Positions 1-64,000 of a DNA stretch of 64,000 bases are shown in pieces. The notes below the pieces were generated by a model, which was not told the origin of the DNA, ran no database searches, and worked only from the letters and a program-made list of their open reading frames with translations. Origin of the DNA: Bacteroidia bacterium. Lineage in GTDB: Bacteria; Bacteroidota; Bacteroidia; NS11-12g; UBA9320. The DNA lies in contig JAGYJG010000001.1 in the NCBI GenBank assembly GCA_018402155.1, forward strand, positions 632,198-696,197, in the 5' to 3' direction. How positions within the stretch are numbered: the first letter of the stretch is position 1; each line of letters opens with the position of its first letter. The position numbers were made by a program, and so were the translations under genes.

Positions 1-2604
1 GTCCTCCAAAAGTTGTTTAATTTCATTTAATTTCATCAAAGCCTCTATGGGTGTGAGACTGTCCACGTGCAAAGTGCTAATAGTTTGCATAACTTCTGCT
101 GTTTTTGGGTCATTTATTTGAAATAAATTCAATTGGTAGTTTTGTTCTTGCACTTTTTTGATTGAATCTTTAGTGCTTATACTAGCTCTGTCACTTTCCA
201 ATTGTTTTAAAATTTGATCAGCACGTTTTAGGACTTTTTTGGGTATACCAGCCATACGAGCCACGTGAATACCAAAGCTGTGTTCACTGCCACCTCTCTT
301 CATTTTTCGCAAAAATATTACCTTATTTCGTTTTTCTTCAGTGCTCACGTAGTAATTTACGACTCCTTCGCTGGTGCTCTCTAGTTCATTTAGCTCGTGG
401 TAATGCGTTGCAAAAAGTGTTTTGGGTTTTTCTTCACTTTGGCTCAAAAATTCAGCAATACTCCAAGCCAAGCTAACTCCATCAAAAGTACTCGTACCTC
501 GTCCTATTTCGTCTAATATAACCAGGCTACGATCGCTAAGATTATTTAAAATACTAGCGGTTTCTACCATTTCTACCATAAATGTTGATTCCCCTTGAGA
601 AATATTATCTGATGCACCTACTCTGGTATAAATTTTATCAACTACTCCTATTTCTGCATGTCTTGCAGGCACAAAGCATCCTACTTGTGCTAGAAGCACA
701 GTTAAGGCTGTTTGTCTGAGAATAGCTGATTTTCCACTCATATTTGGACCAGTCAGAATAATTATTTGTTGGTTTTCTTGATTTAGGAAGATATCATTTG
801 GTATATAGGAATCTCCTATGGCTAGTTGGCGTTCTATCACCGGGTGTCTTCCATCTTTTATGGCTAAGTTTTTAGAGTGGTTTACCTCTGGTTTGGTATA
901 GTTATTTTCGCTCGAAACTCTAGCAAAAGAGCACAGGCAGTCAAGTTTTGCTATTTCGCGTGCATTTTGTTGCACGTACATTATGTATACACTTATAGTA
1001 TCTATGAGAGTAGTGTAAAGCTTAGATTCTATGTCACTAATTTTCTCTTCGGCTGCTAGTATTTTTTCTTCAAATTCTTTAAGTTCTGGAGTTATGTACC
1101 GCTCTGCGCTAACCAATGTTTGTTTTCTAATCCAATCATCGGGTACTTTATCTTTGTGGGTATGTGTGACCTCAAGATAGTATCCAAACACATTATTAAA
1201 TGCTAATTTTAGACTAGATATACCCGTGCGAATCACTTCTCGTTCTTTGATGCCTAGAAGGTAGTCTTTTCCATTTTTAGAAATATTGAGGTATTCGTCT
1301 AATTCTTCATTAATGCCAAGTTTAAAAATACCACCTTTACTTGCTACCACTGGAGCATCTTCGGCTATATTAGAGTCAATGATTGAAACTAATTCTGCGC
1401 ACGTTTGTAACCTGTTGGCACTGTTTTCTAATGGTCTACATTCTACCTCCTCACAAGCTTTTTTGATGGCGGCAGTAGACTTTAGAGATGCTGAAAGCTG
1501 CAGTAGTTCTTTTGGATTTATTCGTTTTAGTGCTACCTTACTTATTAGTCGTTCTAAATCCCCAATTCGAGAAATTTCTTTGGCTAGCTTTTCAAAAAGA
1601 GAAGTATCAGCCATGAGGTATTCTACGGTATCTTGGCGTTGTTTTATTTCATCTATATCTAATAAGGGCAGCACCAGCCAGTTTTTCATCAACCTACTGC
1701 CCATGGGAGAAATAGATTTGTCTACCACATCTAACAAACTGATTCCCGTATGGTGATTACTATGTATTATTTCGAGGTTACGTATGGTAAAAGAGTCTAT
1801 CCATACGTGGTTTTGTTCATCTATTCGTTTTATACTGTTAATATGCTCAAGGTCAGTATGGTGCGTTTGGTTGAGATAATGAATTATGGCACCAGCAGCA
1901 ATTGTTGCCTCCTCCATATGTTCTATCCCAAAACCACGAAGAGATTCTATGTTAAAGTGTTTATTGAGTTGTTCTTTGCAGTAGTCTGCTTCAAAAAACC
2001 ATTTGTCTATGGCATAGCTATAGTGCTCTTCGCCATAGGTTCGATCAAATTTTTCTCGGTAGGCCTTGCTCAGTACTATTTCACTTGGGTTGAGTGTTTT
2101 AATTAGTCTCTCTATGTAGTCTTGGTTTCCTTGTGCTACCATAAACTCACCTGTACTAAGATCTGCAAAAGCTACGCCAACGCGATTGTTGCTTTCGTGT
2201 ATGGCTGCCAAAAAGTTATTACTTCTACTATCGTAGGTTTTATCGTTTGCAGACACTCCGGGTGTTATGAGTTCTGTTACACCACGTTTCACTATACTTT
2301 TTGTGTCCTTAGGATTTTCCAGTTGCTCGCATACAGCCACACGCTGGCCAGAGCGACTAAGTTTTGGGAGATACGTGTCTAGAGAGTGATAGGGAAAACC
2401 TGCAAGCTCTATTTTACTACCACCATTATTGCGGTAGGTCTGCACTATATCCAGAATTTCAGCAGCTATTATGGCGTCCTCTCCAAACAACTCGTAGAAA
2501 TCTCCCACTCTAAACAGCAATAAAGTACCAGGATATGCGGCTTTTATCTCGCCATACTGTTTCATTAGTGGTGTTTCTTTTTGCTGCTTTAACTTTGTAC
2601 TCAA
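1..2604 (-). CDS. mutS: DNA mismatch repair protein MutS (3' end truncated by left window edge)
   Basis: Reverse-strand reading frame open to the window edge (absent from the ORF track because no stop lies in the window). Translation includes KETPLMKQYGEIKAAYPGTLLLFRVGDFYELFGEDA, Walker A TGPNMSGKSAILRQ and DEIGRGTSTFDGVSLAW. Start is either TTG at 2604 or ATG at 2575. Confidence 0.97.
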   Translation of the reverse strand, partial: MSTKLKQQKETPLMKQYGEIKAAYPGTLLLFRVGDFYELFGEDAIIAAEILDIVQTYRNNGGSKIELAGFPYHSLDTYLPKLSRSGQRVAVCEQLENPKDTKSIVKRGVTELITPGVSANDKTYDSRSNNFLAAIHESNNRVGVAFADLSTGEFMVAQGNQDYIERLIKTLNPSEIVLSKAYREKFDRTYGEEHYSYAIDKWFFEADYCKEQLNKHFNIESLRGFGIEHMEEATIAAGAIIHYLNQTHHTDLEHINSIKRIDEQNHVWIDSFTIRNLEIIHSNHHTGISLLDVVDKSISPMGSRLMKNWLVLPLLDIDEIKQRQDTVEYLMADTSLFEKLAKEISRIGDLERLISKVALKRINPKELLQLSASLKSTAAIKKACEEVECRPLENSANRLQTCAELVSIIDSNIAEDAPVVASKGGIFKLGINEELDEYLNISKNGKDYLLGIKEREVIRTGISSLKLAFNNVFGYYLEVTHTHKDKVPDDWIRKQTLVSAERYITPELKEFEEKILAAEEKISDIESKLYTTLIDTISVYIMYVQQNAREIAKLDCLCSFARVSSENNYTKPEVNHSKNLAIKDGRHPVIERQLAIGDSYIPNDIFLNQENQQIIILTGPNMSGKSAILRQTALTVLLAQVGCFVPARHAEIGVVDKIYTRVGASDNISQGESTFMVEMVETASILNNLSDRSLVILDEIGRGTSTFDGVSLAWSIAEFLSQSEEKPKTLFATHYHELNELESTSEGVVNYYVSTEEKRNKVIFLRKMKRGGSEHSFGIHVARMAGIPKKVLKRADQILKQLESDRASISTKDSIKKVQEQNYQLNLFQINDPKTAEVMQTISTLHVDSLTPIEALMKLNEIKQLLED
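2590..2597 (+). promoter_or_regulatory. candidate Bacteroidota -7 box TAACTTTG upstream of the TrmH-family gene
   Basis: Match to TAnnTTTG consensus 26 bp upstream of the TTG start at 2623; lies inside or next to the mutS 5' end. Confidence 0.45.
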
Positions 2605-2622
2605 ATTAATAATTACTTACAA

Positions 2623-3147
2623 TTGACGCGCAAGATAAAAAATCAAGACTTGAATAGGCTATCTGTTGAAAACTATAGGAAAGTTTCTAAGTCGCCAATC
2701 ATCGTTGTGCTTGACAATGTGCGCAGTATGCACAATGTAGGAGCTATATTTAGAACCAGCGATGCGTTTAGAGTGGCCAAAATATATTTATGTGGTATAA
2801 CCGCTACTCCGCCTCACCGCGATATTCGTAAAACAGCCTTAGGGGCAGAAGAAAGTGTAGAATGGAGTTATAGGGCAACCACTCAAGAAGCTATTGCAGA
2901 ACTAGCTGACTGCCATATCTGCGCTCTAGAGCAAGTACTCGGAAGTGTGCCCTTACGTGATGTACATTTGCCACAAGATAAAACTATTGTGTTAATTGTG
3001 GGTAATGAGGTGGATGGAGTAGATGAAAAATTACTTCAATTTTGTAACCAAGTAATTGAAATACCGCAATTTGGTACCAAGCACTCGTTCAATGTGTCAG
3101 TATCTGCTGGGATTACACTATGGGAAATTTTTAATAAAATTGGATGA
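2623..3147 (+). CDS. TrmH/SpoU-family RNA methyltransferase
   Basis: IVVLDNVRSMHNVGAIFRTSDAF, LIVGNEVDGVDEKLL and IPQFGTKHSFNVSVSAGITLWE SpoU motifs; TTG start. Confidence 0.9.
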   Translation: MTRKIKNQDLNRLSVENYRKVSKSPIIVVLDNVRSMHNVGAIFRTSDAFRVAKIYLCGITATPPHRDIRKTALGAEESVEWSYRATTQEAIAELADCHICALEQVLGSVPLRDVHLPQDKTIVLIVGNEVDGVDEKLLQFCNQVIEIPQFGTKHSFNVSVSAGITLWEIFNKIG

Positions 3148-5216
3148 ATAGAATTTATATACTACTTCTTTTAGCTTGTTTTATGCTAGCTTCATTTACT
3201 TCTGCAGAGGCAAATGAAGCACTTACCAAATACGCAGATAAAATTGCAAAAGAACAACGTAGGATAGATTTGCTAGATGGGAGCGAAGATCAACAAGTGA
3301 TATTAAAAAGTTCCTTGCAAAGTAATCGTGCTACTCATACTTATCTGATTTCTCCAAAAAATATTACAGATGTTATTCTTGCAAATACTTTAAGTACAGA
3401 TGCACAAAAGATAAGTCAACTTTCACGAATCAACGATTTACTAAAAGATGTTACTAGTAAGAATGTACATTTTTATACCCAGTTTAGTCTTGTTTTTAAT
3501 CTTATAGAAAAAGTGCAAACTGTTAAAGAGGATCTTCGGCTAGAATCTATTTTGCGAAGTAACGTACTCGCTTCTCTCAACTTAATTGCATTTTATATAG
3601 ACAGACCTGGAGCCGAGCGTTTTTTTAAAATAGCTGCACAGAGCGATCCCTCAGAACTACTCAAGCATTACAGCGAATTTGACCATAAACCTTGGTGTGG
3701 TGCTGTGCTAGATCGAGTAGCTAGTGTAGCACCAATGAAAATTAAAACCTACCTACACAGTTGGAATAGTGTGCATCAAAAAATAAAAGGCAGCAGCAAT
3801 GAACTAACGGAATTGGTTTATGAAATATTTCGAGAAAAAGGAACCGCTACTCGCGCTTACATTCTGCTAAACGATATATACAATTCCAAACTGACCATAG
3901 ATGAAGCACATGAAATAGCCAAGTTTGACAGTACCCTTTTTGAATACCTTATCACGATGCGGGCAGATATAAATCTTCTTGGAGAGCACTCAGTAGATGA
4001 GGCCTTGAAACATCAGTGCCTGAAACATGTGAGAGAAATAAATGACCTTCATGAGGAGACGGATGCTTACCGATTTGCTAGTTTAAAAAAGTTTAGCGCA
4101 GCAGAGATTTATACCCTATTGGTATACAGCGAAGATGAAATTTATACCAGTACCTTTTTGGGAATGTATGAGCGAATGATGACCAAACTGGGTACTGAGG
4201 ATAGTTATCAGTTTCTAGATGGTCTAAATTTCAATCAGTTTCGAACCTTTATAAAAATGTGTGCTGGTTACAATGAGCTTCATTCTTTCTTGGATAAAAT
4301 GGGAGAGTGGGAAAAGCAACAACTTTTTGTCAAGCTAGTAGAAGGAATAGAAAAAGCTAATGACAACCTTAGCAGCGCCGTGGCAATAGCAGATACGTAT
4401 GGAAGTCTCAGAAATGCTGGTAGTAAATACTTATTTGAACAGGCCATACTCAGTTATTATCAAAAAATACGATATTCGGATGTAGAAGCTGAAAAACTAT
4501 ACAGAATTTTACTACATGTTTTTCAAATAGGAGAGACCAGTGTAAGCGAAGAACTCAACAAACAGGCCTTTAATCTGAAAATATTGCCTATAGACCGTAT
4601 ATATAAAGAAGGTAAAAATGTACAGCAGCATTTTTTCTTTGATGATCCAGATGGTAAAGCTAGCTATGCACATTTTTTGGCAACCTTCGGAAATGGTAAC
4701 TGGAATATATTAGATAAAGGAACCTATGTGCTTCTAAAAAGCAGAACAGGTATGGCCATAGAAATATATGCCAACAAGCCTACAAGCGAATATGCAGGTC
4801 AAGATGATATAAAAGCTTATTTTACCAGTACAGGTAGATGGCCAGATGTAGTAGTTCATCGTGGACACTCCTACTTTGCTAGTGCTGCTATAGAGAGTCT
4901 AACTCCTAGTGCTGAAATTGTTTTTTTAGGCTCGTGTGGTGGGTATAATAACATCAGCCAAGTGTTAAAATATTCGCCAGATGCACAAATCATTAGTAGT
5001 AAACAGATTGGCACTATGCAGGTAAATGACATACTTGCCCTAGAGCTAAATGAGATAATACGCAGAGGGCAAGATATAGTATGGGATAATCTTTGGGCCA
5101 ATTTAGATAAGAAATTTGCGAAAGGAAGTTCAGCAGAAAGCCGTTTTCAAGACTATATCCCACCGCATAAAAACCTTGGAGCCCTGCTCATAAAAACGTA
5201 CCGGAGCATTTTATAA
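3144..5216 (+). CDS. secreted protein of unknown function with candidate C-terminal clan CD cysteine-peptidase-like domain
   Basis: N-terminal signal peptide (MNRIYILLLLACFMLASFTSAEA); helical middle; C-terminal DVVVHRGHSYFASAAI...AEIVFLGSCGGYNNISQVL; 4-nt overlap with the upstream gene. Confidence 0.6.
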   Translation: MNRIYILLLLACFMLASFTSAEANEALTKYADKIAKEQRRIDLLDGSEDQQVILKSSLQSNRATHTYLISPKNITDVILANTLSTDAQKISQLSRINDLLKDVTSKNVHFYTQFSLVFNLIEKVQTVKEDLRLESILRSNVLASLNLIAFYIDRPGAERFFKIAAQSDPSELLKHYSEFDHKPWCGAVLDRVASVAPMKIKTYLHSWNSVHQKIKGSSNELTELVYEIFREKGTATRAYILLNDIYNSKLTIDEAHEIAKFDSTLFEYLITMRADINLLGEHSVDEALKHQCLKHVREINDLHEETDAYRFASLKKFSAAEIYTLLVYSEDEIYTSTFLGMYERMMTKLGTEDSYQFLDGLNFNQFRTFIKMCAGYNELHSFLDKMGEWEKQQLFVKLVEGIEKANDNLSSAVAIADTYGSLRNAGSKYLFEQAILSYYQKIRYSDVEAEKLYRILLHVFQIGETSVSEELNKQAFNLKILPIDRIYKEGKNVQQHFFFDDPDGKASYAHFLATFGNGNWNILDKGTYVLLKSRTGMAIEIYANKPTSEYAGQDDIKAYFTSTGRWPDVVVHRGHSYFASAAIESLTPSAEIVFLGSCGGYNNISQVLKYSPDAQIISSKQIGTMQVNDILALELNEIIRRGQDIVWDNLWANLDKKFAKGSSAESRFQDYIPPHKNLGALLIKTYRSIL

Positions 5217-5293
5217 AGTACTGTAATCAACTATTTTTTTTTGTAAAATAGTGAAAAAAGCTGTCGTTTTATTTTCTGAACAAGTGGCTAGTC

Positions 5294-5366
5294 CCGCAAT
5301 GATGCTGAAGGGTAAGAACTAAAGCATCGTGTGATAATAATCAAGACGGAGTGCCAATTTTTGCGG
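5294..5366 (+). other. candidate structured RNA/leader element between nested inverted repeats
   Basis: Outer pair CCGCAA (5294-5299)/TTGCGG (5361-5366); inner pair ATGATGCT (5299-5306)/AGCATCGT (5323-5330) with one wobble. Confidence 0.3.
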
Positions 5367-5418
5367 TAAGTAACATTAAAATAGCCTTAGTTTGCTATAA
5401 AATTATAAAATTGTACTT

Positions 5419-7311
5419 GTGCTAGAGGGCCTACTCAAAAAATATTGGGGTTATGACAATTTCAGACCATTGCAGCGCGACATTATAGTTTCTGTAATGC
5501 AAGGAAAAGATACCCTTGCCCTATTACCTACCGGTGGTGGAAAGAGTATTTGTTTTCAGTTACCTGCTTTAGCCCAAGAAGGTGTATGTTTTGTTTTTAG
5601 CCCTCTTATTGCATTGATGAAAGACCAAGTAGACAACCTAACTATGCGTAATATTCCTGCGATAGCGTTGCATAGTGGTATGACCAGCGGTGAGATAGAT
5701 GCAGAAATGCAAAATACTTTAAATGGCAAGTACAAACTTGTATATTTGAGTCCTGAGCGTGCTTCAACTAAGGTTTTTCGCAGTTATTTGGCTAATATAC
5801 CGGTAAGTTTTTTGGTGGTAGACGAAGCACATTGCATCTCACAATGGGGACATCAGTTCAGACCGGAGTATCTGCGGCTAGGTGAGTTGCGGGATATAGT
5901 GCCTAAAGCAAATTTTATAGCAGTAACGGCAACAGCAACACAAGCAGTGGTAAAAGATATAACCCACTATTTAGGGTTTAAATCAGGTTATAAGTCATAC
6001 AAAAAATCTTTTAGCCGAGATAATTTGAGCTATTTGGTACTGCAAGATAATAATAAAATAAAACGGATAATAACCATACTATCTAAGTTGAAAGGCACCT
6101 GTATTGTGTATGCCAATACGCGCAGAAAGTGTGAGGAAATAGCCCGTGCATTAAATGCTGCTGCATTGTCTGCTGCATACTACCATGGCGGACTAGAAAA
6201 TGATAAACGTGCTAATATACAGCAGCAGTGGATTGACAATAAAATTCGTGTAGTTGTTTGTACCAATGCATTTGGTATGGGAATAGATAAACCCGATGTG
6301 CGCGCGGTGGTGCACTATGAGAGGCCAGAGAGCCCAGAGGCTTACTACCAAGAAGCAGGCCGGGCAGGTAGAGATGGTAAAATGGCCTATTGCGTGCTGT
6401 TAGGAGATCACCAGACAGTATCTGAGCGTTGGAATAGTTTTCCTACATTAAAACAACTGGAGCATACCTTGCAATGCTTGTACAATCACCATCAAATTGC
6501 TTTTACCGCAGGCAAGGGTGTTAGTTATAAATTTGATATTTTGGCTTTTACCAAAAATTTTAATCTCAATGTGTGGCAAGTCATGAATAGCCTTGGAATA
6601 TTACATTCGCTGGGGTTTGTAAAACTTAATGAGCAGGTTTTTCAGATGCCAAGGGCAAAATTTGTGGTACAACAGAGTGAACTTTATGCGTATCAGGTAA
6701 AAAATAAAGTACAAGATATGTTTATTAAGCTGCTGCTACGTTCATACGGTGGCATGTTTGATCACTACATACCACTGCATTTTGGGGAGCTAGCTAAGCG
6801 ACAAAAGTGCAGTATTTCTGACATAAAACGCGAAATAAACAAATTACACAAAGATGGAATCATAGAGTATATAGATGGACACGATGGCAATACACTTACC
6901 TATTTGGAAGCGCGCCCAAGTATCGTTAGTTTTGATAAAAAGGAGTATCTTATGTTGCGTGAAAGGGAGGAATATCGCAAAGAATATATAGTGGGCTACG
7001 AGGGAAGCACGTTAGATTGTCGCGAAAATTATCTTTTGCGCTATTTTGGTGAAAAAAAAGACTCAGTTTGTGGTCTGTGTGATATATGTAGACTTGCCAA
7101 AAAATCTAAAACAAATAAAAATGACATAGATGCTATCATTGAAAAAATAAAGCAGCAAACGCAGAATAAAAATATAACCCTTGAAATACTAGTTGCTAAC
7201 TTTGCAACGTTTGAAGAAAAACAAATAATAACCGTTGTTAAATGGTTGTTAGAAAATCAATATCTTATAAAAAATAATCAATTGTACAGTTGGAAAATAG
7301 GCTTAAAGTGA
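5419..7311 (+). CDS. recQ: ATP-dependent DNA helicase RecQ
   Basis: FRPLQRDIIVSVMQGKDTLALLPTGGGKSICFQLPAL, DEAHCISQWGHQFRPEY, ERPESPEAYYQEAGRAGRDG; zinc-binding cysteines CGLCDIC; GTG start. Confidence 0.96.
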   Translation: MLEGLLKKYWGYDNFRPLQRDIIVSVMQGKDTLALLPTGGGKSICFQLPALAQEGVCFVFSPLIALMKDQVDNLTMRNIPAIALHSGMTSGEIDAEMQNTLNGKYKLVYLSPERASTKVFRSYLANIPVSFLVVDEAHCISQWGHQFRPEYLRLGELRDIVPKANFIAVTATATQAVVKDITHYLGFKSGYKSYKKSFSRDNLSYLVLQDNNKIKRIITILSKLKGTCIVYANTRRKCEEIARALNAAALSAAYYHGGLENDKRANIQQQWIDNKIRVVVCTNAFGMGIDKPDVRAVVHYERPESPEAYYQEAGRAGRDGKMAYCVLLGDHQTVSERWNSFPTLKQLEHTLQCLYNHHQIAFTAGKGVSYKFDILAFTKNFNLNVWQVMNSLGILHSLGFVKLNEQVFQMPRAKFVVQQSELYAYQVKNKVQDMFIKLLLRSYGGMFDHYIPLHFGELAKRQKCSISDIKREINKLHKDGIIEYIDGHDGNTLTYLEARPSIVSFDKKEYLMLREREEYRKEYIVGYEGSTLDCRENYLLRYFGEKKDSVCGLCDICRLAKKSKTNKNDIDAIIEKIKQQTQNKNITLEILVANFATFEEKQIITVVKWLLENQYLIKNNQLYSWKIGLK

Positions 7312-8375
7312 TAGCAACCGTTATTAATGATACAATATACGACCAACGTATGATTCGTATCTGCACCTCACTGTCAACTGACTATGAAGTGTCTCTATGG
7401 GGAAGAAAACAATCCAAAAGTGTATCACCCGAGCGCTCATTTATGCAAAGGCGTTTTTTGTTTCTGCTATCCGGTGGCCCATTATTTTATATAGCGTATA
7501 ATCTTAGAATTTTTTGTTGCCTATTGGTTGCCAAGGTAGACATCTTACACGCTGTTGATTTAGATACACTACCTGCCTGTTTTGCGGTTAGTAAAATACG
7601 AAATAAAAAATTGGTATACGATGCGCACGAATATTTTACCGAGGTACCAGAGTTAGTTACTAGGCCACGAAAAAGAGCACTGTGGCTATACCTAGAAAAG
7701 ACAATACTTCCTCACATAAAGCAGGGCATAACAGTAGGTCAGATGATAGCAAAACAGTACGAATCGAAATATGGAGTACCTTTTTCGGTGATAAGAAATG
7801 TGCCTGTTTTGCAAAACTACAAACCCAACCCAACCGACAAAAAGTACTTATTATATCAAGGTGCACTAAATAAGGGACGAGGACTAGAGGCTCTTATTGC
7901 TGCCATTAAAGACGTAGATATAGAACTGAGAATAGCTGGTAGTGGTGATTTGGACGAAGAGCTTCGTTCTTTAGCACGAAGATTAAACGTAGATCATAAG
8001 GTCATCTTTTTAGGAATGATACCACCCCAAGATCTGCCGCCACTCACAGCCGGGGCATTTGCAGGTATCAATGTGTCTGAAAATTTGGGACTTAGTTATT
8101 ATTACTCGCTCAATAATAAGTATTTTGATTATATACATGCCGGTTTACCATCTATTACCAATCCGTTTCCGGAGTACGTTAATTTAGATAAGGTTTATAA
8201 ATGCAGCGTTTTTTCCATTGCGAATTCTGCTGATATTGTAAGTGCAATAAATTTACTTTTGATGAACGAGGAGTTGTATGCCGATCTAAAAAAAAACTGC
8301 TTAATTGCACGCACCAAACTAAATTGGACAGAAGAAGAAAAAAAATTAAAACAACTTTATGCTAGCATTGCCTAA
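7290..8375 (+). CDS. glycosyltransferase, GT4-like
   Basis: VDILHAVDLDTLPACFAVSKI, VYDAHEYFTEVPEL, LLYQGALNKGRGLEALIAAI, LRIAGSGDLDEEL; overlaps the recQ 3' end. Confidence 0.85.
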   Translation: MENRLKVIATVINDTIYDQRMIRICTSLSTDYEVSLWGRKQSKSVSPERSFMQRRFLFLLSGGPLFYIAYNLRIFCCLLVAKVDILHAVDLDTLPACFAVSKIRNKKLVYDAHEYFTEVPELVTRPRKRALWLYLEKTILPHIKQGITVGQMIAKQYESKYGVPFSVIRNVPVLQNYKPNPTDKKYLLYQGALNKGRGLEALIAAIKDVDIELRIAGSGDLDEELRSLARRLNVDHKVIFLGMIPPQDLPPLTAGAFAGINVSENLGLSYYYSLNNKYFDYIHAGLPSITNPFPEYVNLDKVYKCSVFSIANSADIVSAINLLLMNEELYADLKKNCLIARTKLNWTEEEKKLKQLYASIA

Positions 8376-9579
8376 GAGAATACACGTAGTAGCTTTTGAT
8401 GTGCCTTACCCTGCAGATTATGGCGGTGTTATAGATATTTATCATAAATTAGAGGCACTTCACGCTATTGGTTTAGATATTACTTTACATATGTATCACT
8501 ATGGCCGAGTAAAGAATAAAAGGACATTGAGTAAGTTTTGTAACAGTTTGCACTATTACAAGAGAAATACATATAAAAATCCATTTATAGGAAATGTGCC
8601 TTACATCGTAAACTCTCGTAGTAGTGATGAGCTACTTACAGAGCTTCAAAAAGATAATGCTCCCATACTTTTTGAAGGGTTACACTGCACGTATCACCTC
8701 AATGCTCCATCCCTCAAAAATAGATTTAAAATAGTACGCACGCACAACATAGAGCATCACTATTATAAGCATCTCGAGAAATCTGAAATACGATATTTTA
8801 AAAAATATTTTTTTAGAATAGAAGCCGAAAAGCTTCGAAAGTACGAAAGTGTCTTGAAGCATGCTAGTCTAGTAGCAGCTATTAGCCCAAATGATACCAA
8901 GCACTTCAATAGAAAATATTCTAATACCATTTACTTGCCTGCATTTCATAGCAACAATGAGATGCACTACCCCGGAACGAAAGGTCATTATATTTTGTAT
9001 CACGGCAACCTTGCAGTGCCAGAAAATTATAAAGCTGCAATGGATTTGGTCTTGCATGTTTTCAGTAAGGTTAGTATTCCAAGCATCATAGCGGGAAATA
9101 ATCCTCCGAAAGAGTTGGTTCAATTATGTTCAAAATATAATCAAATTACCTTAAAAACTCAGCTAAGTACGGAGGCTATTCATAGTTTGATTGCCGATGC
9201 ACACATCAACGTATTGTATACTAACCAAAATACAGGAATCAAGTTAAAGCTGTTAAATGCTTTATATCGCGGAAAATTTGCAGTAGTAAATCCATTAATG
9301 GTAGAGGGTAGTGGACTGAATAAATTGTGCGCCGTTGCGCAAAATTTTGAGGAAATGACATCAAAAATAGACGAGTATATTTTGTTGGATTATACTCGGG
9401 CATATTTTGATAAGCGAAAAGAGATATTGCTCGCTAGTTTTGGCAATGCTGCAGGTGCTCAAAAAATGGTAGATCACATCAAATTTCCTGAGAAAACGGA
9501 AGCTGAGCAGCGTACAGACCATAGAATAACGAACGGATTATCTCGATTATACTCTTTTATGTCTTACTTCTCTTTGTAA
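8359..9579 (+). CDS. glycosyltransferase family 1-like protein
   Basis: YPADYGGVIDIYHKLEALHAIGLDITLHMYHYG, RTHNIEHHYYKHLEKSE, YHGNLAVPENYKAA; overlaps the upstream glycosyltransferase. Confidence 0.75.
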   Translation: MLALPKRIHVVAFDVPYPADYGGVIDIYHKLEALHAIGLDITLHMYHYGRVKNKRTLSKFCNSLHYYKRNTYKNPFIGNVPYIVNSRSSDELLTELQKDNAPILFEGLHCTYHLNAPSLKNRFKIVRTHNIEHHYYKHLEKSEIRYFKKYFFRIEAEKLRKYESVLKHASLVAAISPNDTKHFNRKYSNTIYLPAFHSNNEMHYPGTKGHYILYHGNLAVPENYKAAMDLVLHVFSKVSIPSIIAGNNPPKELVQLCSKYNQITLKTQLSTEAIHSLIADAHINVLYTNQNTGIKLKLLNALYRGKFAVVNPLMVEGSGLNKLCAVAQNFEEMTSKIDEYILLDYTRAYFDKRKEILLASFGNAAGAQKMVDHIKFPEKTEAEQRTDHRITNGLSRLYSFMSYFSL

Positions 9580-9584
9580 TCTTT

Positions 9585-9603
9585 CGCAATTTAGCGAATT
9601 GCG
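9585..9603. repeat. 7-bp perfect inverted repeat CGCAATT-tagcg-AATTGCG next to the yidC -7 box
   Basis: Read directly from sequence; ends 2 bp before TACATTTG (9606-9613). Confidence 0.6.
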
Positions 9604-9605
9604 TC

Positions 9606-9613
9606 TACATTTG
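9606..9613 (+). promoter_or_regulatory. candidate -7 box TACATTTG for yidC
   Basis: TAnnTTTG match 20 bp upstream of the yidC start. Confidence 0.5.
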
Positions 9614-9632
9614 CACCCACAAAAATTAGAAC

Positions 9633-11468
9633 ATGGAAAGAAATTCCACCATAGGTTATATACTAATACTTGTTCTTTTTGCTGGTTTTTGGTACCTTAA
9701 TAAAGATACTGCCGAGCAAATAGAGCAAGAAAAGACAAAAAAAGAACAACTTGCCGAGGAGACAGAAGCTGGAGATAAAAACTCAGTCAGTTCTGAATTT
9801 AGTGAGCTAAATACTGAAAATGAAAGTTCAACCAATACAACTCTTCCTGAAGATAGTAATAAAAAAGTGGAGCAAATCTTCACGCTATCAAACGAACTTC
9901 TTCAGTTAGATTTTACCAATATTGGCGGTGTGCCAAAAAAAGTAAATCTTAAAGATTTTCATAGATATGACTCCGGAGATTTGATATTGTTTGAAGATAA
10001 TCAGATGAAATTTGGCTACAGTATACCTTTGGCCAGTGGAGTTGTTGTAAATACGCTAGACAAGGCGTTTGTGGTGACTTCTCAGACCGATAGTACCATC
10101 ATCTTCGAAACTAACCTAGGAGACAGTGCCACAATGGTACAAGCCTATACTATGCACGCTGCATCTTATGGTATTGATTATGATGTTACATTTAAAAACA
10201 TTAATACGGCTGTTTCACCCAACAATAGATTTGCCGAGTTGCAATGGAAAGCTGCTATACAAGGCCAAGAAAAAACATTAAAAGATGAGCGTTCTGTAAC
10301 TACAGTATATTACCACTATGACTCAGATGACGATGTAGACTACCTCAGTGAAACTAGCGATGATGATGACAAACTAGAAGGTGGAGTTAAGTGGATTTCA
10401 TTCAAACAAAAGTTCTTTAACCAAACGCTGATACACGATACAAAGTTCGTTGAAACCGGTGCTATAATTTCTTCCACAGAAAATGAAGCTTATGTGAAAG
10501 ACCTTAGTGCCCAGGTATTTATTCCTCTAGAAGGCACTACCGTAGTGGAAAATATGCGTTTTTTCTTTGGCCCAAATCATTACCCTACCTTAAAAAATGA
10601 GGACGTAGAACTCCAAAAGATAGTGCCACTAGGATGGGGTATTTTTGGCTGGGTTAATAAATTAATTGTTATCCCAATATTCAATTGGCTTGATGATTAT
10701 TTTTCCAACTATGGTCTCATCATTTTATTGCTTACTCTTATTATAAAAATGGCCTTATTTTTTCCAATGTACAAAACGTACAAGAGTACGGCTAAAATGC
10801 GTTTGTTGAAGCCAGAGCTAGACGAGATAAAAGAGCGAACTGGCGATGACATGCAAAAGGCCCAACAGGAACAAATGAAGCTTTATAAGCAAGCGGGAGT
10901 TAGTCCGCTGGGAGGTTGTCTACCGCAGCTTGTACAGATGCCTATTCTTTTTGCAATGTTTAGATTTTTTCCTAGTAGTATAGAGCTGCGCCAAGAGCAA
11001 CTTTGGTGGGCAGATGATCTCAGTAGCTACGACAGTATATACGATTTGGGCTTTGAAATACCCTTCTATGGCGATCATGTGAGTCTATTTACCCTGCTGA
11101 TGACTGCAGTGACAGTGCTCTATACTTATATGAATAGCCAAAATAGTGGACAAATGGTAGGCCCTATGAAAACGGTAATGTACCTCATGCCTATCATGTT
11201 CTTAGGTTTTTTTAATAACTATGCCGCTGCACTTTCTTTTTATTACTTCCTTTCTACGTGTATCACCATCATTCAAAACTATGTGATACGCAAATTTGTG
11301 ATAGATGAAGATAAGCTTCACAAGCAGATACAAGCTAGTAAAAAGAAAAAAGTTAACATGAAAAAAACAGGCCTTCAAAAAAGGCTAGAAGACATGGCCA
11401 AAAAACGAGGTATAGATCCGTATGCTGGTAAAGCAAAATCTGCGCCCAAAGGCAAAAACAAAAAATAA
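9633..11468 (+). CDS. yidC: membrane protein insertase YidC
   Basis: N-terminal MERNSTIGYILILVLFAGFWYL, periplasmic domain, 60KD core YGLIILLLTLIIKMALFFPMYKTYKSTAKMRLLKPEL...QAGVSPLGGCLPQLVQMPILFAMFRFFP, Lys-rich C-terminus. Confidence 0.96.
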   Translation: MERNSTIGYILILVLFAGFWYLNKDTAEQIEQEKTKKEQLAEETEAGDKNSVSSEFSELNTENESSTNTTLPEDSNKKVEQIFTLSNELLQLDFTNIGGVPKKVNLKDFHRYDSGDLILFEDNQMKFGYSIPLASGVVVNTLDKAFVVTSQTDSTIIFETNLGDSATMVQAYTMHAASYGIDYDVTFKNINTAVSPNNRFAELQWKAAIQGQEKTLKDERSVTTVYYHYDSDDDVDYLSETSDDDDKLEGGVKWISFKQKFFNQTLIHDTKFVETGAIISSTENEAYVKDLSAQVFIPLEGTTVVENMRFFFGPNHYPTLKNEDVELQKIVPLGWGIFGWVNKLIVIPIFNWLDDYFSNYGLIILLLTLIIKMALFFPMYKTYKSTAKMRLLKPELDEIKERTGDDMQKAQQEQMKLYKQAGVSPLGGCLPQLVQMPILFAMFRFFPSSIELRQEQLWWADDLSSYDSIYDLGFEIPFYGDHVSLFTLLMTAVTVLYTYMNSQNSGQMVGPMKTVMYLMPIMFLGFFNNYAAALSFYYFLSTCITIIQNYVIRKFVIDEDKLHKQIQASKKKKVNMKKTGLQKRLEDMAKKRGIDPYAGKAKSAPKGKNKK

Positions 11469-11830
11469 TCCTACTGTGATTTTTTGTTTTTAAGATCTGC
11501 AAACTATCAAAATATAGCAGTTAAACGGTGTTTACTTTATTTCAACTACTGCAAAATTGCCATCGATTGTCAGCTTATAATATTGACTAAAAGGGGTACA
11601 AAACCTGTGTTTCGAAAAATGATAAACGTATGGTTAGAGTTGTATGTCATAACACCAGAAAACTTTTTCAAAACTATCACGGGTATAGTTATAGATGAAA
11701 AGCAAGTGTAAAAGATTACGCAGTATTTAATGGTGTAGCCTACAAAATTGTGGGATGAAGTTTATTTTGAAATTTTTCCGAGGTAAATCATACTTTTTCA
11801 AAAATCACAATCTTTTTCATCCTGTAGCTG

Positions 11831-11838
11831 TACCTTTG
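11831..11838 (+). promoter_or_regulatory. candidate -7 box TACCTTTG for the DUF4340-like gene
   Basis: TAnnTTTG match 8 bp before the ATG at 11847. Confidence 0.4.
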
Positions 11839-11846
11839 AATCGTTT

Positions 11847-12833
11847 ATGAAAAGATATGTAAGTTTAATTATTTTGGTAATATTTGGTTCAGGAATCTAT
11901 TACATCTTTATTAGTGATAGAAATAAGCCAAAAATTAATGACAAAAATTTTGTTTTAGAAAATACAGATAATGTAACTCGAATATCACTTGAGGATAGGT
12001 CAAGAAGCAAAGTGGTGCTTACTAAAAAAGATAATATTTGGTATGTAAATGATAGCTTCAAGGTCTTTGAGCCTCAAATGGAGTTGTTTTTGAATACAAC
12101 TATAAGTAAAATAAGGGTAAAAGGACCGGTACCAAAAACCGCACATGAAACTACAATTCGAAAAATGGTGGGTAAAGCTATTCATGTGAGAATATATGAA
12201 GGTGAAAAAATGGTCCGAGACTACTATGTAGGCGAAGCTACTCCTGAAAATAATGCTTCTTATCTGCATATAAACGGGAGTAAAACTCCGTATCTAGCCC
12301 ATATATTAGGGTATAATTCAATTTTGTATCCTAAATTTAGCGTATCAGCGAGTGATTGGATAGATCGGACCGTTTTTGACTATAAGCCGGATCAAATAGT
12401 CTCAATTAGTGTCAATTATACTCACGAACCCCATGAGTCATTTACCTTGAGTCGTATTGACTCTACTTATAATATTTCGCCGGGTACTTTTACCGTAAAT
12501 CAAGTAGCAGCGAAGAGTTATTTTACTTTATTTTCATTCAAAAATTTTGAGGGATATGCCGAATACCTGACGCAGGAGGTAAAAGATAGCTTGAAATCAA
12601 GTTTACCTTTTGTGACTATAGGCGTAACACTCACCGATGGAACTATAAAATCACTGCGTCTTTTTCAAAAGAAATCTGGAGACGGGAATACGGTATATGA
12701 CAAAAATGGAAACCCATTGGTAGAAGACACTGAGCGCTATTTTGCTACATTCTCAGGTTTTCCCCACTTGGTTACAGTTCAAGATTATGTATTTGGAAAA
12801 CAATTGGTAAAACGCAGCTATTGGCTCGAGTAG
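11847..12833 (+). CDS. DUF4340-like envelope protein
   Basis: Single N-terminal TM segment; VTRISLEDRSRSKVVLTKKDNIWYVND followed by SDWIDRTVFDYKPDQIVSISV. Confidence 0.6.
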   Translation: MKRYVSLIILVIFGSGIYYIFISDRNKPKINDKNFVLENTDNVTRISLEDRSRSKVVLTKKDNIWYVNDSFKVFEPQMELFLNTTISKIRVKGPVPKTAHETTIRKMVGKAIHVRIYEGEKMVRDYYVGEATPENNASYLHINGSKTPYLAHILGYNSILYPKFSVSASDWIDRTVFDYKPDQIVSISVNYTHEPHESFTLSRIDSTYNISPGTFTVNQVAAKSYFTLFSFKNFEGYAEYLTQEVKDSLKSSLPFVTIGVTLTDGTIKSLRLFQKKSGDGNTVYDKNGNPLVEDTERYFATFSGFPHLVTVQDYVFGKQLVKRSYWLE

Positions 12834-13877
12834 CTAGTTTTGAAAACGATATGTTGCTGAAGTTTTTCGCCATTTCTCCACTACAGTTGCCATATCGTTT
12901 GGCATTTCAGCGTCAAATTGCATCCATTTTCCGGTAGTAGGGTGCTCAAAACCAAGTGATTTTGCATGCAGCCCTTGGCGAGGCATTATGCTAAAGCAAT
13001 TTTCTACAAACTGTTTATATTTACTAAAAACGACGCCCTTCAAAATCCTGTTACCCCCATAAAAATCATCACTAAATAAGCTGTGTCCTAGATGTTTCAT
13101 GTGCACACGTATTTGGTGTGTACGTCCAGTTTCTAGTTTGCACTCTACTAGTGAGGTGTACAAAAAATCTTCTAAAACCTTGTAGTGAGTGATGGCGTGT
13201 TTTCCTCTGCCTGCTTCTTCGGGCAATACAACAAAACGTTTTCTGTCGTACTGGTCTCTTCCAATAATGGTGTCTACAGTGCCTTGGGTTTCGCTCATGC
13301 TGCCCCACACCAATGCGTGGTAAGTGCGTTCTATTGTGTGTTCCTTAAACTGTTTGCTTAGGTGGGCAAGAGCAGCATCAGTTTTAGCAATGACAAGCAG
13401 GCCACTTGTATTTTTATCTATTCGGTGCACCAGCCAAGGACGCTTCCCTTTGTGAAGTGCTTTTTTATCGAGCAAAAAAGCCAAAGCATTGAGAAGGGTT
13501 CCTGTATGATTTCCAAAACCAGGATGTACCACCATTCCAGCGGCTTTGTTTACTATCATCAAATCCTCATCTTGATATACAATATCTAAAGTAATATCTT
13601 CCGGTATCACTTCCATATCGGTTGGCTCCTTATCTACACTTACCTCTATATAGTCGGTAGGTTTCACTTTGTAATTAGATTTTATAGCTTTACCATTTAC
13701 CACCACTTGTTTTCGTTCTATCGCTTCTTGCAATTTGTTTCGGCTTGCACCTTCTATTTTATTGACCAAGTATTTATCTACTCTTTCAGGCTCTTGACCA
13801 CCATCTACAGCAAACGTATATTTTAAAAAAAGTTCGCTTTCTGTGATCTGTACATTATTTTTTTCTTGTTTTGACAT
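12834..13877 (-). CDS. rluD: RluD-like pseudouridine synthase
   Basis: S4 domain at N-terminus; VYQDEDLMIVNKAAGMVVHPGFGNHTGTLLNAL; LVHRIDKNTSGLLVIAKTDAAL; ETGRTHQIRVHMKHLGH. Confidence 0.93.
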   Translation of the reverse strand: MSKQEKNNVQITESELFLKYTFAVDGGQEPERVDKYLVNKIEGASRNKLQEAIERKQVVVNGKAIKSNYKVKPTDYIEVSVDKEPTDMEVIPEDITLDIVYQDEDLMIVNKAAGMVVHPGFGNHTGTLLNALAFLLDKKALHKGKRPWLVHRIDKNTSGLLVIAKTDAALAHLSKQFKEHTIERTYHALVWGSMSETQGTVDTIIGRDQYDRKRFVVLPEEAGRGKHAITHYKVLEDFLYTSLVECKLETGRTHQIRVHMKHLGHSLFSDDFYGGNRILKGVVFSKYKQFVENCFSIMPRQGLHAKSLGFEHPTTGKWMQFDAEMPNDMATVVEKWRKTSATYRFQN

Positions 13878-13927
13878 ATTATCTAGGTATTCTTATAGTA
13901 GATTTACCATATTAAAAAAATACGGTC

Positions 13928-13950
13928 TATCTTTGCATGCTACAAAGGTA
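13928..13950. promoter_or_regulatory. overlapping divergent promoter candidates: TATCTTTG (+, 13928-13935) and TACCTTTG (-, 13950-13943)
   Basis: Two -7 consensus matches facing each other with 7 bp between, in the rluD/SIS-domain intergenic region. Confidence 0.5.
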
Positions 13951-13956
13951 TTAAGA

Positions 13957-13976
13957 ATAACACATGATAACACATG
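13957..13976 (+). repeat. exact tandem duplication of ATAACACATG spanning the start codon
   Basis: ATAACACATGATAACACATG read directly. Confidence 0.9.
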
Positions 13977-14965
13977 AATCATCTTTAGAGAATTTTACTG
14001 AACAATTTGACTACGTTCTAGAAAATTATACTCCTCACGGTTTTAATATTAATGATTTTGACAATATTGTACTTGGCGGCCTTGGTGGCAGTGGTATAGG
14101 AGCTATGTTGGCCAAAAATTGGTTTTTTGATAAATGTCCCATTCCAATAGAAACCGTAGCCGACTATCACTTGCCTTCATACATCAGTAGTAAGACTCTA
14201 GTTGTGTTGAATTCATACTCCGGCAACACCGAGGAAACTCTGCAAATGTTTGAAGAGGCTAAAATTAATGGATGTCACATTATCATAATGACAGGAGGAG
14301 GTGAGTTAAAGAATCTTGCAAATGTAAATAACCTCAAGACATATGATTTGAAAGGCGGATATCAGCCCAGAATGACCGTAGGATTTGGATTAAGTTTTAT
14401 CTGCATGATTTTGGGTGAGTTAATGCAGGACAACTACGCTTCTCACTTGGAGGAAGTAAAAAATCACTTTACCACTAATCTAGCTAAACAGCAAGAAAGC
14501 GGTCAACGCATATTCGATTTTTTTAAGGACAGGCCTCAAAGTAAATTTGTTATTGTTGCGGATAGAGAGTTTGCTCCTGTAGCAGTTAGATTTGCACAAC
14601 AGCTAAATGAAAATAGTAAGTTAGAAGCATTTGTAAATGTGCTGCCAGAGGCAAATCATAATGTCATAGAAAGTTATATTGACAAATTGGATACTAACTT
14701 TATTATGCTTTATTCTAATCAAAATGAGCGAGTTGCAGCCCGATTTGATTTCTTAATCTCGCACCTAGAGTTAGAAAACAATAAAGTATTGCCGTTACAA
14801 ATACCCGAGTTTACGTTGACTTCTATATTTGATGTCATCTACAGACTAGATTGGGTAAGTGTACACTTGGCAAATGAGTTGGGCGCTGATTTAATGAATG
14901 TGCCTATTATTATGAATTTAAAAGGCTTTTTAAGTGATTTAGAAATTATAGACGAAGAGGAATAG
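13964..14965 (+). CDS. bifunctional phosphoglucose/phosphomannose isomerase-type SIS-domain protein
   Basis: GGLGGSGIGAMLAKNW, VVLNSYSGNTEETLQMFEEA, VNVLPEANHNVIES. Confidence 0.85.
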   Translation: MITHESSLENFTEQFDYVLENYTPHGFNINDFDNIVLGGLGGSGIGAMLAKNWFFDKCPIPIETVADYHLPSYISSKTLVVLNSYSGNTEETLQMFEEAKINGCHIIIMTGGGELKNLANVNNLKTYDLKGGYQPRMTVGFGLSFICMILGELMQDNYASHLEEVKNHFTTNLAKQQESGQRIFDFFKDRPQSKFVIVADREFAPVAVRFAQQLNENSKLEAFVNVLPEANHNVIESYIDKLDTNFIMLYSNQNERVAARFDFLISHLELENNKVLPLQIPEFTLTSIFDVIYRLDWVSVHLANELGADLMNVPIIMNLKGFLSDLEIIDEEE

Positions 14966-14988
14966 CATTTATTTTCCAATCAAAGCAT

Positions 14989-15026
14989 AAAAGCACTTTT
15001 TTTGATTAAAATGGTGCTTTTTTTTT
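14989..15026 (+). terminator. intrinsic terminator downstream of the SIS-domain gene
   Basis: AAAAGCAC (14989-14996) pairs with GTGCTTTT (15014-15021) followed by a T run. Confidence 0.75.
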
Positions 15027-15295
15027 ATAACCTCGCTCCCCACAAGTAGTAGGAAATGAACATTGAGTAATATACAATGTGTTCAATACAGCACAAAGCA
15101 CAAATACAAGAGGACTACCAGAAGAGTAGTTGATACCTAATGAAATTAGTGAATAATTACTTTAAAACTACGTTTTTCAATCTTTTAATCAAAACGTTAA
15201 AAACACAGGTTACTTTATTTCAAAAAAAACAGGTACTTAAAGACTTAACAATGTAAGAAACGATATTTCTTCAGTGAGTTGTATTTATTTGTGTA

Positions 15296-16666
15296 TCACA
15301 AATAAAATACCTCTCCTCTATTAGGGATAATTACTTTATTGCGTAAGTCTTCAGTTAGCACCTCCTTAAGGTCATACATTGCCATTTCTTCACCGTGGAC
15401 AAAAAATATAGTCTTTAGCTTATCACTGTTTGATTGTTCAAAATACTGCTGCAAACCAATCGTGTCTGGATGTGCACTAAACACGTCTGTTTGTAAAACT
15501 TTAGCGTATACGTACTTATCTTTTCCTTTTATGCGTATTGTGCTTTGTCCCATAAGCAGTTGTGCACCTAACGTACCTGGCGAGCAGAATCCTGCAATTA
15601 GAATCGTACATAAAGGATTTTGGATATGGTCACTTATGTGGTGTTGTATTCTGCCACCTTCTAGCATACCAGCAGATGATACAATGATACAAGAATCTCG
15701 GTATAGTTCCATATCTTCTATATCGTTGGCATCTTCGACTAAATATAGGCTTTTAAAATCAAATAAACTACCATCATTGTCTCTCTTGTAATCTTGTGTT
15801 TCTGAGTTGAGGTAATGAGAATAGCGGTTGTGTATATTATTGCTTGCTAGAGCAAGAGGACTATCTGCAAATACGCGTATTGATGGCAGTTTTCCTTCAT
15901 TAAAAAGTTTTTTAAGTGTAAATAGAATTGCTTGTGTGCGACCTACACTGAAAGCTGGAATAATCAATCTTCCGTCTTGTTTTATACAGGTATTGGTAAC
16001 GTGTTCTATGAGTACTTCCTCCGGCGTCCGTTTTTCTTGATGATGTCTATTTCCGTAAGTGGTTTCGCTTATTAGGGCGTCTAGATTCTTCATAGAAACT
16101 GCGTTTACAATTAGTTTACTTCCGGGGTTGCCCAAATCTCCTGTAAATCCAATCACTTTTTTTTCACCTTCTTCATCTATTTCAAGACGCACACTTGCAG
16201 CACCTATAATATGGCCAGCCTCGTGCAATGATATGGCCACATTCTTATTTAATTCAAAACGCTCATAAAATGGTAATGTAAAAACTTGCTCGTTTGATGC
16301 TTTTACCTCTTTAAAACCATACAAACGTGCACTTTTGTTTCGTTTATTATTGCTGTTTTGAATGTTAACTGAATCTATCCATAATTTTTCTAAAAGATAG
16401 GCCGTTGGCTCCGTGCATATTATTTCTCCCTTAAAACCTTGTTTGACCAAGTTTGGAATGTTGCCACTGTGGTCTATGTGGGCGTGGGTCAAAATTAGAA
16501 CATCAATTTGTTTTACGTCAAATGGAAAACGAGCATTGATTTCCTTATTTGTCTTGTCCTCATAGTCTATACCACAATCTATTAAAATAGTATAGCCACT
16601 GTCTAATTGTAATAGGTGCATACTGCCTGTTACTTGCTTAGCAGCTCCCCAACATGTGTACTTCAT
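15296..16666 (-). CDS. metallo-beta-lactamase fold RNA exonuclease/CPSF-like hydrolase
   Basis: LTHAHIDHSGNIPNLVKQGF, SETTYGNRHH, IIPAFSVGRTQAIL, SSAGMLEGGRIQHHI, FSAHPDTIGL. Confidence 0.92.
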   Translation of the reverse strand: MKYTCWGAAKQVTGSMHLLQLDSGYTILIDCGIDYEDKTNKEINARFPFDVKQIDVLILTHAHIDHSGNIPNLVKQGFKGEIICTEPTAYLLEKLWIDSVNIQNSNNKRNKSARLYGFKEVKASNEQVFTLPFYERFELNKNVAISLHEAGHIIGAASVRLEIDEEGEKKVIGFTGDLGNPGSKLIVNAVSMKNLDALISETTYGNRHHQEKRTPEEVLIEHVTNTCIKQDGRLIIPAFSVGRTQAILFTLKKLFNEGKLPSIRVFADSPLALASNNIHNRYSHYLNSETQDYKRDNDGSLFDFKSLYLVEDANDIEDMELYRDSCIIVSSAGMLEGGRIQHHISDHIQNPLCTILIAGFCSPGTLGAQLLMGQSTIRIKGKDKYVYAKVLQTDVFSAHPDTIGLQQYFEQSNSDKLKTIFFVHGEEMAMYDLKEVLTEDLRNKVIIPNRGEVFYL

Positions 16667-16681
16667 TTCGCTTTAGAATAA

Positions 16682-17818
16682 CTAACGTGCAATTATAAGT
16701 TTTGTTGAGTTAATGTAAGATTCTTCTATGGTATAAATGCTAAAGGTATACAAACCATTGCTAACCGAAGGCACAGGTATTTTGGTCCCTACGAAGACCT
16801 CTTCACTCGCAACCTCTTGACCTATTGAGTTATACAGTTTATACAACACTTTGTCTTGACCATCGACCAAAAAATGAAAATTACTTTTTGCTGGATTTGG
16901 AAATAAAAAAAAATTGGAAGATACGCTTCCATTGTCTAGGGGTCTTGCAAAATAGAGTGATGCAGCGAGTGCTCCCTGAATTACTTGAGAGGTGGCATCG
17001 GTGTCCATATTAAAAACTCGATCGGATAAGCTATGCGAAAAAAAACTATAATCACTTTCTTGGTAAATTCCCGTAATAACATAACCATTTTTTTCGAATG
17101 GCATGTAGTCTGTACTAAATGCTGGTCCAAATACGGGTTCTAAAACTGTATAATCTCTAAAAATCTGTGCTAAAGTATCTGTTTTTTTAAACGACATTTC
17201 GTCATTTGTACTTACCCGATTTCCCTCATCACGTTCACAAGTTATTTTGCTATTATCTTGGTATCGTGTACCGCCGAGCTGGTCCAAATTTAGCATCACG
17301 CTGATATTATCATTAGGATTTAAGGTGTTTGCTACATAATGTTCGCTGCCAAGTAAACCTTGTTCTTCCGCACTGAAATTGATAATTCGGACACTGAGTT
17401 GAGTCGGTATTTCAGCAATAAGTCGTGCTATTTCCATAGTGGCTACTACACCGCTACCATTATCATTGGCTCCATAGCTATCGGTCACTGAGTCATAGTG
17501 TGCGCCTACTATTACCCAAGTAGAGGTATCAGCACCCAGCTTCTCAATTATAATATTGCTAGCCCATTGATTTCTTACTTTAAAACTATCTTGTACGACT
17601 TGGTATCCCAAGTTTTGATAATAGGTGGTAAGCCATTTATTGACCAAGCTATTTGCTAAAGATCCGGTAAATTTTGGCCCAAAATCTTCATATGTCAATA
17701 GTTTTTCGGGGATGTTTGCTACTTTTTTTACCTGTTGTGCTATCACAGGGGAATAGCGCTGAGCAAGTACAATATTGACTGAGAAGCATAAAATTATGAG
17801 AAGATAAACTTTCTGCAT
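16682..17818 (-). CDS. M28-family secreted aminopeptidase with T9SS C-terminal sorting domain
   Basis: Signal peptide; GAHYDSV, GANDNGSGVVATMEIARL, NFSAEEQGLLGSEHYV; C-terminus FLFPNPAKSNFHF...NGLYTFSIY. Confidence 0.93.
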   Translation of the reverse strand: MQKVYLLIILCFSVNIVLAQRYSPVIAQQVKKVANIPEKLLTYEDFGPKFTGSLANSLVNKWLTTYYQNLGYQVVQDSFKVRNQWASNIIIEKLGADTSTWVIVGAHYDSVTDSYGANDNGSGVVATMEIARLIAEIPTQLSVRIINFSAEEQGLLGSEHYVANTLNPNDNISVMLNLDQLGGTRYQDNSKITCERDEGNRVSTNDEMSFKKTDTLAQIFRDYTVLEPVFGPAFSTDYMPFEKNGYVITGIYQESDYSFFSHSLSDRVFNMDTDATSQVIQGALAASLYFARPLDNGSVSSNFFLFPNPAKSNFHFLVDGQDKVLYKLYNSIGQEVASEEVFVGTKIPVPSVSNGLYTFSIYTIEESYINSTKLIIAR

Positions 17819-18216
17819 GGTTCCAAAGGTACTTCTATGTTCAAATTTATGATACTACTTGTAGGCAAGAAGTCTGCAATTTTTTCTGGCCACTCTATAA
17901 AACAAAGGTCACCGCTGTCTATATATTCCATTAATCCTATATCTTCTATTTCATCGGAGGTCTCTAGCCGGTACAAATCAAAATGATGCATAGTACGTTC
18001 GCCATATTTGTAAGTGTTTACCAAAGAAAATGTTGGGCTGTCTACGGCATTAAAATCACCACCCAAGAAGTCTATAAAATGTTTGACAAAAGTAGTCTTA
18101 CCGGCTCCTAAATTACCATGTAATAAAACTATATGCTTGCCATTGTCTAATTGTTTTTTTAGAAAAAGGCCTACTGCATAAAAATCTTGAGATATGTCGC
18201 ATACGTTAAAAACCAT
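17794..18216 (-). CDS. tsaE: tRNA threonylcarbamoyladenosine biosynthesis ATPase TsaE
   Basis: LLHGNLGAGKTTFVKHFIDFLG, DSPTFSLVNTY, HFDLYRLE, CFIEWPEKI. Confidence 0.94.
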   Translation of the reverse strand: MVFNVCDISQDFYAVGLFLKKQLDNGKHIVLLHGNLGAGKTTFVKHFIDFLGGDFNAVDSPTFSLVNTYKYGERTMHHFDLYRLETSDEIEDIGLMEYIDSGDLCFIEWPEKIADFLPTSSIINLNIEVPLEPCRKFIFS

Positions 18217-18218
18217 TT

Positions 18219-19778
18219 TTACTTTGGTTCTAAAGTTACTATAGGAATCATCATTTCTTCCATACTTATACCACCGTGCTGAAAGGTGTCTTTGTAGTAT
18301 TTTGCGTAGTGATTTAGATTATTGGGGTATACAAAAAAATCATTTTCTCTACTAAAAATGAAGCTACTACTTATATGAAGCTTTGGGAGCATAGCGTCAT
18401 GTGGATTTTTTATCTCAAATACCTCTTTAGGTTCGTAGGTTATTCTTCTGCCTGTTTTGTATCGTAGGTTTGTTGTAGTGTCTTTATCTCCTTGTATTTT
18501 TACGGTTCTATCTACTCGTACACTCCCGTGATCTGTCGTTATTATTATTTTTACACCCTTTGCGCTCAAAAACCGAATAGCCTCAAGCAGTGGAGAGTGT
18601 TCGAACCAACTTAAGGTAAGTGCTCTATATGCAGCTTCATTCTCGGCCAGTTCGCGTACTATTTTACTATCGGTTCGTGCGTGAGACAGAGTATCTATAA
18701 AGTTATAAACGATAGTAACAAATTCGTCTTGTAGCAGGTTTGGAAGTTGCTCTACCATTTGCTTGGCATTTGTGAGGTTAGTCACTTTGATATATTTAGG
18801 TTCATATCCAGTTCTTAGTCTCTTAAATAGATCACTTAAAAAAAAGGCTTCATTCAAATTTCTACCACCTTCTTCCTCATCATTGCACCATTTATCACCA
18901 TATTTTCGCTCTATATCCATAGGCATCATTCCACTAAAGATAGCATTTCGTGCATATTGTGTTGTAGTTGGCAATATACTCATATACATATCTTCATTTG
19001 TGGTGCGATAAAATTTGCTTATTTCTGTTTGTATAACTTTCCATTGGTCAAATCGAAGGTTATCCAACAGTAGCAGAAATAGAGGTTCACCTTTTACTTT
19101 GTGGGGTAAAACACCTCTTTTCATAAGGTTATGCGACATCATAGGAGCGTCCTCATTATCTGCTTTTGCCGATAAAAAATGTATATAATTTTTACTGATG
19201 TATTTACTAAACTCTCTATTACCCTCTTGCTTTTGGGTTTTTAGTATCTCTTCCATACCCGTTTCTTCAGAGCTAGCCATCTCTATTTCCCAGTAAACAA
19301 GTTTTCTGTACATTTCTTTCCATTTTGGCCAGTCCATATAATCCATAAAAGCCATGCCAATATTTCTGAAATCTTGCTGATATCGTTGTGTTACACTTTC
19401 TGTTTCGAGTCGTTTTCCATCAGTTAATTTTTTTATTGTACTAAGTATTTGTCTTGGATTTACTGGTTTTATGAGGTAATCTGCAATTTTACTGCCAATT
19501 GCATCTTCCATTATATGGTCTTCTTCATTTTTGGTAATCATTACTACCGGCAAATTTCCATCTATTTCCTTGATGATTTTTAGAGCCTCCAAACCAGAGA
19601 TACCCGGCATATTTTCGTCGAGAAAAACAAGATCGTAGTTCATCTCTTTCACCTTATCTGTAGCATCTAGACCGTTTGTAACGGTAGTTAATTCATATCC
19701 TCTTTCCTCCAAAAAAAGTAAATGTGCTTTGAGGTGGTCTATTTCGTCGTCTGCCCATAGTATTTTGATATTATTCAT
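18219..19778 (-). CDS. porX: two-component response regulator with PglZ-type C-terminal domain, PorX-like (T9SS regulator)
   Basis: Receiver domain ILWADDEIDHLKAHLLFLEERGYE...DLVFLDENMPGISGLEAL; C-terminal alkaline-phosphatase-like LLLLDNLRFDQWKVIQTEI...IITTDHGSVRV. Confidence 0.9.
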   Translation of the reverse strand: MNNIKILWADDEIDHLKAHLLFLEERGYELTTVTNGLDATDKVKEMNYDLVFLDENMPGISGLEALKIIKEIDGNLPVVMITKNEEDHIMEDAIGSKIADYLIKPVNPRQILSTIKKLTDGKRLETESVTQRYQQDFRNIGMAFMDYMDWPKWKEMYRKLVYWEIEMASSEETGMEEILKTQKQEGNREFSKYISKNYIHFLSAKADNEDAPMMSHNLMKRGVLPHKVKGEPLFLLLLDNLRFDQWKVIQTEISKFYRTTNEDMYMSILPTTTQYARNAIFSGMMPMDIERKYGDKWCNDEEEGGRNLNEAFFLSDLFKRLRTGYEPKYIKVTNLTNAKQMVEQLPNLLQDEFVTIVYNFIDTLSHARTDSKIVRELAENEAAYRALTLSWFEHSPLLEAIRFLSAKGVKIIITTDHGSVRVDRTVKIQGDKDTTTNLRYKTGRRITYEPKEVFEIKNPHDAMLPKLHISSSFIFSRENDFFVYPNNLNHYAKYYKDTFQHGGISMEEMMIPIVTLEPK

Positions 19779-19797
19779 ATATTTTGATGTGGTATTT

Positions 19798-19805
19798 TAT
19801 CTTTG
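19798..19805 (+). promoter_or_regulatory. candidate -7 box TATCTTTG upstream of the HD-domain gene
   Basis: TAnnTTTG match; implies the gene starts at the internal TTG 19881 rather than 19803. Confidence 0.45.
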
Positions 19806-19880
19806 CTTCTGCATAGAAAAAAAACTCCGTGCAAAGCAAGTAATATTTCAACTCTTAAAACAGCATTTTATTTCACAGAA

Positions 19881-21095
19881 TTGAATAAAAAGAAAATAAT
19901 AAACGACCCTATTTATGGTTTCATCACCATACACCACGATTTAGTGTTTGACTGTATACAGTTGCCAGAGTTTCAGCGATTGCGACGAATTAAACAACTA
20001 GGTTTGACAAGTTTAGTATATCCTGGAGCACAACACACTCGTTTTCAGCATGTCATAGGTGCTATGCATCTTATGTATACTGCTGTAAAAACTCTGAGAA
20101 CCAAGGATGTGGAGATTAGTCAAGAAGAGGAAGTTGGGGTTCTATTGGCTATTTTATTACACGATATAGGCCACGGTCCTTTTTCTCATAGTTTAGAAAA
20201 CAGTATACTTACCAATGTGCATCATGAGGACATTAGCAGCGAGCTCATGTACCGTATAAATACCAAGATGAATGGTAAATTAGATTTAGCCATATCCATA
20301 TTTGAAAATAAATATCATCGGCCGTTTCTTCATCAGCTAGTAAGTAGCCAATTAGATATGGATCGTTTAGATTATTTGCGAAGGGATAGTTTCTATACAG
20401 GAGTATCAGAAGGTACAGTGGGTATTGAGCGAATTATCCAAATGCTGAATGTAAAAAATGAGCAGCTCATCGTAGACCAAAAAGGTATTTACTCGGTAGA
20501 AAAATTTTTGATGGCACGCCGATTTATGTATTGGCAGGTTTATTTACACAAAACATCTATCGCAGCAGATTGTATTTTGCTTGGAGCTTTAAGCAGAGCT
20601 AAAGAATTGATGTCAAATGGAAAAAAACTTTTTTCAAGTCCGTTTTTGCATTATTTCTTAAGTCAAAATTTTAGTAAATCAGCATTGAAAGAGGACGAAG
20701 TTATTCGTAATTTTTGTGAGTTGGATGACAATGATATCATCAGTGCGCTCAAAGTATGGCAATATGCCGAAGATATTACATTGAGCCAATTATGTAAAAT
20801 GATTCTTCAACGAGATTTACTGAAAATTGAAATATCTGAAACTCCTTTTACTGAAAATTATATTCAAACAAAAAAAATAGAAGTAGCACATAAACTTGGT
20901 ATAGATCACTCGGATTGCGACTATTTTGTAACTACCGGAAAACTAAGCAATAAGGCTTATTCTGCTGACGGAAATCCATTAAAAATAGGCATGAAGGATG
21001 GTACCTTGAAAGAATTATCAGAGACGTCAGAAATTTATAACTTGACTACCAATCAAAAGCCACAAATCAAATATTTCATTACCTCTTTCAAATAA
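19881..21095 (+). CDS. HD-domain phosphohydrolase (dNTPase-like)
   Basis: PIYGFITIHHDLVFDCIQLPEFQRLRRIKQLG, YPGAQHTRFQHVIGAMHL, LLHDIGHGPFSHSLE. ORF opens at 19803, but the TTG at 19881 (LNKKKIINDPIYGF) fits the family N-terminus better. Confidence 0.9.
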   Translation: MNKKKIINDPIYGFITIHHDLVFDCIQLPEFQRLRRIKQLGLTSLVYPGAQHTRFQHVIGAMHLMYTAVKTLRTKDVEISQEEEVGVLLAILLHDIGHGPFSHSLENSILTNVHHEDISSELMYRINTKMNGKLDLAISIFENKYHRPFLHQLVSSQLDMDRLDYLRRDSFYTGVSEGTVGIERIIQMLNVKNEQLIVDQKGIYSVEKFLMARRFMYWQVYLHKTSIAADCILLGALSRAKELMSNGKKLFSSPFLHYFLSQNFSKSALKEDEVIRNFCELDDNDIISALKVWQYAEDITLSQLCKMILQRDLLKIEISETPFTENYIQTKKIEVAHKLGIDHSDCDYFVTTGKLSNKAYSADGNPLKIGMKDGTLKELSETSEIYNLTTNQKPQIKYFITSFK

Positions 21096-21097
21096 GC

Positions 21098-21105
21098 TAA
21101 ATTTG
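21098..21105 (+). promoter_or_regulatory. candidate -7 box TAAATTTG upstream of lpxD
   Basis: TAnnTTTG match 8 bp upstream of the GTG start. Confidence 0.4.
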
Positions 21106-21112
21106 CACTCAC

Positions 21113-22156
21113 GTGAACTTAAAAGCAGCACAAATAGCAGAAATTATAAACGGAACAGTAGAAGGTGACTCCTCAGTATTAGTGAGTTCAGTCTCCAAAA
21201 TAGAAGACGCAACACCAGGTAGTTTATGTTTTTTGTCCAATATAAAATATAAACAATATCTACAAGATACCAAAGCATCAATTGTACTAGTTGGTGAAGA
21301 AGTAAATAATATACCTGAGCATATTACTGTGATTCGGTGTACTCATCCCTATGTGGCTTTCTGTACTATTCTAATTCATTACTTTGACTACAAAGACCCG
21401 AATACTGGCATACACCCGACTGCAGTAATAGAGCCTAGCGCCAAAGTAGGAGCTAATTGTCACATTGGTGCACATGCCTACATTGGAAAGAATGTAGTGA
21501 TAGGTGAAAACAGTAAAGTTTTTGCCAATAGTTGTATATATGAAGATAGCAAAATAGGAGAAAACACAGTTTTATACTCCAACGTATCTGTGTATTATAA
21601 AACGGTAATTGGCAATGACTGCATAATACATAGTGGAACGGTTCTAGGTTCAGATGGATTTGGACATGCACCTCTGCCAGATGGCTCCTACATTAAAATT
21701 CCGCAAATAGGAAATGTGGTAATAGGGAACAAAGTTGAAATAGGAAGCAATACGAGTATAGACCGAGCTAATATGGGTAGTACGGTAATAAAAGATGGTT
21801 GTAGAATAGATAACTTAGTGCAGATAGCCCACGGTGTAGAAATAGGAAAAAATACGGTAATTGCTGGGGGTAGTTGCATAGCAGGAAGTGCAAAAATAGG
21901 TGCTAATTGTATATTTGCTGGACAAAGTGGGGTCGTAGGCCATGTAACTGTAGCAGACCGCACGCAACTAGGCGGACAAGCTGGTATAAATAAAGATATT
22001 ATAGAACCTGGAGGGATTTTTTCCGGATCACCACATCTGCCTTTTAAAGAAGAAATGAAGTCGCGTGTTTTATGGAGAAATTTACCAAAATTAGAACAAC
22101 GAATCCGTGACTTGGAACAACAATTAAAAATGATAAATAAATCTAGCAATGGATAA
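21113..22156 (+). CDS. lpxD: UDP-3-O-acylglucosamine N-acyltransferase
   Basis: Hexapeptide repeats; IHSGTVLGSDGFGHAPLPDGSYIKIPQIGNVVIGNKVEIGSNTSIDRANMGSTVI. Confidence 0.95.
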   Translation: MNLKAAQIAEIINGTVEGDSSVLVSSVSKIEDATPGSLCFLSNIKYKQYLQDTKASIVLVGEEVNNIPEHITVIRCTHPYVAFCTILIHYFDYKDPNTGIHPTAVIEPSAKVGANCHIGAHAYIGKNVVIGENSKVFANSCIYEDSKIGENTVLYSNVSVYYKTVIGNDCIIHSGTVLGSDGFGHAPLPDGSYIKIPQIGNVVIGNKVEIGSNTSIDRANMGSTVIKDGCRIDNLVQIAHGVEIGKNTVIAGGSCIAGSAKIGANCIFAGQSGVVGHVTVADRTQLGGQAGINKDIIEPGGIFSGSPHLPFKEEMKSRVLWRNLPKLEQRIRDLEQQLKMINKSSNG

Positions 22157-23549
22157 ATTACAAACTACCTTAAAAGCACCTGTAACGGTTTCAGGTGTTG
22201 GACTTCATACCGGCAATTTGGTCAATTTAACTTTTGAGCCTGCCCCAGAAAATCACGGGTATGTTTTTCAACGAATAGACCTCGAGGGTCAACCAAAAGT
22301 GAAAGCAGATTGCGACTTAGTGGTAGATACTAGCAGGGGAACTACTCTAGAAGATAATGGCGCAAGAGTAGGCACTGTGGAGCATGTGCTTGCCGCACTT
22401 GCAGGTCTAGAAATAGATAATTGTCTTATAAAACTAGACGCTTCCGAAACCCCCATAATGGACGGGAGTAGCAAACCTTTTATAGATGTACTGCTGGCTA
22501 CAGGTATAGAAACTCAGAAAAAAGAACGTGAGTATTTTGAAATACCCAAACGTATTAACTATTCCGATGGCAAAGGAGTAGAAATGATGGCTTTACCAGC
22601 TGATGAATATAGACTAACTGTGATGGTAGATTATAATTCACCTGTGTTGGGAAGCCAACACGCAAGTATTGTTAATCTAACCGAATTTAAAGATGAGATA
22701 TCTAGCTGCCGAACATTTTGTTTTTTGCATGAGCTAGAGATGCTAGTAAAAAACGATTTAATAAAAGGAGGTGATTTAAATAATGCTATTGTAATAGTAG
22801 ATAGAGCTATTGAAGACGAGGAAATGGAAAGCTTAGCTAAGCTTTTCAATAAAGATAAAATTGCGGTAAAAAAGGAAGGAATTCTAAACAATGTTGAGCT
22901 TAGGTTTCAAAACGAACCAGCACGCCACAAGCTTTTAGATATGGTAGGAGACCTAGCCCTTGCAGGTGTGCCGCTCAAAGCACAAATACTGGCCGCAAGG
23001 CCAGGTCATGCAGCCAATGTAGCCTTTGCAAAAAAAATAAAGAAAGCCTACTTGGAAGCAAAAAAAGCAAAAAAAGAAGATATTACACCTCAGTACGATC
23101 CAAATGTTACACCCGTTTTTAATCACCAAGAAATAGGTAGAATTTTGCCGCACAAACATCCATTCCTTTTGGTAGATAAAGTGGTTAAAATTTCTAGTGA
23201 AGAAGTAATAGCCGTGAAAAATATTACAGGAGACCAGTATTTTTTTCAAGGTCATTTCCCACATGAACCAATAATGCCAGGGGTGTTGCAGCTGGAAGCT
23301 ATGGCACAGGCAGGTGGTGTACTGGTATTAGCAGATAAGGAAAACCCTGAAAAATGGAGTACTTATTTTGTTAAAATTGAAAATGCTAAATTTAAGGATA
23401 AAGTAGTGCCTGGCGATACTCTAGTGATACGTATGGCACTCACTGGCCCAGTGCGCAGGGGTCTTTGCATGATGAAAGGTGAAGCTTTTGTAGGCAATAA
23501 AATGGTGTGCGAAGCCAGTATGATGGCACAAATAGTAGAAAACAAATAA
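22149..23549 (+). CDS. lpxC/fabZ: bifunctional UDP-3-O-acyl-N-acetylglucosamine deacetylase / 3-hydroxyacyl-ACP dehydratase
   Basis: LpxC: VSGVGLHTGNLVNLTFEPAPENHGYVFQRIDL, TVEHVLAALAGLEIDNCLIKLDASETPIMDGS; FabZ: ILPHKHPFLLVDKV, GHFPHEPIMPGVLQLEAMAQAGG in one frame. Confidence 0.97.
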   Translation: MDKLQTTLKAPVTVSGVGLHTGNLVNLTFEPAPENHGYVFQRIDLEGQPKVKADCDLVVDTSRGTTLEDNGARVGTVEHVLAALAGLEIDNCLIKLDASETPIMDGSSKPFIDVLLATGIETQKKEREYFEIPKRINYSDGKGVEMMALPADEYRLTVMVDYNSPVLGSQHASIVNLTEFKDEISSCRTFCFLHELEMLVKNDLIKGGDLNNAIVIVDRAIEDEEMESLAKLFNKDKIAVKKEGILNNVELRFQNEPARHKLLDMVGDLALAGVPLKAQILAARPGHAANVAFAKKIKKAYLEAKKAKKEDITPQYDPNVTPVFNHQEIGRILPHKHPFLLVDKVVKISSEEVIAVKNITGDQYFFQGHFPHEPIMPGVLQLEAMAQAGGVLVLADKENPEKWSTYFVKIENAKFKDKVVPGDTLVIRMALTGPVRRGLCMMKGEAFVGNKMVCEASMMAQIVENK

Positions 23550-23551
23550 AT

Positions 23552-24334
23552 ATGATTCAACCATTAGCATATGTAAATCCGGGAGCAAAAATAGCTGATA
23601 CGGTAGTGATAGAACCCTTTGTCACCATTCACAAAAATGTGGTTATCGAGGAAGGAACTTGGATTGGCTCAAATGTGACAATTATGGAGGGGGCTCGCAT
23701 TGGCAAGAATTGTAAAATTTTTCCTGGTGCTGTCATTTCTGCTATTCCACAAGATTTAAAGTTTGCGGGGGAAGATACGATAGTAAAAATAGGAGATAAC
23801 ACTACCATACGCGAGTGCGTCACAGTAAACCGAGGTACAAAATCGAAAGGGCAGACAGTGATAGGAAATAATTGTCTACTAATGGCTTATTCGCACGTTG
23901 CGCACGACACTATATTGGGCAATAATGTGATTATAGGAAATGGTACACAAATAGCTGGAGAAGTAATTATAAGCGATTTTGCAATTCTCAGTGGTTTGGT
24001 AGCGGTACATCAGTTTGTGAATATCGGCCCGCATGTTATGATCAGTGGAGGAAGCCTTGTCCGCAAGGACGTTCCACCTTACACCAAAGCAGCTAGAGAG
24101 CCACTCAGCTATGAAGGGGTAAATAGTATAGGCCTTCGTAGAAGAGGTTTTACATCAGAAAAAATAGGCGAAATACAAGAAATATATCGCAGATTATATC
24201 TGCGTGGTATGAATAATGCCGCAGCTCTTATCAACATAGAAACTGAAATGCCTGCAACACAAGAACGTGACGAAATTATTAGTTTTATTAGAACTTCAGA
24301 TCGAGGAGTAATGAAGGGATATATTTCACGCTAA
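23552..24334 (+). CDS. lpxA: acyl-ACP--UDP-N-acetylglucosamine O-acyltransferase
   Basis: Hexapeptide repeats; AYSHVAHDTILGNNVIIGNGTQIAG, LSGLVAVHQFVNIG; start placed at ATG 23552 after the lpxC/fabZ stop. Confidence 0.95.
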   Translation: MIQPLAYVNPGAKIADTVVIEPFVTIHKNVVIEEGTWIGSNVTIMEGARIGKNCKIFPGAVISAIPQDLKFAGEDTIVKIGDNTTIRECVTVNRGTKSKGQTVIGNNCLLMAYSHVAHDTILGNNVIIGNGTQIAGEVIISDFAILSGLVAVHQFVNIGPHVMISGGSLVRKDVPPYTKAAREPLSYEGVNSIGLRRRGFTSEKIGEIQEIYRRLYLRGMNNAAALINIETEMPATQERDEIISFIRTSDRGVMKGYISR

Positions 24335-24337
24335 GCT

Positions 24338-24943
24338 ATGTTGCATATTTCTTGTACAGATATTGCCAAACGATACATAAAAGAAATTCTATTCAATGAT
24401 TTTAATTACACATTTGAGCAGAATAAAAATTATGCAATTTTGGGCGAAAATTCTTCAGGAAAAAGTACCTTGTTAAAAATAATAGGAGGAGCATTAGCTC
24501 CTTCTAAAGGTTCAGTAACTTACTCAGTTGAAGAACAAACACACAAAATTTTTAGCTTCTGCAGTCCAGAAATGCATTTACTGGATGATTTTACGGTAAG
24601 CGAATTGTTTGAGCTTCATTTTCAATTTAAATCCCCAAAAATTCCTGTGCAAGAGCAGTGGAAACGAGCGGATTTAAAGACTTTTTTGAATAAAAAGTAT
24701 GAAGAGCTTTCGTCTGGAATGAAAAATAAAGTAAAACTTTCGCTTGCATTGTATAGTAAATCCCCTGCGCTTTTATTAGACGAACCGTGTACCAATTTTG
24801 ATGCAAAAAATAATGCATGGTACACCGAGACAATAGAAGAGCTTTGCCAAAATCAACTTATAATTGTAGCTAGCAATCAAAAAACCGAATACACCTTTTG
24901 CACAGAACACATATATTTACACGATTTTAAGCCACAACAATGA
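24338..24943 (+). CDS. ABC transporter ATP-binding protein (no adjacent permease)
   Basis: Walker A LGENSSGKSTLLKI, signature LSSGMKNKVKLSLAL, Walker B ALLLDEP. Confidence 0.88.
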   Translation: MLHISCTDIAKRYIKEILFNDFNYTFEQNKNYAILGENSSGKSTLLKIIGGALAPSKGSVTYSVEEQTHKIFSFCSPEMHLLDDFTVSELFELHFQFKSPKIPVQEQWKRADLKTFLNKKYEELSSGMKNKVKLSLALYSKSPALLLDEPCTNFDAKNNAWYTETIEELCQNQLIIVASNQKTEYTFCTEHIYLHDFKPQQ

Positions 24944-25416
24944 GAAAAATAATAATTATCCTAACTGCTTTAGCCTTTTTTATGAGCTGCAGCAACACAT
25001 CACAGTCAAATCCAGAGGATGCTTCTATAAATGGTAACTATGGCAATACGGAATGGGACGTTATGGAGGCAATAACTGGCGAACAACTAATTGAACAATT
25101 AGCGAGTAAAGACTCGGTTTACACTACAGTAGCTGGCCATATAAAAGCAGCTTGTCAAGCCAAAGGGTGCTGGATGAATATGGAAGTAGCAGGCAATGAA
25201 ATGTTTGTTAAATTCAAAGACTACGGTTTTTTTGTACCCAAAAACAGTGGAGATCATGATGCCATTATTAAAGGCTGGGCTTATGTAGACACTATCTCAG
25301 TAAAAGATAGGATAGAATATGCACAAGACGCAGAAGCGACAGCTGAAGAAATAGCAGCCATTACTGAGCCAGAAGTGAAACTGACATTCATGGCCGAGGG
25401 GGTAGTTATTAAATAA
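24940..25416 (+). CDS. DUF4920-like lipoprotein
   Basis: Lipobox-like LAFFMSCSN; IKAACQAKGCWMNMEVAGNEMFVKFKDYGFFVPKN. Confidence 0.75.
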   Translation: MRKIIIILTALAFFMSCSNTSQSNPEDASINGNYGNTEWDVMEAITGEQLIEQLASKDSVYTTVAGHIKAACQAKGCWMNMEVAGNEMFVKFKDYGFFVPKNSGDHDAIIKGWAYVDTISVKDRIEYAQDAEATAEEIAAITEPEVKLTFMAEGVVIK

Positions 25417-25455
25417 GTGTAGATCTAAGTCTCTATTTAGGATCCTAAATGAACA

Positions 25456-25872
25456 ATGAAAAATAATAATCGCATCTTAAAATACTGCATTATCCTAGTT
25501 TTAAGTATAGTGTCTGTAGCTTGTGGCCAGACAAATACAAATCAAAAAGCAGATATGTATGAAGCCTCAGAATTAAGCGCTATGATGCGCGAAATGGTAA
25601 TCTTTAGCAAAGAGGCCAAAGCCACACTTGCAGCGGGCGACACAATACATGAGGTACCAAAGCACTTTTATGACTTAGCTACACAAACTGCTACACGCGG
25701 TGAGCATTTAGAAGGAGCATTTTTGGCTATGGTACCTGCTTACATTCAGGCTCTAAAAGGGATAGAGCGTAGGGATTCACAGCAGTATTACTACGATGCA
25801 AGTATACTAGCGTGTAAGAGCTGTCACGGTGTATACTGCGGTGGCCCACTGGACGTCATCAATCAGTTGTAA
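25456..25872 (+). CDS. small cytochrome c-like lipoprotein
   Basis: Lipobox-like SIVSVACGQ and one CxxCH heme-binding motif (ILACKSCHGVYCGG). Confidence 0.65.
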   Translation: MKNNNRILKYCIILVLSIVSVACGQTNTNQKADMYEASELSAMMREMVIFSKEAKATLAAGDTIHEVPKHFYDLATQTATRGEHLEGAFLAMVPAYIQALKGIERRDSQQYYYDASILACKSCHGVYCGGPLDVINQL

Positions 25873-26440
25873 AACTAATTTTTGCGTTATTGATATTCGT
25901 ATTTTTAATTATGTTTATATTCAAAACCCAACTATAATGCAGGTGAATCCATAAGCTTCACTCATTACAACAATATTATTCCTCAGGTAATTTAGAATAG
26001 TATTAAGTTCTAATTTAAGGTTATGTTGCTCTTCTTAGTCTTTCAATGGATTGCTTTGCACTGTCTTTTCCTGAAAAAGTTTGGGTTAAATTGCGATAAG
26101 TTAAATACAAGAGTAAAGTACAAAGCAATGAGCTAAATTGTTGGTTTAATCGGCAGAAAGTAATGACTTACTTTTTCATTTTTTAGGGATAGACTAACAC
26201 TCAGAAATAGATATTGCCTATAGCCCAAGATAAGAAGATTAGCTGCAGCCTCAAGGCTAGATCAGCCTCAAAATTAATTTTATTCTTTACCAAAAAAGCC
26301 TGTATCCCTTAAATATCCTGTCGAACTATATTTTGACATAATTGTTTTAAGAAGGCAAGATTTATTTTTGTTATATAAATACAACATTTATCAGCTGTAC
26401 TTTTATGTCTAGCTATCAATAGACGTATCTTCGCACCGTC

Positions 26441-27460
26441 GTGAAAAACCAATTACCTAGATTACAAAGCTTTGTAGAACAAAATACAAGCAATATTATT
26501 GTGCTAGCAGATAGACACACGTTGCGAGACTGCTATCCTTTATTGGGTTCAGAAGTCAGGTACATTCTGATTCCTTATGGTGAGATTTATAAAAACCTTA
26601 ACAGCTGTGAATATATTTGGAAAAAATTGGTTGAATTTGGTGCTACAAGAAACACAATTTTACTTTGTTTAGGTGGTGGAGTACTATGTGATATGGGAGC
26701 ATTTGCTGGTGCTTGCTACCAGCGTGGAATACGTGTAGTACTAGTTCCAACTAGCTTACTTGCTATGGTAGATGCAAGCACTGGTGGTAAAACTGGAGTA
26801 AACTTTCTGCATTTTAAAAACTATATTGGGTTATTTAGTGAAGCAGATGAAGTATTTGTTTGTCCTGTTTTTTTAGAAACACTTCCTTCGATAGAAATGA
26901 CAAATGGTTTTGTAGAAATGTTGAAACATGGCTTAATTGCTGATGCCAAACATTATCATAATGTGAAGGAATTTTTTTCAGAAGACGACAAAGCACTAGA
27001 CTATCAACTTATTTATGATTCCATTGCTATAAAAAAAAGATTTGTAGACCAAGATTTTAGGGACATAGGACTACGAAAAAGATTAAACTTTGGGCATACA
27101 GTAGGTCACGCTCTGGAGGCACACAGCTTATTTATAAACGATGAAAATGAATCAATTTCTCACGGCACAGCTGTGGCACTAGGTATAATTGTAGAAAGCT
27201 TCATCAGCCACCAAGAATCAGGATTGTCTGCAGATGAATTAAATCAAATTACACAGGTATTGCAGCCTTTAGCTTTAGGTGTAAAAGAAGAAATACCTAA
27301 ACTCGAAGTTTTAATGCCATACCTGCTGAAGGACAAAAAAAACGAGAATAAAAAAATTAGTTTTTCGCTTATCAAAGCAATAGGAGAGAGTGAACACAAT
27401 CGTGAGATAAGTGTTGGTCTAATTGCTGATGGGCTTGCCTATTTGCGAAAATTAAAATGA
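26441..27460 (+). CDS. aroB: 3-dehydroquinate synthase
   Basis: CLGGGVLCDMGAFAGACYQRGIRVVLVPTSLLAMVDASTGGKTGVN, RKRLNFGHTVGHALEA. Confidence 0.96.
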   Translation: MKNQLPRLQSFVEQNTSNIIVLADRHTLRDCYPLLGSEVRYILIPYGEIYKNLNSCEYIWKKLVEFGATRNTILLCLGGGVLCDMGAFAGACYQRGIRVVLVPTSLLAMVDASTGGKTGVNFLHFKNYIGLFSEADEVFVCPVFLETLPSIEMTNGFVEMLKHGLIADAKHYHNVKEFFSEDDKALDYQLIYDSIAIKKRFVDQDFRDIGLRKRLNFGHTVGHALEAHSLFINDENESISHGTAVALGIIVESFISHQESGLSADELNQITQVLQPLALGVKEEIPKLEVLMPYLLKDKKNENKKISFSLIKAIGESEHNREISVGLIADGLAYLRKLK

Positions 27461-28692
27461 TAAAATTGAGCCACGATACTGGGGTATTAACAGGGGAAAT
27501 CAACCTACCGTCTAGTAAGAGCATCTGCAACCGGATGTTGGTTTTGCGGCAATTATATGAGCCATCTATGAAGCTCGATAACATATCTACAGCAAATGAT
27601 AGTACTTTGTTAAAGGATATATTAGAAAGAAACGACCCGGAAATTGATGTTCAAGACGCAGGAACAGCCCTGCGGTTTTTGGTGGCCTACTGTGCCGTGA
27701 CTCCCGGTGAATGGCATATTCAAGGCACTGATAGATTGCATGATAGACCTATAAGCCAGCTGGTTGATATACTACGTATCTTTGGAGCAGATATTTCGTA
27801 TACCAAGGAAGTTGGTAGAGCCCCGCTCAAAATTATAGGTAAGCAGTTGAGTGCTTCTATAGATCTTATTGATATTACCGAGGTAAAAAGCAGTCAATTT
27901 GTTTCGGCAATTCTACTCATAGCTCCCAAAATATATGGCAATTTCAACTTGAAAGTAGATACGAAGATGAACTCGTACAGCTATGTGCTGCTCACTATAG
28001 CTTGTTTACGGCGGATGGGTTTTTCAGTTTTTGTAAAAGGGCAATACATTTCTGTACTCAAGCAGCAAAAATTTGATGGGGAGTATTTTTTTATAGAGCC
28101 AGATTGGAGCTCATTTTATTATTGGATGAGTATGATTCATTTGGCCAGAGAGGTAGATCTCTTTTTCCCGGGTGTGCGGTTAGACAATATGCAGAAAGAG
28201 CGGAAGAAACTTTTTGACGTTGGAAATAGTGGTGTCAATTTTGAGGAGACTTATGGTGGCATGCATATTATTAAGACTAAACAAGGCACTATAGAGTGTA
28301 AGAATACGTATAACTTTTCGCAGTTTCCTGATAGTGCTATGACTTTTGCCATGCTTTTGCCAGCTTTGGGATGTAAAAATATAATTTTCAAAGGCTTAGA
28401 AAGTTTAAAATATAAGGAGTGTGACCGTGAATTGGCCTTAGCGGAGCACCTAGCAAGAATTGGAGTCCACTTCTCAAAAAATAAGAATGAATGGACACTC
28501 GATACAACTTACTATAACCTAGAGGCAGAGACTATTTTTAAGACTTACGATGATCACAGAATGGCTATGTGTGTAGCGCCATTGGCCTTATTGAAACCCA
28601 TATACGTAGAGAATGAAGGTGTTGTAAAAAAATCGTATCCCCATTTTTGGGAAGATTTAAAGGCGGTTGGCTTTCAAATAAACTACATTTGA
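27457..28692 (+). CDS. aroA: 3-phosphoshikimate 1-carboxyvinyltransferase (EPSP synthase)
   Basis: LPSSKSICNRMLVL, DAGTALRFLVAYCA, DRLHDRPISQLVDILRIFGADI, FKTYDDHRMAMCVAPLAL; 4-nt overlap with aroB. Confidence 0.92.
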   Translation: MIKLSHDTGVLTGEINLPSSKSICNRMLVLRQLYEPSMKLDNISTANDSTLLKDILERNDPEIDVQDAGTALRFLVAYCAVTPGEWHIQGTDRLHDRPISQLVDILRIFGADISYTKEVGRAPLKIIGKQLSASIDLIDITEVKSSQFVSAILLIAPKIYGNFNLKVDTKMNSYSYVLLTIACLRRMGFSVFVKGQYISVLKQQKFDGEYFFIEPDWSSFYYWMSMIHLAREVDLFFPGVRLDNMQKERKKLFDVGNSGVNFEETYGGMHIIKTKQGTIECKNTYNFSQFPDSAMTFAMLLPALGCKNIIFKGLESLKYKECDRELALAEHLARIGVHFSKNKNEWTLDTTYYNLEAETIFKTYDDHRMAMCVAPLALLKPIYVENEGVVKKSYPHFWEDLKAVGFQINYI

Positions 28693-28696
28693 ATCA

Positions 28697-29758
28697 GTGA
28701 ATACAATTGGTAAAAATATTAGACTGACGTCCTATGGTGAATCTCATGGCGAATCTGTGGGTGTTATCTTGGATGGTTTTGTAGCCGGTTTTGAACTCGA
28801 TGAGACATTCATACAAAATCAACTTAATCGCAGAAAACCTGGGCAGTCTGCAATCAGCACACCACGCAAAGAGGTAGACAAAGTGAATATTTTAAGTGGT
28901 GTTTTTAAGGGTAAAACAACAGGAGCTCCTATACATTTTGAGCTACTCAACCAGAATGCAAAATCCCAAGATTACGAAAAACTAAAGGACGTATATAGAC
29001 CAAGTCACGCAGATTATACATATGATGTGCGCTATGGTGTTGGCAACAGAGATTTTCGGGGTGGCGGCAGAAGCAGTGCACGTATCACTGCAGGGTGGGT
29101 CGCCGGAGGAGCTCTGGTACAAGATTTTTTGGTTAGAGAAAAGGGAATACATATAGCTGCCTACGTGAAACAAATAGGAGACATACGCTTTGAAGCTGAT
29201 GCACAGATTTATACACAACAAGAGGTGGATGCAACTAGCGTAAGATGCCCAAATGACGCTTTAGCTCAAAAAATGATAACTGCTATAGGGCTAGCCAAGA
29301 AAGAAAAAGATAGTTTGGGTGGTATTATAGAATGTGTTATATCAGGTGTCAATGCAGGAATAGGAAATCCTGTATTTAATAAATTAAACGCAGCACTCGG
29401 TCATGCTATGCTAAGTATAAATGCAGTCAAAGGTTTTGAGTTGGGCGGTGGTTTTGAAATGAGTGCAAAAAGAGGCTCGGAAGTGAATGACGCTTTTCAA
29501 AATATGCACGGAGTAGTTTCTACTAAATCCAATCATTCTGGTGGTATACAAGGCGGAATAAGCAATGGAATGGATATTGTCTTTCGCGTCGCATTTAAAC
29601 CTACTGCAACCATAGGTACTGTGCAAGAGACCTTAGATATCATTGGCAATGCTGTAAATATTGAAGCCACAGGAAGGCATGATCCGTGTGTTGTTCCGCG
29701 GGCTATTCCTATCGTAGAAACTTTGGCAGCCATTGTTATAGCTGATTTTGTGGTGTAG
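28697..29758 (+). CDS. aroC: chorismate synthase
   Basis: RLTSYGESHGESVGVILDGFVAG, RRKPGQSAISTPRKEVD, SHADYTYDVRYGVGNRDFRGGGRSSARITAGWVAGGAL. Confidence 0.97.
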   Translation: MNTIGKNIRLTSYGESHGESVGVILDGFVAGFELDETFIQNQLNRRKPGQSAISTPRKEVDKVNILSGVFKGKTTGAPIHFELLNQNAKSQDYEKLKDVYRPSHADYTYDVRYGVGNRDFRGGGRSSARITAGWVAGGALVQDFLVREKGIHIAAYVKQIGDIRFEADAQIYTQQEVDATSVRCPNDALAQKMITAIGLAKKEKDSLGGIIECVISGVNAGIGNPVFNKLNAALGHAMLSINAVKGFELGGGFEMSAKRGSEVNDAFQNMHGVVSTKSNHSGGIQGGISNGMDIVFRVAFKPTATIGTVQETLDIIGNAVNIEATGRHDPCVVPRAIPIVETLAAIVIADFVV

Positions 29759-29811
29759 TATGGCCAAAACATTTCTTTCTCCATTGGGAATTTAATAAAA
29801 AAAGGAATAGA

Positions 29812-30636
29812 GTGAAAAAAATAATAATCCACTTCCTAGGTGTATACCTCAATGCGATAAACATGGTTTCAAAAAAAGTAGGAGGGAAGCACGCATTCTT
29901 ATTATTTTGCTATCCCTTTCCTGTAAAATTAAAATCTAAACAACAGCAGTTTTTGGAGACTAGTAAGCAATATTTTATCCATTTTAAAACAAATAAAATT
30001 GCTACCTACGAATGGGGCAACGGAGAAAAAACAATACTCTGTTTGCATGGGTGGCAAAGTCAAACCTATCGTTGGAAAAAATATATAGAGGAACTAGATA
30101 AAGAAAAATATAAAATAGTAGCAATAGACGCTCCAGCGCACGGAAATTCAGATGGTAAAATATTTAATGTACCTATGTATGTTCAAATTATCGAAAAGAT
30201 ATTGACCGATAAAAAAATAGATTACATTCTTGCTCATAGTTTAGGAGCGTTTTCTACGATGTGTTTGTTTTATGAAAAACCAGAACTAGCATTAAAAAAA
30301 GTTGCTTTGCTTGGCACACCAGGAAAAGCAACAGATTTTATTGATGAGTATGCTAAAATACTGAAAACACATCCTCGAGTGAAACATAATTTGATACAAT
30401 ATTTTATTAACTATTCGGGTATGAAACCGGATTATTACGATACTCTTCGATTTGCTCCAAGTCAAACATCACAAGCACTTCTGATACATGATATACAAGA
30501 TAAAGAAGCACCTTATCACTATGCTGAGTCTATAGCTGCAATTTGGCCAAATTCTCATCTCCATACCACACAAGGATATGGGCATAAGCTACGCGATATT
30601 AGTGTGGTAAACAAAGTTATACAGTTTTTTGACTAA
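29812..30636 (+). CDS. alpha/beta-fold hydrolase
   Basis: ILCLHGWQSQTYRWKKYIEELDKEKYKIVAIDAPAHGNSDG, nucleophile elbow LAHSLGAFS; GTG start. Confidence 0.88.
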   Translation: MKKIIIHFLGVYLNAINMVSKKVGGKHAFLLFCYPFPVKLKSKQQQFLETSKQYFIHFKTNKIATYEWGNGEKTILCLHGWQSQTYRWKKYIEELDKEKYKIVAIDAPAHGNSDGKIFNVPMYVQIIEKILTDKKIDYILAHSLGAFSTMCLFYEKPELALKKVALLGTPGKATDFIDEYAKILKTHPRVKHNLIQYFINYSGMKPDYYDTLRFAPSQTSQALLIHDIQDKEAPYHYAESIAAIWPNSHLHTTQGYGHKLRDISVVNKVIQFFD

Positions 30637-30704
30637 CTCACTTTTTTGTTTACCCAAGCAAGAGCTCTAAGAAGTATCAAACATTTGAATGTTTTTCGTT
30701 AACA

Positions 30705-32147
30705 TTGACCCCGATGAAAAAAATGGCGCTGCATTGGCAGGTTATCATAGCATTGGTTTTGGGTGTTATATACGCTGTAAGCATAGTATATAATGCCGAT
30801 GTAAATGGGACAAAAAAGGGAATACAGTTTACCGCAGATTATATTGCACCATTTGGAGAAATATTTGTAAGAGTCCTAAAACTAATCGCTGTACCTATGG
30901 TATTATTCTCTATCATAGCTGGCATAGGTAGCCTGAAAAATATAAAACAGCTGGGTAGAGTTGGCGTAAAAACATTGCTAATTTACGTTGGAACTACGGT
31001 GAGTGCAATACTTGTTGGCTTACTATTTGTAAATGCGATAAAGCCTGGGCAGTTTCCCTCTCAAGACTCACGCATAGAAAAACGTATAGAATATGAGCTT
31101 TGGTTGACTGCTACACCAGGAGCACCGCGTTTAGATAAAGTGAGTATGCTTACAGATTCAAACTACGCAGCAAAAGTGGCTCAGGTGAAAAATCGAATTG
31201 CTACTGTAGTTATAGATTCAGATACACAAGATAAGCTGGATAAGGCTGCCGCCGAAAAACAAAAAGGGCCGCTATATAAGTTCATAGATATTTTTCCAAG
31301 CAATATAGTCAATGCAGTATCAGACAAAGATGGAAAAACAAATATGCTACAGGTTATATTTTTTGCCTTGTTTTTTGGAGTAATGCTAGTGAAATTACCA
31401 AAAAAACATGGACAGCCCGTACGCAAGGTGATAAATGGTCTTAACGAGGTTTTTATTGCTATGATAAACGCAGTAATAAGGATGATGCCAATTTTTGTTT
31501 TTGCCCTAATGGCAGGTAGTTTGGTGAAGTCTGCCGGAGATAATTTGGAAAAACTAAAAGAACAATTGGTGTTTTTGGGTCACTATTCTTGGGTTCTTGT
31601 TGTGGCTTTATTTGTTGTTGCTTTTGTATACTATCCGTTGCTCATACATTTTTTTGCCAAGCGTGTTACCATAAAACAGTTTTTGAAAGGAATTCGCGAA
31701 GCACAAATTACCGCTTTTAGTACAAGCAGTAGTATGGCTACATTGCCTGTAACTATGGATTGTGTAAATCATAATCTACACGTACCAAAACCAATTTCTA
31801 GTTTTGTTCTTCCTATTGGAGCTACGGTAAATATGGACGGTACCAGTACGTACCAAGCTGTAGCTGTAGTTGCTATGGCACAATTTCATATGATTGATCT
31901 CGACTTTACCCAGCAGATGTTAATTGTGCTCACAGCTACGTTGGCTAGTATAGGTGCCGCCGCTGTACCCAGTGCAGGATTAGTACTGATGATAGTAGTA
32001 TTAGAAAGTGTAGGTCTAAATCCAGCTTGGATAGCTATTATACTTCCAGTAGATCGAATTCTCGATATGTGCCGAACGGTAGTAAATGTGACTGGCGATG
32101 CCACAGTTTCTAGCATAGTAGCAAGTACGGAAAACGTAGAGGTATAG
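30705..32147 (+). CDS. dicarboxylate/amino acid:cation symporter
   Basis: FGEIFVRVLKLIAVPMVLFSIIAGIGSL, FSTSSSMATLPVTMDC, PIGATVNMDGTSTYQAVAVVAMAQ. Confidence 0.93.
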   Translation: MTPMKKMALHWQVIIALVLGVIYAVSIVYNADVNGTKKGIQFTADYIAPFGEIFVRVLKLIAVPMVLFSIIAGIGSLKNIKQLGRVGVKTLLIYVGTTVSAILVGLLFVNAIKPGQFPSQDSRIEKRIEYELWLTATPGAPRLDKVSMLTDSNYAAKVAQVKNRIATVVIDSDTQDKLDKAAAEKQKGPLYKFIDIFPSNIVNAVSDKDGKTNMLQVIFFALFFGVMLVKLPKKHGQPVRKVINGLNEVFIAMINAVIRMMPIFVFALMAGSLVKSAGDNLEKLKEQLVFLGHYSWVLVVALFVVAFVYYPLLIHFFAKRVTIKQFLKGIREAQITAFSTSSSMATLPVTMDCVNHNLHVPKPISSFVLPIGATVNMDGTSTYQAVAVVAMAQFHMIDLDFTQQMLIVLTATLASIGAAAVPSAGLVLMIVVLESVGLNPAWIAIILPVDRILDMCRTVVNVTGDATVSSIVASTENVEV

Positions 32148-32403
32148 CTATTTGTTAATGCCTCAATACCCACGCTAGTAGTAAAGTATATTTTACTAAT
32201 TGGCAGCAGTTGTGCTTATTTTTTTTGTAATTCGCTCTAAGTTTTTTTATATGGGCAGCTATTTTAAGTGGTCGCAGATAGTTTAAATTTTATTACCTCA
32301 CGTATTATTTTGTTCAACATGAGGTAAACTTTACTAAAATGTGTCATGTTTGCACGCATCAAATGGATATTAAACTGTTCTATTTGCACAATATAACTCA
32401 AAA

Positions 32404-34464
32404 ATGAAGAATATAATTTTCGCGATACTAAGCCTATTTGCAGTACAAACTATAAATGCACAATGTGGCACAGATGCCTATAATCAAGAGCTTATAAATA
32501 AAGAAACCGGTCGAACTGATATAAACTATATTGATTACTTGGAGGCTGAACGTGATTTTGAATTTGAAACTAGAGTAGATAAAAAAACAAAAAAGTCCAT
32601 TCGTACTGTTCCTGTAGTCTTTCATATTATACATGGCTACGGAGAAGAGAATATAAGCAAAGCGCAAATCGAAGATCAAATACGTATTATAAATGAGGAC
32701 TTTCAGCGCTTGAATGCTGATGCATCAAGCACAAGGGCAATCTTCCAATCCAGAGCGGCTAGTTTTGATTTGGAATTTAAGCTTGCAAGAATAGCTCCAA
32801 ATGGCTCATGTACCGAAGGAATAACTCGTACATATGACCCGGTAAATATGTACGATAATAGGGAATCAGGAATTGAAGAAGCAAAATCAGCTGTAGCTCC
32901 ATGGGACAGAAATAAGTACCTAAATATTTGGATAGTAAAAGAGATACTCAGCAGTGGCACGGGTACTATTTTAGGATATGCTCAATTTCCGGGAAGACTG
33001 GCAAGTACAGACGGCATAGTCATGATACATAACCGAGTGGGAACAATAGGAACAGCGCGTTTCAGTGACAAAGGAAGAACCCTCACTCACGAAATAGGTC
33101 ATTGGTTGGGCTTATATCATCCGTTTCAAGGCGGTTGTTTTGGTTTTGGAGATGGAGTGGAAGATACGCCACCAGTGGCTGAACCATCGTATGGATGTAC
33201 CGCAGGTCAAAATCCGAACACGTGTACCAATGACACAGAAATAGATATGGTGGAAAATTACATGGACTATGCAAATGGTGGATGTATGAATGCATTTACT
33301 GACGGTCAGCGAGCTAGGGCAGAAGGATATCTTGCGAGTCTATCTTCTCGAGGTTCTACTATTACCGCTGCCAATTTGGTAGCTACAGGAGTAAATACCA
33401 ATCCAAGCTGTGCTCCAATTGCTGATTTTTGGCATACTTCAGACAAACTAACCATTTGCGAGGGGCAGTCTATAAATTTTCAAGATTTGAGTTACAACGG
33501 CACAATAACCAGTAGGACTTGGACCTTCGAAGGAGGTTTGCCTTCTACCAGTGGAGTTGAAAGTCCTACAGTTACATACAATAAAGCCGGCATATATAAA
33601 GTAGAGCTAGAGGTTAGAAATTCACAGGGTACAGATAAGATCACTAGACCTTTATTTATTAGTGTAACTCCAGCTGTTGCTGCAAATAAAGCCCCGGCAG
33701 GCCAAAATTTTGAAAATGCTGCGGCCGTTAACTTATGGCAGCTAGAAACTGACAACAATGACGGTTGGTTCTTAAATACGACATTAGGATTTTCTGGAAA
33801 TAGGTGTCTAGAGGCACGAACAAGTGAACAAACGCCAGTAGGTTTGAGACTATCAGCCATTTCGGATCCAATAGATGTTTCTGAATATCAAGGAAATTTA
33901 AATTTACATTTTAAATATGCTTATGCACGCCGAGTGGCTGGCTCTTCAGAACGGCTTTTAGTTTTGGGTTCAAATGATTGTGGTATATCTTGGAATATTC
34001 TTGCTGTATATCTAAATGCTACTTTAGAAACTTCAGCAGTAGCTCCAAATTGGAAGCCTGCTACTCTTTCAGACTGGGGAAGGGCAGAGATAGATATCAG
34101 CCGATATGCGGGTAGCTCAAATTTATATTTGCGCTTTGACGCACTCAGCCAAGCAGGAAATTCTATTTACTTGGATGATGTAAATGTGGGCTCTTTTGCT
34201 CTTAACGTGAAGGAGACTCTAATGGAGCAAAACCTGTACCTCTTACCAAACCCAGCACAAAATGAATTGACAATACAATCAGTAGATTTGAAAGGAAAAA
34301 TGATTGTTTCTATTGTTGATATAACAGGTCGGTTACTTTTGCAGCGAAATTTAGACTCCAATACACGCGCAATAAACACAACTGAACTAACCAATGGGGT
34401 GTATACAGTATGGGTAGAAGCAGATAATGTAAGATGGGCTAAGAAATTAATAATCAGTAAATAA
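32404..34464 (+). CDS. M43-like zinc metalloprotease with PKD domain and T9SS C-terminal sorting domain
   Basis: Signal peptide; LTHEIGHWLGLYHPFQGGC zinc motif; PKD-like SRTWTFEGGLPSTSGVESPTVTYNKAGIYKVELEV; C-terminal LLPNPAQNELTI...NGVYTVWVE. Confidence 0.92.
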   Translation: MKNIIFAILSLFAVQTINAQCGTDAYNQELINKETGRTDINYIDYLEAERDFEFETRVDKKTKKSIRTVPVVFHIIHGYGEENISKAQIEDQIRIINEDFQRLNADASSTRAIFQSRAASFDLEFKLARIAPNGSCTEGITRTYDPVNMYDNRESGIEEAKSAVAPWDRNKYLNIWIVKEILSSGTGTILGYAQFPGRLASTDGIVMIHNRVGTIGTARFSDKGRTLTHEIGHWLGLYHPFQGGCFGFGDGVEDTPPVAEPSYGCTAGQNPNTCTNDTEIDMVENYMDYANGGCMNAFTDGQRARAEGYLASLSSRGSTITAANLVATGVNTNPSCAPIADFWHTSDKLTICEGQSINFQDLSYNGTITSRTWTFEGGLPSTSGVESPTVTYNKAGIYKVELEVRNSQGTDKITRPLFISVTPAVAANKAPAGQNFENAAAVNLWQLETDNNDGWFLNTTLGFSGNRCLEARTSEQTPVGLRLSAISDPIDVSEYQGNLNLHFKYAYARRVAGSSERLLVLGSNDCGISWNILAVYLNATLETSAVAPNWKPATLSDWGRAEIDISRYAGSSNLYLRFDALSQAGNSIYLDDVNVGSFALNVKETLMEQNLYLLPNPAQNELTIQSVDLKGKMIVSIVDITGRLLLQRNLDSNTRAINTTELTNGVYTVWVEADNVRWAKKLIISK

Positions 34465-36824
34465 TGCCAAAAAACCTAGTTATAGTAGAGTCACCAGCCA
34501 AAGCCAAAACCATAGAAAAATACCTCGGTAAAGATTTTACCGTAAGATCTAGTTTTGGCCACATAAGAGATTTAGCTAAAGGAGACGGAGCTATAGATAT
34601 AGAGAAAGGATACCTTCCAAACTATATTGTTTCACCTGATAAAAAAAAGATAGTTGCAGAACTCAAGAAATTAGCAAAAGGTGCCGATATGGTGTGGCTG
34701 GCTTCTGACGAGGACCGTGAGGGAGAAGCCATTTCATGGCACCTTTCGGAGGTTTTGGGCTTGAAAGCAAGCAACACAAGACGCATTGTCTTTCATGAAA
34801 TAACAAAAACAGCTATTTTACATGCCATAGACAACCCTAGAGATATAGATCAACATTTGGTAAATGCACAACAAGCTCGTAGAGTTTTAGATAGATTGGT
34901 TGGCTTTCAGCTTTCTCCGGTGCTTTGGCGCAAAGTAAAACCTAGCTTGAGCGCAGGAAGGGTACAAAGTGTGGCAGTACGTTTGGTAGTGGAGCGTGAG
35001 CAAGAAATACAATCATTTCAAACTAGCTCATCTTTCAAAATTCAAGGTCAGTTTGATGTGAATGGTAAATTACTAAAAGCTGATTCTAGTAAACGTCCTG
35101 TACAAGGGGAAGAAGCAAAGAATTTCTTGGATAGCTGCAATGGAGCCACGTTTAGTGTGGGAGATATAGCTATTAAACCTGCTAAACGAAGTCCAGCAGC
35201 TCCCTTCACTACATCTACATTACAACAAGAAGCTAGTAGAAAACTAGGGTACAATGTCAGTAGAACAATGATGTTGGCACAACGCCTTTATGAAAATGGA
35301 CATATCACGTATATGAGAACTGACTCAGTAAATTTGTCAGAATTTGCAAGAAATGGGGCAAAAAATGCCATCACTAGTGAATATGGTACAGAGTACTCTA
35401 AACCCAGAAAATATAGCACTAAGGATAGTAACGCACAAGAAGCACACGAGGCAATAAGACCTACAGACTTTACCATAAATGATGCGGGTGATGATGATGG
35501 CCAGCGCCGACTTTACCAGCTAATTTGGAAACGAGCGATTGCCTCGCAAATGAGTGAAGCTGAGCTAGAGCGAACAACTATAGATATAGTTAATGACAAA
35601 AACACAGATATATTTAAGGCGAAGGGAGAAGTTATTAAATTTGATGGTTTTCTGAAAGTATATCTTGAAGGTACTGATGACGATGAGGAGGAGGAAGAAA
35701 ACGGACTTTTACCAAAAGTGACTAGTGGCCAAAAGCTTGGCTTAATACAAATAAGCGCTGTACAGAGATACAGTAGGCCTCCAGCCCGCTTTACAGAAGC
35801 TAGCTTGGTAAAGCGATTAGAAGAATTAGGTATAGGTAGACCAAGTACTTATGCCCCAACTATAAGTACCGTGCAGAAAAGAGGGTATGTAGTAAAGGAT
35901 GATATAGAAGGCGCATCCCGCAAGTATGTAAGCTTTAAGCTGGAACAAAACCAAGTAGATGAAGAAATTCTAACAGAAAACTATGGGGCAGACAGAAACA
36001 AAATGCACCCTAGTGATATTGGCAAGGTTGTTACAGAGTTTTTGATACAACATTTTGGTAAAGTAATGGACTATGGCTTTACAGCATTGGTAGAAAAAGA
36101 ATTTGATGAGATAGCTGAAGGACTCAAAAACTGGTCAGAAATGATTGATGGTTTTTATAAGCCTTTTCATTTAGATGTAGAAAAAACACTAGAAACTGCA
36201 GAACGCGCCACGGGAGAAAGAAAACTAGGTGAAGATCCTAAAACAGGAAAACCAATAATTGCAAGAATTGGTAGATTTGGACCTATGGTACAAATAGGAG
36301 AGCAAGATGATGATGAAAAACCTCGTTTTGCCAGCTTAGCAAAGGGTCAAAATATAGACAATATATCACTAGACCAAGCACTAGATTTATTTAAAATGCC
36401 ACGCATTCTAGGTGAGTTTGAAGATAAACCTGTAAAAGCTAATGTGGGTAGATTTGGACCTTATGTGCAGCATATAAAACTATTTGTGTCTATACCCAAA
36501 GAAGAAGATGTAATGGAAATTGACCTAGATAGGGCTGTAGAACTTATTTTAGCCAAACGAAAAGCTGATACTGAGCGGATCATTAAGAACTTTGACGAAG
36601 ACCCTGAAACTCAAATACTAAACGGTAGGTGGGGCCCTTTCATAAAAAGTGGGAAGAAAAATTTTAAGCTGCCAAAAGATTTAGAAGACCCAGCTAAATT
36701 AAGTCTTGAGGAGGTAAAGCACATTATGGAGAATCAACCTACCAAAGGGAAAGCAGCACCGGCAACCAAACCAGGATCAAAGACAAAATCTAAAACGAAA
36801 TCTAAAAAAGTGGCCAAAAAATAA
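34464..36824 (+). CDS. topA: DNA topoisomerase I
   Basis: LVIVESPAKAKTIEKYLGKDFTVRSSFGHIRDL, LASDEDREGEAISWHL, RRVLDRLVGFQLSPVLW, ITYMRTDSVNLS; Lys-rich tail. Confidence 0.97.
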   Translation: MPKNLVIVESPAKAKTIEKYLGKDFTVRSSFGHIRDLAKGDGAIDIEKGYLPNYIVSPDKKKIVAELKKLAKGADMVWLASDEDREGEAISWHLSEVLGLKASNTRRIVFHEITKTAILHAIDNPRDIDQHLVNAQQARRVLDRLVGFQLSPVLWRKVKPSLSAGRVQSVAVRLVVEREQEIQSFQTSSSFKIQGQFDVNGKLLKADSSKRPVQGEEAKNFLDSCNGATFSVGDIAIKPAKRSPAAPFTTSTLQQEASRKLGYNVSRTMMLAQRLYENGHITYMRTDSVNLSEFARNGAKNAITSEYGTEYSKPRKYSTKDSNAQEAHEAIRPTDFTINDAGDDDGQRRLYQLIWKRAIASQMSEAELERTTIDIVNDKNTDIFKAKGEVIKFDGFLKVYLEGTDDDEEEEENGLLPKVTSGQKLGLIQISAVQRYSRPPARFTEASLVKRLEELGIGRPSTYAPTISTVQKRGYVVKDDIEGASRKYVSFKLEQNQVDEEILTENYGADRNKMHPSDIGKVVTEFLIQHFGKVMDYGFTALVEKEFDEIAEGLKNWSEMIDGFYKPFHLDVEKTLETAERATGERKLGEDPKTGKPIIARIGRFGPMVQIGEQDDDEKPRFASLAKGQNIDNISLDQALDLFKMPRILGEFEDKPVKANVGRFGPYVQHIKLFVSIPKEEDVMEIDLDRAVELILAKRKADTERIIKNFDEDPETQILNGRWGPFIKSGKKNFKLPKDLEDPAKLSLEEVKHIMENQPTKGKAAPATKPGSKTKSKTKSKKVAKK

Positions 36825-36868
36825 TTCACTTTTTTTTGCTTGCTGTTAGTCTTTCCTATTGTGATTTC

Positions 36869-36876
36869 TATCTTTG
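36869..36876 (+). promoter_or_regulatory. candidate -7 box TATCTTTG upstream of the transglutaminase-family gene
   Basis: TAnnTTTG match 9 bp before the ATG at 36886. Confidence 0.4.
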
Positions 36877-36885
36877 GTCACTCTA

Positions 36886-37797
36886 ATGGGACAAATTAAC
36901 CTAACTGAACTAGAAAGTATGCTGTACCTGCTAGACGATAGCGATGTACGCGTGGTAGAGCACATAGAGGCACAGATCTTGGACTTGGGTGCAGCGGTTA
37001 TACCATTGCTAGATGAGCGTTGGCCGCAAGAAGCCAACTATCAAAGACAACATAAAATACTGTCTTTGATAAAAATAATACAGCAACAATCGCTTAGTAC
37101 TGATCTCAGACTTTGGTCGAAAACAAAGGAGCAAGATTTGCTCGATGGGCTACTAATTATCAATAAGTTGAAAGACAAAACGCTAACGCGTCAGCCTATT
37201 GACAATCTTCTTGACAAACTAAAACTAGATGCATGGCTGGAGATGCATTACGACCTCACTTCATTCGAAAAAGTAAAAATTCTTAATCACATTTTTTTTG
37301 ATGTTCATGATTTTAAAGGAGATACAGAGTCGTATCATCAAAGTGATAATTCATTCATTAGTTCTGTTTTGGAGCGAAAAAGAGGCAATCCTATTACCTT
37401 GGCAATTATTTACTCGCTCGTAGCGCAACGACTAAATATACCGGTGTTCGGCGTCAATTTACCACAACACTTTATTTTGGGTTATGTTAAAGATTTTGAT
37501 TGGCCGCCTCTGCTAAGGTTCAATGACCCAGCTGCCAGTTTTAACGAACACGGAGGAGATATTTTGTTTTATATAAACCCGTTCAATAATGGTTTGATTT
37601 TCAATCACGACCATATACACAAATTTCTAAAACAATTAAATCTAGAACCCAAAGAAGAATATTTTAAGACGTGTAGTAATAGTGATATATTGATGCGTGT
37701 TCTAAGAAATTTGGAGGTTGCTTACGCTAAAGAAAATAATGCTTCAAAGGTAGAGCAGGTAAAAATACTATTAGATGTACTACTGGAGAAAGATTAA
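36886..37797 (+). CDS. transglutaminase-like/SirB1-family protein
   Basis: DDSDVRVVEHIEAQILDLGAAVIPLLDE, VLERKRGNPITLAIIYSLVAQRLNIPVFGVNLPQHFILGY; ORF opens at TTG 36874, ATG at 36886 preferred. Confidence 0.8.
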   Translation: MGQINLTELESMLYLLDDSDVRVVEHIEAQILDLGAAVIPLLDERWPQEANYQRQHKILSLIKIIQQQSLSTDLRLWSKTKEQDLLDGLLIINKLKDKTLTRQPIDNLLDKLKLDAWLEMHYDLTSFEKVKILNHIFFDVHDFKGDTESYHQSDNSFISSVLERKRGNPITLAIIYSLVAQRLNIPVFGVNLPQHFILGYVKDFDWPPLLRFNDPAASFNEHGGDILFYINPFNNGLIFNHDHIHKFLKQLNLEPKEEYFKTCSNSDILMRVLRNLEVAYAKENNASKVEQVKILLDVLLEKD

Positions 37798-38302
37798 TAA
37801 TTTTGATAGAATATTCCTTTCTTATACAATCTATTTGCTGACTCAATAATTGCAATTTAGGATCTCTTAATGCATAATCATTAGTACCTTCTGTTTCTTA
37901 GTATTTTCCTATCTAAACTATTTATATCTAGTTGTTTACTCGTGATTTTTAAATTGCCTTACACAGTTATTTTTCCTACAGTTCGCTGCATATTTATCGC
38001 TTAATTGGAAGCGAAACTCAGTTGTGTTTTTGTGTGGTGGGCAAGTTTGAGACCCAACTCCTGTTTGAACATTAGCCGATAATACTTTAAATACAAGTCA
38101 AATTGCTAAAGTAAAATTATTTAAAAGTTTTAAAGTTGAACACAGCTTGTGTTTAAAAGGTATTTAAATTAGTATACTCATATAGATAGTAAAAAAATGA
38201 TAAATCAAAGATGGTGTTAGGTTAAATGATAGTACCCCTATTTTTTTATGCCCTTTTCAAACCATTAGTGGGCAATTTCCTCTCACGAATACTAGGGTGC
38301 AT

Positions 38303-39271
38303 CTACCACCCCAGTATTTTGGCAAATACTAGAGGAGCTACTATCGTAGCATCGCTTTCAATTATGAATTTTGGCGTTTCTGCAGCTAATTTACCCCAAG
38401 TTATTTTTTCATTTGGAACAGCTCCAGAGTAAGATCCGTAGCTAGTCGTACTATCACTTATCTGGCAGAAGTAGCTCCAGAGAGGAGTAGGTCTCTCCAA
38501 ATCTTGTTCTAGCATAGGTACTACACATATCGGGAAATCTCCTGCAATTCCACCACCAATTTGAAAAAATCCTAGACCTTTATTTTTGGTATAGTTAGTG
38601 TACCAATCGGCCAAGAAGGTCATATACTCAATACCGCTTTTCATAGTGCTTGGCTTTAGATTACCCAAGATACAGTTGCCCGCAAAAATATTTCCCATTG
38701 TGCTATCCTCCCATCCCGGCACCACCATAGGCAGGTTTTTCTCAGCAGCTGCCAGCAGCCAGCTGTCTTTGGGGTTTATTTGGTAATGTTCTTCTAAGCA
38801 TCCATCTAGTAACATTTGGTACATATATTCGTGTGGCAGATAACGTTCGCCTTTTGCTTCAGATTCTTTCCAAAAACGCTCTATGTTTCCTTGTATTCTT
38901 CTAAAAGCTTCTTCTTCTGGGATACATGTATCGGTAACACGATTCAAATGTCTGTCCAGTAATTCTTGCTCTTGTTGCGGGGTTAAATCACGGTAATTGG
39001 GTATGCGCTCATAGTGGTCGTGAGCAACTAAATTCATTACATCTTCTTCCAAGTTAGCTCCTGTACAACTGATGATATGCACTTTATCTTGGCGAATCAT
39101 CTCAGCAAGTATTTTACCTATTTCTGCAGTACTCATTGCGCCGGCTAGGGTAATCATCATTTTGTTGCCTTTGGCTAGCTGGTTATTATACTCATCTGCT
39201 GCATCTACAAGAGCGGCGGCGTTGAAATGGAGGAAATATTTGTCTATAAAGTTACTTATTGGTTTATTCAT
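38303..39271 (-). CDS. deoxyhypusine synthase-family protein
   Basis: MITLAGAMSTAEIGKILAEMIRQDKVHIISCTGANLEEDVMN, GSYSGAVPNEKITWGKL retaining the WGK lysine (residue 294). Confidence 0.88.
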   Translation of the reverse strand: MNKPISNFIDKYFLHFNAAALVDAADEYNNQLAKGNKMMITLAGAMSTAEIGKILAEMIRQDKVHIISCTGANLEEDVMNLVAHDHYERIPNYRDLTPQQEQELLDRHLNRVTDTCIPEEEAFRRIQGNIERFWKESEAKGERYLPHEYMYQMLLDGCLEEHYQINPKDSWLLAAAEKNLPMVVPGWEDSTMGNIFAGNCILGNLKPSTMKSGIEYMTFLADWYTNYTKNKGLGFFQIGGGIAGDFPICVVPMLEQDLERPTPLWSYFCQISDSTTSYGSYSGAVPNEKITWGKLAAETPKFIIESDATIVAPLVFAKILGW

Positions 39272-39366
39272 TTCTATTCAGGATGTTATTTTTATTTATG
39301 TTATTTATTGACTTGAAAAGTGTAATGATGTCTACTTTTTGTAGCATCGCGTTGTTTGTACAGCGA

Positions 39367-40788
39367 TTAAAATCCTAATACTTTCATCATACTTTCTACA
39401 TTCTGTTCTTCAGCAAAAAGTTCGTCGACAATATTGCCATCGGCATCTTTGTACAGCAGTATTTTCTTAGGACTAGGTATGAGGCAATGCTTTATACCGC
39501 CTTGCCCACTGAGGCTTTCTTGGTATGCCCCAGTATTGAAAAACCCAATATAAAGTGGTTCAGTATCGTCATCATATACTGTGGGCAGATAGATAGCATT
39601 CACGTGTTGTTCACTGTTGTAGTAGTCATCACTATCGCAGGTTAAACCTCCCAACAATACACGCTCATAGCTTTTGTTCCACTTATTTAGAGGCAGAAGA
39701 ATAAATCGCTCGTTGATAGCCCAAGCGTCTGGAAGTGTAGTCATAAATGAACCGTCTATCATGTTCCACCTTTCTCGGTCATTTTGGCGTTTTTGATGAA
39801 TGATTTTATAAACTGTTCCACCACTTTCCCCTACGGTATAACTGCCAAATTCTGTAAATAAATGAGGCTCTCGTATATCGCGTTCATTGCATTCTTGTTT
39901 TATTTGACCCACTATTTCTTTTACCATATAGGCATAGTCGTAACTGAAATTTAGGCTTCTTTTAATTGGAAATCCTCCTCCTATATTGAGCGAGTCTATT
40001 GTGTTACAAACAGAATACAATTTTGCATAAACATTGAGACATTTTCGTAGTTCATTCCAGTAGTATGCAGTATCTCGAATTCCTGTATTGATAAAAAAAT
40101 GAAGCATTTTTAGCTCCATATTAGGCTCATTGGCTATGAGATCTTCGTAAAAAGGTACAATGTATTTGTAGCCGATACCCAGCCTGGAAGTATAAAATTC
40201 AAACTTTGGCTCTTCCTCTGCTGCTATACGTATACCTAGCTTGATTTTTTTTTCGGTGCGCCCCCTCAGCAGGTGAAATTCTCGCGTATTATCTAATACA
40301 ACCAATAAATTATCGAACCCCATTTCAATCAGTTCTATAATTTTGTCAATGTACAATTCTGTTTTGAAACCGTTGCAAATGATAAATCGCTCTTTAGAAA
40401 GTAATCCGCTGTTATGCAGATTTAATACCAAGTCGAGATCAAAAGCTGATGAAGTCTCAATATGAACATCGTTTTTTAAACATTCTTCTAGCACATATTT
40501 GTAATGGGAACTCTTGGTGCAGTAGCAGTAATGATAAGTACCCCTATAATTATGCTCAGCAAATGCATCTGCAAACCAAAACTTTGCTTTTTGAATATTT
40601 TCAGAAATTTTGGGCAAATAACTAAAGCGAAATGGTGTCCCATACTTTTTTGCTAGTTCCATTAATGGAATATTTCGATACAAAAGTTCACCATTTTCTG
40701 TGGTATTAAACTCCTCTGTTGGGAAGTGAAACGTTTGATCTACAAGGTCTGAATAATTGTTTTTCAATGCTTTTTTTCTACCCCACAA
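39367..40788 (-). CDS. PLP-dependent arginine decarboxylase-like protein (short form)
   Basis: YGTPFRFSYLPKISENIQKAKFWFADAF, YCYCTKSSHYKYVLEECLKNDVHIETSSAFDLDLV, IDSLNIGGGFPIK, FTEFGSYTVGESG. Confidence 0.82.
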   Translation of the reverse strand: MWGRKKALKNNYSDLVDQTFHFPTEEFNTTENGELLYRNIPLMELAKKYGTPFRFSYLPKISENIQKAKFWFADAFAEHNYRGTYHYCYCTKSSHYKYVLEECLKNDVHIETSSAFDLDLVLNLHNSGLLSKERFIICNGFKTELYIDKIIELIEMGFDNLLVVLDNTREFHLLRGRTEKKIKLGIRIAAEEEPKFEFYTSRLGIGYKYIVPFYEDLIANEPNMELKMLHFFINTGIRDTAYYWNELRKCLNVYAKLYSVCNTIDSLNIGGGFPIKRSLNFSYDYAYMVKEIVGQIKQECNERDIREPHLFTEFGSYTVGESGGTVYKIIHQKRQNDRERWNMIDGSFMTTLPDAWAINERFILLPLNKWNKSYERVLLGGLTCDSDDYYNSEQHVNAIYLPTVYDDDTEPLYIGFFNTGAYQESLSGQGGIKHCLIPSPKKILLYKDADGNIVDELFAEEQNVESMMKVLGF

Positions 40789-40859
40789 ATAAATAGATAA
40801 AAATGCAGTTATTTTAGCGTATTTTTAGATCAGTTATTTTTCTGACTTAGCTTTCATTT

Positions 40860-40885
40860 TGCCTCATAACGTGCGTTATAAGGCA
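40860..40885. promoter_or_regulatory. 26-bp near-perfect palindrome in the divergent intergenic region (candidate operator)
   Basis: TGCCTCATAACG-TG-CGTTATAAGGCA; 11 of 12 arm positions complementary. Confidence 0.6.
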
Positions 40886-40894
40886 TAGTGGAAT

Positions 40895-40902
40895 TATCTT
40901 TG
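40895..40902 (+). promoter_or_regulatory. candidate -7 box TATCTTTG for the HDAC-family gene
   Basis: TAnnTTTG match 9 bp downstream of the palindrome and 20 bp upstream of the ATG. Confidence 0.5.
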
Positions 40903-40922
40903 TTTTAAGAATTAGTTCAAAA

Positions 40923-41852
40923 ATGTATTATAATACAAACAGGCCAATGCTTAAAATAGCTCATCACAGCTGCTACGAGCATCCACTTGCGCAAGGACAT
41001 CGTTTCCCTATGGAGAAGTATGAATTAATTCCGCAACAACTTATACGGGAAGGAACGTGTACAGAAGAAAATTTTTTTGAGCCTCACATTGTAAACGAAA
41101 AGCATATTTTAGCGGTGCATACCTTGGGCTATTTAAATGATTTAAAAAATCAAACTTTAAGTAAAAGTGCTGCACGAAAAATTGGGTTTCCATTGAGTGA
41201 AGCATTACTAGTGAGAGAGAAAATTATAACACAAGGAACTATACTAGCAAGCGAGTGTGCACTTCAAAATGGAGTAGCAATGAATATCGCAGGAGGAACC
41301 CACCATGCTTTCACTGACCGAGGTGAGGGCTTTTGCTTATTTAATGACCAGGCAATTGCTGCACGTTACTTGCAATCTAAGGGAATAGTAAAAAAAATAT
41401 TGATTGTAGATTTAGACGTACACCAAGGGAACGGAACTGCCGAAATATTTCAACAGGATTCTTCTGTTTTTACTTTTTCTATGCACGGTGCAGGTAATTA
41501 CCCATTTCATAAAGAAAAATCGGATTTAGATATTGCATTACCGGATGCTACAGGAGACAGTATATACTTAAGTAAGCTTAAAGAGATTCTCCCAAAGCTA
41601 CTTATCACAGAACAACCAGATTTTATTTTTTACTTATGTGGTGTCGATATTTTGGAGAGTGATAAGCTAGGACGACTTAGCTGCTCTATTGAGGGTTGCA
41701 AAGAACGTGACCGTTTTGTTTTACAAACCTGCAAAGATTTTACTATCCCCGTAATGTGCAGTATGGGAGGGGGGTACACCCCAGAAATTAAAATTATTGT
41801 AGAGGCCCATGCCAATACGTATCGCCTAGCACAAGATATATTCTTTTGGTAA
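40923..41852 (+). CDS. histone deacetylase/acetylpolyamine amidohydrolase-family protein
   Basis: GGTHHAFTDRGEGFCLFNDQAIAARYL, ILIVDLDVHQGNGTAEIFQQD, MCSMGGGYTPE. Confidence 0.9.
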   Translation: MYYNTNRPMLKIAHHSCYEHPLAQGHRFPMEKYELIPQQLIREGTCTEENFFEPHIVNEKHILAVHTLGYLNDLKNQTLSKSAARKIGFPLSEALLVREKIITQGTILASECALQNGVAMNIAGGTHHAFTDRGEGFCLFNDQAIAARYLQSKGIVKKILIVDLDVHQGNGTAEIFQQDSSVFTFSMHGAGNYPFHKEKSDLDIALPDATGDSIYLSKLKEILPKLLITEQPDFIFYLCGVDILESDKLGRLSCSIEGCKERDRFVLQTCKDFTIPVMCSMGGGYTPEIKIIVEAHANTYRLAQDIFFW

Positions 41853-41977
41853 ATAAAAGAAGCGTTGTGATGATATCAGAATAATTAAGAGGAAAATTTC
41901 CCAAAAAGAAAAAGTAATTAAAATGAGGAAAAAGGAGGAAAATCATAGCGATTCCCTCAAACTTTCACTTTGAATAA

Positions 41978-42445
41978 TTATTCCAACATTTTTAGCACAC
42001 TCCAAGCTGCTTCTTCTCCTTTGTGGCCGTGAGTACCTCCTGCGCGATCTAGTGCCTGCTGTTGGGTGTCTGTGGTGAGTACACCAAAAGCAATTGGAAT
42101 CTCCTGTTTGATACTTACATTAGCAATCCCATTGGCTACTGCATTACAAATGAAATCGAAGTGACGTGTTTCTCCCTGTATCACTACACCTAAACAAACT
42201 ACGGCGTCAAAACCTTCGCTCGCCAGTTTATTGGCTCCATAAATTAGCTCGTAAGAACCTGGTACATCCCAAGTTTTTATGTTGGATTCGATTATACCTG
42301 CTTTTTTTAGTGTTCGGAGGGCACCTGCTTTTAGTTCAGCAGTTATTTCTGTATTCCATAGAGCAGTAACTACCCCAATTTTGAAGTTTTTATGCGGAAG
42401 ATTAATATTTTCTTCAAGAAAATTCTGATTGGCGTAGTCAGCCAT
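41978..42445 (-). CDS. ribH: 6,7-dimethyl-8-ribityllumazine synthase
   Basis: VTALWNTEITAELKAGALRTLKKAG, WDVPGSYELIYGANKL, CLGVVIQGETRHFDFICNAVANGI, TDTQQQALDRAGG. Confidence 0.95.
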   Translation of the reverse strand: MADYANQNFLEENINLPHKNFKIGVVTALWNTEITAELKAGALRTLKKAGIIESNIKTWDVPGSYELIYGANKLASEGFDAVVCLGVVIQGETRHFDFICNAVANGIANVSIKQEIPIAFGVLTTDTQQQALDRAGGTHGHKGEEAAWSVLKMLE

Positions 42446-43119
42446 TATTTTGCAGATAGTTTTGCTTCTACACGAGCTATACGAACTTCTATTTTGTCTG
42501 TAAGTCGCTCACTAGGATAGTCATCTCTTAATTGTTCAAACGCTTTTATGGCAGCATTCAGTTCACCTGCTTCTTCAAATGCAATTCCCGCTTTGATGAG
42601 TGCGTAAGGAGTAGTAAGGTTATTTTTTCTTATGTTGGCTGCTTTCATATACATGTTAGCAGCTATTTCGTATTTTTCCATCTCTGAGTGGCAGTCACCT
42701 TGAAGAGTGAGTACTTGCGCAGCCATTAGCTCATCTTTCATAGACACTTTACTAAAGTAATCAAGAGCTTCTTGAAATTGTCCTTTTTCTAACAGTATTC
42801 TGCCCGCGTAATAAGAGGCTCTGTTTCCTGCATTTGTTGACCCAAAATCATCAGCAATATCTATCATGCCCAAATGCAGTCCATCTCCATTAAGTGCTTT
42901 GTCTAACGAGTCTTGATTATAGTATCTTTCGGCTGTAAAAAGACTTTCGTTGGCTTCTGATTCTATGGCTGGCTTGTACGAGTTTGAATAGTAGTAAATT
43001 CCGCCCGCCAAAAGTATCAACGCTATTCCTGCAATTAGGAGGTTATTCTTATTGCTCGCTAAAAATTGGGCTATAGTCTGTGTGCTGCCAGTCTCTGAAT
43101 ATTGTTCTTCTGTGCTCAT
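42445..43119 (-). CDS. TPR-repeat membrane-anchored protein
   Basis: One N-terminal TM segment (LLIAGIALILLAGGIYYY) followed by TPR-like repeats. Confidence 0.8.
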   Translation of the reverse strand: MSTEEQYSETGSTQTIAQFLASNKNNLLIAGIALILLAGGIYYYSNSYKPAIESEANESLFTAERYYNQDSLDKALNGDGLHLGMIDIADDFGSTNAGNRASYYAGRILLEKGQFQEALDYFSKVSMKDELMAAQVLTLQGDCHSEMEKYEIAANMYMKAANIRKNNLTTPYALIKAGIAFEEAGELNAAIKAFEQLRDDYPSERLTDKIEVRIARVEAKLSAK

Positions 43120-43146
43120 TTCTGTTTAAAGGTTGCAAAAATATAC

Positions 43147-44139
43147 TTATTCCATAATAAAAGGGTATTCTGTTTCATATACATCTGTGTAGAGCTCAGA
43201 TGCATCAGGAAACGGAGAGTTATCTGCAAAATCAACAGAATCTAAAACTTCTTTTTCTATATCTTCTTCTATAGTGTCAAGTTGCCTTTCTGTCAGATAT
43301 TTTTTACTCAAAATAGTTCTTTTTACTACTTCAATTGGGTCTATTTCTTTGTACTCTTCTACCTCTTCTTTTGTTCTATATTTTGCTGGATCAGACATGG
43401 AGTGTCCGCGGTAGCGGTATGTTTTTAGTTCTACGAATGTTGGTCCTTTCCCATCTCTAGCTCTTTTTGCTGCCGTAGCCATACTTTCGTGCACGGCTTC
43501 ACAGCTCATGCCGTCTACTTGCTCGGCGGGCATATCATATCCACATGCCATTTTGTAAATGTCGAGCACATTGGTGGTCCGCTCTACAGAAGTACCCATA
43601 GCATATTGGTTATTTTCACAAATAAACACCACAGGTAAGTTCCAAACCATAGCCATATTAAATGTCTCGTGTAATGCACCTTGGCGCACTGCACCATCAC
43701 CCATGTAGCAAAATACTACACCGTCTTCTCCTTTATACTGCTCAGCTAGGGCTATTCCCGCACCTAGGGGTATTTGTCCACCAACTATACCATGACCTCC
43801 AAAGAAATTATGCTCTTTTGAAAACATATGCATACTGCCGCCCTTACCTTTTGTGCAGCCGTCTATTCTTCCAAATAATTCAGCCATTACTGCATTTGCA
43901 GATATGCCCATAGCTAATGCATGCCCATGATCTCGGTATGCAGTTATTACTTTGTCATTATCCTGTTTGGCAGAAACCATACCAGCTACTACAGCTTCTT
44001 GTCCTATATATAAGTGACAAAATCCTCTGATTTTGTTCTTTCCGTACATTTGTGCTGATTTCTCTTCAAACCTTCTAATCAATAACATCAATCTATACCA
44101 ACTGATATATGTTTCTTTTGTGTGCTTTGCTTTTGCCAT
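43147..44139 (-). CDS. pdhA: pyruvate dehydrogenase E1 component subunit alpha
   Basis: YRLMLLIRRFEEKSAQMYGKNKIRGFCHLYIGQEAV, YRDHGHALAMG, GKGGSMHMFS, GDGAVRQGALHETFNMA, ENNQYAMGTSVERT; ORF opens at 44157 but ATG 44139 (MAKAKHTKETY) preferred. Confidence 0.95.
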   Translation of the reverse strand: MAKAKHTKETYISWYRLMLLIRRFEEKSAQMYGKNKIRGFCHLYIGQEAVVAGMVSAKQDNDKVITAYRDHGHALAMGISANAVMAELFGRIDGCTKGKGGSMHMFSKEHNFFGGHGIVGGQIPLGAGIALAEQYKGEDGVVFCYMGDGAVRQGALHETFNMAMVWNLPVVFICENNQYAMGTSVERTTNVLDIYKMACGYDMPAEQVDGMSCEAVHESMATAAKRARDGKGPTFVELKTYRYRGHSMSDPAKYRTKEEVEEYKEIDPIEVVKRTILSKKYLTERQLDTIEEDIEKEVLDSVDFADNSPFPDASELYTDVYETEYPFIME

Positions 44140-44142
44140 GTG

Positions 44143-44164
44143 TATATTTGAAGCCACAAAAGTA
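44143..44164. promoter_or_regulatory. overlapping divergent promoter candidates: TATATTTG (+, 44143-44150) and TACTTTTG (-, 44164-44157)
   Basis: Two -7 consensus matches facing each other with 6 bp between, in the pdhA/recF intergenic region. Confidence 0.5.
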
Positions 44165-44191
44165 ACAATTTTAATTGCTCAAAAAACACTC

Positions 44192-45259
44192 GTGAAGGTA
44201 CAAAAACTATCACTTATTTTTTTTAAGAATCATACGGAGTATAAACTTCATACGGATGATGATGTAGTAGCCATAGCTGGATTAAATGGTGTAGGTAAAA
44301 CTACGGTTTTAGATGCGTTACATTTTTTGTGCTTGGGTAAATCTTACTTTAGCACTACAGATATGCAATGTATTCAAACCAATGAGCCACAAGCTGGCAT
44401 TATTGCGGAGCTTGTTGGTGATACCAAAAATTATCTCAAAGTGAAATTTAAACGTGGTAGCCGAAAAATTATTGAAAAAAATGGGGTTCCATACAAAAAA
44501 ATTACAGATCATATTGGGGAGTATCTTGCGGTAGTTATAGCCCCAGGAGATATTGAACTTATATATGGTGTTAATGAAAAAAGGCGGGCATTTATAAATC
44601 AAATTCTCAGCCAAATAGATCGTGAGCACTTACTTGATTTGATAAAATATAACAAACTTATTGAGCATCGTAATAAGCATTTAAAGCAAGAACAAGTAGA
44701 TTGTGCACTCTTGCAAACTCTAGACATGCAATTGGCTCCATTGGCTCAAAATATTTTCCTCAAACGAAAAGCCTTTTTGGAAGAGTTTGTGCCTTTTTTT
44801 GAGGCAAAATACCACTTATTATCGGGTAAAAAAGAGCGAATTAAAATGGTATATACAAGTCAGCTACAGCAGAATTCATACGATGAGTTGGTATCTCAAA
44901 ATAGGGCTAAAGATATAGCTGTAGGCCGCAGTTTTAGTGGTATACACAAAGATGAACTAGAAATAGAAATAGGTAATTTAAGTTTGCGAAAATACGGATC
45001 TCAAGGTCAAATAAAATCAGGACTTATTGCTTTAAAATTAGCAGAGTATGCATACCTAAGCAAAGCTAAAAATACACTACCGTTGCTACTTCTTGATGAT
45101 ATTTTTGAGAAAATAGACGATGAACGTGCTCAAGTTCTTACACAACTCATAAAAAATGATAACTTTGGACAAATTTTTATAACTGATACCAATAAAGAGC
45201 GGCTCACCGCTTTTTGTAAAGAGATAGGAAAAACATATACCACCGTAGTATTAGACTAA
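44192..45259 (+). CDS. recF: DNA replication and repair protein RecF
   Basis: VVAIAGLNGVGKTTVLDALHFLCLGKSYF, GSQGQIKSGLIALKLAEY, PLLLLDDIFEKIDDER; ORF opens at 44033 but GTG 44192 (VKVQKLSLIFFKNHTEYKL) is the likely start. Confidence 0.92.
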   Translation: MKVQKLSLIFFKNHTEYKLHTDDDVVAIAGLNGVGKTTVLDALHFLCLGKSYFSTTDMQCIQTNEPQAGIIAELVGDTKNYLKVKFKRGSRKIIEKNGVPYKKITDHIGEYLAVVIAPGDIELIYGVNEKRRAFINQILSQIDREHLLDLIKYNKLIEHRNKHLKQEQVDCALLQTLDMQLAPLAQNIFLKRKAFLEEFVPFFEAKYHLLSGKKERIKMVYTSQLQQNSYDELVSQNRAKDIAVGRSFSGIHKDELEIEIGNLSLRKYGSQGQIKSGLIALKLAEYAYLSKAKNTLPLLLLDDIFEKIDDERAQVLTQLIKNDNFGQIFITDTNKERLTAFCKEIGKTYTTVVLD

Positions 45260-45544
45260 GTGCAAGAAGAAAAAAAACTAAAAGATTTGATGCTGGTTTT
45301 GTTCAAATCATACAATCAAGGAGATAAGTATGACGAGGTGCGCGTGGTTAACAGCTGGGAGGAAGTGGCAGGAAAAATGATTGCTCAAAAAACATCAAAA
45401 CTATATATCAATAAAAAGGTATTGTACCTCACACTTAGCTCACCCGCTCTGAAAAATGAACTGCGTTACCATAAACTGGTTTTGATAGAAAAGGTAAATA
45501 CCTTTGCAGGTAAAGAGATAATAAGAGATATAAATTTTTTTTAA
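45260..45544 (+). CDS. DUF721 (DciA-like) protein
   Basis: Short ORF immediately 3' of recF; VVNSWEEVAGKMIAQKTSKLYINKKVLYLTLSSPALKNELRYHK; GTG start. Confidence 0.8.
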   Translation: MQEEKKLKDLMLVLFKSYNQGDKYDEVRVVNSWEEVAGKMIAQKTSKLYINKKVLYLTLSSPALKNELRYHKLVLIEKVNTFAGKEIIRDINFF

Positions 45545-45562
45545 AAAGTAAACTACAGTTTT

Positions 45563-46210
45563 ATGACACATAAAATAGCTCCTTCGGTGCTTGCAGCAGA
45601 TTTTGCCAATATACAACGAGATGTAGAAATGGTCAATGAGAGTGAAGCGGATTGGTTTCACATAGATATTATGGATGGTGTTTTTGTGCCCAATATTTCT
45701 TTTGGTTTTCCAGTGATGAAAGCTATACAAAAACACGCTGCCAAGCCTTTAGATGTTCACCTAATGATTGTAAATCCAGACCAATATATACAGACGTGTG
45801 CAGATGCTGGTGCAGAAGTAATAACAGTGCATTACGAGGCTTGTAACCACTTGCATCGCACGCTTAATGCAATACGAGAGTCAGGATGCCTTGCTGGTGT
45901 AGCTCTAAATCCTCATACCCCCGTACATCTACTTAATGATATTTTTAAAGAAATAGACCTTGTTTGTTTGATGAGTGTTAACCCTGGTTTTGGCGGTCAA
46001 ACGTTCATAGAAAATACCTACACTAAACTACAACAACTCAAAAATATTTGTGCAATGAAAAATCATATGCCGTACATAGAAGTAGATGGCGGTGTCAATC
46101 TAGAAAATTACCAAAAACTGCTTGAATGTGGAGCTAATGTATTGGTTGCTGGTAGCTCAGTTTTTTCTAGTAGTAATCCTACAGAAACTATTTTAGCACT
46201 CAAACAATAG
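45563..46210 (+). CDS. rpe: ribulose-phosphate 3-epimerase
   Basis: IAPSVLAADFANIQRDVEMVNESEADWFHIDIMDGVFVPNISFGFPV, DVHLMIVNPDQYI, MSVNPGFGGQTFIENT, EVDGGVN. Confidence 0.97.
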   Translation: MTHKIAPSVLAADFANIQRDVEMVNESEADWFHIDIMDGVFVPNISFGFPVMKAIQKHAAKPLDVHLMIVNPDQYIQTCADAGAEVITVHYEACNHLHRTLNAIRESGCLAGVALNPHTPVHLLNDIFKEIDLVCLMSVNPGFGGQTFIENTYTKLQQLKNICAMKNHMPYIEVDGGVNLENYQKLLECGANVLVAGSSVFSSSNPTETILALKQ

Positions 46211-46237
46211 GTTTTATAAAACCGCGTTAGTATTGCT

Positions 46238-48769
46238 TTGAAACGATTTAGTGTTGCATACTCACTGGTATTTTTGTCTACCTTCAGCTTTGCTCAAGCT
46301 GTGGCTTACCTTGCCGGTAAAGTCACCGATGCTGATAAGCAGGGCGTATCTAATGCGTTTTTAAAAGTAGAGGGAAGTTCATACAGTACTTATGCAGATG
46401 TAGCAGGAAAATACTCAATCAAAGTACCAGCTGGTGCAGAGGTTGTGGTTCAAATTATTTACGGCAGTGAATCCATAAAATCAAAACTTGGACCGTTTGA
46501 TGTAGGAGGGAATTACTATCAAAATTTTCAATTTGGGAAATCATTTTCTCTATCAACTGTTGTTGTAGGTGGTACAAAAGGAAGAGATCGCCCAATTATT
46601 TCTATTTCACCTAAAAAAATAGAACGATTTGCCAATGCTGGCAGTTTTGAGCGTATACTGCCTATGGTAGGCTTAGGGGTAGGTACAGCAGGAGGAGATC
46701 AGGGTTCTGGCTATAGTGTGCGTGGCGGAAATTTTGATGAAAATTTGGTATATATCAATGGCATAGAAATTTATCGGCCGTTTTTGGTACGAAGCGGCCA
46801 ACAAGAAGGACTTAGCGTTATCAATGGTGACTTGGTAGAGTCAATTAATTTTTCTGCCGGTGGTTTTCAAGCCAAATACGGCGATAAACTAAGTTCGGTG
46901 TTAGATATCACCTATCGAGAACCAGATTCCTTTCGAGCAACTTTTCAAGCTAGTTTTTTGGGTGCTAATATCCATATCGAAGATAGATTGACCAAGCGAT
47001 TTAGCTACCTAGTAGGAGCAAGATACAGAACCAATCAATACCTCTTAGGGAGTCTAGATGTACAGGGAGATTATAAGCCAAGATTTTATGATATTCAAAC
47101 CCTTTTGAAATATAAAATAACATCCGATTTGAGCTTGTCGTATCTAACTACGCTCTCACAAAATAGGTATTTACTGGCTCCACAAAGTAGGCGTACTAGC
47201 TTTGGTGGTATAAATAGTGCTTTGAGCCTTTTTGCGGCATTTGGTGGACAAGAACTCATGGAATATACGACTTGGATGAATGGTCTTAACCTGGAGTATA
47301 ATCCTTCTGACGACTTAAACTTATTGTTTAATGCTTCGTCATATACTACCTCAGAAAGAGAACATTTTACCGTTGAGGGAGCATATCGCCTTTCTGAATT
47401 GGATAATAACCTTGGCTCAGATAATTTTGCCGAGGAAAGTGCATTATTGGGTGAGGGATATTTTATTGATAACGCTCGTAATGATTTATTGGCTCAAGTT
47501 TTTGCAGTCAATCACAAGGGACGCTACCTTTTCAAAAACTCAAATATACAATGGGGTATAGGCTACACCAACGAGAGTATCGAGGATAAGCTTAAAGAGT
47601 GGCGTTACAACGATAGTAGTGGGTATAACATAACTACACGAGCTTCGCCAAATTCAGATAAGATTATTTTAGACGAATACCTAAAAGCTGATATTGCAAT
47701 TCAAAGCTTTAGGTTAAATGGTTATGTACAAAATTCGCAGCAACTTAATAAAAAGTCTAACCTAAAAGCTACCTATGGCATACGCTCCAACTACTGGAGT
47801 TTTAATGGTGAAAATGTGATAAGCCCCCGGATACAAGTGGCGTGGGAACCCAATAAAAAATATAATGATACGCTTAATGTAACTCTACGAGACTCACTGC
47901 GAAAGGCAAATCCACGTTACCAAATAGCAAGTTTAGACTCATTATTGAGTCACAGAGGGAAACGTGACTGGCTTTTTAGGTTTGCCACAGGATATTACTA
48001 CCAACCGCCATTCTACAGAGAAATGAGAGATGTAGATGGTATATTAAACCCAAATTTGCGCGCACAGCGTTCTATACATTTTGTGGCTGGTGGAGACATG
48101 AATTTTGAAGCATGGGGAAGACCATTTAAGTTTGTAAGTGAACTATATTATAAGCACCAAGACCGAATGATACCCTATGTTATTGATAATGTGCGCATAC
48201 GATATTTGGCTGAAAATAGCGCCCAAGGTTATGCTACTGGTATAGACGGACGGGTCAATGGTGAGTTTATAGAAGGTATAGAAAGTTGGTTGAATGTCAG
48301 TGTCATGCAAACTCAAGAGCGCCTTTATTTTATTGACGGTAACGGGCAGGAGCAACTCAGTGATTGGCTCAGACGACCCACAGATCAGCGTGTTAATTTT
48401 TCTATATTGTTTCAAGACGAGTTGCCAAGCAATCCTAGTTATAAAATGAATCTTAGCCTTATATATGGAACTAAAATGCCATTCTTCTTTGATGCCGAAA
48501 ATCGACAGCAGCCTGGTTTTAACATTCCTGCATACCGTAGGGTAGATATTGGTTTTTCTAAAGTTTTATTGGATGAACACACCACTAAAAGGCCGCATTG
48601 GTTACGCAATGCTGAGTCATTGTGGCTTAGTTTAGAAGTTTTTAACTTGTTACAGGTAAATAACACTATATCTTATGTACTGTTTAAAGATTTTTCAAAT
48701 ACGGTATATGGTGTCCCAAACTACCTAACCGGTCGAAGGGTGAATTTACGGTTTATTCTAAAAATTTAA
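46238..48769 (+). CDS. TonB-dependent receptor with N-terminal carboxypeptidase-regulatory-like domain
   Basis: LAGKVTDADKQGVSNAFLKVEG; plug domain GSGYSVRGGNFDENLVYINGIEIYRPF; beta-barrel ending VNLRFILKI; TTG start. Confidence 0.9.
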   Translation: MKRFSVAYSLVFLSTFSFAQAVAYLAGKVTDADKQGVSNAFLKVEGSSYSTYADVAGKYSIKVPAGAEVVVQIIYGSESIKSKLGPFDVGGNYYQNFQFGKSFSLSTVVVGGTKGRDRPIISISPKKIERFANAGSFERILPMVGLGVGTAGGDQGSGYSVRGGNFDENLVYINGIEIYRPFLVRSGQQEGLSVINGDLVESINFSAGGFQAKYGDKLSSVLDITYREPDSFRATFQASFLGANIHIEDRLTKRFSYLVGARYRTNQYLLGSLDVQGDYKPRFYDIQTLLKYKITSDLSLSYLTTLSQNRYLLAPQSRRTSFGGINSALSLFAAFGGQELMEYTTWMNGLNLEYNPSDDLNLLFNASSYTTSEREHFTVEGAYRLSELDNNLGSDNFAEESALLGEGYFIDNARNDLLAQVFAVNHKGRYLFKNSNIQWGIGYTNESIEDKLKEWRYNDSSGYNITTRASPNSDKIILDEYLKADIAIQSFRLNGYVQNSQQLNKKSNLKATYGIRSNYWSFNGENVISPRIQVAWEPNKKYNDTLNVTLRDSLRKANPRYQIASLDSLLSHRGKRDWLFRFATGYYYQPPFYREMRDVDGILNPNLRAQRSIHFVAGGDMNFEAWGRPFKFVSELYYKHQDRMIPYVIDNVRIRYLAENSAQGYATGIDGRVNGEFIEGIESWLNVSVMQTQERLYFIDGNGQEQLSDWLRRPTDQRVNFSILFQDELPSNPSYKMNLSLIYGTKMPFFFDAENRQQPGFNIPAYRRVDIGFSKVLLDEHTTKRPHWLRNAESLWLSLEVFNLLQVNNTISYVLFKDFSNTVYGVPNYLTGRRVNLRFILKI

Positions 48770-48782
48770 TAATACGCTATTG

Positions 48783-49670
48783 TTATAAACCTAAAATAGT
48801 AGCTTCTTCTGAACTAGCATTGGTGCAAATTAATGGATTTACTACTGCGTATTTCACTATAGTTTGGCTATTGTTTAACCGTATAATACTGCGTAAGTCT
48901 GCCTCTAGTTTTTTGAAATACACTTTTCCATCTACCTCGTAGCGAACCACCGTAAGACCATTAAGCGAGGATGTATAGTCTATGGTTGCTATCGCAAAGG
49001 CCGAGTAGTGCGTTAGGTGATGATAGGCTCTATACTCATTGAGTCCTATTACCGTACCCAGACCAAGTATAAATAACAAGATGTAAGTTATGCCAATTTT
49101 TTGCTCAAAATTATAAGGTACTTTCTGGGTGATGGAACGGATTACAAAACGAGTGTAAACCTCACTTACTCCTAAACTAATACCGAGAAAAAATATTCCA
49201 ACACCCGCGAATACAAGTAGACGATCTAAACTGCCAAAATATAGAAAATAATGACTGGATACAAGCTGTAATCCCCATATAATTAGTAAAATGCATCCTG
49301 CTGTACGAAAGTTTTTTGGCATATAGTGCAGACTTCTTTCGTAGTTATTTTTTATGCGCCATTTGCGAGCAACCTTACTTACGCGCACTCGCTCTTGCAA
49401 GTCTAAAGAGTGCCTTGCTGGTTTGTGTGTTTTTGCTAAACGTTGTATTTCCTCAAGATAAGCTAGTTTTAGTTTCTGGTCATACACTTCTTTTGCTTCT
49501 GTTGTACTCAAGTTGTCCTTAGCTAGGTTTAGATATTTGGTAATTTCTTCAGCGTCTGCAGAGCGGTTTATATCTGGATGATATAATTTTATCCTAGTTT
49601 TATAGGCATCTTTTACCTCCTCTACACTAGCGTAGTTGGCTAGTCCTAATATGGTATAATAATTAGTCAA
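48783..49670 (-). CDS. J-domain (DnaJ) membrane protein
   Basis: YYTILGLANYASVEEVKDAYKTRIKLYHPDINRSADAEEITKYLNLAKDNLS followed by hydrophobic segments; TTG start. Confidence 0.85.
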   Translation of the reverse strand: MTNYYTILGLANYASVEEVKDAYKTRIKLYHPDINRSADAEEITKYLNLAKDNLSTTEAKEVYDQKLKLAYLEEIQRLAKTHKPARHSLDLQERVRVSKVARKWRIKNNYERSLHYMPKNFRTAGCILLIIWGLQLVSSHYFLYFGSLDRLLVFAGVGIFFLGISLGVSEVYTRFVIRSITQKVPYNFEQKIGITYILLFILGLGTVIGLNEYRAYHHLTHYSAFAIATIDYTSSLNGLTVVRYEVDGKVYFKKLEADLRSIIRLNNSQTIVKYAVVNPLICTNASSEEATILGL

Positions 49671-49683
49671 TTGTTTTGTATGC

Positions 49684-49691
49684 CAAATTTA
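49684..49691 (-). promoter_or_regulatory. candidate -7 box TAAATTTG for the J-domain gene
   Basis: CAAATTTA on the + strand, 14 bp upstream of the J-domain start. Confidence 0.4.
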
Positions 49692-49805
49692 TGCAATGTA
49701 GTGGCTAAGATACTACTTGATTTTATAAAATAATAGAAGTTCGAGAGACTTTTTAATTTAATGTCTTCCGTTCTTTGCTTTAAAGTGTTTGCCTTTCATA
49801 AGCTG

Positions 49806-49822
49806 CACTTGCATTGCAAGTG
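49806..49822. repeat. 7-bp perfect inverted repeat CACTTGC-att-GCAAGTG
   Basis: Read directly in the 530-bp divergent intergenic region. Confidence 0.6.
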
Positions 49823-50100
49823 AATGCATAAAACAAAATTTTAGGAAAAGTGCAAAATCATAATTAAGCTAATTCTAAAAAGCTACGATTATTAAAACAA
49901 GTGGTTGATTATAATTGTTTTTTGGCTTTGTTTTAGTCCGGTTTTCGACTTTTAAAATGGATATTTCCATAGTATTCTACCGAATATTTGAAAGCTATAA
50001 TGATCATATCTTTATTTTTTTCAAAAAATTCAGAGCATTGGGATAATTCCGTTATGCTTAAATAAAGGTAGAAATAAATCTGTTTCGATTTTTTTCGCGG

Positions 50101-50129
50101 CCCTATCCGAGTTAATAGTTTGGGTAGGG
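50101..50129. repeat. GC-rich hairpin CCCTATCC-N13-GGGTAGGG upstream of the SDR gene
   Basis: 7 Watson-Crick pairs plus one T:G pair. Confidence 0.55.
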
Positions 50130-50196
50130 TTTCTAGTTTACGGTCTCTTTTCTACCAAAAAAAGACATAGGTTTATATTCACTTATGTATTTTGTA

Positions 50197-50204
50197 TATC
50201 TTTG
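50197..50204 (+). promoter_or_regulatory. candidate -7 box TATCTTTG for the SDR gene
   Basis: TAnnTTTG match 6 bp before ATG 50211. Confidence 0.45.
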
Positions 50205-50210
50205 ACAACA

Positions 50211-51086
50211 ATGATTAAATATAAAGAATCTATGATGCGCGATGGCGCTTTAGAGGGAAAAGTAATATGGGTGACTGGAGGAGGAACAGGCCTCGGAAAA
50301 TCTATGGTCAACTACTTTGTAGAGTTAGGAGCTAAAGTTGCAATTTCTGGAAGAAGAGAGGAAAAACTTATTGAAACAGCAAAAGAAATATCTAAAAATA
50401 ATGTCTTTCCCGTAGTTTGTGATGTGCGAGAAAGCAATCAAGTAGATAGTGCCCTCGGCCAAATAGTAAAGCACTTTGGCGAGTGCAACGGACTAGTCAA
50501 TAACGCAGCAGGCAATTTTATTAGCCCAACAGAAAGACTGAGCCACCGTGCTTTTGATATCATTATAGATATCGTTTTGAAGGGTAGTAAAAATTGTACT
50601 TTGAGTTGTGGGAAATATTGGATAGAAAACAAAATACCAGGCAACGTACTTAATATTGTAACTACCTATGCGTGGACTGGTAGTGGATACGTAGTACCTA
50701 GTGCCACAGCCAAGGCAGGTGTATTGGCTATGACACGAAGTCTAGCGGTAGAATGGGCTAAATATGGTCAGCGACACAACGCGATAGCACCTGGGCCTTT
50801 TCCAACCAAAGGGGCATGGGATCGCCTTTTTCCAAAAGAAATGTCTGATAAAATAAGCTTAGAAAGTCGAGTTCCCCTCAAAAGGACGGGTGAGCACCAA
50901 GAACTTGCCAATCTAGCAGCATACCTTATGTCTGACTACTCTGCCTATATAAACGGAGAGGTGGTAACCATAGATGGAGGTGAGTGGTTGCAGGGTGCTG
51001 GACAGTTTAATCAAATGGAAGCAATAACTCAAGAACAATGGGATATCTTGGAGAAAATAGTTCGCGCAAACCAAAAAAAATCCTAA
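50211..51086 (+). CDS. short-chain dehydrogenase/reductase (2,4-dienoyl-CoA reductase-like)
   Basis: VIWVTGGGTGLGKSMVNYFVELGAKVAISGR, VNNAAGNFISPTERLS, APGPFPTKGAWDRLFP, VVTIDGGEWLQGAGQFN; ATG 50211 or 50232. Confidence 0.88.
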   Translation: MIKYKESMMRDGALEGKVIWVTGGGTGLGKSMVNYFVELGAKVAISGRREEKLIETAKEISKNNVFPVVCDVRESNQVDSALGQIVKHFGECNGLVNNAAGNFISPTERLSHRAFDIIIDIVLKGSKNCTLSCGKYWIENKIPGNVLNIVTTYAWTGSGYVVPSATAKAGVLAMTRSLAVEWAKYGQRHNAIAPGPFPTKGAWDRLFPKEMSDKISLESRVPLKRTGEHQELANLAAYLMSDYSAYINGEVVTIDGGEWLQGAGQFNQMEAITQEQWDILEKIVRANQKKS

Positions 51087-51161
51087 TTCAAAAATTCACA
51101 CAATGTCTGACATTAATTCCGTAAAACAATCACTTATTCAAAGTGTTATAAAAGTCTTTCC

Positions 51162-53747
51162 ATGAATAAAAAATACACACCAAAATTTATTGTAGCAAGC
51201 ATAGTTGCGATAGGTTTTATATTTATCTCTTTACCCAGCACTACATATACCGGTGGAGCGCCGGCTAGCTATACAAATGCTCCTACCACTGGAACAAATA
51301 GAGAAGCAAATTGTACGTCTTGCCACACAGGAACTCTTCAAACAAGTGGTACCAATTATAATAATGTTTCATTTAGCGGGAACTTTACAGGTAGCGGTTA
51401 TATCCCAGATAGTACGTATACCCTAACTTTGAGCTACACACAGACCGGTAAAACCAAGTTTGGTTATCAACTTACTTGTTTGTCAAACAATAACTTGATG
51501 GCCGGTAGTTTTGCTACTATCTCTGGAAATAATAAATCAAGTTTAATATCAGGTACCACGGCGGCTGGTACCCGGCAATACATGCGTCAAACAAGTGCAG
51601 GAACATCTGGAAGTGGCAGTGCTTCTTGGTCCTTTAGATGGACAGCTCCAAGCTCAAATCTAGATACTGTAACTATCTATGCCGTATTAAATTCTACAAA
51701 CTCCAACGGTGCATTTAGTGGCGATGTTATAATAGCTAGAGAGTTTAAAATAGCACCAAGTACCTTATTGCCTTCTGCTACTGCTAGTGCTACTAATGAT
51801 ACTATTTGCCAAGGAGAGCTAATCACATTAAATGGATCGTCTACCAATACTGCTACTACTTGGAACTGGACAACAGCAGGCGGCTCACCTACCTCAGCTA
51901 ATACACAAAATGCAACTATTCGTTATAATTTTCCGGGCAGTTACAATGCGATTCTGAAATCTACCAACGCCAAAGGAACTTCTCTGCCTGATACGCTTGT
52001 AGTAACTGTGCTTGCTGCGCCAGATCCTTTTGTACTAGGAGGTACTATCCAGCAATTTTGTCAGGGTGATTCTTTACTTTTATCAAGTACTGTAAATGTG
52101 GGTGCTACCTACGTTTGGAATACAGGCGAAATAGGACCACAACTATGGGTAAAACAACCCGGAACCTATTTTGTGTCGGCCACCGGTACGAATAGTTGTA
52201 GCAGATTAAGTAATGTTGTAACGACCTCATTCTACAACAAACCTGTGACTAAACTATCGAGTAATTCAGTGCCTTTTGAAGATAGTACATGCACCAATAC
52301 TAATCTAGAACTTTTTGCGGAGAGTGCAGCATTTGATAGTTTCTTCTTTCTTGCTGATGGAGTATTGATGGCATCATTAGACAGTAATATTTGGTCTACT
52401 TTGTTTACACAGCAAACTATTTACGGCCTGCAAGTAATGAATAGTCAAGGATGCTTAAGTGATACCACTTACCTTTTGATGAAAGCGAAAGAACAAAGCG
52501 ATGGACCTACAGTGTCTTGCACAGCTTCCACACCTAGTAGCATCAATTTTGAATGGAATAGTGCCACAGCTCATTTAGGGTATGAAATAAGTACTAACGA
52601 AGGGGGCTCCTGGCAAACTCCAAGTAGCGGTGCTAATGGCACTAGTCACCTCGTTGCTGGTCTTCAACCTCAAGACTCTGTTATACTATGGATACGCGCC
52701 ATAGAAGCTACACCGTGCAGTTATAGTAAAGTAAGCACAACCAAGTGCTTTAGCCAAGCTTGTGAGCAGCTAGATGCTACAACTCAAGCGGCAGACTCTC
52801 TCTGCTTTGGAGACCTATGGACTATTCAAGTGAACGGATTAGCTGGGAAAAATTACAGCCTTGCTATAGATGGAGGATTACAATTTACAGATACTATTTT
52901 TAGTTTTAACCCAACAACATCTCGAGACTACGTAATCAGTATATTAGATAGCAATAACTTGGTATGTCCAGCTAAAGAAATAACGCTACCACTAACTGTA
53001 GATCGTTTATCTGAAATAGATTTAAAAGCGGGTAAACTAGGAGCTTATTGTATCGGTGATGAAATTACTTACACTGCCAATGACAGCATTGATAATTTTG
53101 CCTACTATATTAATAATACGCTAACTCAGATGGGTACATCAAACAGCTACACCTCTTCGCAATTGAATAATGGAGACAGTATTTTTGTTATAGTAAGTAA
53201 AGGAGCCTGTAAAGACACTTCTTCTACAAAATATATAAATATTGAGGCGAAGCCAAAGAGTGGATTTAGCTACACGCGATCGGGATCAGAATATACTTTT
53301 TCTCCTGTGGTCGATAGTTATAATGCCTACAAATGGAATTTCGGTGATGGATCTGCTATCAATACCGAAGTGCTGCCTACCCACGATTTTGTAGCCTTAG
53401 CTGGCCAGCCGGTAGACGTGAGTTTAGAGGTCGAAACTATCAACGGGTGTACTAATGATTCTTTGCAGCGTATATCTTTACCCGATTTTGCTAGCTTATA
53501 TGAACTAACCGTTTTAGGAATATCTGTATACCCAAACCCAACAAGCGACGTAGTTTATATCGATAATCGGTCAGGAAAAAGATTCCAATATTCCCTCTCC
53601 AATCTTGCTGGTGAAATTATAACATCCAAGACATTGAGAGGCCGCCAAGGAAGTATAGATCTAAGTTCACTACCTCAGGGTATTTACATCTTGAGTGGCT
53701 ATGTGGATGCTAGCAACAAAACAAGCATTCGAATTAGTAAGAAATAA
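51162..53747 (+). CDS. secreted multidomain protein: reeler/choice-of-anchor-V-like domain with CxxCH motif, PKD-like domains, T9SS C-terminal domain
   Basis: GGAPASYTNAPTTGTNREANCTSCHTG; PKD-like TWNWTTAGGSPTSANTQNATIRYNFPGSYNAIL; C-terminus ISVYPNPTSDVVYI...LPQGIYILSG. Confidence 0.82.
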   Translation: MNKKYTPKFIVASIVAIGFIFISLPSTTYTGGAPASYTNAPTTGTNREANCTSCHTGTLQTSGTNYNNVSFSGNFTGSGYIPDSTYTLTLSYTQTGKTKFGYQLTCLSNNNLMAGSFATISGNNKSSLISGTTAAGTRQYMRQTSAGTSGSGSASWSFRWTAPSSNLDTVTIYAVLNSTNSNGAFSGDVIIAREFKIAPSTLLPSATASATNDTICQGELITLNGSSTNTATTWNWTTAGGSPTSANTQNATIRYNFPGSYNAILKSTNAKGTSLPDTLVVTVLAAPDPFVLGGTIQQFCQGDSLLLSSTVNVGATYVWNTGEIGPQLWVKQPGTYFVSATGTNSCSRLSNVVTTSFYNKPVTKLSSNSVPFEDSTCTNTNLELFAESAAFDSFFFLADGVLMASLDSNIWSTLFTQQTIYGLQVMNSQGCLSDTTYLLMKAKEQSDGPTVSCTASTPSSINFEWNSATAHLGYEISTNEGGSWQTPSSGANGTSHLVAGLQPQDSVILWIRAIEATPCSYSKVSTTKCFSQACEQLDATTQAADSLCFGDLWTIQVNGLAGKNYSLAIDGGLQFTDTIFSFNPTTSRDYVISILDSNNLVCPAKEITLPLTVDRLSEIDLKAGKLGAYCIGDEITYTANDSIDNFAYYINNTLTQMGTSNSYTSSQLNNGDSIFVIVSKGACKDTSSTKYINIEAKPKSGFSYTRSGSEYTFSPVVDSYNAYKWNFGDGSAINTEVLPTHDFVALAGQPVDVSLEVETINGCTNDSLQRISLPDFASLYELTVLGISVYPNPTSDVVYIDNRSGKRFQYSLSNLAGEIITSKTLRGRQGSIDLSSLPQGIYILSGYVDASNKTSIRISKK

Positions 53748-53982
53748 TTGTTAGGGGAGCAGATATTTTGGCGCACGCTGAATACAATCTTTTGTCCACA
53801 ACAGTAGAGCTAATTTCTACTTGTATCACAAGCTAACTATCTGTTCCAAAATATACAGATTCAAAACTGAATTATTCGGATTTGTTTTCTTCATAAGTTT
53901 CTAAGCTATCTTATATTTCAAGGAAATATTTCTTGGAAATAGTTCGTTTAAGGGAAAACTAGTACGGCAACTAATATATATA

Positions 53983-54972
53983 TCAATGTGTTTCCATCCT
54001 TCCTTTTATTTCACCGCCCATAAGCGATTGTAATGAGTCTATTTGGGGCTGTAAATCTATGCGCTGAGAGGGTTCGAAATCTAAATTTGGCTGTCCCGCA
54101 TCTACCCAAGCAGTGTACCAAAAGCAGCCAATGGTATAAATTGCTTTTTTCATTCTCCGCTCTACCATAGTGCCCATAGCGCTGTGATATGCCTCACTAA
54201 ATTCTCGACTATACACTTTAACAGTGGTAGCTCCTCGCTGCTCAAAAGAGAATTTTGTCGTGGGCATACGTTTGGTTATAGCAATTTCCAAAGCAAAAAC
54301 TGTGTCTTTCGCTGCAAAACTTTCTCCGACTGCTTGCCAAATGGTTTCTAAGGGATTTGGTAGATATACCGCTTTACCTACAAAAAAGTCATAATCAGAA
54401 GCAAAAAGTTCGGGTAAGCGAGACTCCCATAATCCGTGTATTCCTTTCTGGTTGGTTAGCTGACCATTATAGTTTTCGGTAGTGTGCAGGGGTACGTGTG
54501 CGTCAGCTACATAGTGCCCCAAATCCGCACTTAGTTTTATTATTTTTTCGTAATCGCGCTCTTTCATGGCATAAGTGAGCCAACTTTTTACCCGCTCTAC
54601 ATGCCAAGGTACAATACCATATTCGGTTAGTTTTTCCTCGCCGTATTTAGCTACTGCACTGTCCCATTGGCGTGGCATTGTATCTATGGGTACAGAGGTT
54701 TCCCAATGGTCAAGATCGATGTAGTGCCGTGGGGCTTCACCCTCTATAGCGTATCGTCTTTGGTCCGCACGTACTGCAAAATCTTTTATGTAGCCAATGT
54801 TTGACTTATAGAAACCAAACATCTCTGTGGGTAAGGTAAAGGTGGCCAAGTAGTTGATTTCCTTATGAGCAAAAAATCCCCACGGGGTAGAACTTAGATA
54901 TACCAAACATAGTAATGCACACAAAAATACTCTCACAACTGCGAATGTAGAGATAGTCAGTGAATGAGACAT
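53983..54972 (-). CDS. zinc-dependent phospholipase C/S1-P1 nuclease-like protein
   Basis: PWGFFAHKEINYLATFTLP, APRHYIDLDHWE, SADLGHYVADAHVPLHTTENYNGQLTNQKGIHGLWESRLPEL. Confidence 0.85.
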   Translation of the reverse strand: MSHSLTISTFAVVRVFLCALLCLVYLSSTPWGFFAHKEINYLATFTLPTEMFGFYKSNIGYIKDFAVRADQRRYAIEGEAPRHYIDLDHWETSVPIDTMPRQWDSAVAKYGEEKLTEYGIVPWHVERVKSWLTYAMKERDYEKIIKLSADLGHYVADAHVPLHTTENYNGQLTNQKGIHGLWESRLPELFASDYDFFVGKAVYLPNPLETIWQAVGESFAAKDTVFALEIAITKRMPTTKFSFEQRGATTVKVYSREFSEAYHSAMGTMVERRMKKAIYTIGCFWYTAWVDAGQPNLDFEPSQRIDLQPQIDSLQSLMGGEIKGRMETH

Positions 54973-55318
54973 TGTAGGGTATATATTTAACGTAATATTT
55001 TATGTTTTTCAAAGTGATACAAACCGCTAATAAATTAAAAAAGACTCTACTAAATTAGAAATTAAGTAATGGATTTATTAGTTAACAATAAAATGAGCAC
55101 ATTCTGGCTTTTACCAAATGTAAAGAATGCTTTCGTAAAATATAACTTCTAACGGATACTTAATTAGCAAAACTTAGTATTTGATTTTTGCAGATTTATT
55201 AATTAAACCATGTTGTTGTTTTCAGTTTTGGATCAAACAGTTGACGAAAACAAAAGAATTTTTGCCTAATTAGCTGATTATTTATGAGAAAAAATAAGTC
55301 TATTTTCGCAAGGTACTT

Positions 55319-56968
55319 ATGTTACAAAGCCTCAAAGTAAAAAATTATGCGCTCATTGCCGATGCTGAATTGCAATTTAGTTCTGGCATGAATATCATCA
55401 CAGGAGAAACAGGTGCAGGTAAATCAATACTTTTGGGCGCCCTGGGACTGGCGCTTGGCAAACGCGCAGATACTTCTTCACTTAGCAATAAAGAAGCTAA
55501 ATGTGTCATTGAGGCTACTTTCCTAGTAAAAGATTATGCACTTGAATTGTTTTATATAAACCATGATTTAGACTACGATGAGCAGACTATTCTGCGACGA
55601 GAGATTACCGCTAGTGGCAAGAGTCGCTCTTTTATCAACGATTCTCCAGTAAATCTTACTATGCTTAATGATTTGGGATCGAGGCTTATAGAAATACACT
55701 CGCAGCACGATAATTTGCAACTTTTTAAGCCTGAGTTTCAGTACTACAGTCTCGATATTTTAGCTGGCTGTCTTGCCGATCAGCAGGATTACTCATCTGA
55801 AATGCAGCAATGGAAAGAAGATATAAAGTTACTAAAGAAACTACAAGGCAAAGAAGCTGATCTAGTCAAGGAAGCTGATTTTAATCAGTTTTTATTCAAT
55901 GAATTGGCTGCGGCTAATCTTGAAAGTATCAATGAAAAATATTTAGTCGAAGAGCAGGTATTGCTAGAAAATGCTGAAGAGCTCATACGGACCTTTAACA
56001 CTGCAAATCAACTGCTTGGTGGTACTGACTATTCAATAATTACTCAGCTTCAAGAACTCAGAAACCTCTTGAAAAGCCAAAGTACAATGCTCACTCAAAG
56101 CTTAGCGGAACGCATAAACTCTGTGCTCATAGAGGCACAAGATATAGCGCGCGAAGTAGATATATCAGCAGATAACATAGAAGTAAATCCAGAAAGACTA
56201 AGTGAGGTCAACGATATGCTGGTACAAGTTTTTAGCCTCAAAGCAAAACACCGCGCGGCAGATGTAGCAGAGCTCATAAACCTGCGAGATAAGCTAGATG
56301 ATAAATTGGGTATAACTGAAAATCTAGCAGAAGAAATTGCTAAACTCCAGTCACACATAGAACGCCAATACAGAGATTTATCTTCTAAAGCCCAAATTTT
56401 AAGCAAAAAGCGTATAGCTAATGCGCCCCAAATAGAAGCCAACATAAATGATTTACTCTGTCAATTGGGGATGCCCCACTCACGGATTCACTTTGACATT
56501 AAGGAGAATAATGAACTCAATAGTTTGGGCTGTAATGAACTTGCAGTAAAACTAAGCTCCGACAAAGGAAATACATTTAGCGAATTAAAAAAAGCAGCAT
56601 CGGGAGGTGAGCTAGCACGCATCAATCTCAGTTTAAAAAGTATCCTCGCTGATTTTGTGAAAATGCCGTGCAGTGTGTACGACGAAATTGATACAGGTGT
56701 CAGTGGTGAAATAGCTAGAAAAGTTGGGGGAATGATGCACCAGATGTCTGACAGCCAGCAAGTCATAGTGATTACTCATTTACCTCAAATTGCCTCTTTG
56801 GGAGATAACCATCTCTTTGTGTACAAACAAGATGTAAACCACACCGTAGAAACTCGTGTGCGCAAACTCTCAGCAGAAGAAAGAATAAGCGAAGTGGCTA
56901 AAATGATAAGTGGCGATAGCCTAACAGAGCATGCGGTAGAACAGAGCAAAGAATTATTGAAAGGGTAA
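55319..56968 (+). CDS. recN: DNA repair protein RecN
   Basis: LQSLKVKNYALIADAELQFSSGMNIITGETGAGKSILLGALGLALGKRAD, LIEIHSQHDNLQLF, ASGGELARINLSLKSILA, YDEIDTGVSGEIARKVGGMM. Confidence 0.97.
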   Translation: MLQSLKVKNYALIADAELQFSSGMNIITGETGAGKSILLGALGLALGKRADTSSLSNKEAKCVIEATFLVKDYALELFYINHDLDYDEQTILRREITASGKSRSFINDSPVNLTMLNDLGSRLIEIHSQHDNLQLFKPEFQYYSLDILAGCLADQQDYSSEMQQWKEDIKLLKKLQGKEADLVKEADFNQFLFNELAAANLESINEKYLVEEQVLLENAEELIRTFNTANQLLGGTDYSIITQLQELRNLLKSQSTMLTQSLAERINSVLIEAQDIAREVDISADNIEVNPERLSEVNDMLVQVFSLKAKHRAADVAELINLRDKLDDKLGITENLAEEIAKLQSHIERQYRDLSSKAQILSKKRIANAPQIEANINDLLCQLGMPHSRIHFDIKENNELNSLGCNELAVKLSSDKGNTFSELKKAASGGELARINLSLKSILADFVKMPCSVYDEIDTGVSGEIARKVGGMMHQMSDSQQVIVITHLPQIASLGDNHLFVYKQDVNHTVETRVRKLSAEERISEVAKMISGDSLTEHAVEQSKELLKG

Positions 56969-57192
56969 GTCGCAAAGATTTCACTTCTTTAACAGGCTAC
57001 TTTCTACTCATAAAATCTACTTAGTTAAGCTTCGGCAACAAATAAGTGTTGAATTAATTTAGTCAATAGGGTTACTCCTTTTAAGAAAGATATCTAAAGT
57101 GACGTTTTAGTGCTTCTAGTGATAGTGCTGTATTTGCATGAACTTTTGTAGTAAATATCAAAATTTATGTGATTTTCAAACAGTTTTACCAT

Positions 57193-58458
57193 TTAGAGAT
57201 AGGCCAATACACTCTCCATTTTCATACCTCTACTTCCTTTTATCAAAAAGGCGGTGTTTTTGTAAGCTTTTTGTCTTAGGCTATTTCCTAGTTTTTCCAT
57301 CGTATTTGGCGTCGTGACACCCATGTTTTCTGAAACGCTGGCAAAAATATCGCCAAGCGTATAGACATGTGTAAAATTGAACTGTAAACACCACTCTAAC
57401 AAGTTATTGTGCTCATCTTTGGCAGATGAGCCCAGTTCATACATATCGCCTAAAATAAGCACTTTGCTTTCTTGTGGCATATGTGCAAAGTTTTGGATAG
57501 CCACTTGCATACTACTTGGGTTGGCATTGTATGCATCGAGCAAGATTGTGTTCGAACCTTGCTGTATGAGCTGAGACCTATTATTGTCTGGAAGGTAGTT
57601 TGCTATGGCCTCGCTAATTATCTCTAAATCAATATTGAAATATTCTCCTACAGCAATAGCTGTCAAGATGTTATCTAGATTATAATCACCCATCAGTGCA
57701 GAGGTGAAAGCAGTATTTTTGTACTGAAAAGAAATAGTTGGCACTAAAGAATTGATATGACAGTCAGACTTACTGTAAAATGTTTTATTTTCCAAACCTC
57801 TACTCATTCTCGTTAGCCACTCGTCGTCTGCATTTATAAAAGCTAATCCTTCATTTTTTAGCAGGTGATGGTATATTTCACTTTCTTCTTTAGCAACAGC
57901 TTCTAGAGTCCCAAAGCCTTCGAGGTGTTCTTTTCCAATGTTAGTAATAAGCCCGAAATTGGGTTGTGCTAAGCTACATAATTCAGCAATTTCACCAGGG
58001 CTATTTGTTCCTAATTCTACTATTGCTATTTCAGTGTTTTGAGGCATCTCTAGTAGAGTGATAGGCACACCAATGTGATTATTGTAATTCCCTTTAGTGT
58101 AGTGGGTGTTGTACTTTTTGGTTAGCACAGCATGAAGTAGATTTTTGGTTGTAGTTTTTCCATTACTACCGCAAATCCCTATAACAGGTATGTCGTAGCA
58201 AGTTCTATGAAAGTGAGCTAGTTTTTGCATGAAAGTAAGCACATCATCTACATAAATAAAGCGTTCATCCTCGCCTAGATTTTGATCTACTACCGCAAAA
58301 TGTGCTCCCATTTCCAAAGCTTTTTTTGCAAAGTTGTTGCCGTTGAAATTTTCTCCTTTTAAAGCAAAAAATATGCAACCTTCCGAAATGGATCGGCTAT
58401 CGGTAGTGAATTTAAAATCACATTGAATAAATTTGGTATAAATTTTCTGGATATTCAA
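57193..58458 (-). CDS. murF: UDP-N-acetylmuramoyl-tripeptide--D-alanyl-D-alanine ligase
   Basis: FTTDSRSISEGCIFFALKGENFNGNNFAKKALEMGA, VIGICGSNGKTTTKNLLHAVL, IVELGTNSPGEIAEL, LLDAYNANPSSMQVAIQNF, ILGDMYELGSSAKDEH. Confidence 0.96.
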   Translation of the reverse strand: MNIQKIYTKFIQCDFKFTTDSRSISEGCIFFALKGENFNGNNFAKKALEMGAHFAVVDQNLGEDERFIYVDDVLTFMQKLAHFHRTCYDIPVIGICGSNGKTTTKNLLHAVLTKKYNTHYTKGNYNNHIGVPITLLEMPQNTEIAIVELGTNSPGEIAELCSLAQPNFGLITNIGKEHLEGFGTLEAVAKEESEIYHHLLKNEGLAFINADDEWLTRMSRGLENKTFYSKSDCHINSLVPTISFQYKNTAFTSALMGDYNLDNILTAIAVGEYFNIDLEIISEAIANYLPDNNRSQLIQQGSNTILLDAYNANPSSMQVAIQNFAHMPQESKVLILGDMYELGSSAKDEHNNLLEWCLQFNFTHVYTLGDIFASVSENMGVTTPNTMEKLGNSLRQKAYKNTAFLIKGSRGMKMESVLAYL

Positions 58459-58515
58459 GACTATTTTTTTTTAAGCTGCCACAAATGTGGTACTTTAGTA
58501 GTCTCTTTTAATAAC

Positions 58516-60810
58516 ATGTTAACGAAAAAAATACAATTACTGTCTATTATTTGCTGTTTTTCATTTCCTACTCGGGCACAACTTTTTGAGGTTTCTAATG
58601 CACCTGTTTTTCAAAAAGCAGATGGTTCTATATATTCTTTAGCACTTGCAGGTGGCCTTAATCAAGTACAATTTTCAAATTATGATTTTAATAATGATGG
58701 CAGACAAGACCTTTTTGCTTTTGATAAATCTGGCGATAAAGTCTTGATTTTTCTAGCAGAAGTGAAAGGCGGAGGTCAAGGTTACAGATACGCTCCGGAG
58801 TATGAAGAGTACTTTCCTAAGGGCAAACAGTTTATGCGCTTGGCAGACTACGACAATGATGGCAAAGCAGATCTATGGATGTACAGCGGTACTGATGTAC
58901 ATATTTATAAAAACACTTCCACCACAGAACTTAGTCTTACTGATATGGGTGCTCAAGTGACCCAAGACAACGTAAGCCCTGATGCCGCAGGTAATTATAC
59001 CACACGTAGGTTTACCCACGTATTTGGCTGCCAGCCTGCTATTGTGGATCTAGATGGTGATACTGATCTAGATTTTATTACTAATTTAAATATCAACGGT
59101 TCTAATCTTATTTATATACGTAGCAACTCAGTAGAAACAGGTTTGCACCTTAGTGATTTAAGCTTTGAAACTCCAGATAAATGTTTTGGAGGTATTGATG
59201 AAAAAAATGGAGATTTAACCATTAACTCACCATGCTTTTACTATGAAAGTTATAAGAAAAAACACGCTGCGTCCAAAACGCTATTGTTTTTTGATAATGA
59301 TGGTGATGGAGATATGGATCTGTTTTATGGAAGTTCAGAGATTGAAACTAATCCACTCTACTTCTTTCATAACAATAGGGTGGAATTGAATCATTACAAA
59401 GATACATTTACAGTTATGGATACTAATTATTTTAGTCATGCCATAGAAAGACAAATACCCGTAGCACCCAACATGTCTTATGTAGATATAAACCACGACG
59501 GAGTGTTAGATCTTATTTTGTCTACCAATGAAAATGATAAGACATCATACCCCATAAAGGAACGTGACAATGTGCTTCTCTTTATCAATAGAGGAACTAC
59601 TGATAATCCTGATTTTGTCTTTCAACAGAATGATTTTTTGGTGGGAGAAATGTTAGACTTTGGCTCACACACGGCACCTACTTTTGGCGATCTTGACGGT
59701 GACGGAGATATGGATTTGATTTTGGCAACGAATGGAGACCATTTTACAACCTTAGATACTAGCGATAGACTTATTTATTTTGAAAATATTGGAAGCAAAA
59801 CAAATCCCGTATTTAAGCTCATAGATGAAGATTACCTGGGGTTATCGTCGCTCTTTTACCGGGGTTTAAGACCTACACTTGCCGACCTCAACGGTACTAA
59901 TAAACTCGACCTTTTTTTAGGTAAAAAAGATGGCACAATTGCTCACTACTCTAATACTGGAACAGCTTCAGCTCCTTCATTTACATTACAAACAGAAAAT
60001 TTTTCAAACATACAAAATTCCGGTAATGCAGCTCCTTGTTTTTATGATTTAAATAAAGATGGTAAGTTGGATTTGCTGGTTGGTGCCTACAAGGGAAACA
60101 TAGCATACTATGAAAATAGTGGTACAGCATCTGTGCCACTATTTATACTCAAAGATGAAGACTTTGGTGATATTAAGGTGAATGAGCTTATTCTCAGTGG
60201 TTTCATAAAACCGGATGGATCTTTAGGCGATACGCTTCTGCCAGCTCCTTTTGGAAACGCTGCACCACAAATCATTAAGTGGAGAGAAAATAGTATTGGT
60301 ATAAGTGTAGGCACCCACGAGGGGAAAGTGAGAATTTTTGAAATTGCCGATGACTTAACTACCACCTTTGCCGAAGTAAAAGATTATATGCAACATGAAT
60401 TTACTTCAAATAAGTACATAAAAGATTGGGGACAAGTCTCTATACCTGCTGCAGCTGATCTTGATGGTGATGGAATAAGTGACCTGCTTATTGGCAATAG
60501 TAGGGGTGGTGTTTCTTATCTCAAAGGCAATAAAAAAGAACTAAATAGCGTAAGAAAAACAGCGGTATCACAAAAAACATTTGTGCTTGCACCTAATCCG
60601 GCGCAGTCTTCCTTTATCATTTACACCAATTTAAACAAACCATTTGAGTACACAGTTTATTCTGTAACAGGAAAAATAGTGGCACAAGGTGCTGCTGCTA
60701 GCGGTGTTTCAATTGAACTAAATAACTCTCTAAGTGAAGGAGTTTATATTGTGCAAATCGAAAATGGTACCAATTTTTATTCGCCTCAACGTATGATAAT
60801 TAGCAAATAG
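58516..60810 (+). CDS. secreted FG-GAP/VCBS repeat protein with T9SS C-terminal sorting domain
   Basis: Signal peptide MLTKKIQLLSIICCFSFPTRAQ; about nine Asp-rich repeats (DFNNDGRQDLF, DYDNDGKADLW, DLDGDTDLDF, DNDGDGDMDLF, DLDGDGDMDLIL, DLNKDGKLDLLVG, DLDGDGISDLLIG); C-terminus VLAPNPAQSSFIIYT...EGVYIVQIE; ORF opens at 58423. Confidence 0.9.
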   Translation: MLTKKIQLLSIICCFSFPTRAQLFEVSNAPVFQKADGSIYSLALAGGLNQVQFSNYDFNNDGRQDLFAFDKSGDKVLIFLAEVKGGGQGYRYAPEYEEYFPKGKQFMRLADYDNDGKADLWMYSGTDVHIYKNTSTTELSLTDMGAQVTQDNVSPDAAGNYTTRRFTHVFGCQPAIVDLDGDTDLDFITNLNINGSNLIYIRSNSVETGLHLSDLSFETPDKCFGGIDEKNGDLTINSPCFYYESYKKKHAASKTLLFFDNDGDGDMDLFYGSSEIETNPLYFFHNNRVELNHYKDTFTVMDTNYFSHAIERQIPVAPNMSYVDINHDGVLDLILSTNENDKTSYPIKERDNVLLFINRGTTDNPDFVFQQNDFLVGEMLDFGSHTAPTFGDLDGDGDMDLILATNGDHFTTLDTSDRLIYFENIGSKTNPVFKLIDEDYLGLSSLFYRGLRPTLADLNGTNKLDLFLGKKDGTIAHYSNTGTASAPSFTLQTENFSNIQNSGNAAPCFYDLNKDGKLDLLVGAYKGNIAYYENSGTASVPLFILKDEDFGDIKVNELILSGFIKPDGSLGDTLLPAPFGNAAPQIIKWRENSIGISVGTHEGKVRIFEIADDLTTTFAEVKDYMQHEFTSNKYIKDWGQVSIPAAADLDGDGISDLLIGNSRGGVSYLKGNKKELNSVRKTAVSQKTFVLAPNPAQSSFIIYTNLNKPFEYTVYSVTGKIVAQGAAASGVSIELNNSLSEGVYIVQIENGTNFYSPQRMIISK

Positions 60811-60858
60811 AACCATGTCTTGCTCGTATTAGAGTAAAGCTTAGAGCTATTTTTTATA

Positions 60859-62100
60859 ATGCAATTACACAAAAAGATAGATACTGAGGTAGTTATCATT
60901 GGAGCAGGCCCTGCAGGTTGCAGTGCCTCCTTATATTTGGCAAAGTTTGAGATACCTCACGTGGTGGTTGAAAAAGAGCAATATCCAAGAGATAAGGTGT
61001 GTGGTGATGCGCTAAGTGGTAAAGTAGTAAATCAGCTAAAAAAAATAAATTCCGCTTGGGTAGACGAGCTTCAATTGAGCGACACAGCCTGTACACCTAG
61101 TTGGGGTGTAGTTTTTTCGGCTCCCAATGGTAATGAAATAGCAATCCCTTTTAAGCACAAGCCCAACGGAGCATCTCATAGTCCTGGTTTTATAAGTAAA
61201 AGAATAGACTATGACTACTGGCTTTTTCAAAAACTAGATAAAAAGTGGGCTACTGTTTTACAAAATACTGAAGTTACTGATGTAGATATACAAAAAGATA
61301 GGGTAGTTGTAAGAAGTAGCAAATACACAATAACCTCAAAACTGGTGATAAGTGCTGAGGGGACTCGAGCACTTGTGGCAAAAAAATATGGCGGTTATAA
61401 ACTCCATAAAGAGCACCATAGTGCAGGACTGAGGGCTTACTACCATGGTGTTACCGGGCTTAGTAAACAAGGTTTTATAGAGTTGCACTTTATAAAAGAA
61501 AGTCTACCAGGATATTTTTGGATATTCCCGCTGCCAAATGGACAAGCCAATGTTGGCATAGGTATGTTGACCAAGTACGTGAGCAAAAATAACGTCAACT
61601 TAAAAAAGTTGATGATTGAAATACTAGAGAGCCCAAAATTTAAAGACCGGTTTAAAAATGCTACATTACAAAAAAAGATAGTAGGATGGGGCCTACCCTT
61701 GGGGAGCAAAAAGAATAGGCCAATCAGTGGGCATCGGTTTTTGCTAGTGGGTGATGCCGCGAGTGTAATTGATCCTTTTACCGGTGAAGGCATAGGAAAT
61801 GCTATGTTTACAGGTAAATGGGCTGCCGAGCAAACACGCAATTCGCTTGAGGCCAACGAGTTTGGCGCTAAAGAATTGCTCCAATACGATAAAACAGTTT
61901 ATCAAAAAATAGGAGGAGAGCTAATGGTAAGTGCGTTTATGCTGCGCCTCATAAACTATCCATGGTTATTTAACTGGATGATAAGCAAAATAAAGAACAA
62001 TAAAGAACTCCAAGAAACTATTACTTTCATGTTTGATGATGTAGACCTACGTAAAAAATTCACTAATCCATTATTCTATCTGCGTGTCTTACTGAATTAG
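60859..62100 (+). CDS. geranylgeranyl reductase-family FAD-dependent oxidoreductase
   Basis: VVIIGAGPAGCSASLYLAKFEIPHVVVEKEQYPRDKVCGDALSG, LPNGQANVGIGML, LLVGDAASVIDPFTGEGIGNAMFTG. Confidence 0.93.
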   Translation: MQLHKKIDTEVVIIGAGPAGCSASLYLAKFEIPHVVVEKEQYPRDKVCGDALSGKVVNQLKKINSAWVDELQLSDTACTPSWGVVFSAPNGNEIAIPFKHKPNGASHSPGFISKRIDYDYWLFQKLDKKWATVLQNTEVTDVDIQKDRVVVRSSKYTITSKLVISAEGTRALVAKKYGGYKLHKEHHSAGLRAYYHGVTGLSKQGFIELHFIKESLPGYFWIFPLPNGQANVGIGMLTKYVSKNNVNLKKLMIEILESPKFKDRFKNATLQKKIVGWGLPLGSKKNRPISGHRFLLVGDAASVIDPFTGEGIGNAMFTGKWAAEQTRNSLEANEFGAKELLQYDKTVYQKIGGELMVSAFMLRLINYPWLFNWMISKIKNNKELQETITFMFDDVDLRKKFTNPLFYLRVLLN

Positions 62101-62189
62101 TTGTAGAATTTGAAGCACATAAGAGTAAATAATTCATGTTTATTGACTAAAAATTCAAACCTAGGATTATCTTTATACCTCGGTGTTTT

Positions 62190-62528
62190 TCATATAATAG
62201 ACACAAAAAAAATATATAAATTCAAAAAAAAATAAAATAAAGCAGGGGTCATTAGCAATAAAGAATCTTTCATTCTGAGCCTAACTAGAGTTCCAAAGAA
62301 CATTAATAATACTAGTATAGCTGAAAATACAGTTAAAAATAAAGGGTATTTTATACCAATGAGTAAACCCATTGCAGCTACCAATTCAGTTACTGCAGTT
62401 GTTAAACCTAATTTTTCTAGCCCAAATCTTTTAAATTCGGATTTCATTTTTTTTGACGTGAAATAGGTAATGCCATAAAAAACAAATGATAAACTGGAAA
62501 AAATAATTAAAAAGTGGTCAAGCGTCAC
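62190..62528 (-). CDS. DoxX-like small membrane protein
   Basis: SFVFYGITYFTSKKMKSEFKRFGLEKLGLTTAVTELVAAMGLLIGIKYP...LLMFFGTLVRLRMKDSLL, four hydrophobic segments. Confidence 0.7.
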   Translation of the reverse strand: MTLDHFLIIFSSLSFVFYGITYFTSKKMKSEFKRFGLEKLGLTTAVTELVAAMGLLIGIKYPLFLTVFSAILVLLMFFGTLVRLRMKDSLLLMTPALFYFFLNLYIFFVSII

Positions 62529-62529
62529 T

Positions 62530-62877
62530 CTAAATAAGTTTACTTGCTACTGCAGCAATAAAAAGACAAAATATTAATAAAATAAAAGAGAGGACAAAAT
62601 ATAACAATGGATGCTTCGCTTTGTAGTGATAAAACTGTGCAGCAATCATTAAAAATGCCATCAATAGAGAGGAAATGAGTAACAAATCTTTATACCAAAT
62701 ACCAACAATTAGTAAAGTTGATAAAGATATTTTTGACGCACCAACTAAATTTCGAGTTAAGTCGCTTAATCCATACGACTTGAACTCCTTTTCAACTCTA
62801 TTAAATCTGAATACCCAAATTATCACTATAGTTAAGGCAATTAAAATTTGTGCCGTTATGGATATTTTTTCCAACAT
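62530..62877 (-). CDS. DoxX-like small membrane protein, tandem paralog
   Basis: RVEKEFKSYGLSDLTRNLVGASKISLSTLLIVGIWYKDLLLISSLLMAFLMIAAQFYHYKAKHPL parallels the neighbouring gene. Confidence 0.65.
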   Translation of the reverse strand: MLEKISITAQILIALTIVIIWVFRFNRVEKEFKSYGLSDLTRNLVGASKISLSTLLIVGIWYKDLLLISSLLMAFLMIAAQFYHYKAKHPLLYFVLSFILLIFCLFIAAVASKLI

Positions 62878-63335
62878 TCTTATCTTCTTTAGATTAGGAT
62901 CAAAAATACACTAATTTATCTATCTTTTGATTTATTTAAACTTAATTTTGAGGGAGTAACAATAAACGTTTATATGATAAAATTCTTCTTTAAGTTCTAT
63001 GCATTTGATGGCGATATGGAAAAAATTTAAAATAATTGACCTATTAAACTAAAAACCATTCAACTGTATGTAAATTTAATAGATTGCTTTGAAATAATTC
63101 ATTTATAAAACTTCTATGAATTGTTAAATTATATTGTGAATTTAGGATGTTTTAGGATATATCTAACTGTTAATCAGAAGATTTTACCGAATGTCAGAAT
63201 AAAAAAGAAATAACGAATTTGTTTTATCCTCAAAAAATGCCATTATTCAACGGGTTCTTACGTCCGGTAAACTTTAACAATAATATTGCAGATTTTTTAC
63301 CTGTAAAGAGCCTTACTTTGTGGACTAAAACAAAG

Positions 63336-64000
63336 ATGAAAAAAATAAGCTTCTGTTCTACAGTTTTATCTAAAGTTAAATTAATGGCGCTACTTATGGG
63401 TGCCATAGGTGTGTTTTTGGCAAATTTTGGATTTTCACAAACACCCGAATTATTTGAAGAAAAAATACTTTTCGACGATATGGCTGCACCTTGGGGCTTT
63501 ACGTTTATCAATAGTAATGAAGTTTTATTTACTGAAAAACAAGGTAAAGTATGGCATTTTACCATTTCTACGGAGACTATTAAAGAAATAAGTGGCGTAC
63601 CTGCTGTAGCACAATTTGGTCAAGGAGGGCTATTGGATATTGCTTTACATCCAAATTTTAATACTAACGGTTTTGTTTATCTGACCTACGCTGTTGCTTC
63701 AGCTGGTGGGCAAACAACTGCATTAGGCAGAGGAACACTTGTAGGCAATCAACTTCAAAATTTTACTGAGTTGTTTCGAGCTCTGCCTATCGTTAACTCT
63801 GCAACTCATTTTGGTAGTCGTATTGTTTTCGACAGAGATAATTTTCTTTATATGTCTGTGGGGGATCGTGGCAGGCGAGATAGCGCGCAAAGCATAAGCA
63901 ATCACTTCGGTAAAGTATTGCGGTTTAATGATGACGGAACCGTACCCGCAAGTAACCCACTAGTGGGTATGACCAACGCAAAACCCGAAATATATACTTG
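63336..64000 (+). CDS. secreted PQQ-dependent sugar dehydrogenase-like beta-propeller (3' truncated by window edge)
   Basis: Open to the edge: MKKISFCSTVLSKVKLMALLMGAIGVFLANFGFSQTPELFEEKILFDDMAAPWGFTFINSNEVLFTEKQGKVWHFT...GGLLDIALHPNFNTNGFVYLTYA...HFGSRIVFDRDNFLYMSVGDRG. Confidence 0.85.
   Translation, partial: MKKISFCSTVLSKVKLMALLMGAIGVFLANFGFSQTPELFEEKILFDDMAAPWGFTFINSNEVLFTEKQGKVWHFTISTETIKEISGVPAVAQFGQGGLLDIALHPNFNTNGFVYLTYAVASAGGQTTALGRGTLVGNQLQNFTELFRALPIVNSATHFGSRIVFDRDNFLYMSVGDRGRRDSAQSISNHFGKVLRFNDDGTVPASNPLVGMTNAKPEIYT

What the first reader, a model, noticed from the sequence alone, without database searches (positions are those of the whole stretch)
3144..5216. Secreted 690-aa protein with a possible caspase/gingipain/CHAT-like (clan CD) catalytic dyad at its C-terminus
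Seen: a signal peptide, about 500 residues of helical sequence I do not recognise, then DVVVHRGHSYFASAAIESLTPSAEIVFLGSCGGYNNISQVLKYSPDAQIISSKQIGTMQVND. His572 and His575 (HRGH, about 4857-4868) follow a hydrophobic strand; Cys598 (GSCGG, 4935-4937) follows a second hydrophobic strand about 23 residues later. Established: clan CD peptidases (C14 caspases, C25 gingipains, CHAT domains) place the catalytic His after one strand (usually with a following Gly) and the Cys after the next strand in a hydrophobic-(S/A)C(x)G context. Inference: this is a divergent secreted clan CD-like domain on a large helical scaffold.
Basis: partly seen in the sequence, partly recalled or inferred. Interest (0 to 1): 0.62.

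Follow-up and report, generated by a model that had tools for sequence, protein, structure and literature searches.

The report
New exported caspase-like putative protease family
The gene encodes an exported protein of an undescribed family, nearly universal in one large family of Bacteroidota and present in a few soil proteobacteria, whose C-terminal domain carries a strictly conserved histidine and cysteine placed as in caspase-type proteases, so it is probably a new kind of caspase-like enzyme whose target is unknown.

Summary
In detail: a 690-aa ORF at 3144-5216 (+) with a signal-peptide-like N-terminus, a helical middle, HRGH at 4857-4868 and Cys598 at 4935-4937. Among 197 non-redundant homologous domains (median identity 43%) only 11 of 202 columns are fully invariant; they include H575 and C598. 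H572 is N or Q in three, so H575-C598 is the likelier dyad. Azospirillum homologues, from another phylum and about 21% identical, keep HRGHSY and GSCGG. AlphaFold2 gives a confident C-terminal domain (pLDDT 93, pTM 0.90) with the clan CD order, His after β3 and Cys after β4. Against it: no Pfam, NCBIfam or PDB sequence match; Foldseek's listed PDB hits are mainly small GTPases at low TM, with no caspase; one C11 clan CD peptidase appears among viral models. β6 and the Gly after His are missing. Best reading: a new family of exported clan CD-like Cys/His hydrolases on a helical scaffold, most likely a peptidase. Activity and substrate are untested.

The parts
3144..5216 (+). ORF, 690 aa, exported helical-scaffold protein with C-terminal clan CD-like domain
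   Evidence: homologues
3144..3212 (+). putative signal peptide, residues 1-23 (SAEA|N)
   Evidence: read from the sequence; similar hydrophobic N-termini in homologues; no predictor run
3213..4592 (+). helical scaffold, residues 24-483
   Evidence: AlphaFold2 model, essentially all helix up to residue 486; weak Foldseek resemblance to HEAT-repeat karyopherins
4041..4163 (+). most conserved stretch of the scaffold, residues 300-340 (NDLHEE..RF......YTSTFLG)
   Evidence: N300, H303, R310, F311, T335, S336, G340 at least 95% conserved; RF and TS...G kept in Azospirillum
4593..5213 (+). C-terminal alpha/beta domain, residues 484-690
   Evidence: AlphaFold2 pLDDT 93.2, pTM 0.90
4644..4655 (+). D501-x-D503-G504 at the beta1-alpha1 junction, predicted S1-pocket region
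   Evidence: each at least 97% conserved in 197 domains; role by analogy to PMC4357240
4857..4871 (+). HRGHS, residues 572-576, end of beta3; H575 putative catalytic His
   Evidence: R573, G574, H575, S576 in 197/197, H572 in 194/197
4929..4943 (+). GSCGG, residues 596-600, end of beta4; C598 putative nucleophile
   Evidence: G596, C598, G599 fully invariant in 197 domains
5025..5096 (+). N628, W647, W651 of the region after beta5
   Evidence: W647 in 197/197, N628 and W651 in 196/197
2623..3147 (+). upstream gene, TrmH/SpoU-type RNA methyltransferase by appearance, overlapping the ORF by ATGA
   Evidence: same neighbour in many relatives of the order

Best explanation
An exported (periplasmic or extracellular) Cys/His hydrolase, most likely an endopeptidase of clan CD type, in a family that has not been described. 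The C-terminal domain is a compact caspase-like alpha/beta fold in which H575 (end of beta3) activates C598 (end of beta4). The nearly invariant D501-x-D503-G at the beta1-alpha1 junction would line the S1 pocket and predicts cleavage after Arg or Lys. The 460-residue helical, solenoid-like scaffold holds substrate or keeps the active site shut, as helical parts do in separase and TPR-CHAT. Shown here: the family, the invariant His and Cys, the predicted fold and the order of its elements. Inferred: catalysis, peptidase chemistry, P1 specificity, role of the scaffold, location, and an envelope-protein substrate.
For: H575 and C598 invariant in 197 non-redundant domains with pairwise identity down to 24%, and HRGHSY/GSCGG kept in Azospirillum. 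Confident AlphaFold2 models with the clan CD element order. Covariation pairs beta1 with beta2b and beta3, beta4 with beta5, and links V570 (beta3) to A590 just before beta4, in keeping with order 2-1-3-4-5. A C11 clan CD peptidase is fourth among viral models, E 3.2e-3, probability 0.85. Weak profile alignments set Cys on Cys for CHAT and C14. Gly-His and hydrophobic-strand-x-x-Cys contexts resemble those of fetched C14, C25 and CHAT proteins. Kept in 97 of 100 genomes of family f37.
Against: No caspase, gingipain, legumain or clostripain among the 50 listed PDB fold matches; the top ones are mainly GTPases at TM 0.3-0.4. No curated family matches the window protein. Antiparallel beta6 is not predicted; the residue after the His is Ser, not Gly; the His-Cys spacing of 23 is shorter than in the CHAT (39-52), C25 (34-35) and C14 (42-62) proteins fetched. 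Direct beta3-beta4 strand covariation scored low. No activity, substrate or conserved partner is known.
Confidence: 0.7

Rival explanations
1. A clan CD-like transpeptidase, amidase or ligase rather than a protease: the same His-Cys site forms an acyl-enzyme that is passed to another amine, as the C25-family sortase PorU does in type IX secretion.
For: The active-site evidence is identical; C25 proteins are present in this genome. An exported enzyme kept across a lineage would fit an envelope assembly step.
Against: No conserved neighbour suggests an attachment system; homologues also occur in Azospirillum, outside Bacteroidota.
Confidence: 0.13
2. A class I glutamine-amidotransferase or DJ-1-type nucleophile-elbow enzyme: GSCGGY is the elbow, and the upstream His is structural.
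For: 18 of 112 members match Pfam GATase_3 weakly, best E 7e-4; the GxCGGY motif looks alike.
Against: Class I amidotransferases place the catalytic His after the Cys (general knowledge); no His after C598 is conserved (position 675 is Y, H, N, D or Q), while a His before it is invariant. The window protein itself does not match GATase_3.
Confidence: 0.08
3. A non-catalytic Rossmann- or GTPase-like binding domain whose conserved His and Cys are structural or bind a metal or ligand.
For: Top Foldseek matches are small GTPases and other alpha/beta folds.
Against: No P-loop: position 505 is R, K, W, D or E in relatives. TM-scores are only 0.3-0.4. The core sheet order of GTPases (3-1-4-5-6) corresponds to clan CD 2-1-3-4-5, so the match does not discriminate. 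The invariant GHS and GxCG look like an active site.
Confidence: 0.09

Closest known systems
Separase (peptidase family C50)
   Same: [quoted passage not shown] the helical nature of that part is general knowledge
   Different: Exported bacterial protein here; no sequence match found; no securin-like partner known
CHAT-domain proteins, including TPR-CHAT/Csx29 of Craspase
   Same: Helical N-terminal part plus C-terminal His-Cys domain; a second His just upstream (H-x3-H in 23 of 25 CHAT proteins fetched, H-x2-H here); residue after the His often not Gly in CHAT either; weak profile match with Cys on Cys
   Different: No CHAT match by Pfam; His-Cys spacing 23 against 39-52; signal peptide; no CRISPR neighbour seen
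Gingipain/PorU (peptidase family C25)
   Same: Exported Bacteroidota proteins with Gly before the catalytic His; the S1 Asp of RgpB lies on alpha1 (PMC4357240), near where D501/D503 lie here
   Different: No C25 match; spacing 34-35 in the C25 proteins fetched; the peptidase domain is at the very C-terminus with no recognised sorting domain
Clostripain (peptidase family C11)
   Same: The only named peptidase among the listed fold matches (viral model); Arg/Lys specificity would be shared if the S1 inference holds
   Different: C11 has an Asp two residues before the Cys (Asp177/Cys179 in PmC11, PMC4850288); here that residue is invariant Gly596

Membership tests
Clan CD (as described in PMC4357240) | Catalytic His at the C-terminal end of beta3 and Cys at the end of beta4, in that order | tested here: met
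   Predicted beta3 569-573 with H572 and H575 at and after its end; beta4 592-596 then C598; H575 and C598 invariant in 197 domains. By predicted model, not solved structure
Clan CD (as described in PMC4357240) | Central sheet with parallel core order 2-1-3-4-5 | tested here: inconclusive
   Covariation supports beta2b-beta1, beta1-beta3, beta4-beta5 and V570-A590; the beta3-beta4 strand score itself is low.
Clan CD (as described in PMC4357240) | Sixth, antiparallel strand | tested here: not met
   Only helices follow beta5 in the models, apart from a two-residue bridge; hence 'clan CD-like'
Clan CD (as described in PMC4357240) | Gly adjacent to the catalytic His | tested here: inconclusive
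   G574 is invariant directly before H575; the usual Gly after the His is invariant Ser576. 14 of 25 CHAT proteins fetched also lack Gly there
Clan CD (as described in PMC4357240) | Structural match to a solved clan CD member | tested here: not met
   None in the listed top 50 of PDB; a C11 peptidase at rank 4 in viral models. Matches beyond rank 50 are not shown
Peptidase families C14 and C25, CHAT | Match to the family profile | tested here: not met
   No Pfam match of the family; hhalign probability at most 4%
Peptidase family C11 | Asp two residues before the catalytic Cys | tested here: not met
   Invariant Gly596 at that place
Class I glutamine amidotransferase | Conserved His after the nucleophile Cys | tested here: not met
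   No conserved His after C598; position 675 is Y, H, N, D or Q
Small GTPase | P-loop GxxxxGK(S/T) | tested here: not met
   Position 505 is R, K, W, D or E in relatives
Cysteine peptidase | Cys-dependent cleavage of a peptide bond | not testable with these tools
   Needs an assay

The most novel reading that the evidence does not exclude
The founding member of a new clan CD-like peptidase family: an exported protease whose minimal caspase-like domain is controlled by a fused helical solenoid, an envelope counterpart of the separase and TPR-CHAT design, kept as a near-universal gene in Chitinophagaceae and related Bacteroidota.
Probability: 0.5. Interest if true: 0.65.

Novelty: new variant of a known kind. 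Interest (0 to 1): 0.52.

Why it matters
A strictly conserved His-Cys protein, present in nearly every genome sampled from one large bacterial family yet unseen by Pfam, NCBIfam and PADLOC, would be a new enzyme family with an unknown but apparently important envelope role. It would also be a tractable bacterial case of a caspase-type domain coupled to a helical scaffold. Cultured Azospirillum strains (sp. B510, A. lipoferum 4B) carry homologues in which function can be tested.

Tried and rejected
GTPase reading, suggested by the top fold matches: no P-loop. Class I amidotransferase reading, suggested by weak GATase_3 matches: no conserved His after the Cys. CHAT, C25 or C14 membership: no profile match. 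C11 membership: no Asp before the Cys. Defence system: only a weak GajB match in the scaffold (E 0.004) of the window protein and none in two homologues. Phage carriage: no match in phage records or viral contigs. A conserved operon partner: none; MutS-like and TrmH-like genes lie upstream in the window's order, GlyA-like and PPK2-like genes flank it in f37 relatives (these names are by appearance). The first conservation run was wrong because minus-strand loci were read on the plus strand; redone. The full-length Foldseek search was dominated by weak solenoid matches. PMC4357240 prints the RgpB dyad as His221/Cys244 (spacing 23, as here); the C25 proteins fetched have 34-35, so I did not use that coincidence. 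Two paper searches for this family by name or motif context found nothing on it.

Full report
Observation. The N-terminus looks like a Sec signal peptide ending SAEA|N; homologues have similar hydrophobic N-termini, many followed by AN, AQ or SQ. No dedicated predictor was available, so export is inferred.

Family. No Pfam or NCBIfam family and no PDB chain matches the protein with useful significance, nor does its alignment. Homologues are found in 41 of 58 relatives of the same genus, family and order, in 97 of 100 genomes of another family of the same class, f37, and in no other sampled family of the class or phylum at a convincing score. Four Azospirillum megaplasmids carry a homologue, E down to 3e-30. 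The family was not found in phage records or viral contigs.

Conservation. In the 113 homologues that cover the sites, H572, R573, G574, H575, S576, G596, C598 and G599 were invariant. With further f37 sequences the set grew to 197 non-redundant domains, effective number 144, median pairwise identity 43% and minimum 24%. Eleven of 202 columns are fully invariant: R573, G574, H575, S576, G596, C598, G599, G623, W647, Y671, P674. H572 is replaced by N or Q in three sequences that keep the rest of the motif, so H575 is the likelier catalytic His. The Azospirillum proteins, about 21% identical overall, keep HRGHSY and GSCGG as well as D501, D503, G504, N628, W647 and W651.

Structure. AlphaFold2 on the full protein gives pLDDT 89.6 and pTM 0.82: helices up to residue 486, then an alpha/beta domain. 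On the domain alone, with 112 sequences, pLDDT is 93.2 and pTM 0.90. The order is beta1-alpha1-beta2-hairpin-alpha2-beta3-[His]-alpha3-beta4-[Cys]-alpha4-beta5-alpha5 and then three helices. This is the clan CD order described in PMC4357240 without beta6. Mean-field covariation computed here ranks beta1-beta2b, the beta2a-beta2b hairpin and beta1-beta3 high, then beta4-beta5, and its single strongest pair is V570 (beta3) with A590 next to beta4; the beta3-beta4 strand score itself is low. Together this favours sheet order 2-1-3-4-5. Flavodoxin-like sheets have the same order (general knowledge), so the position of His and Cys, not the order alone, points to clan CD.

Fold search. The best PDB matches are mainly small GTPases, E from 4e-4 and TM 0.3-0.4, and no clan CD member is among the 50 listed. 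Among viral models a C11 clostripain-related protease is fourth, E 3.2e-3, probability 0.85. Profile comparison with CHAT, C25 and C14 sets built here is weak (probability at most 4%), though CHAT and C14 align Cys on Cys. The GTPase matches probably reflect the shared sheet order; there is no P-loop.

Mechanism. By analogy to clan CD, H575 would activate C598. PMC4357240 attributes S1 specificity to the beta1-alpha1 region and two later loops; here D501-x-D503-G is nearly invariant at beta1-alpha1, and RgpB uses Asp163 on alpha1 to bind Arg. That predicts a basic P1 residue, as an inference only. The scaffold is conserved together with the domain (RF at 310-311, TS at 335-336 and G340 are kept into Azospirillum), so the two parts probably work as one unit. 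Its weak resemblance to HEAT-repeat proteins and its position before a C-terminal His-Cys domain recall separase and TPR-CHAT. Whether it gates the active site or recruits substrate is unknown.

Context. The gene overlaps a TrmH-like gene by ATGA and lies near a MutS-like gene in the window's order; in f37 it often lies between GlyA-like and PPK2-like genes. These look like unrelated housekeeping genes, so context gives no function. Three order relatives carry a longer tandem paralogue with two scaffold-like parts; the two copies read in full keep both motifs.

Verdict. It should not be filed in any named peptidase family, and catalysis is untested.

Noticed in passing
L061:4543-8010, L065:4758-7988, L066:4598-7909: A longer tandem paralogue (1076-1155 aa) with what looks like two scaffold copies lies directly before the normal-length gene in three relatives, and it keeps HRGHS and GSCGG.
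   Followed up: partly
L249:4473-6248, L250:3510-5726, L251:3618-5642 (Azospirillum megaplasmids): Homologues in Alphaproteobacteria, each beside a DUF1194 gene and a LysE-family transporter in three of four species; suggests an old transfer between phyla.
   Followed up: partly
window 18219-19778 (-): Protein with a response-regulator N-terminus and a long C-terminal part that resembles PorX of the type IX secretion system (recalled, not tested).
   Followed up: no
window 16682-17818 (-): Secreted M28-like aminopeptidase by appearance, with a C-terminal stretch that looks like a type IX sorting domain (FPNPAKSNF...).
   Followed up: no
window 22149-23549 (+): Single ORF that looks like a fused LpxC-FabZ, between LpxD-like and LpxA-like genes.
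   Followed up: no
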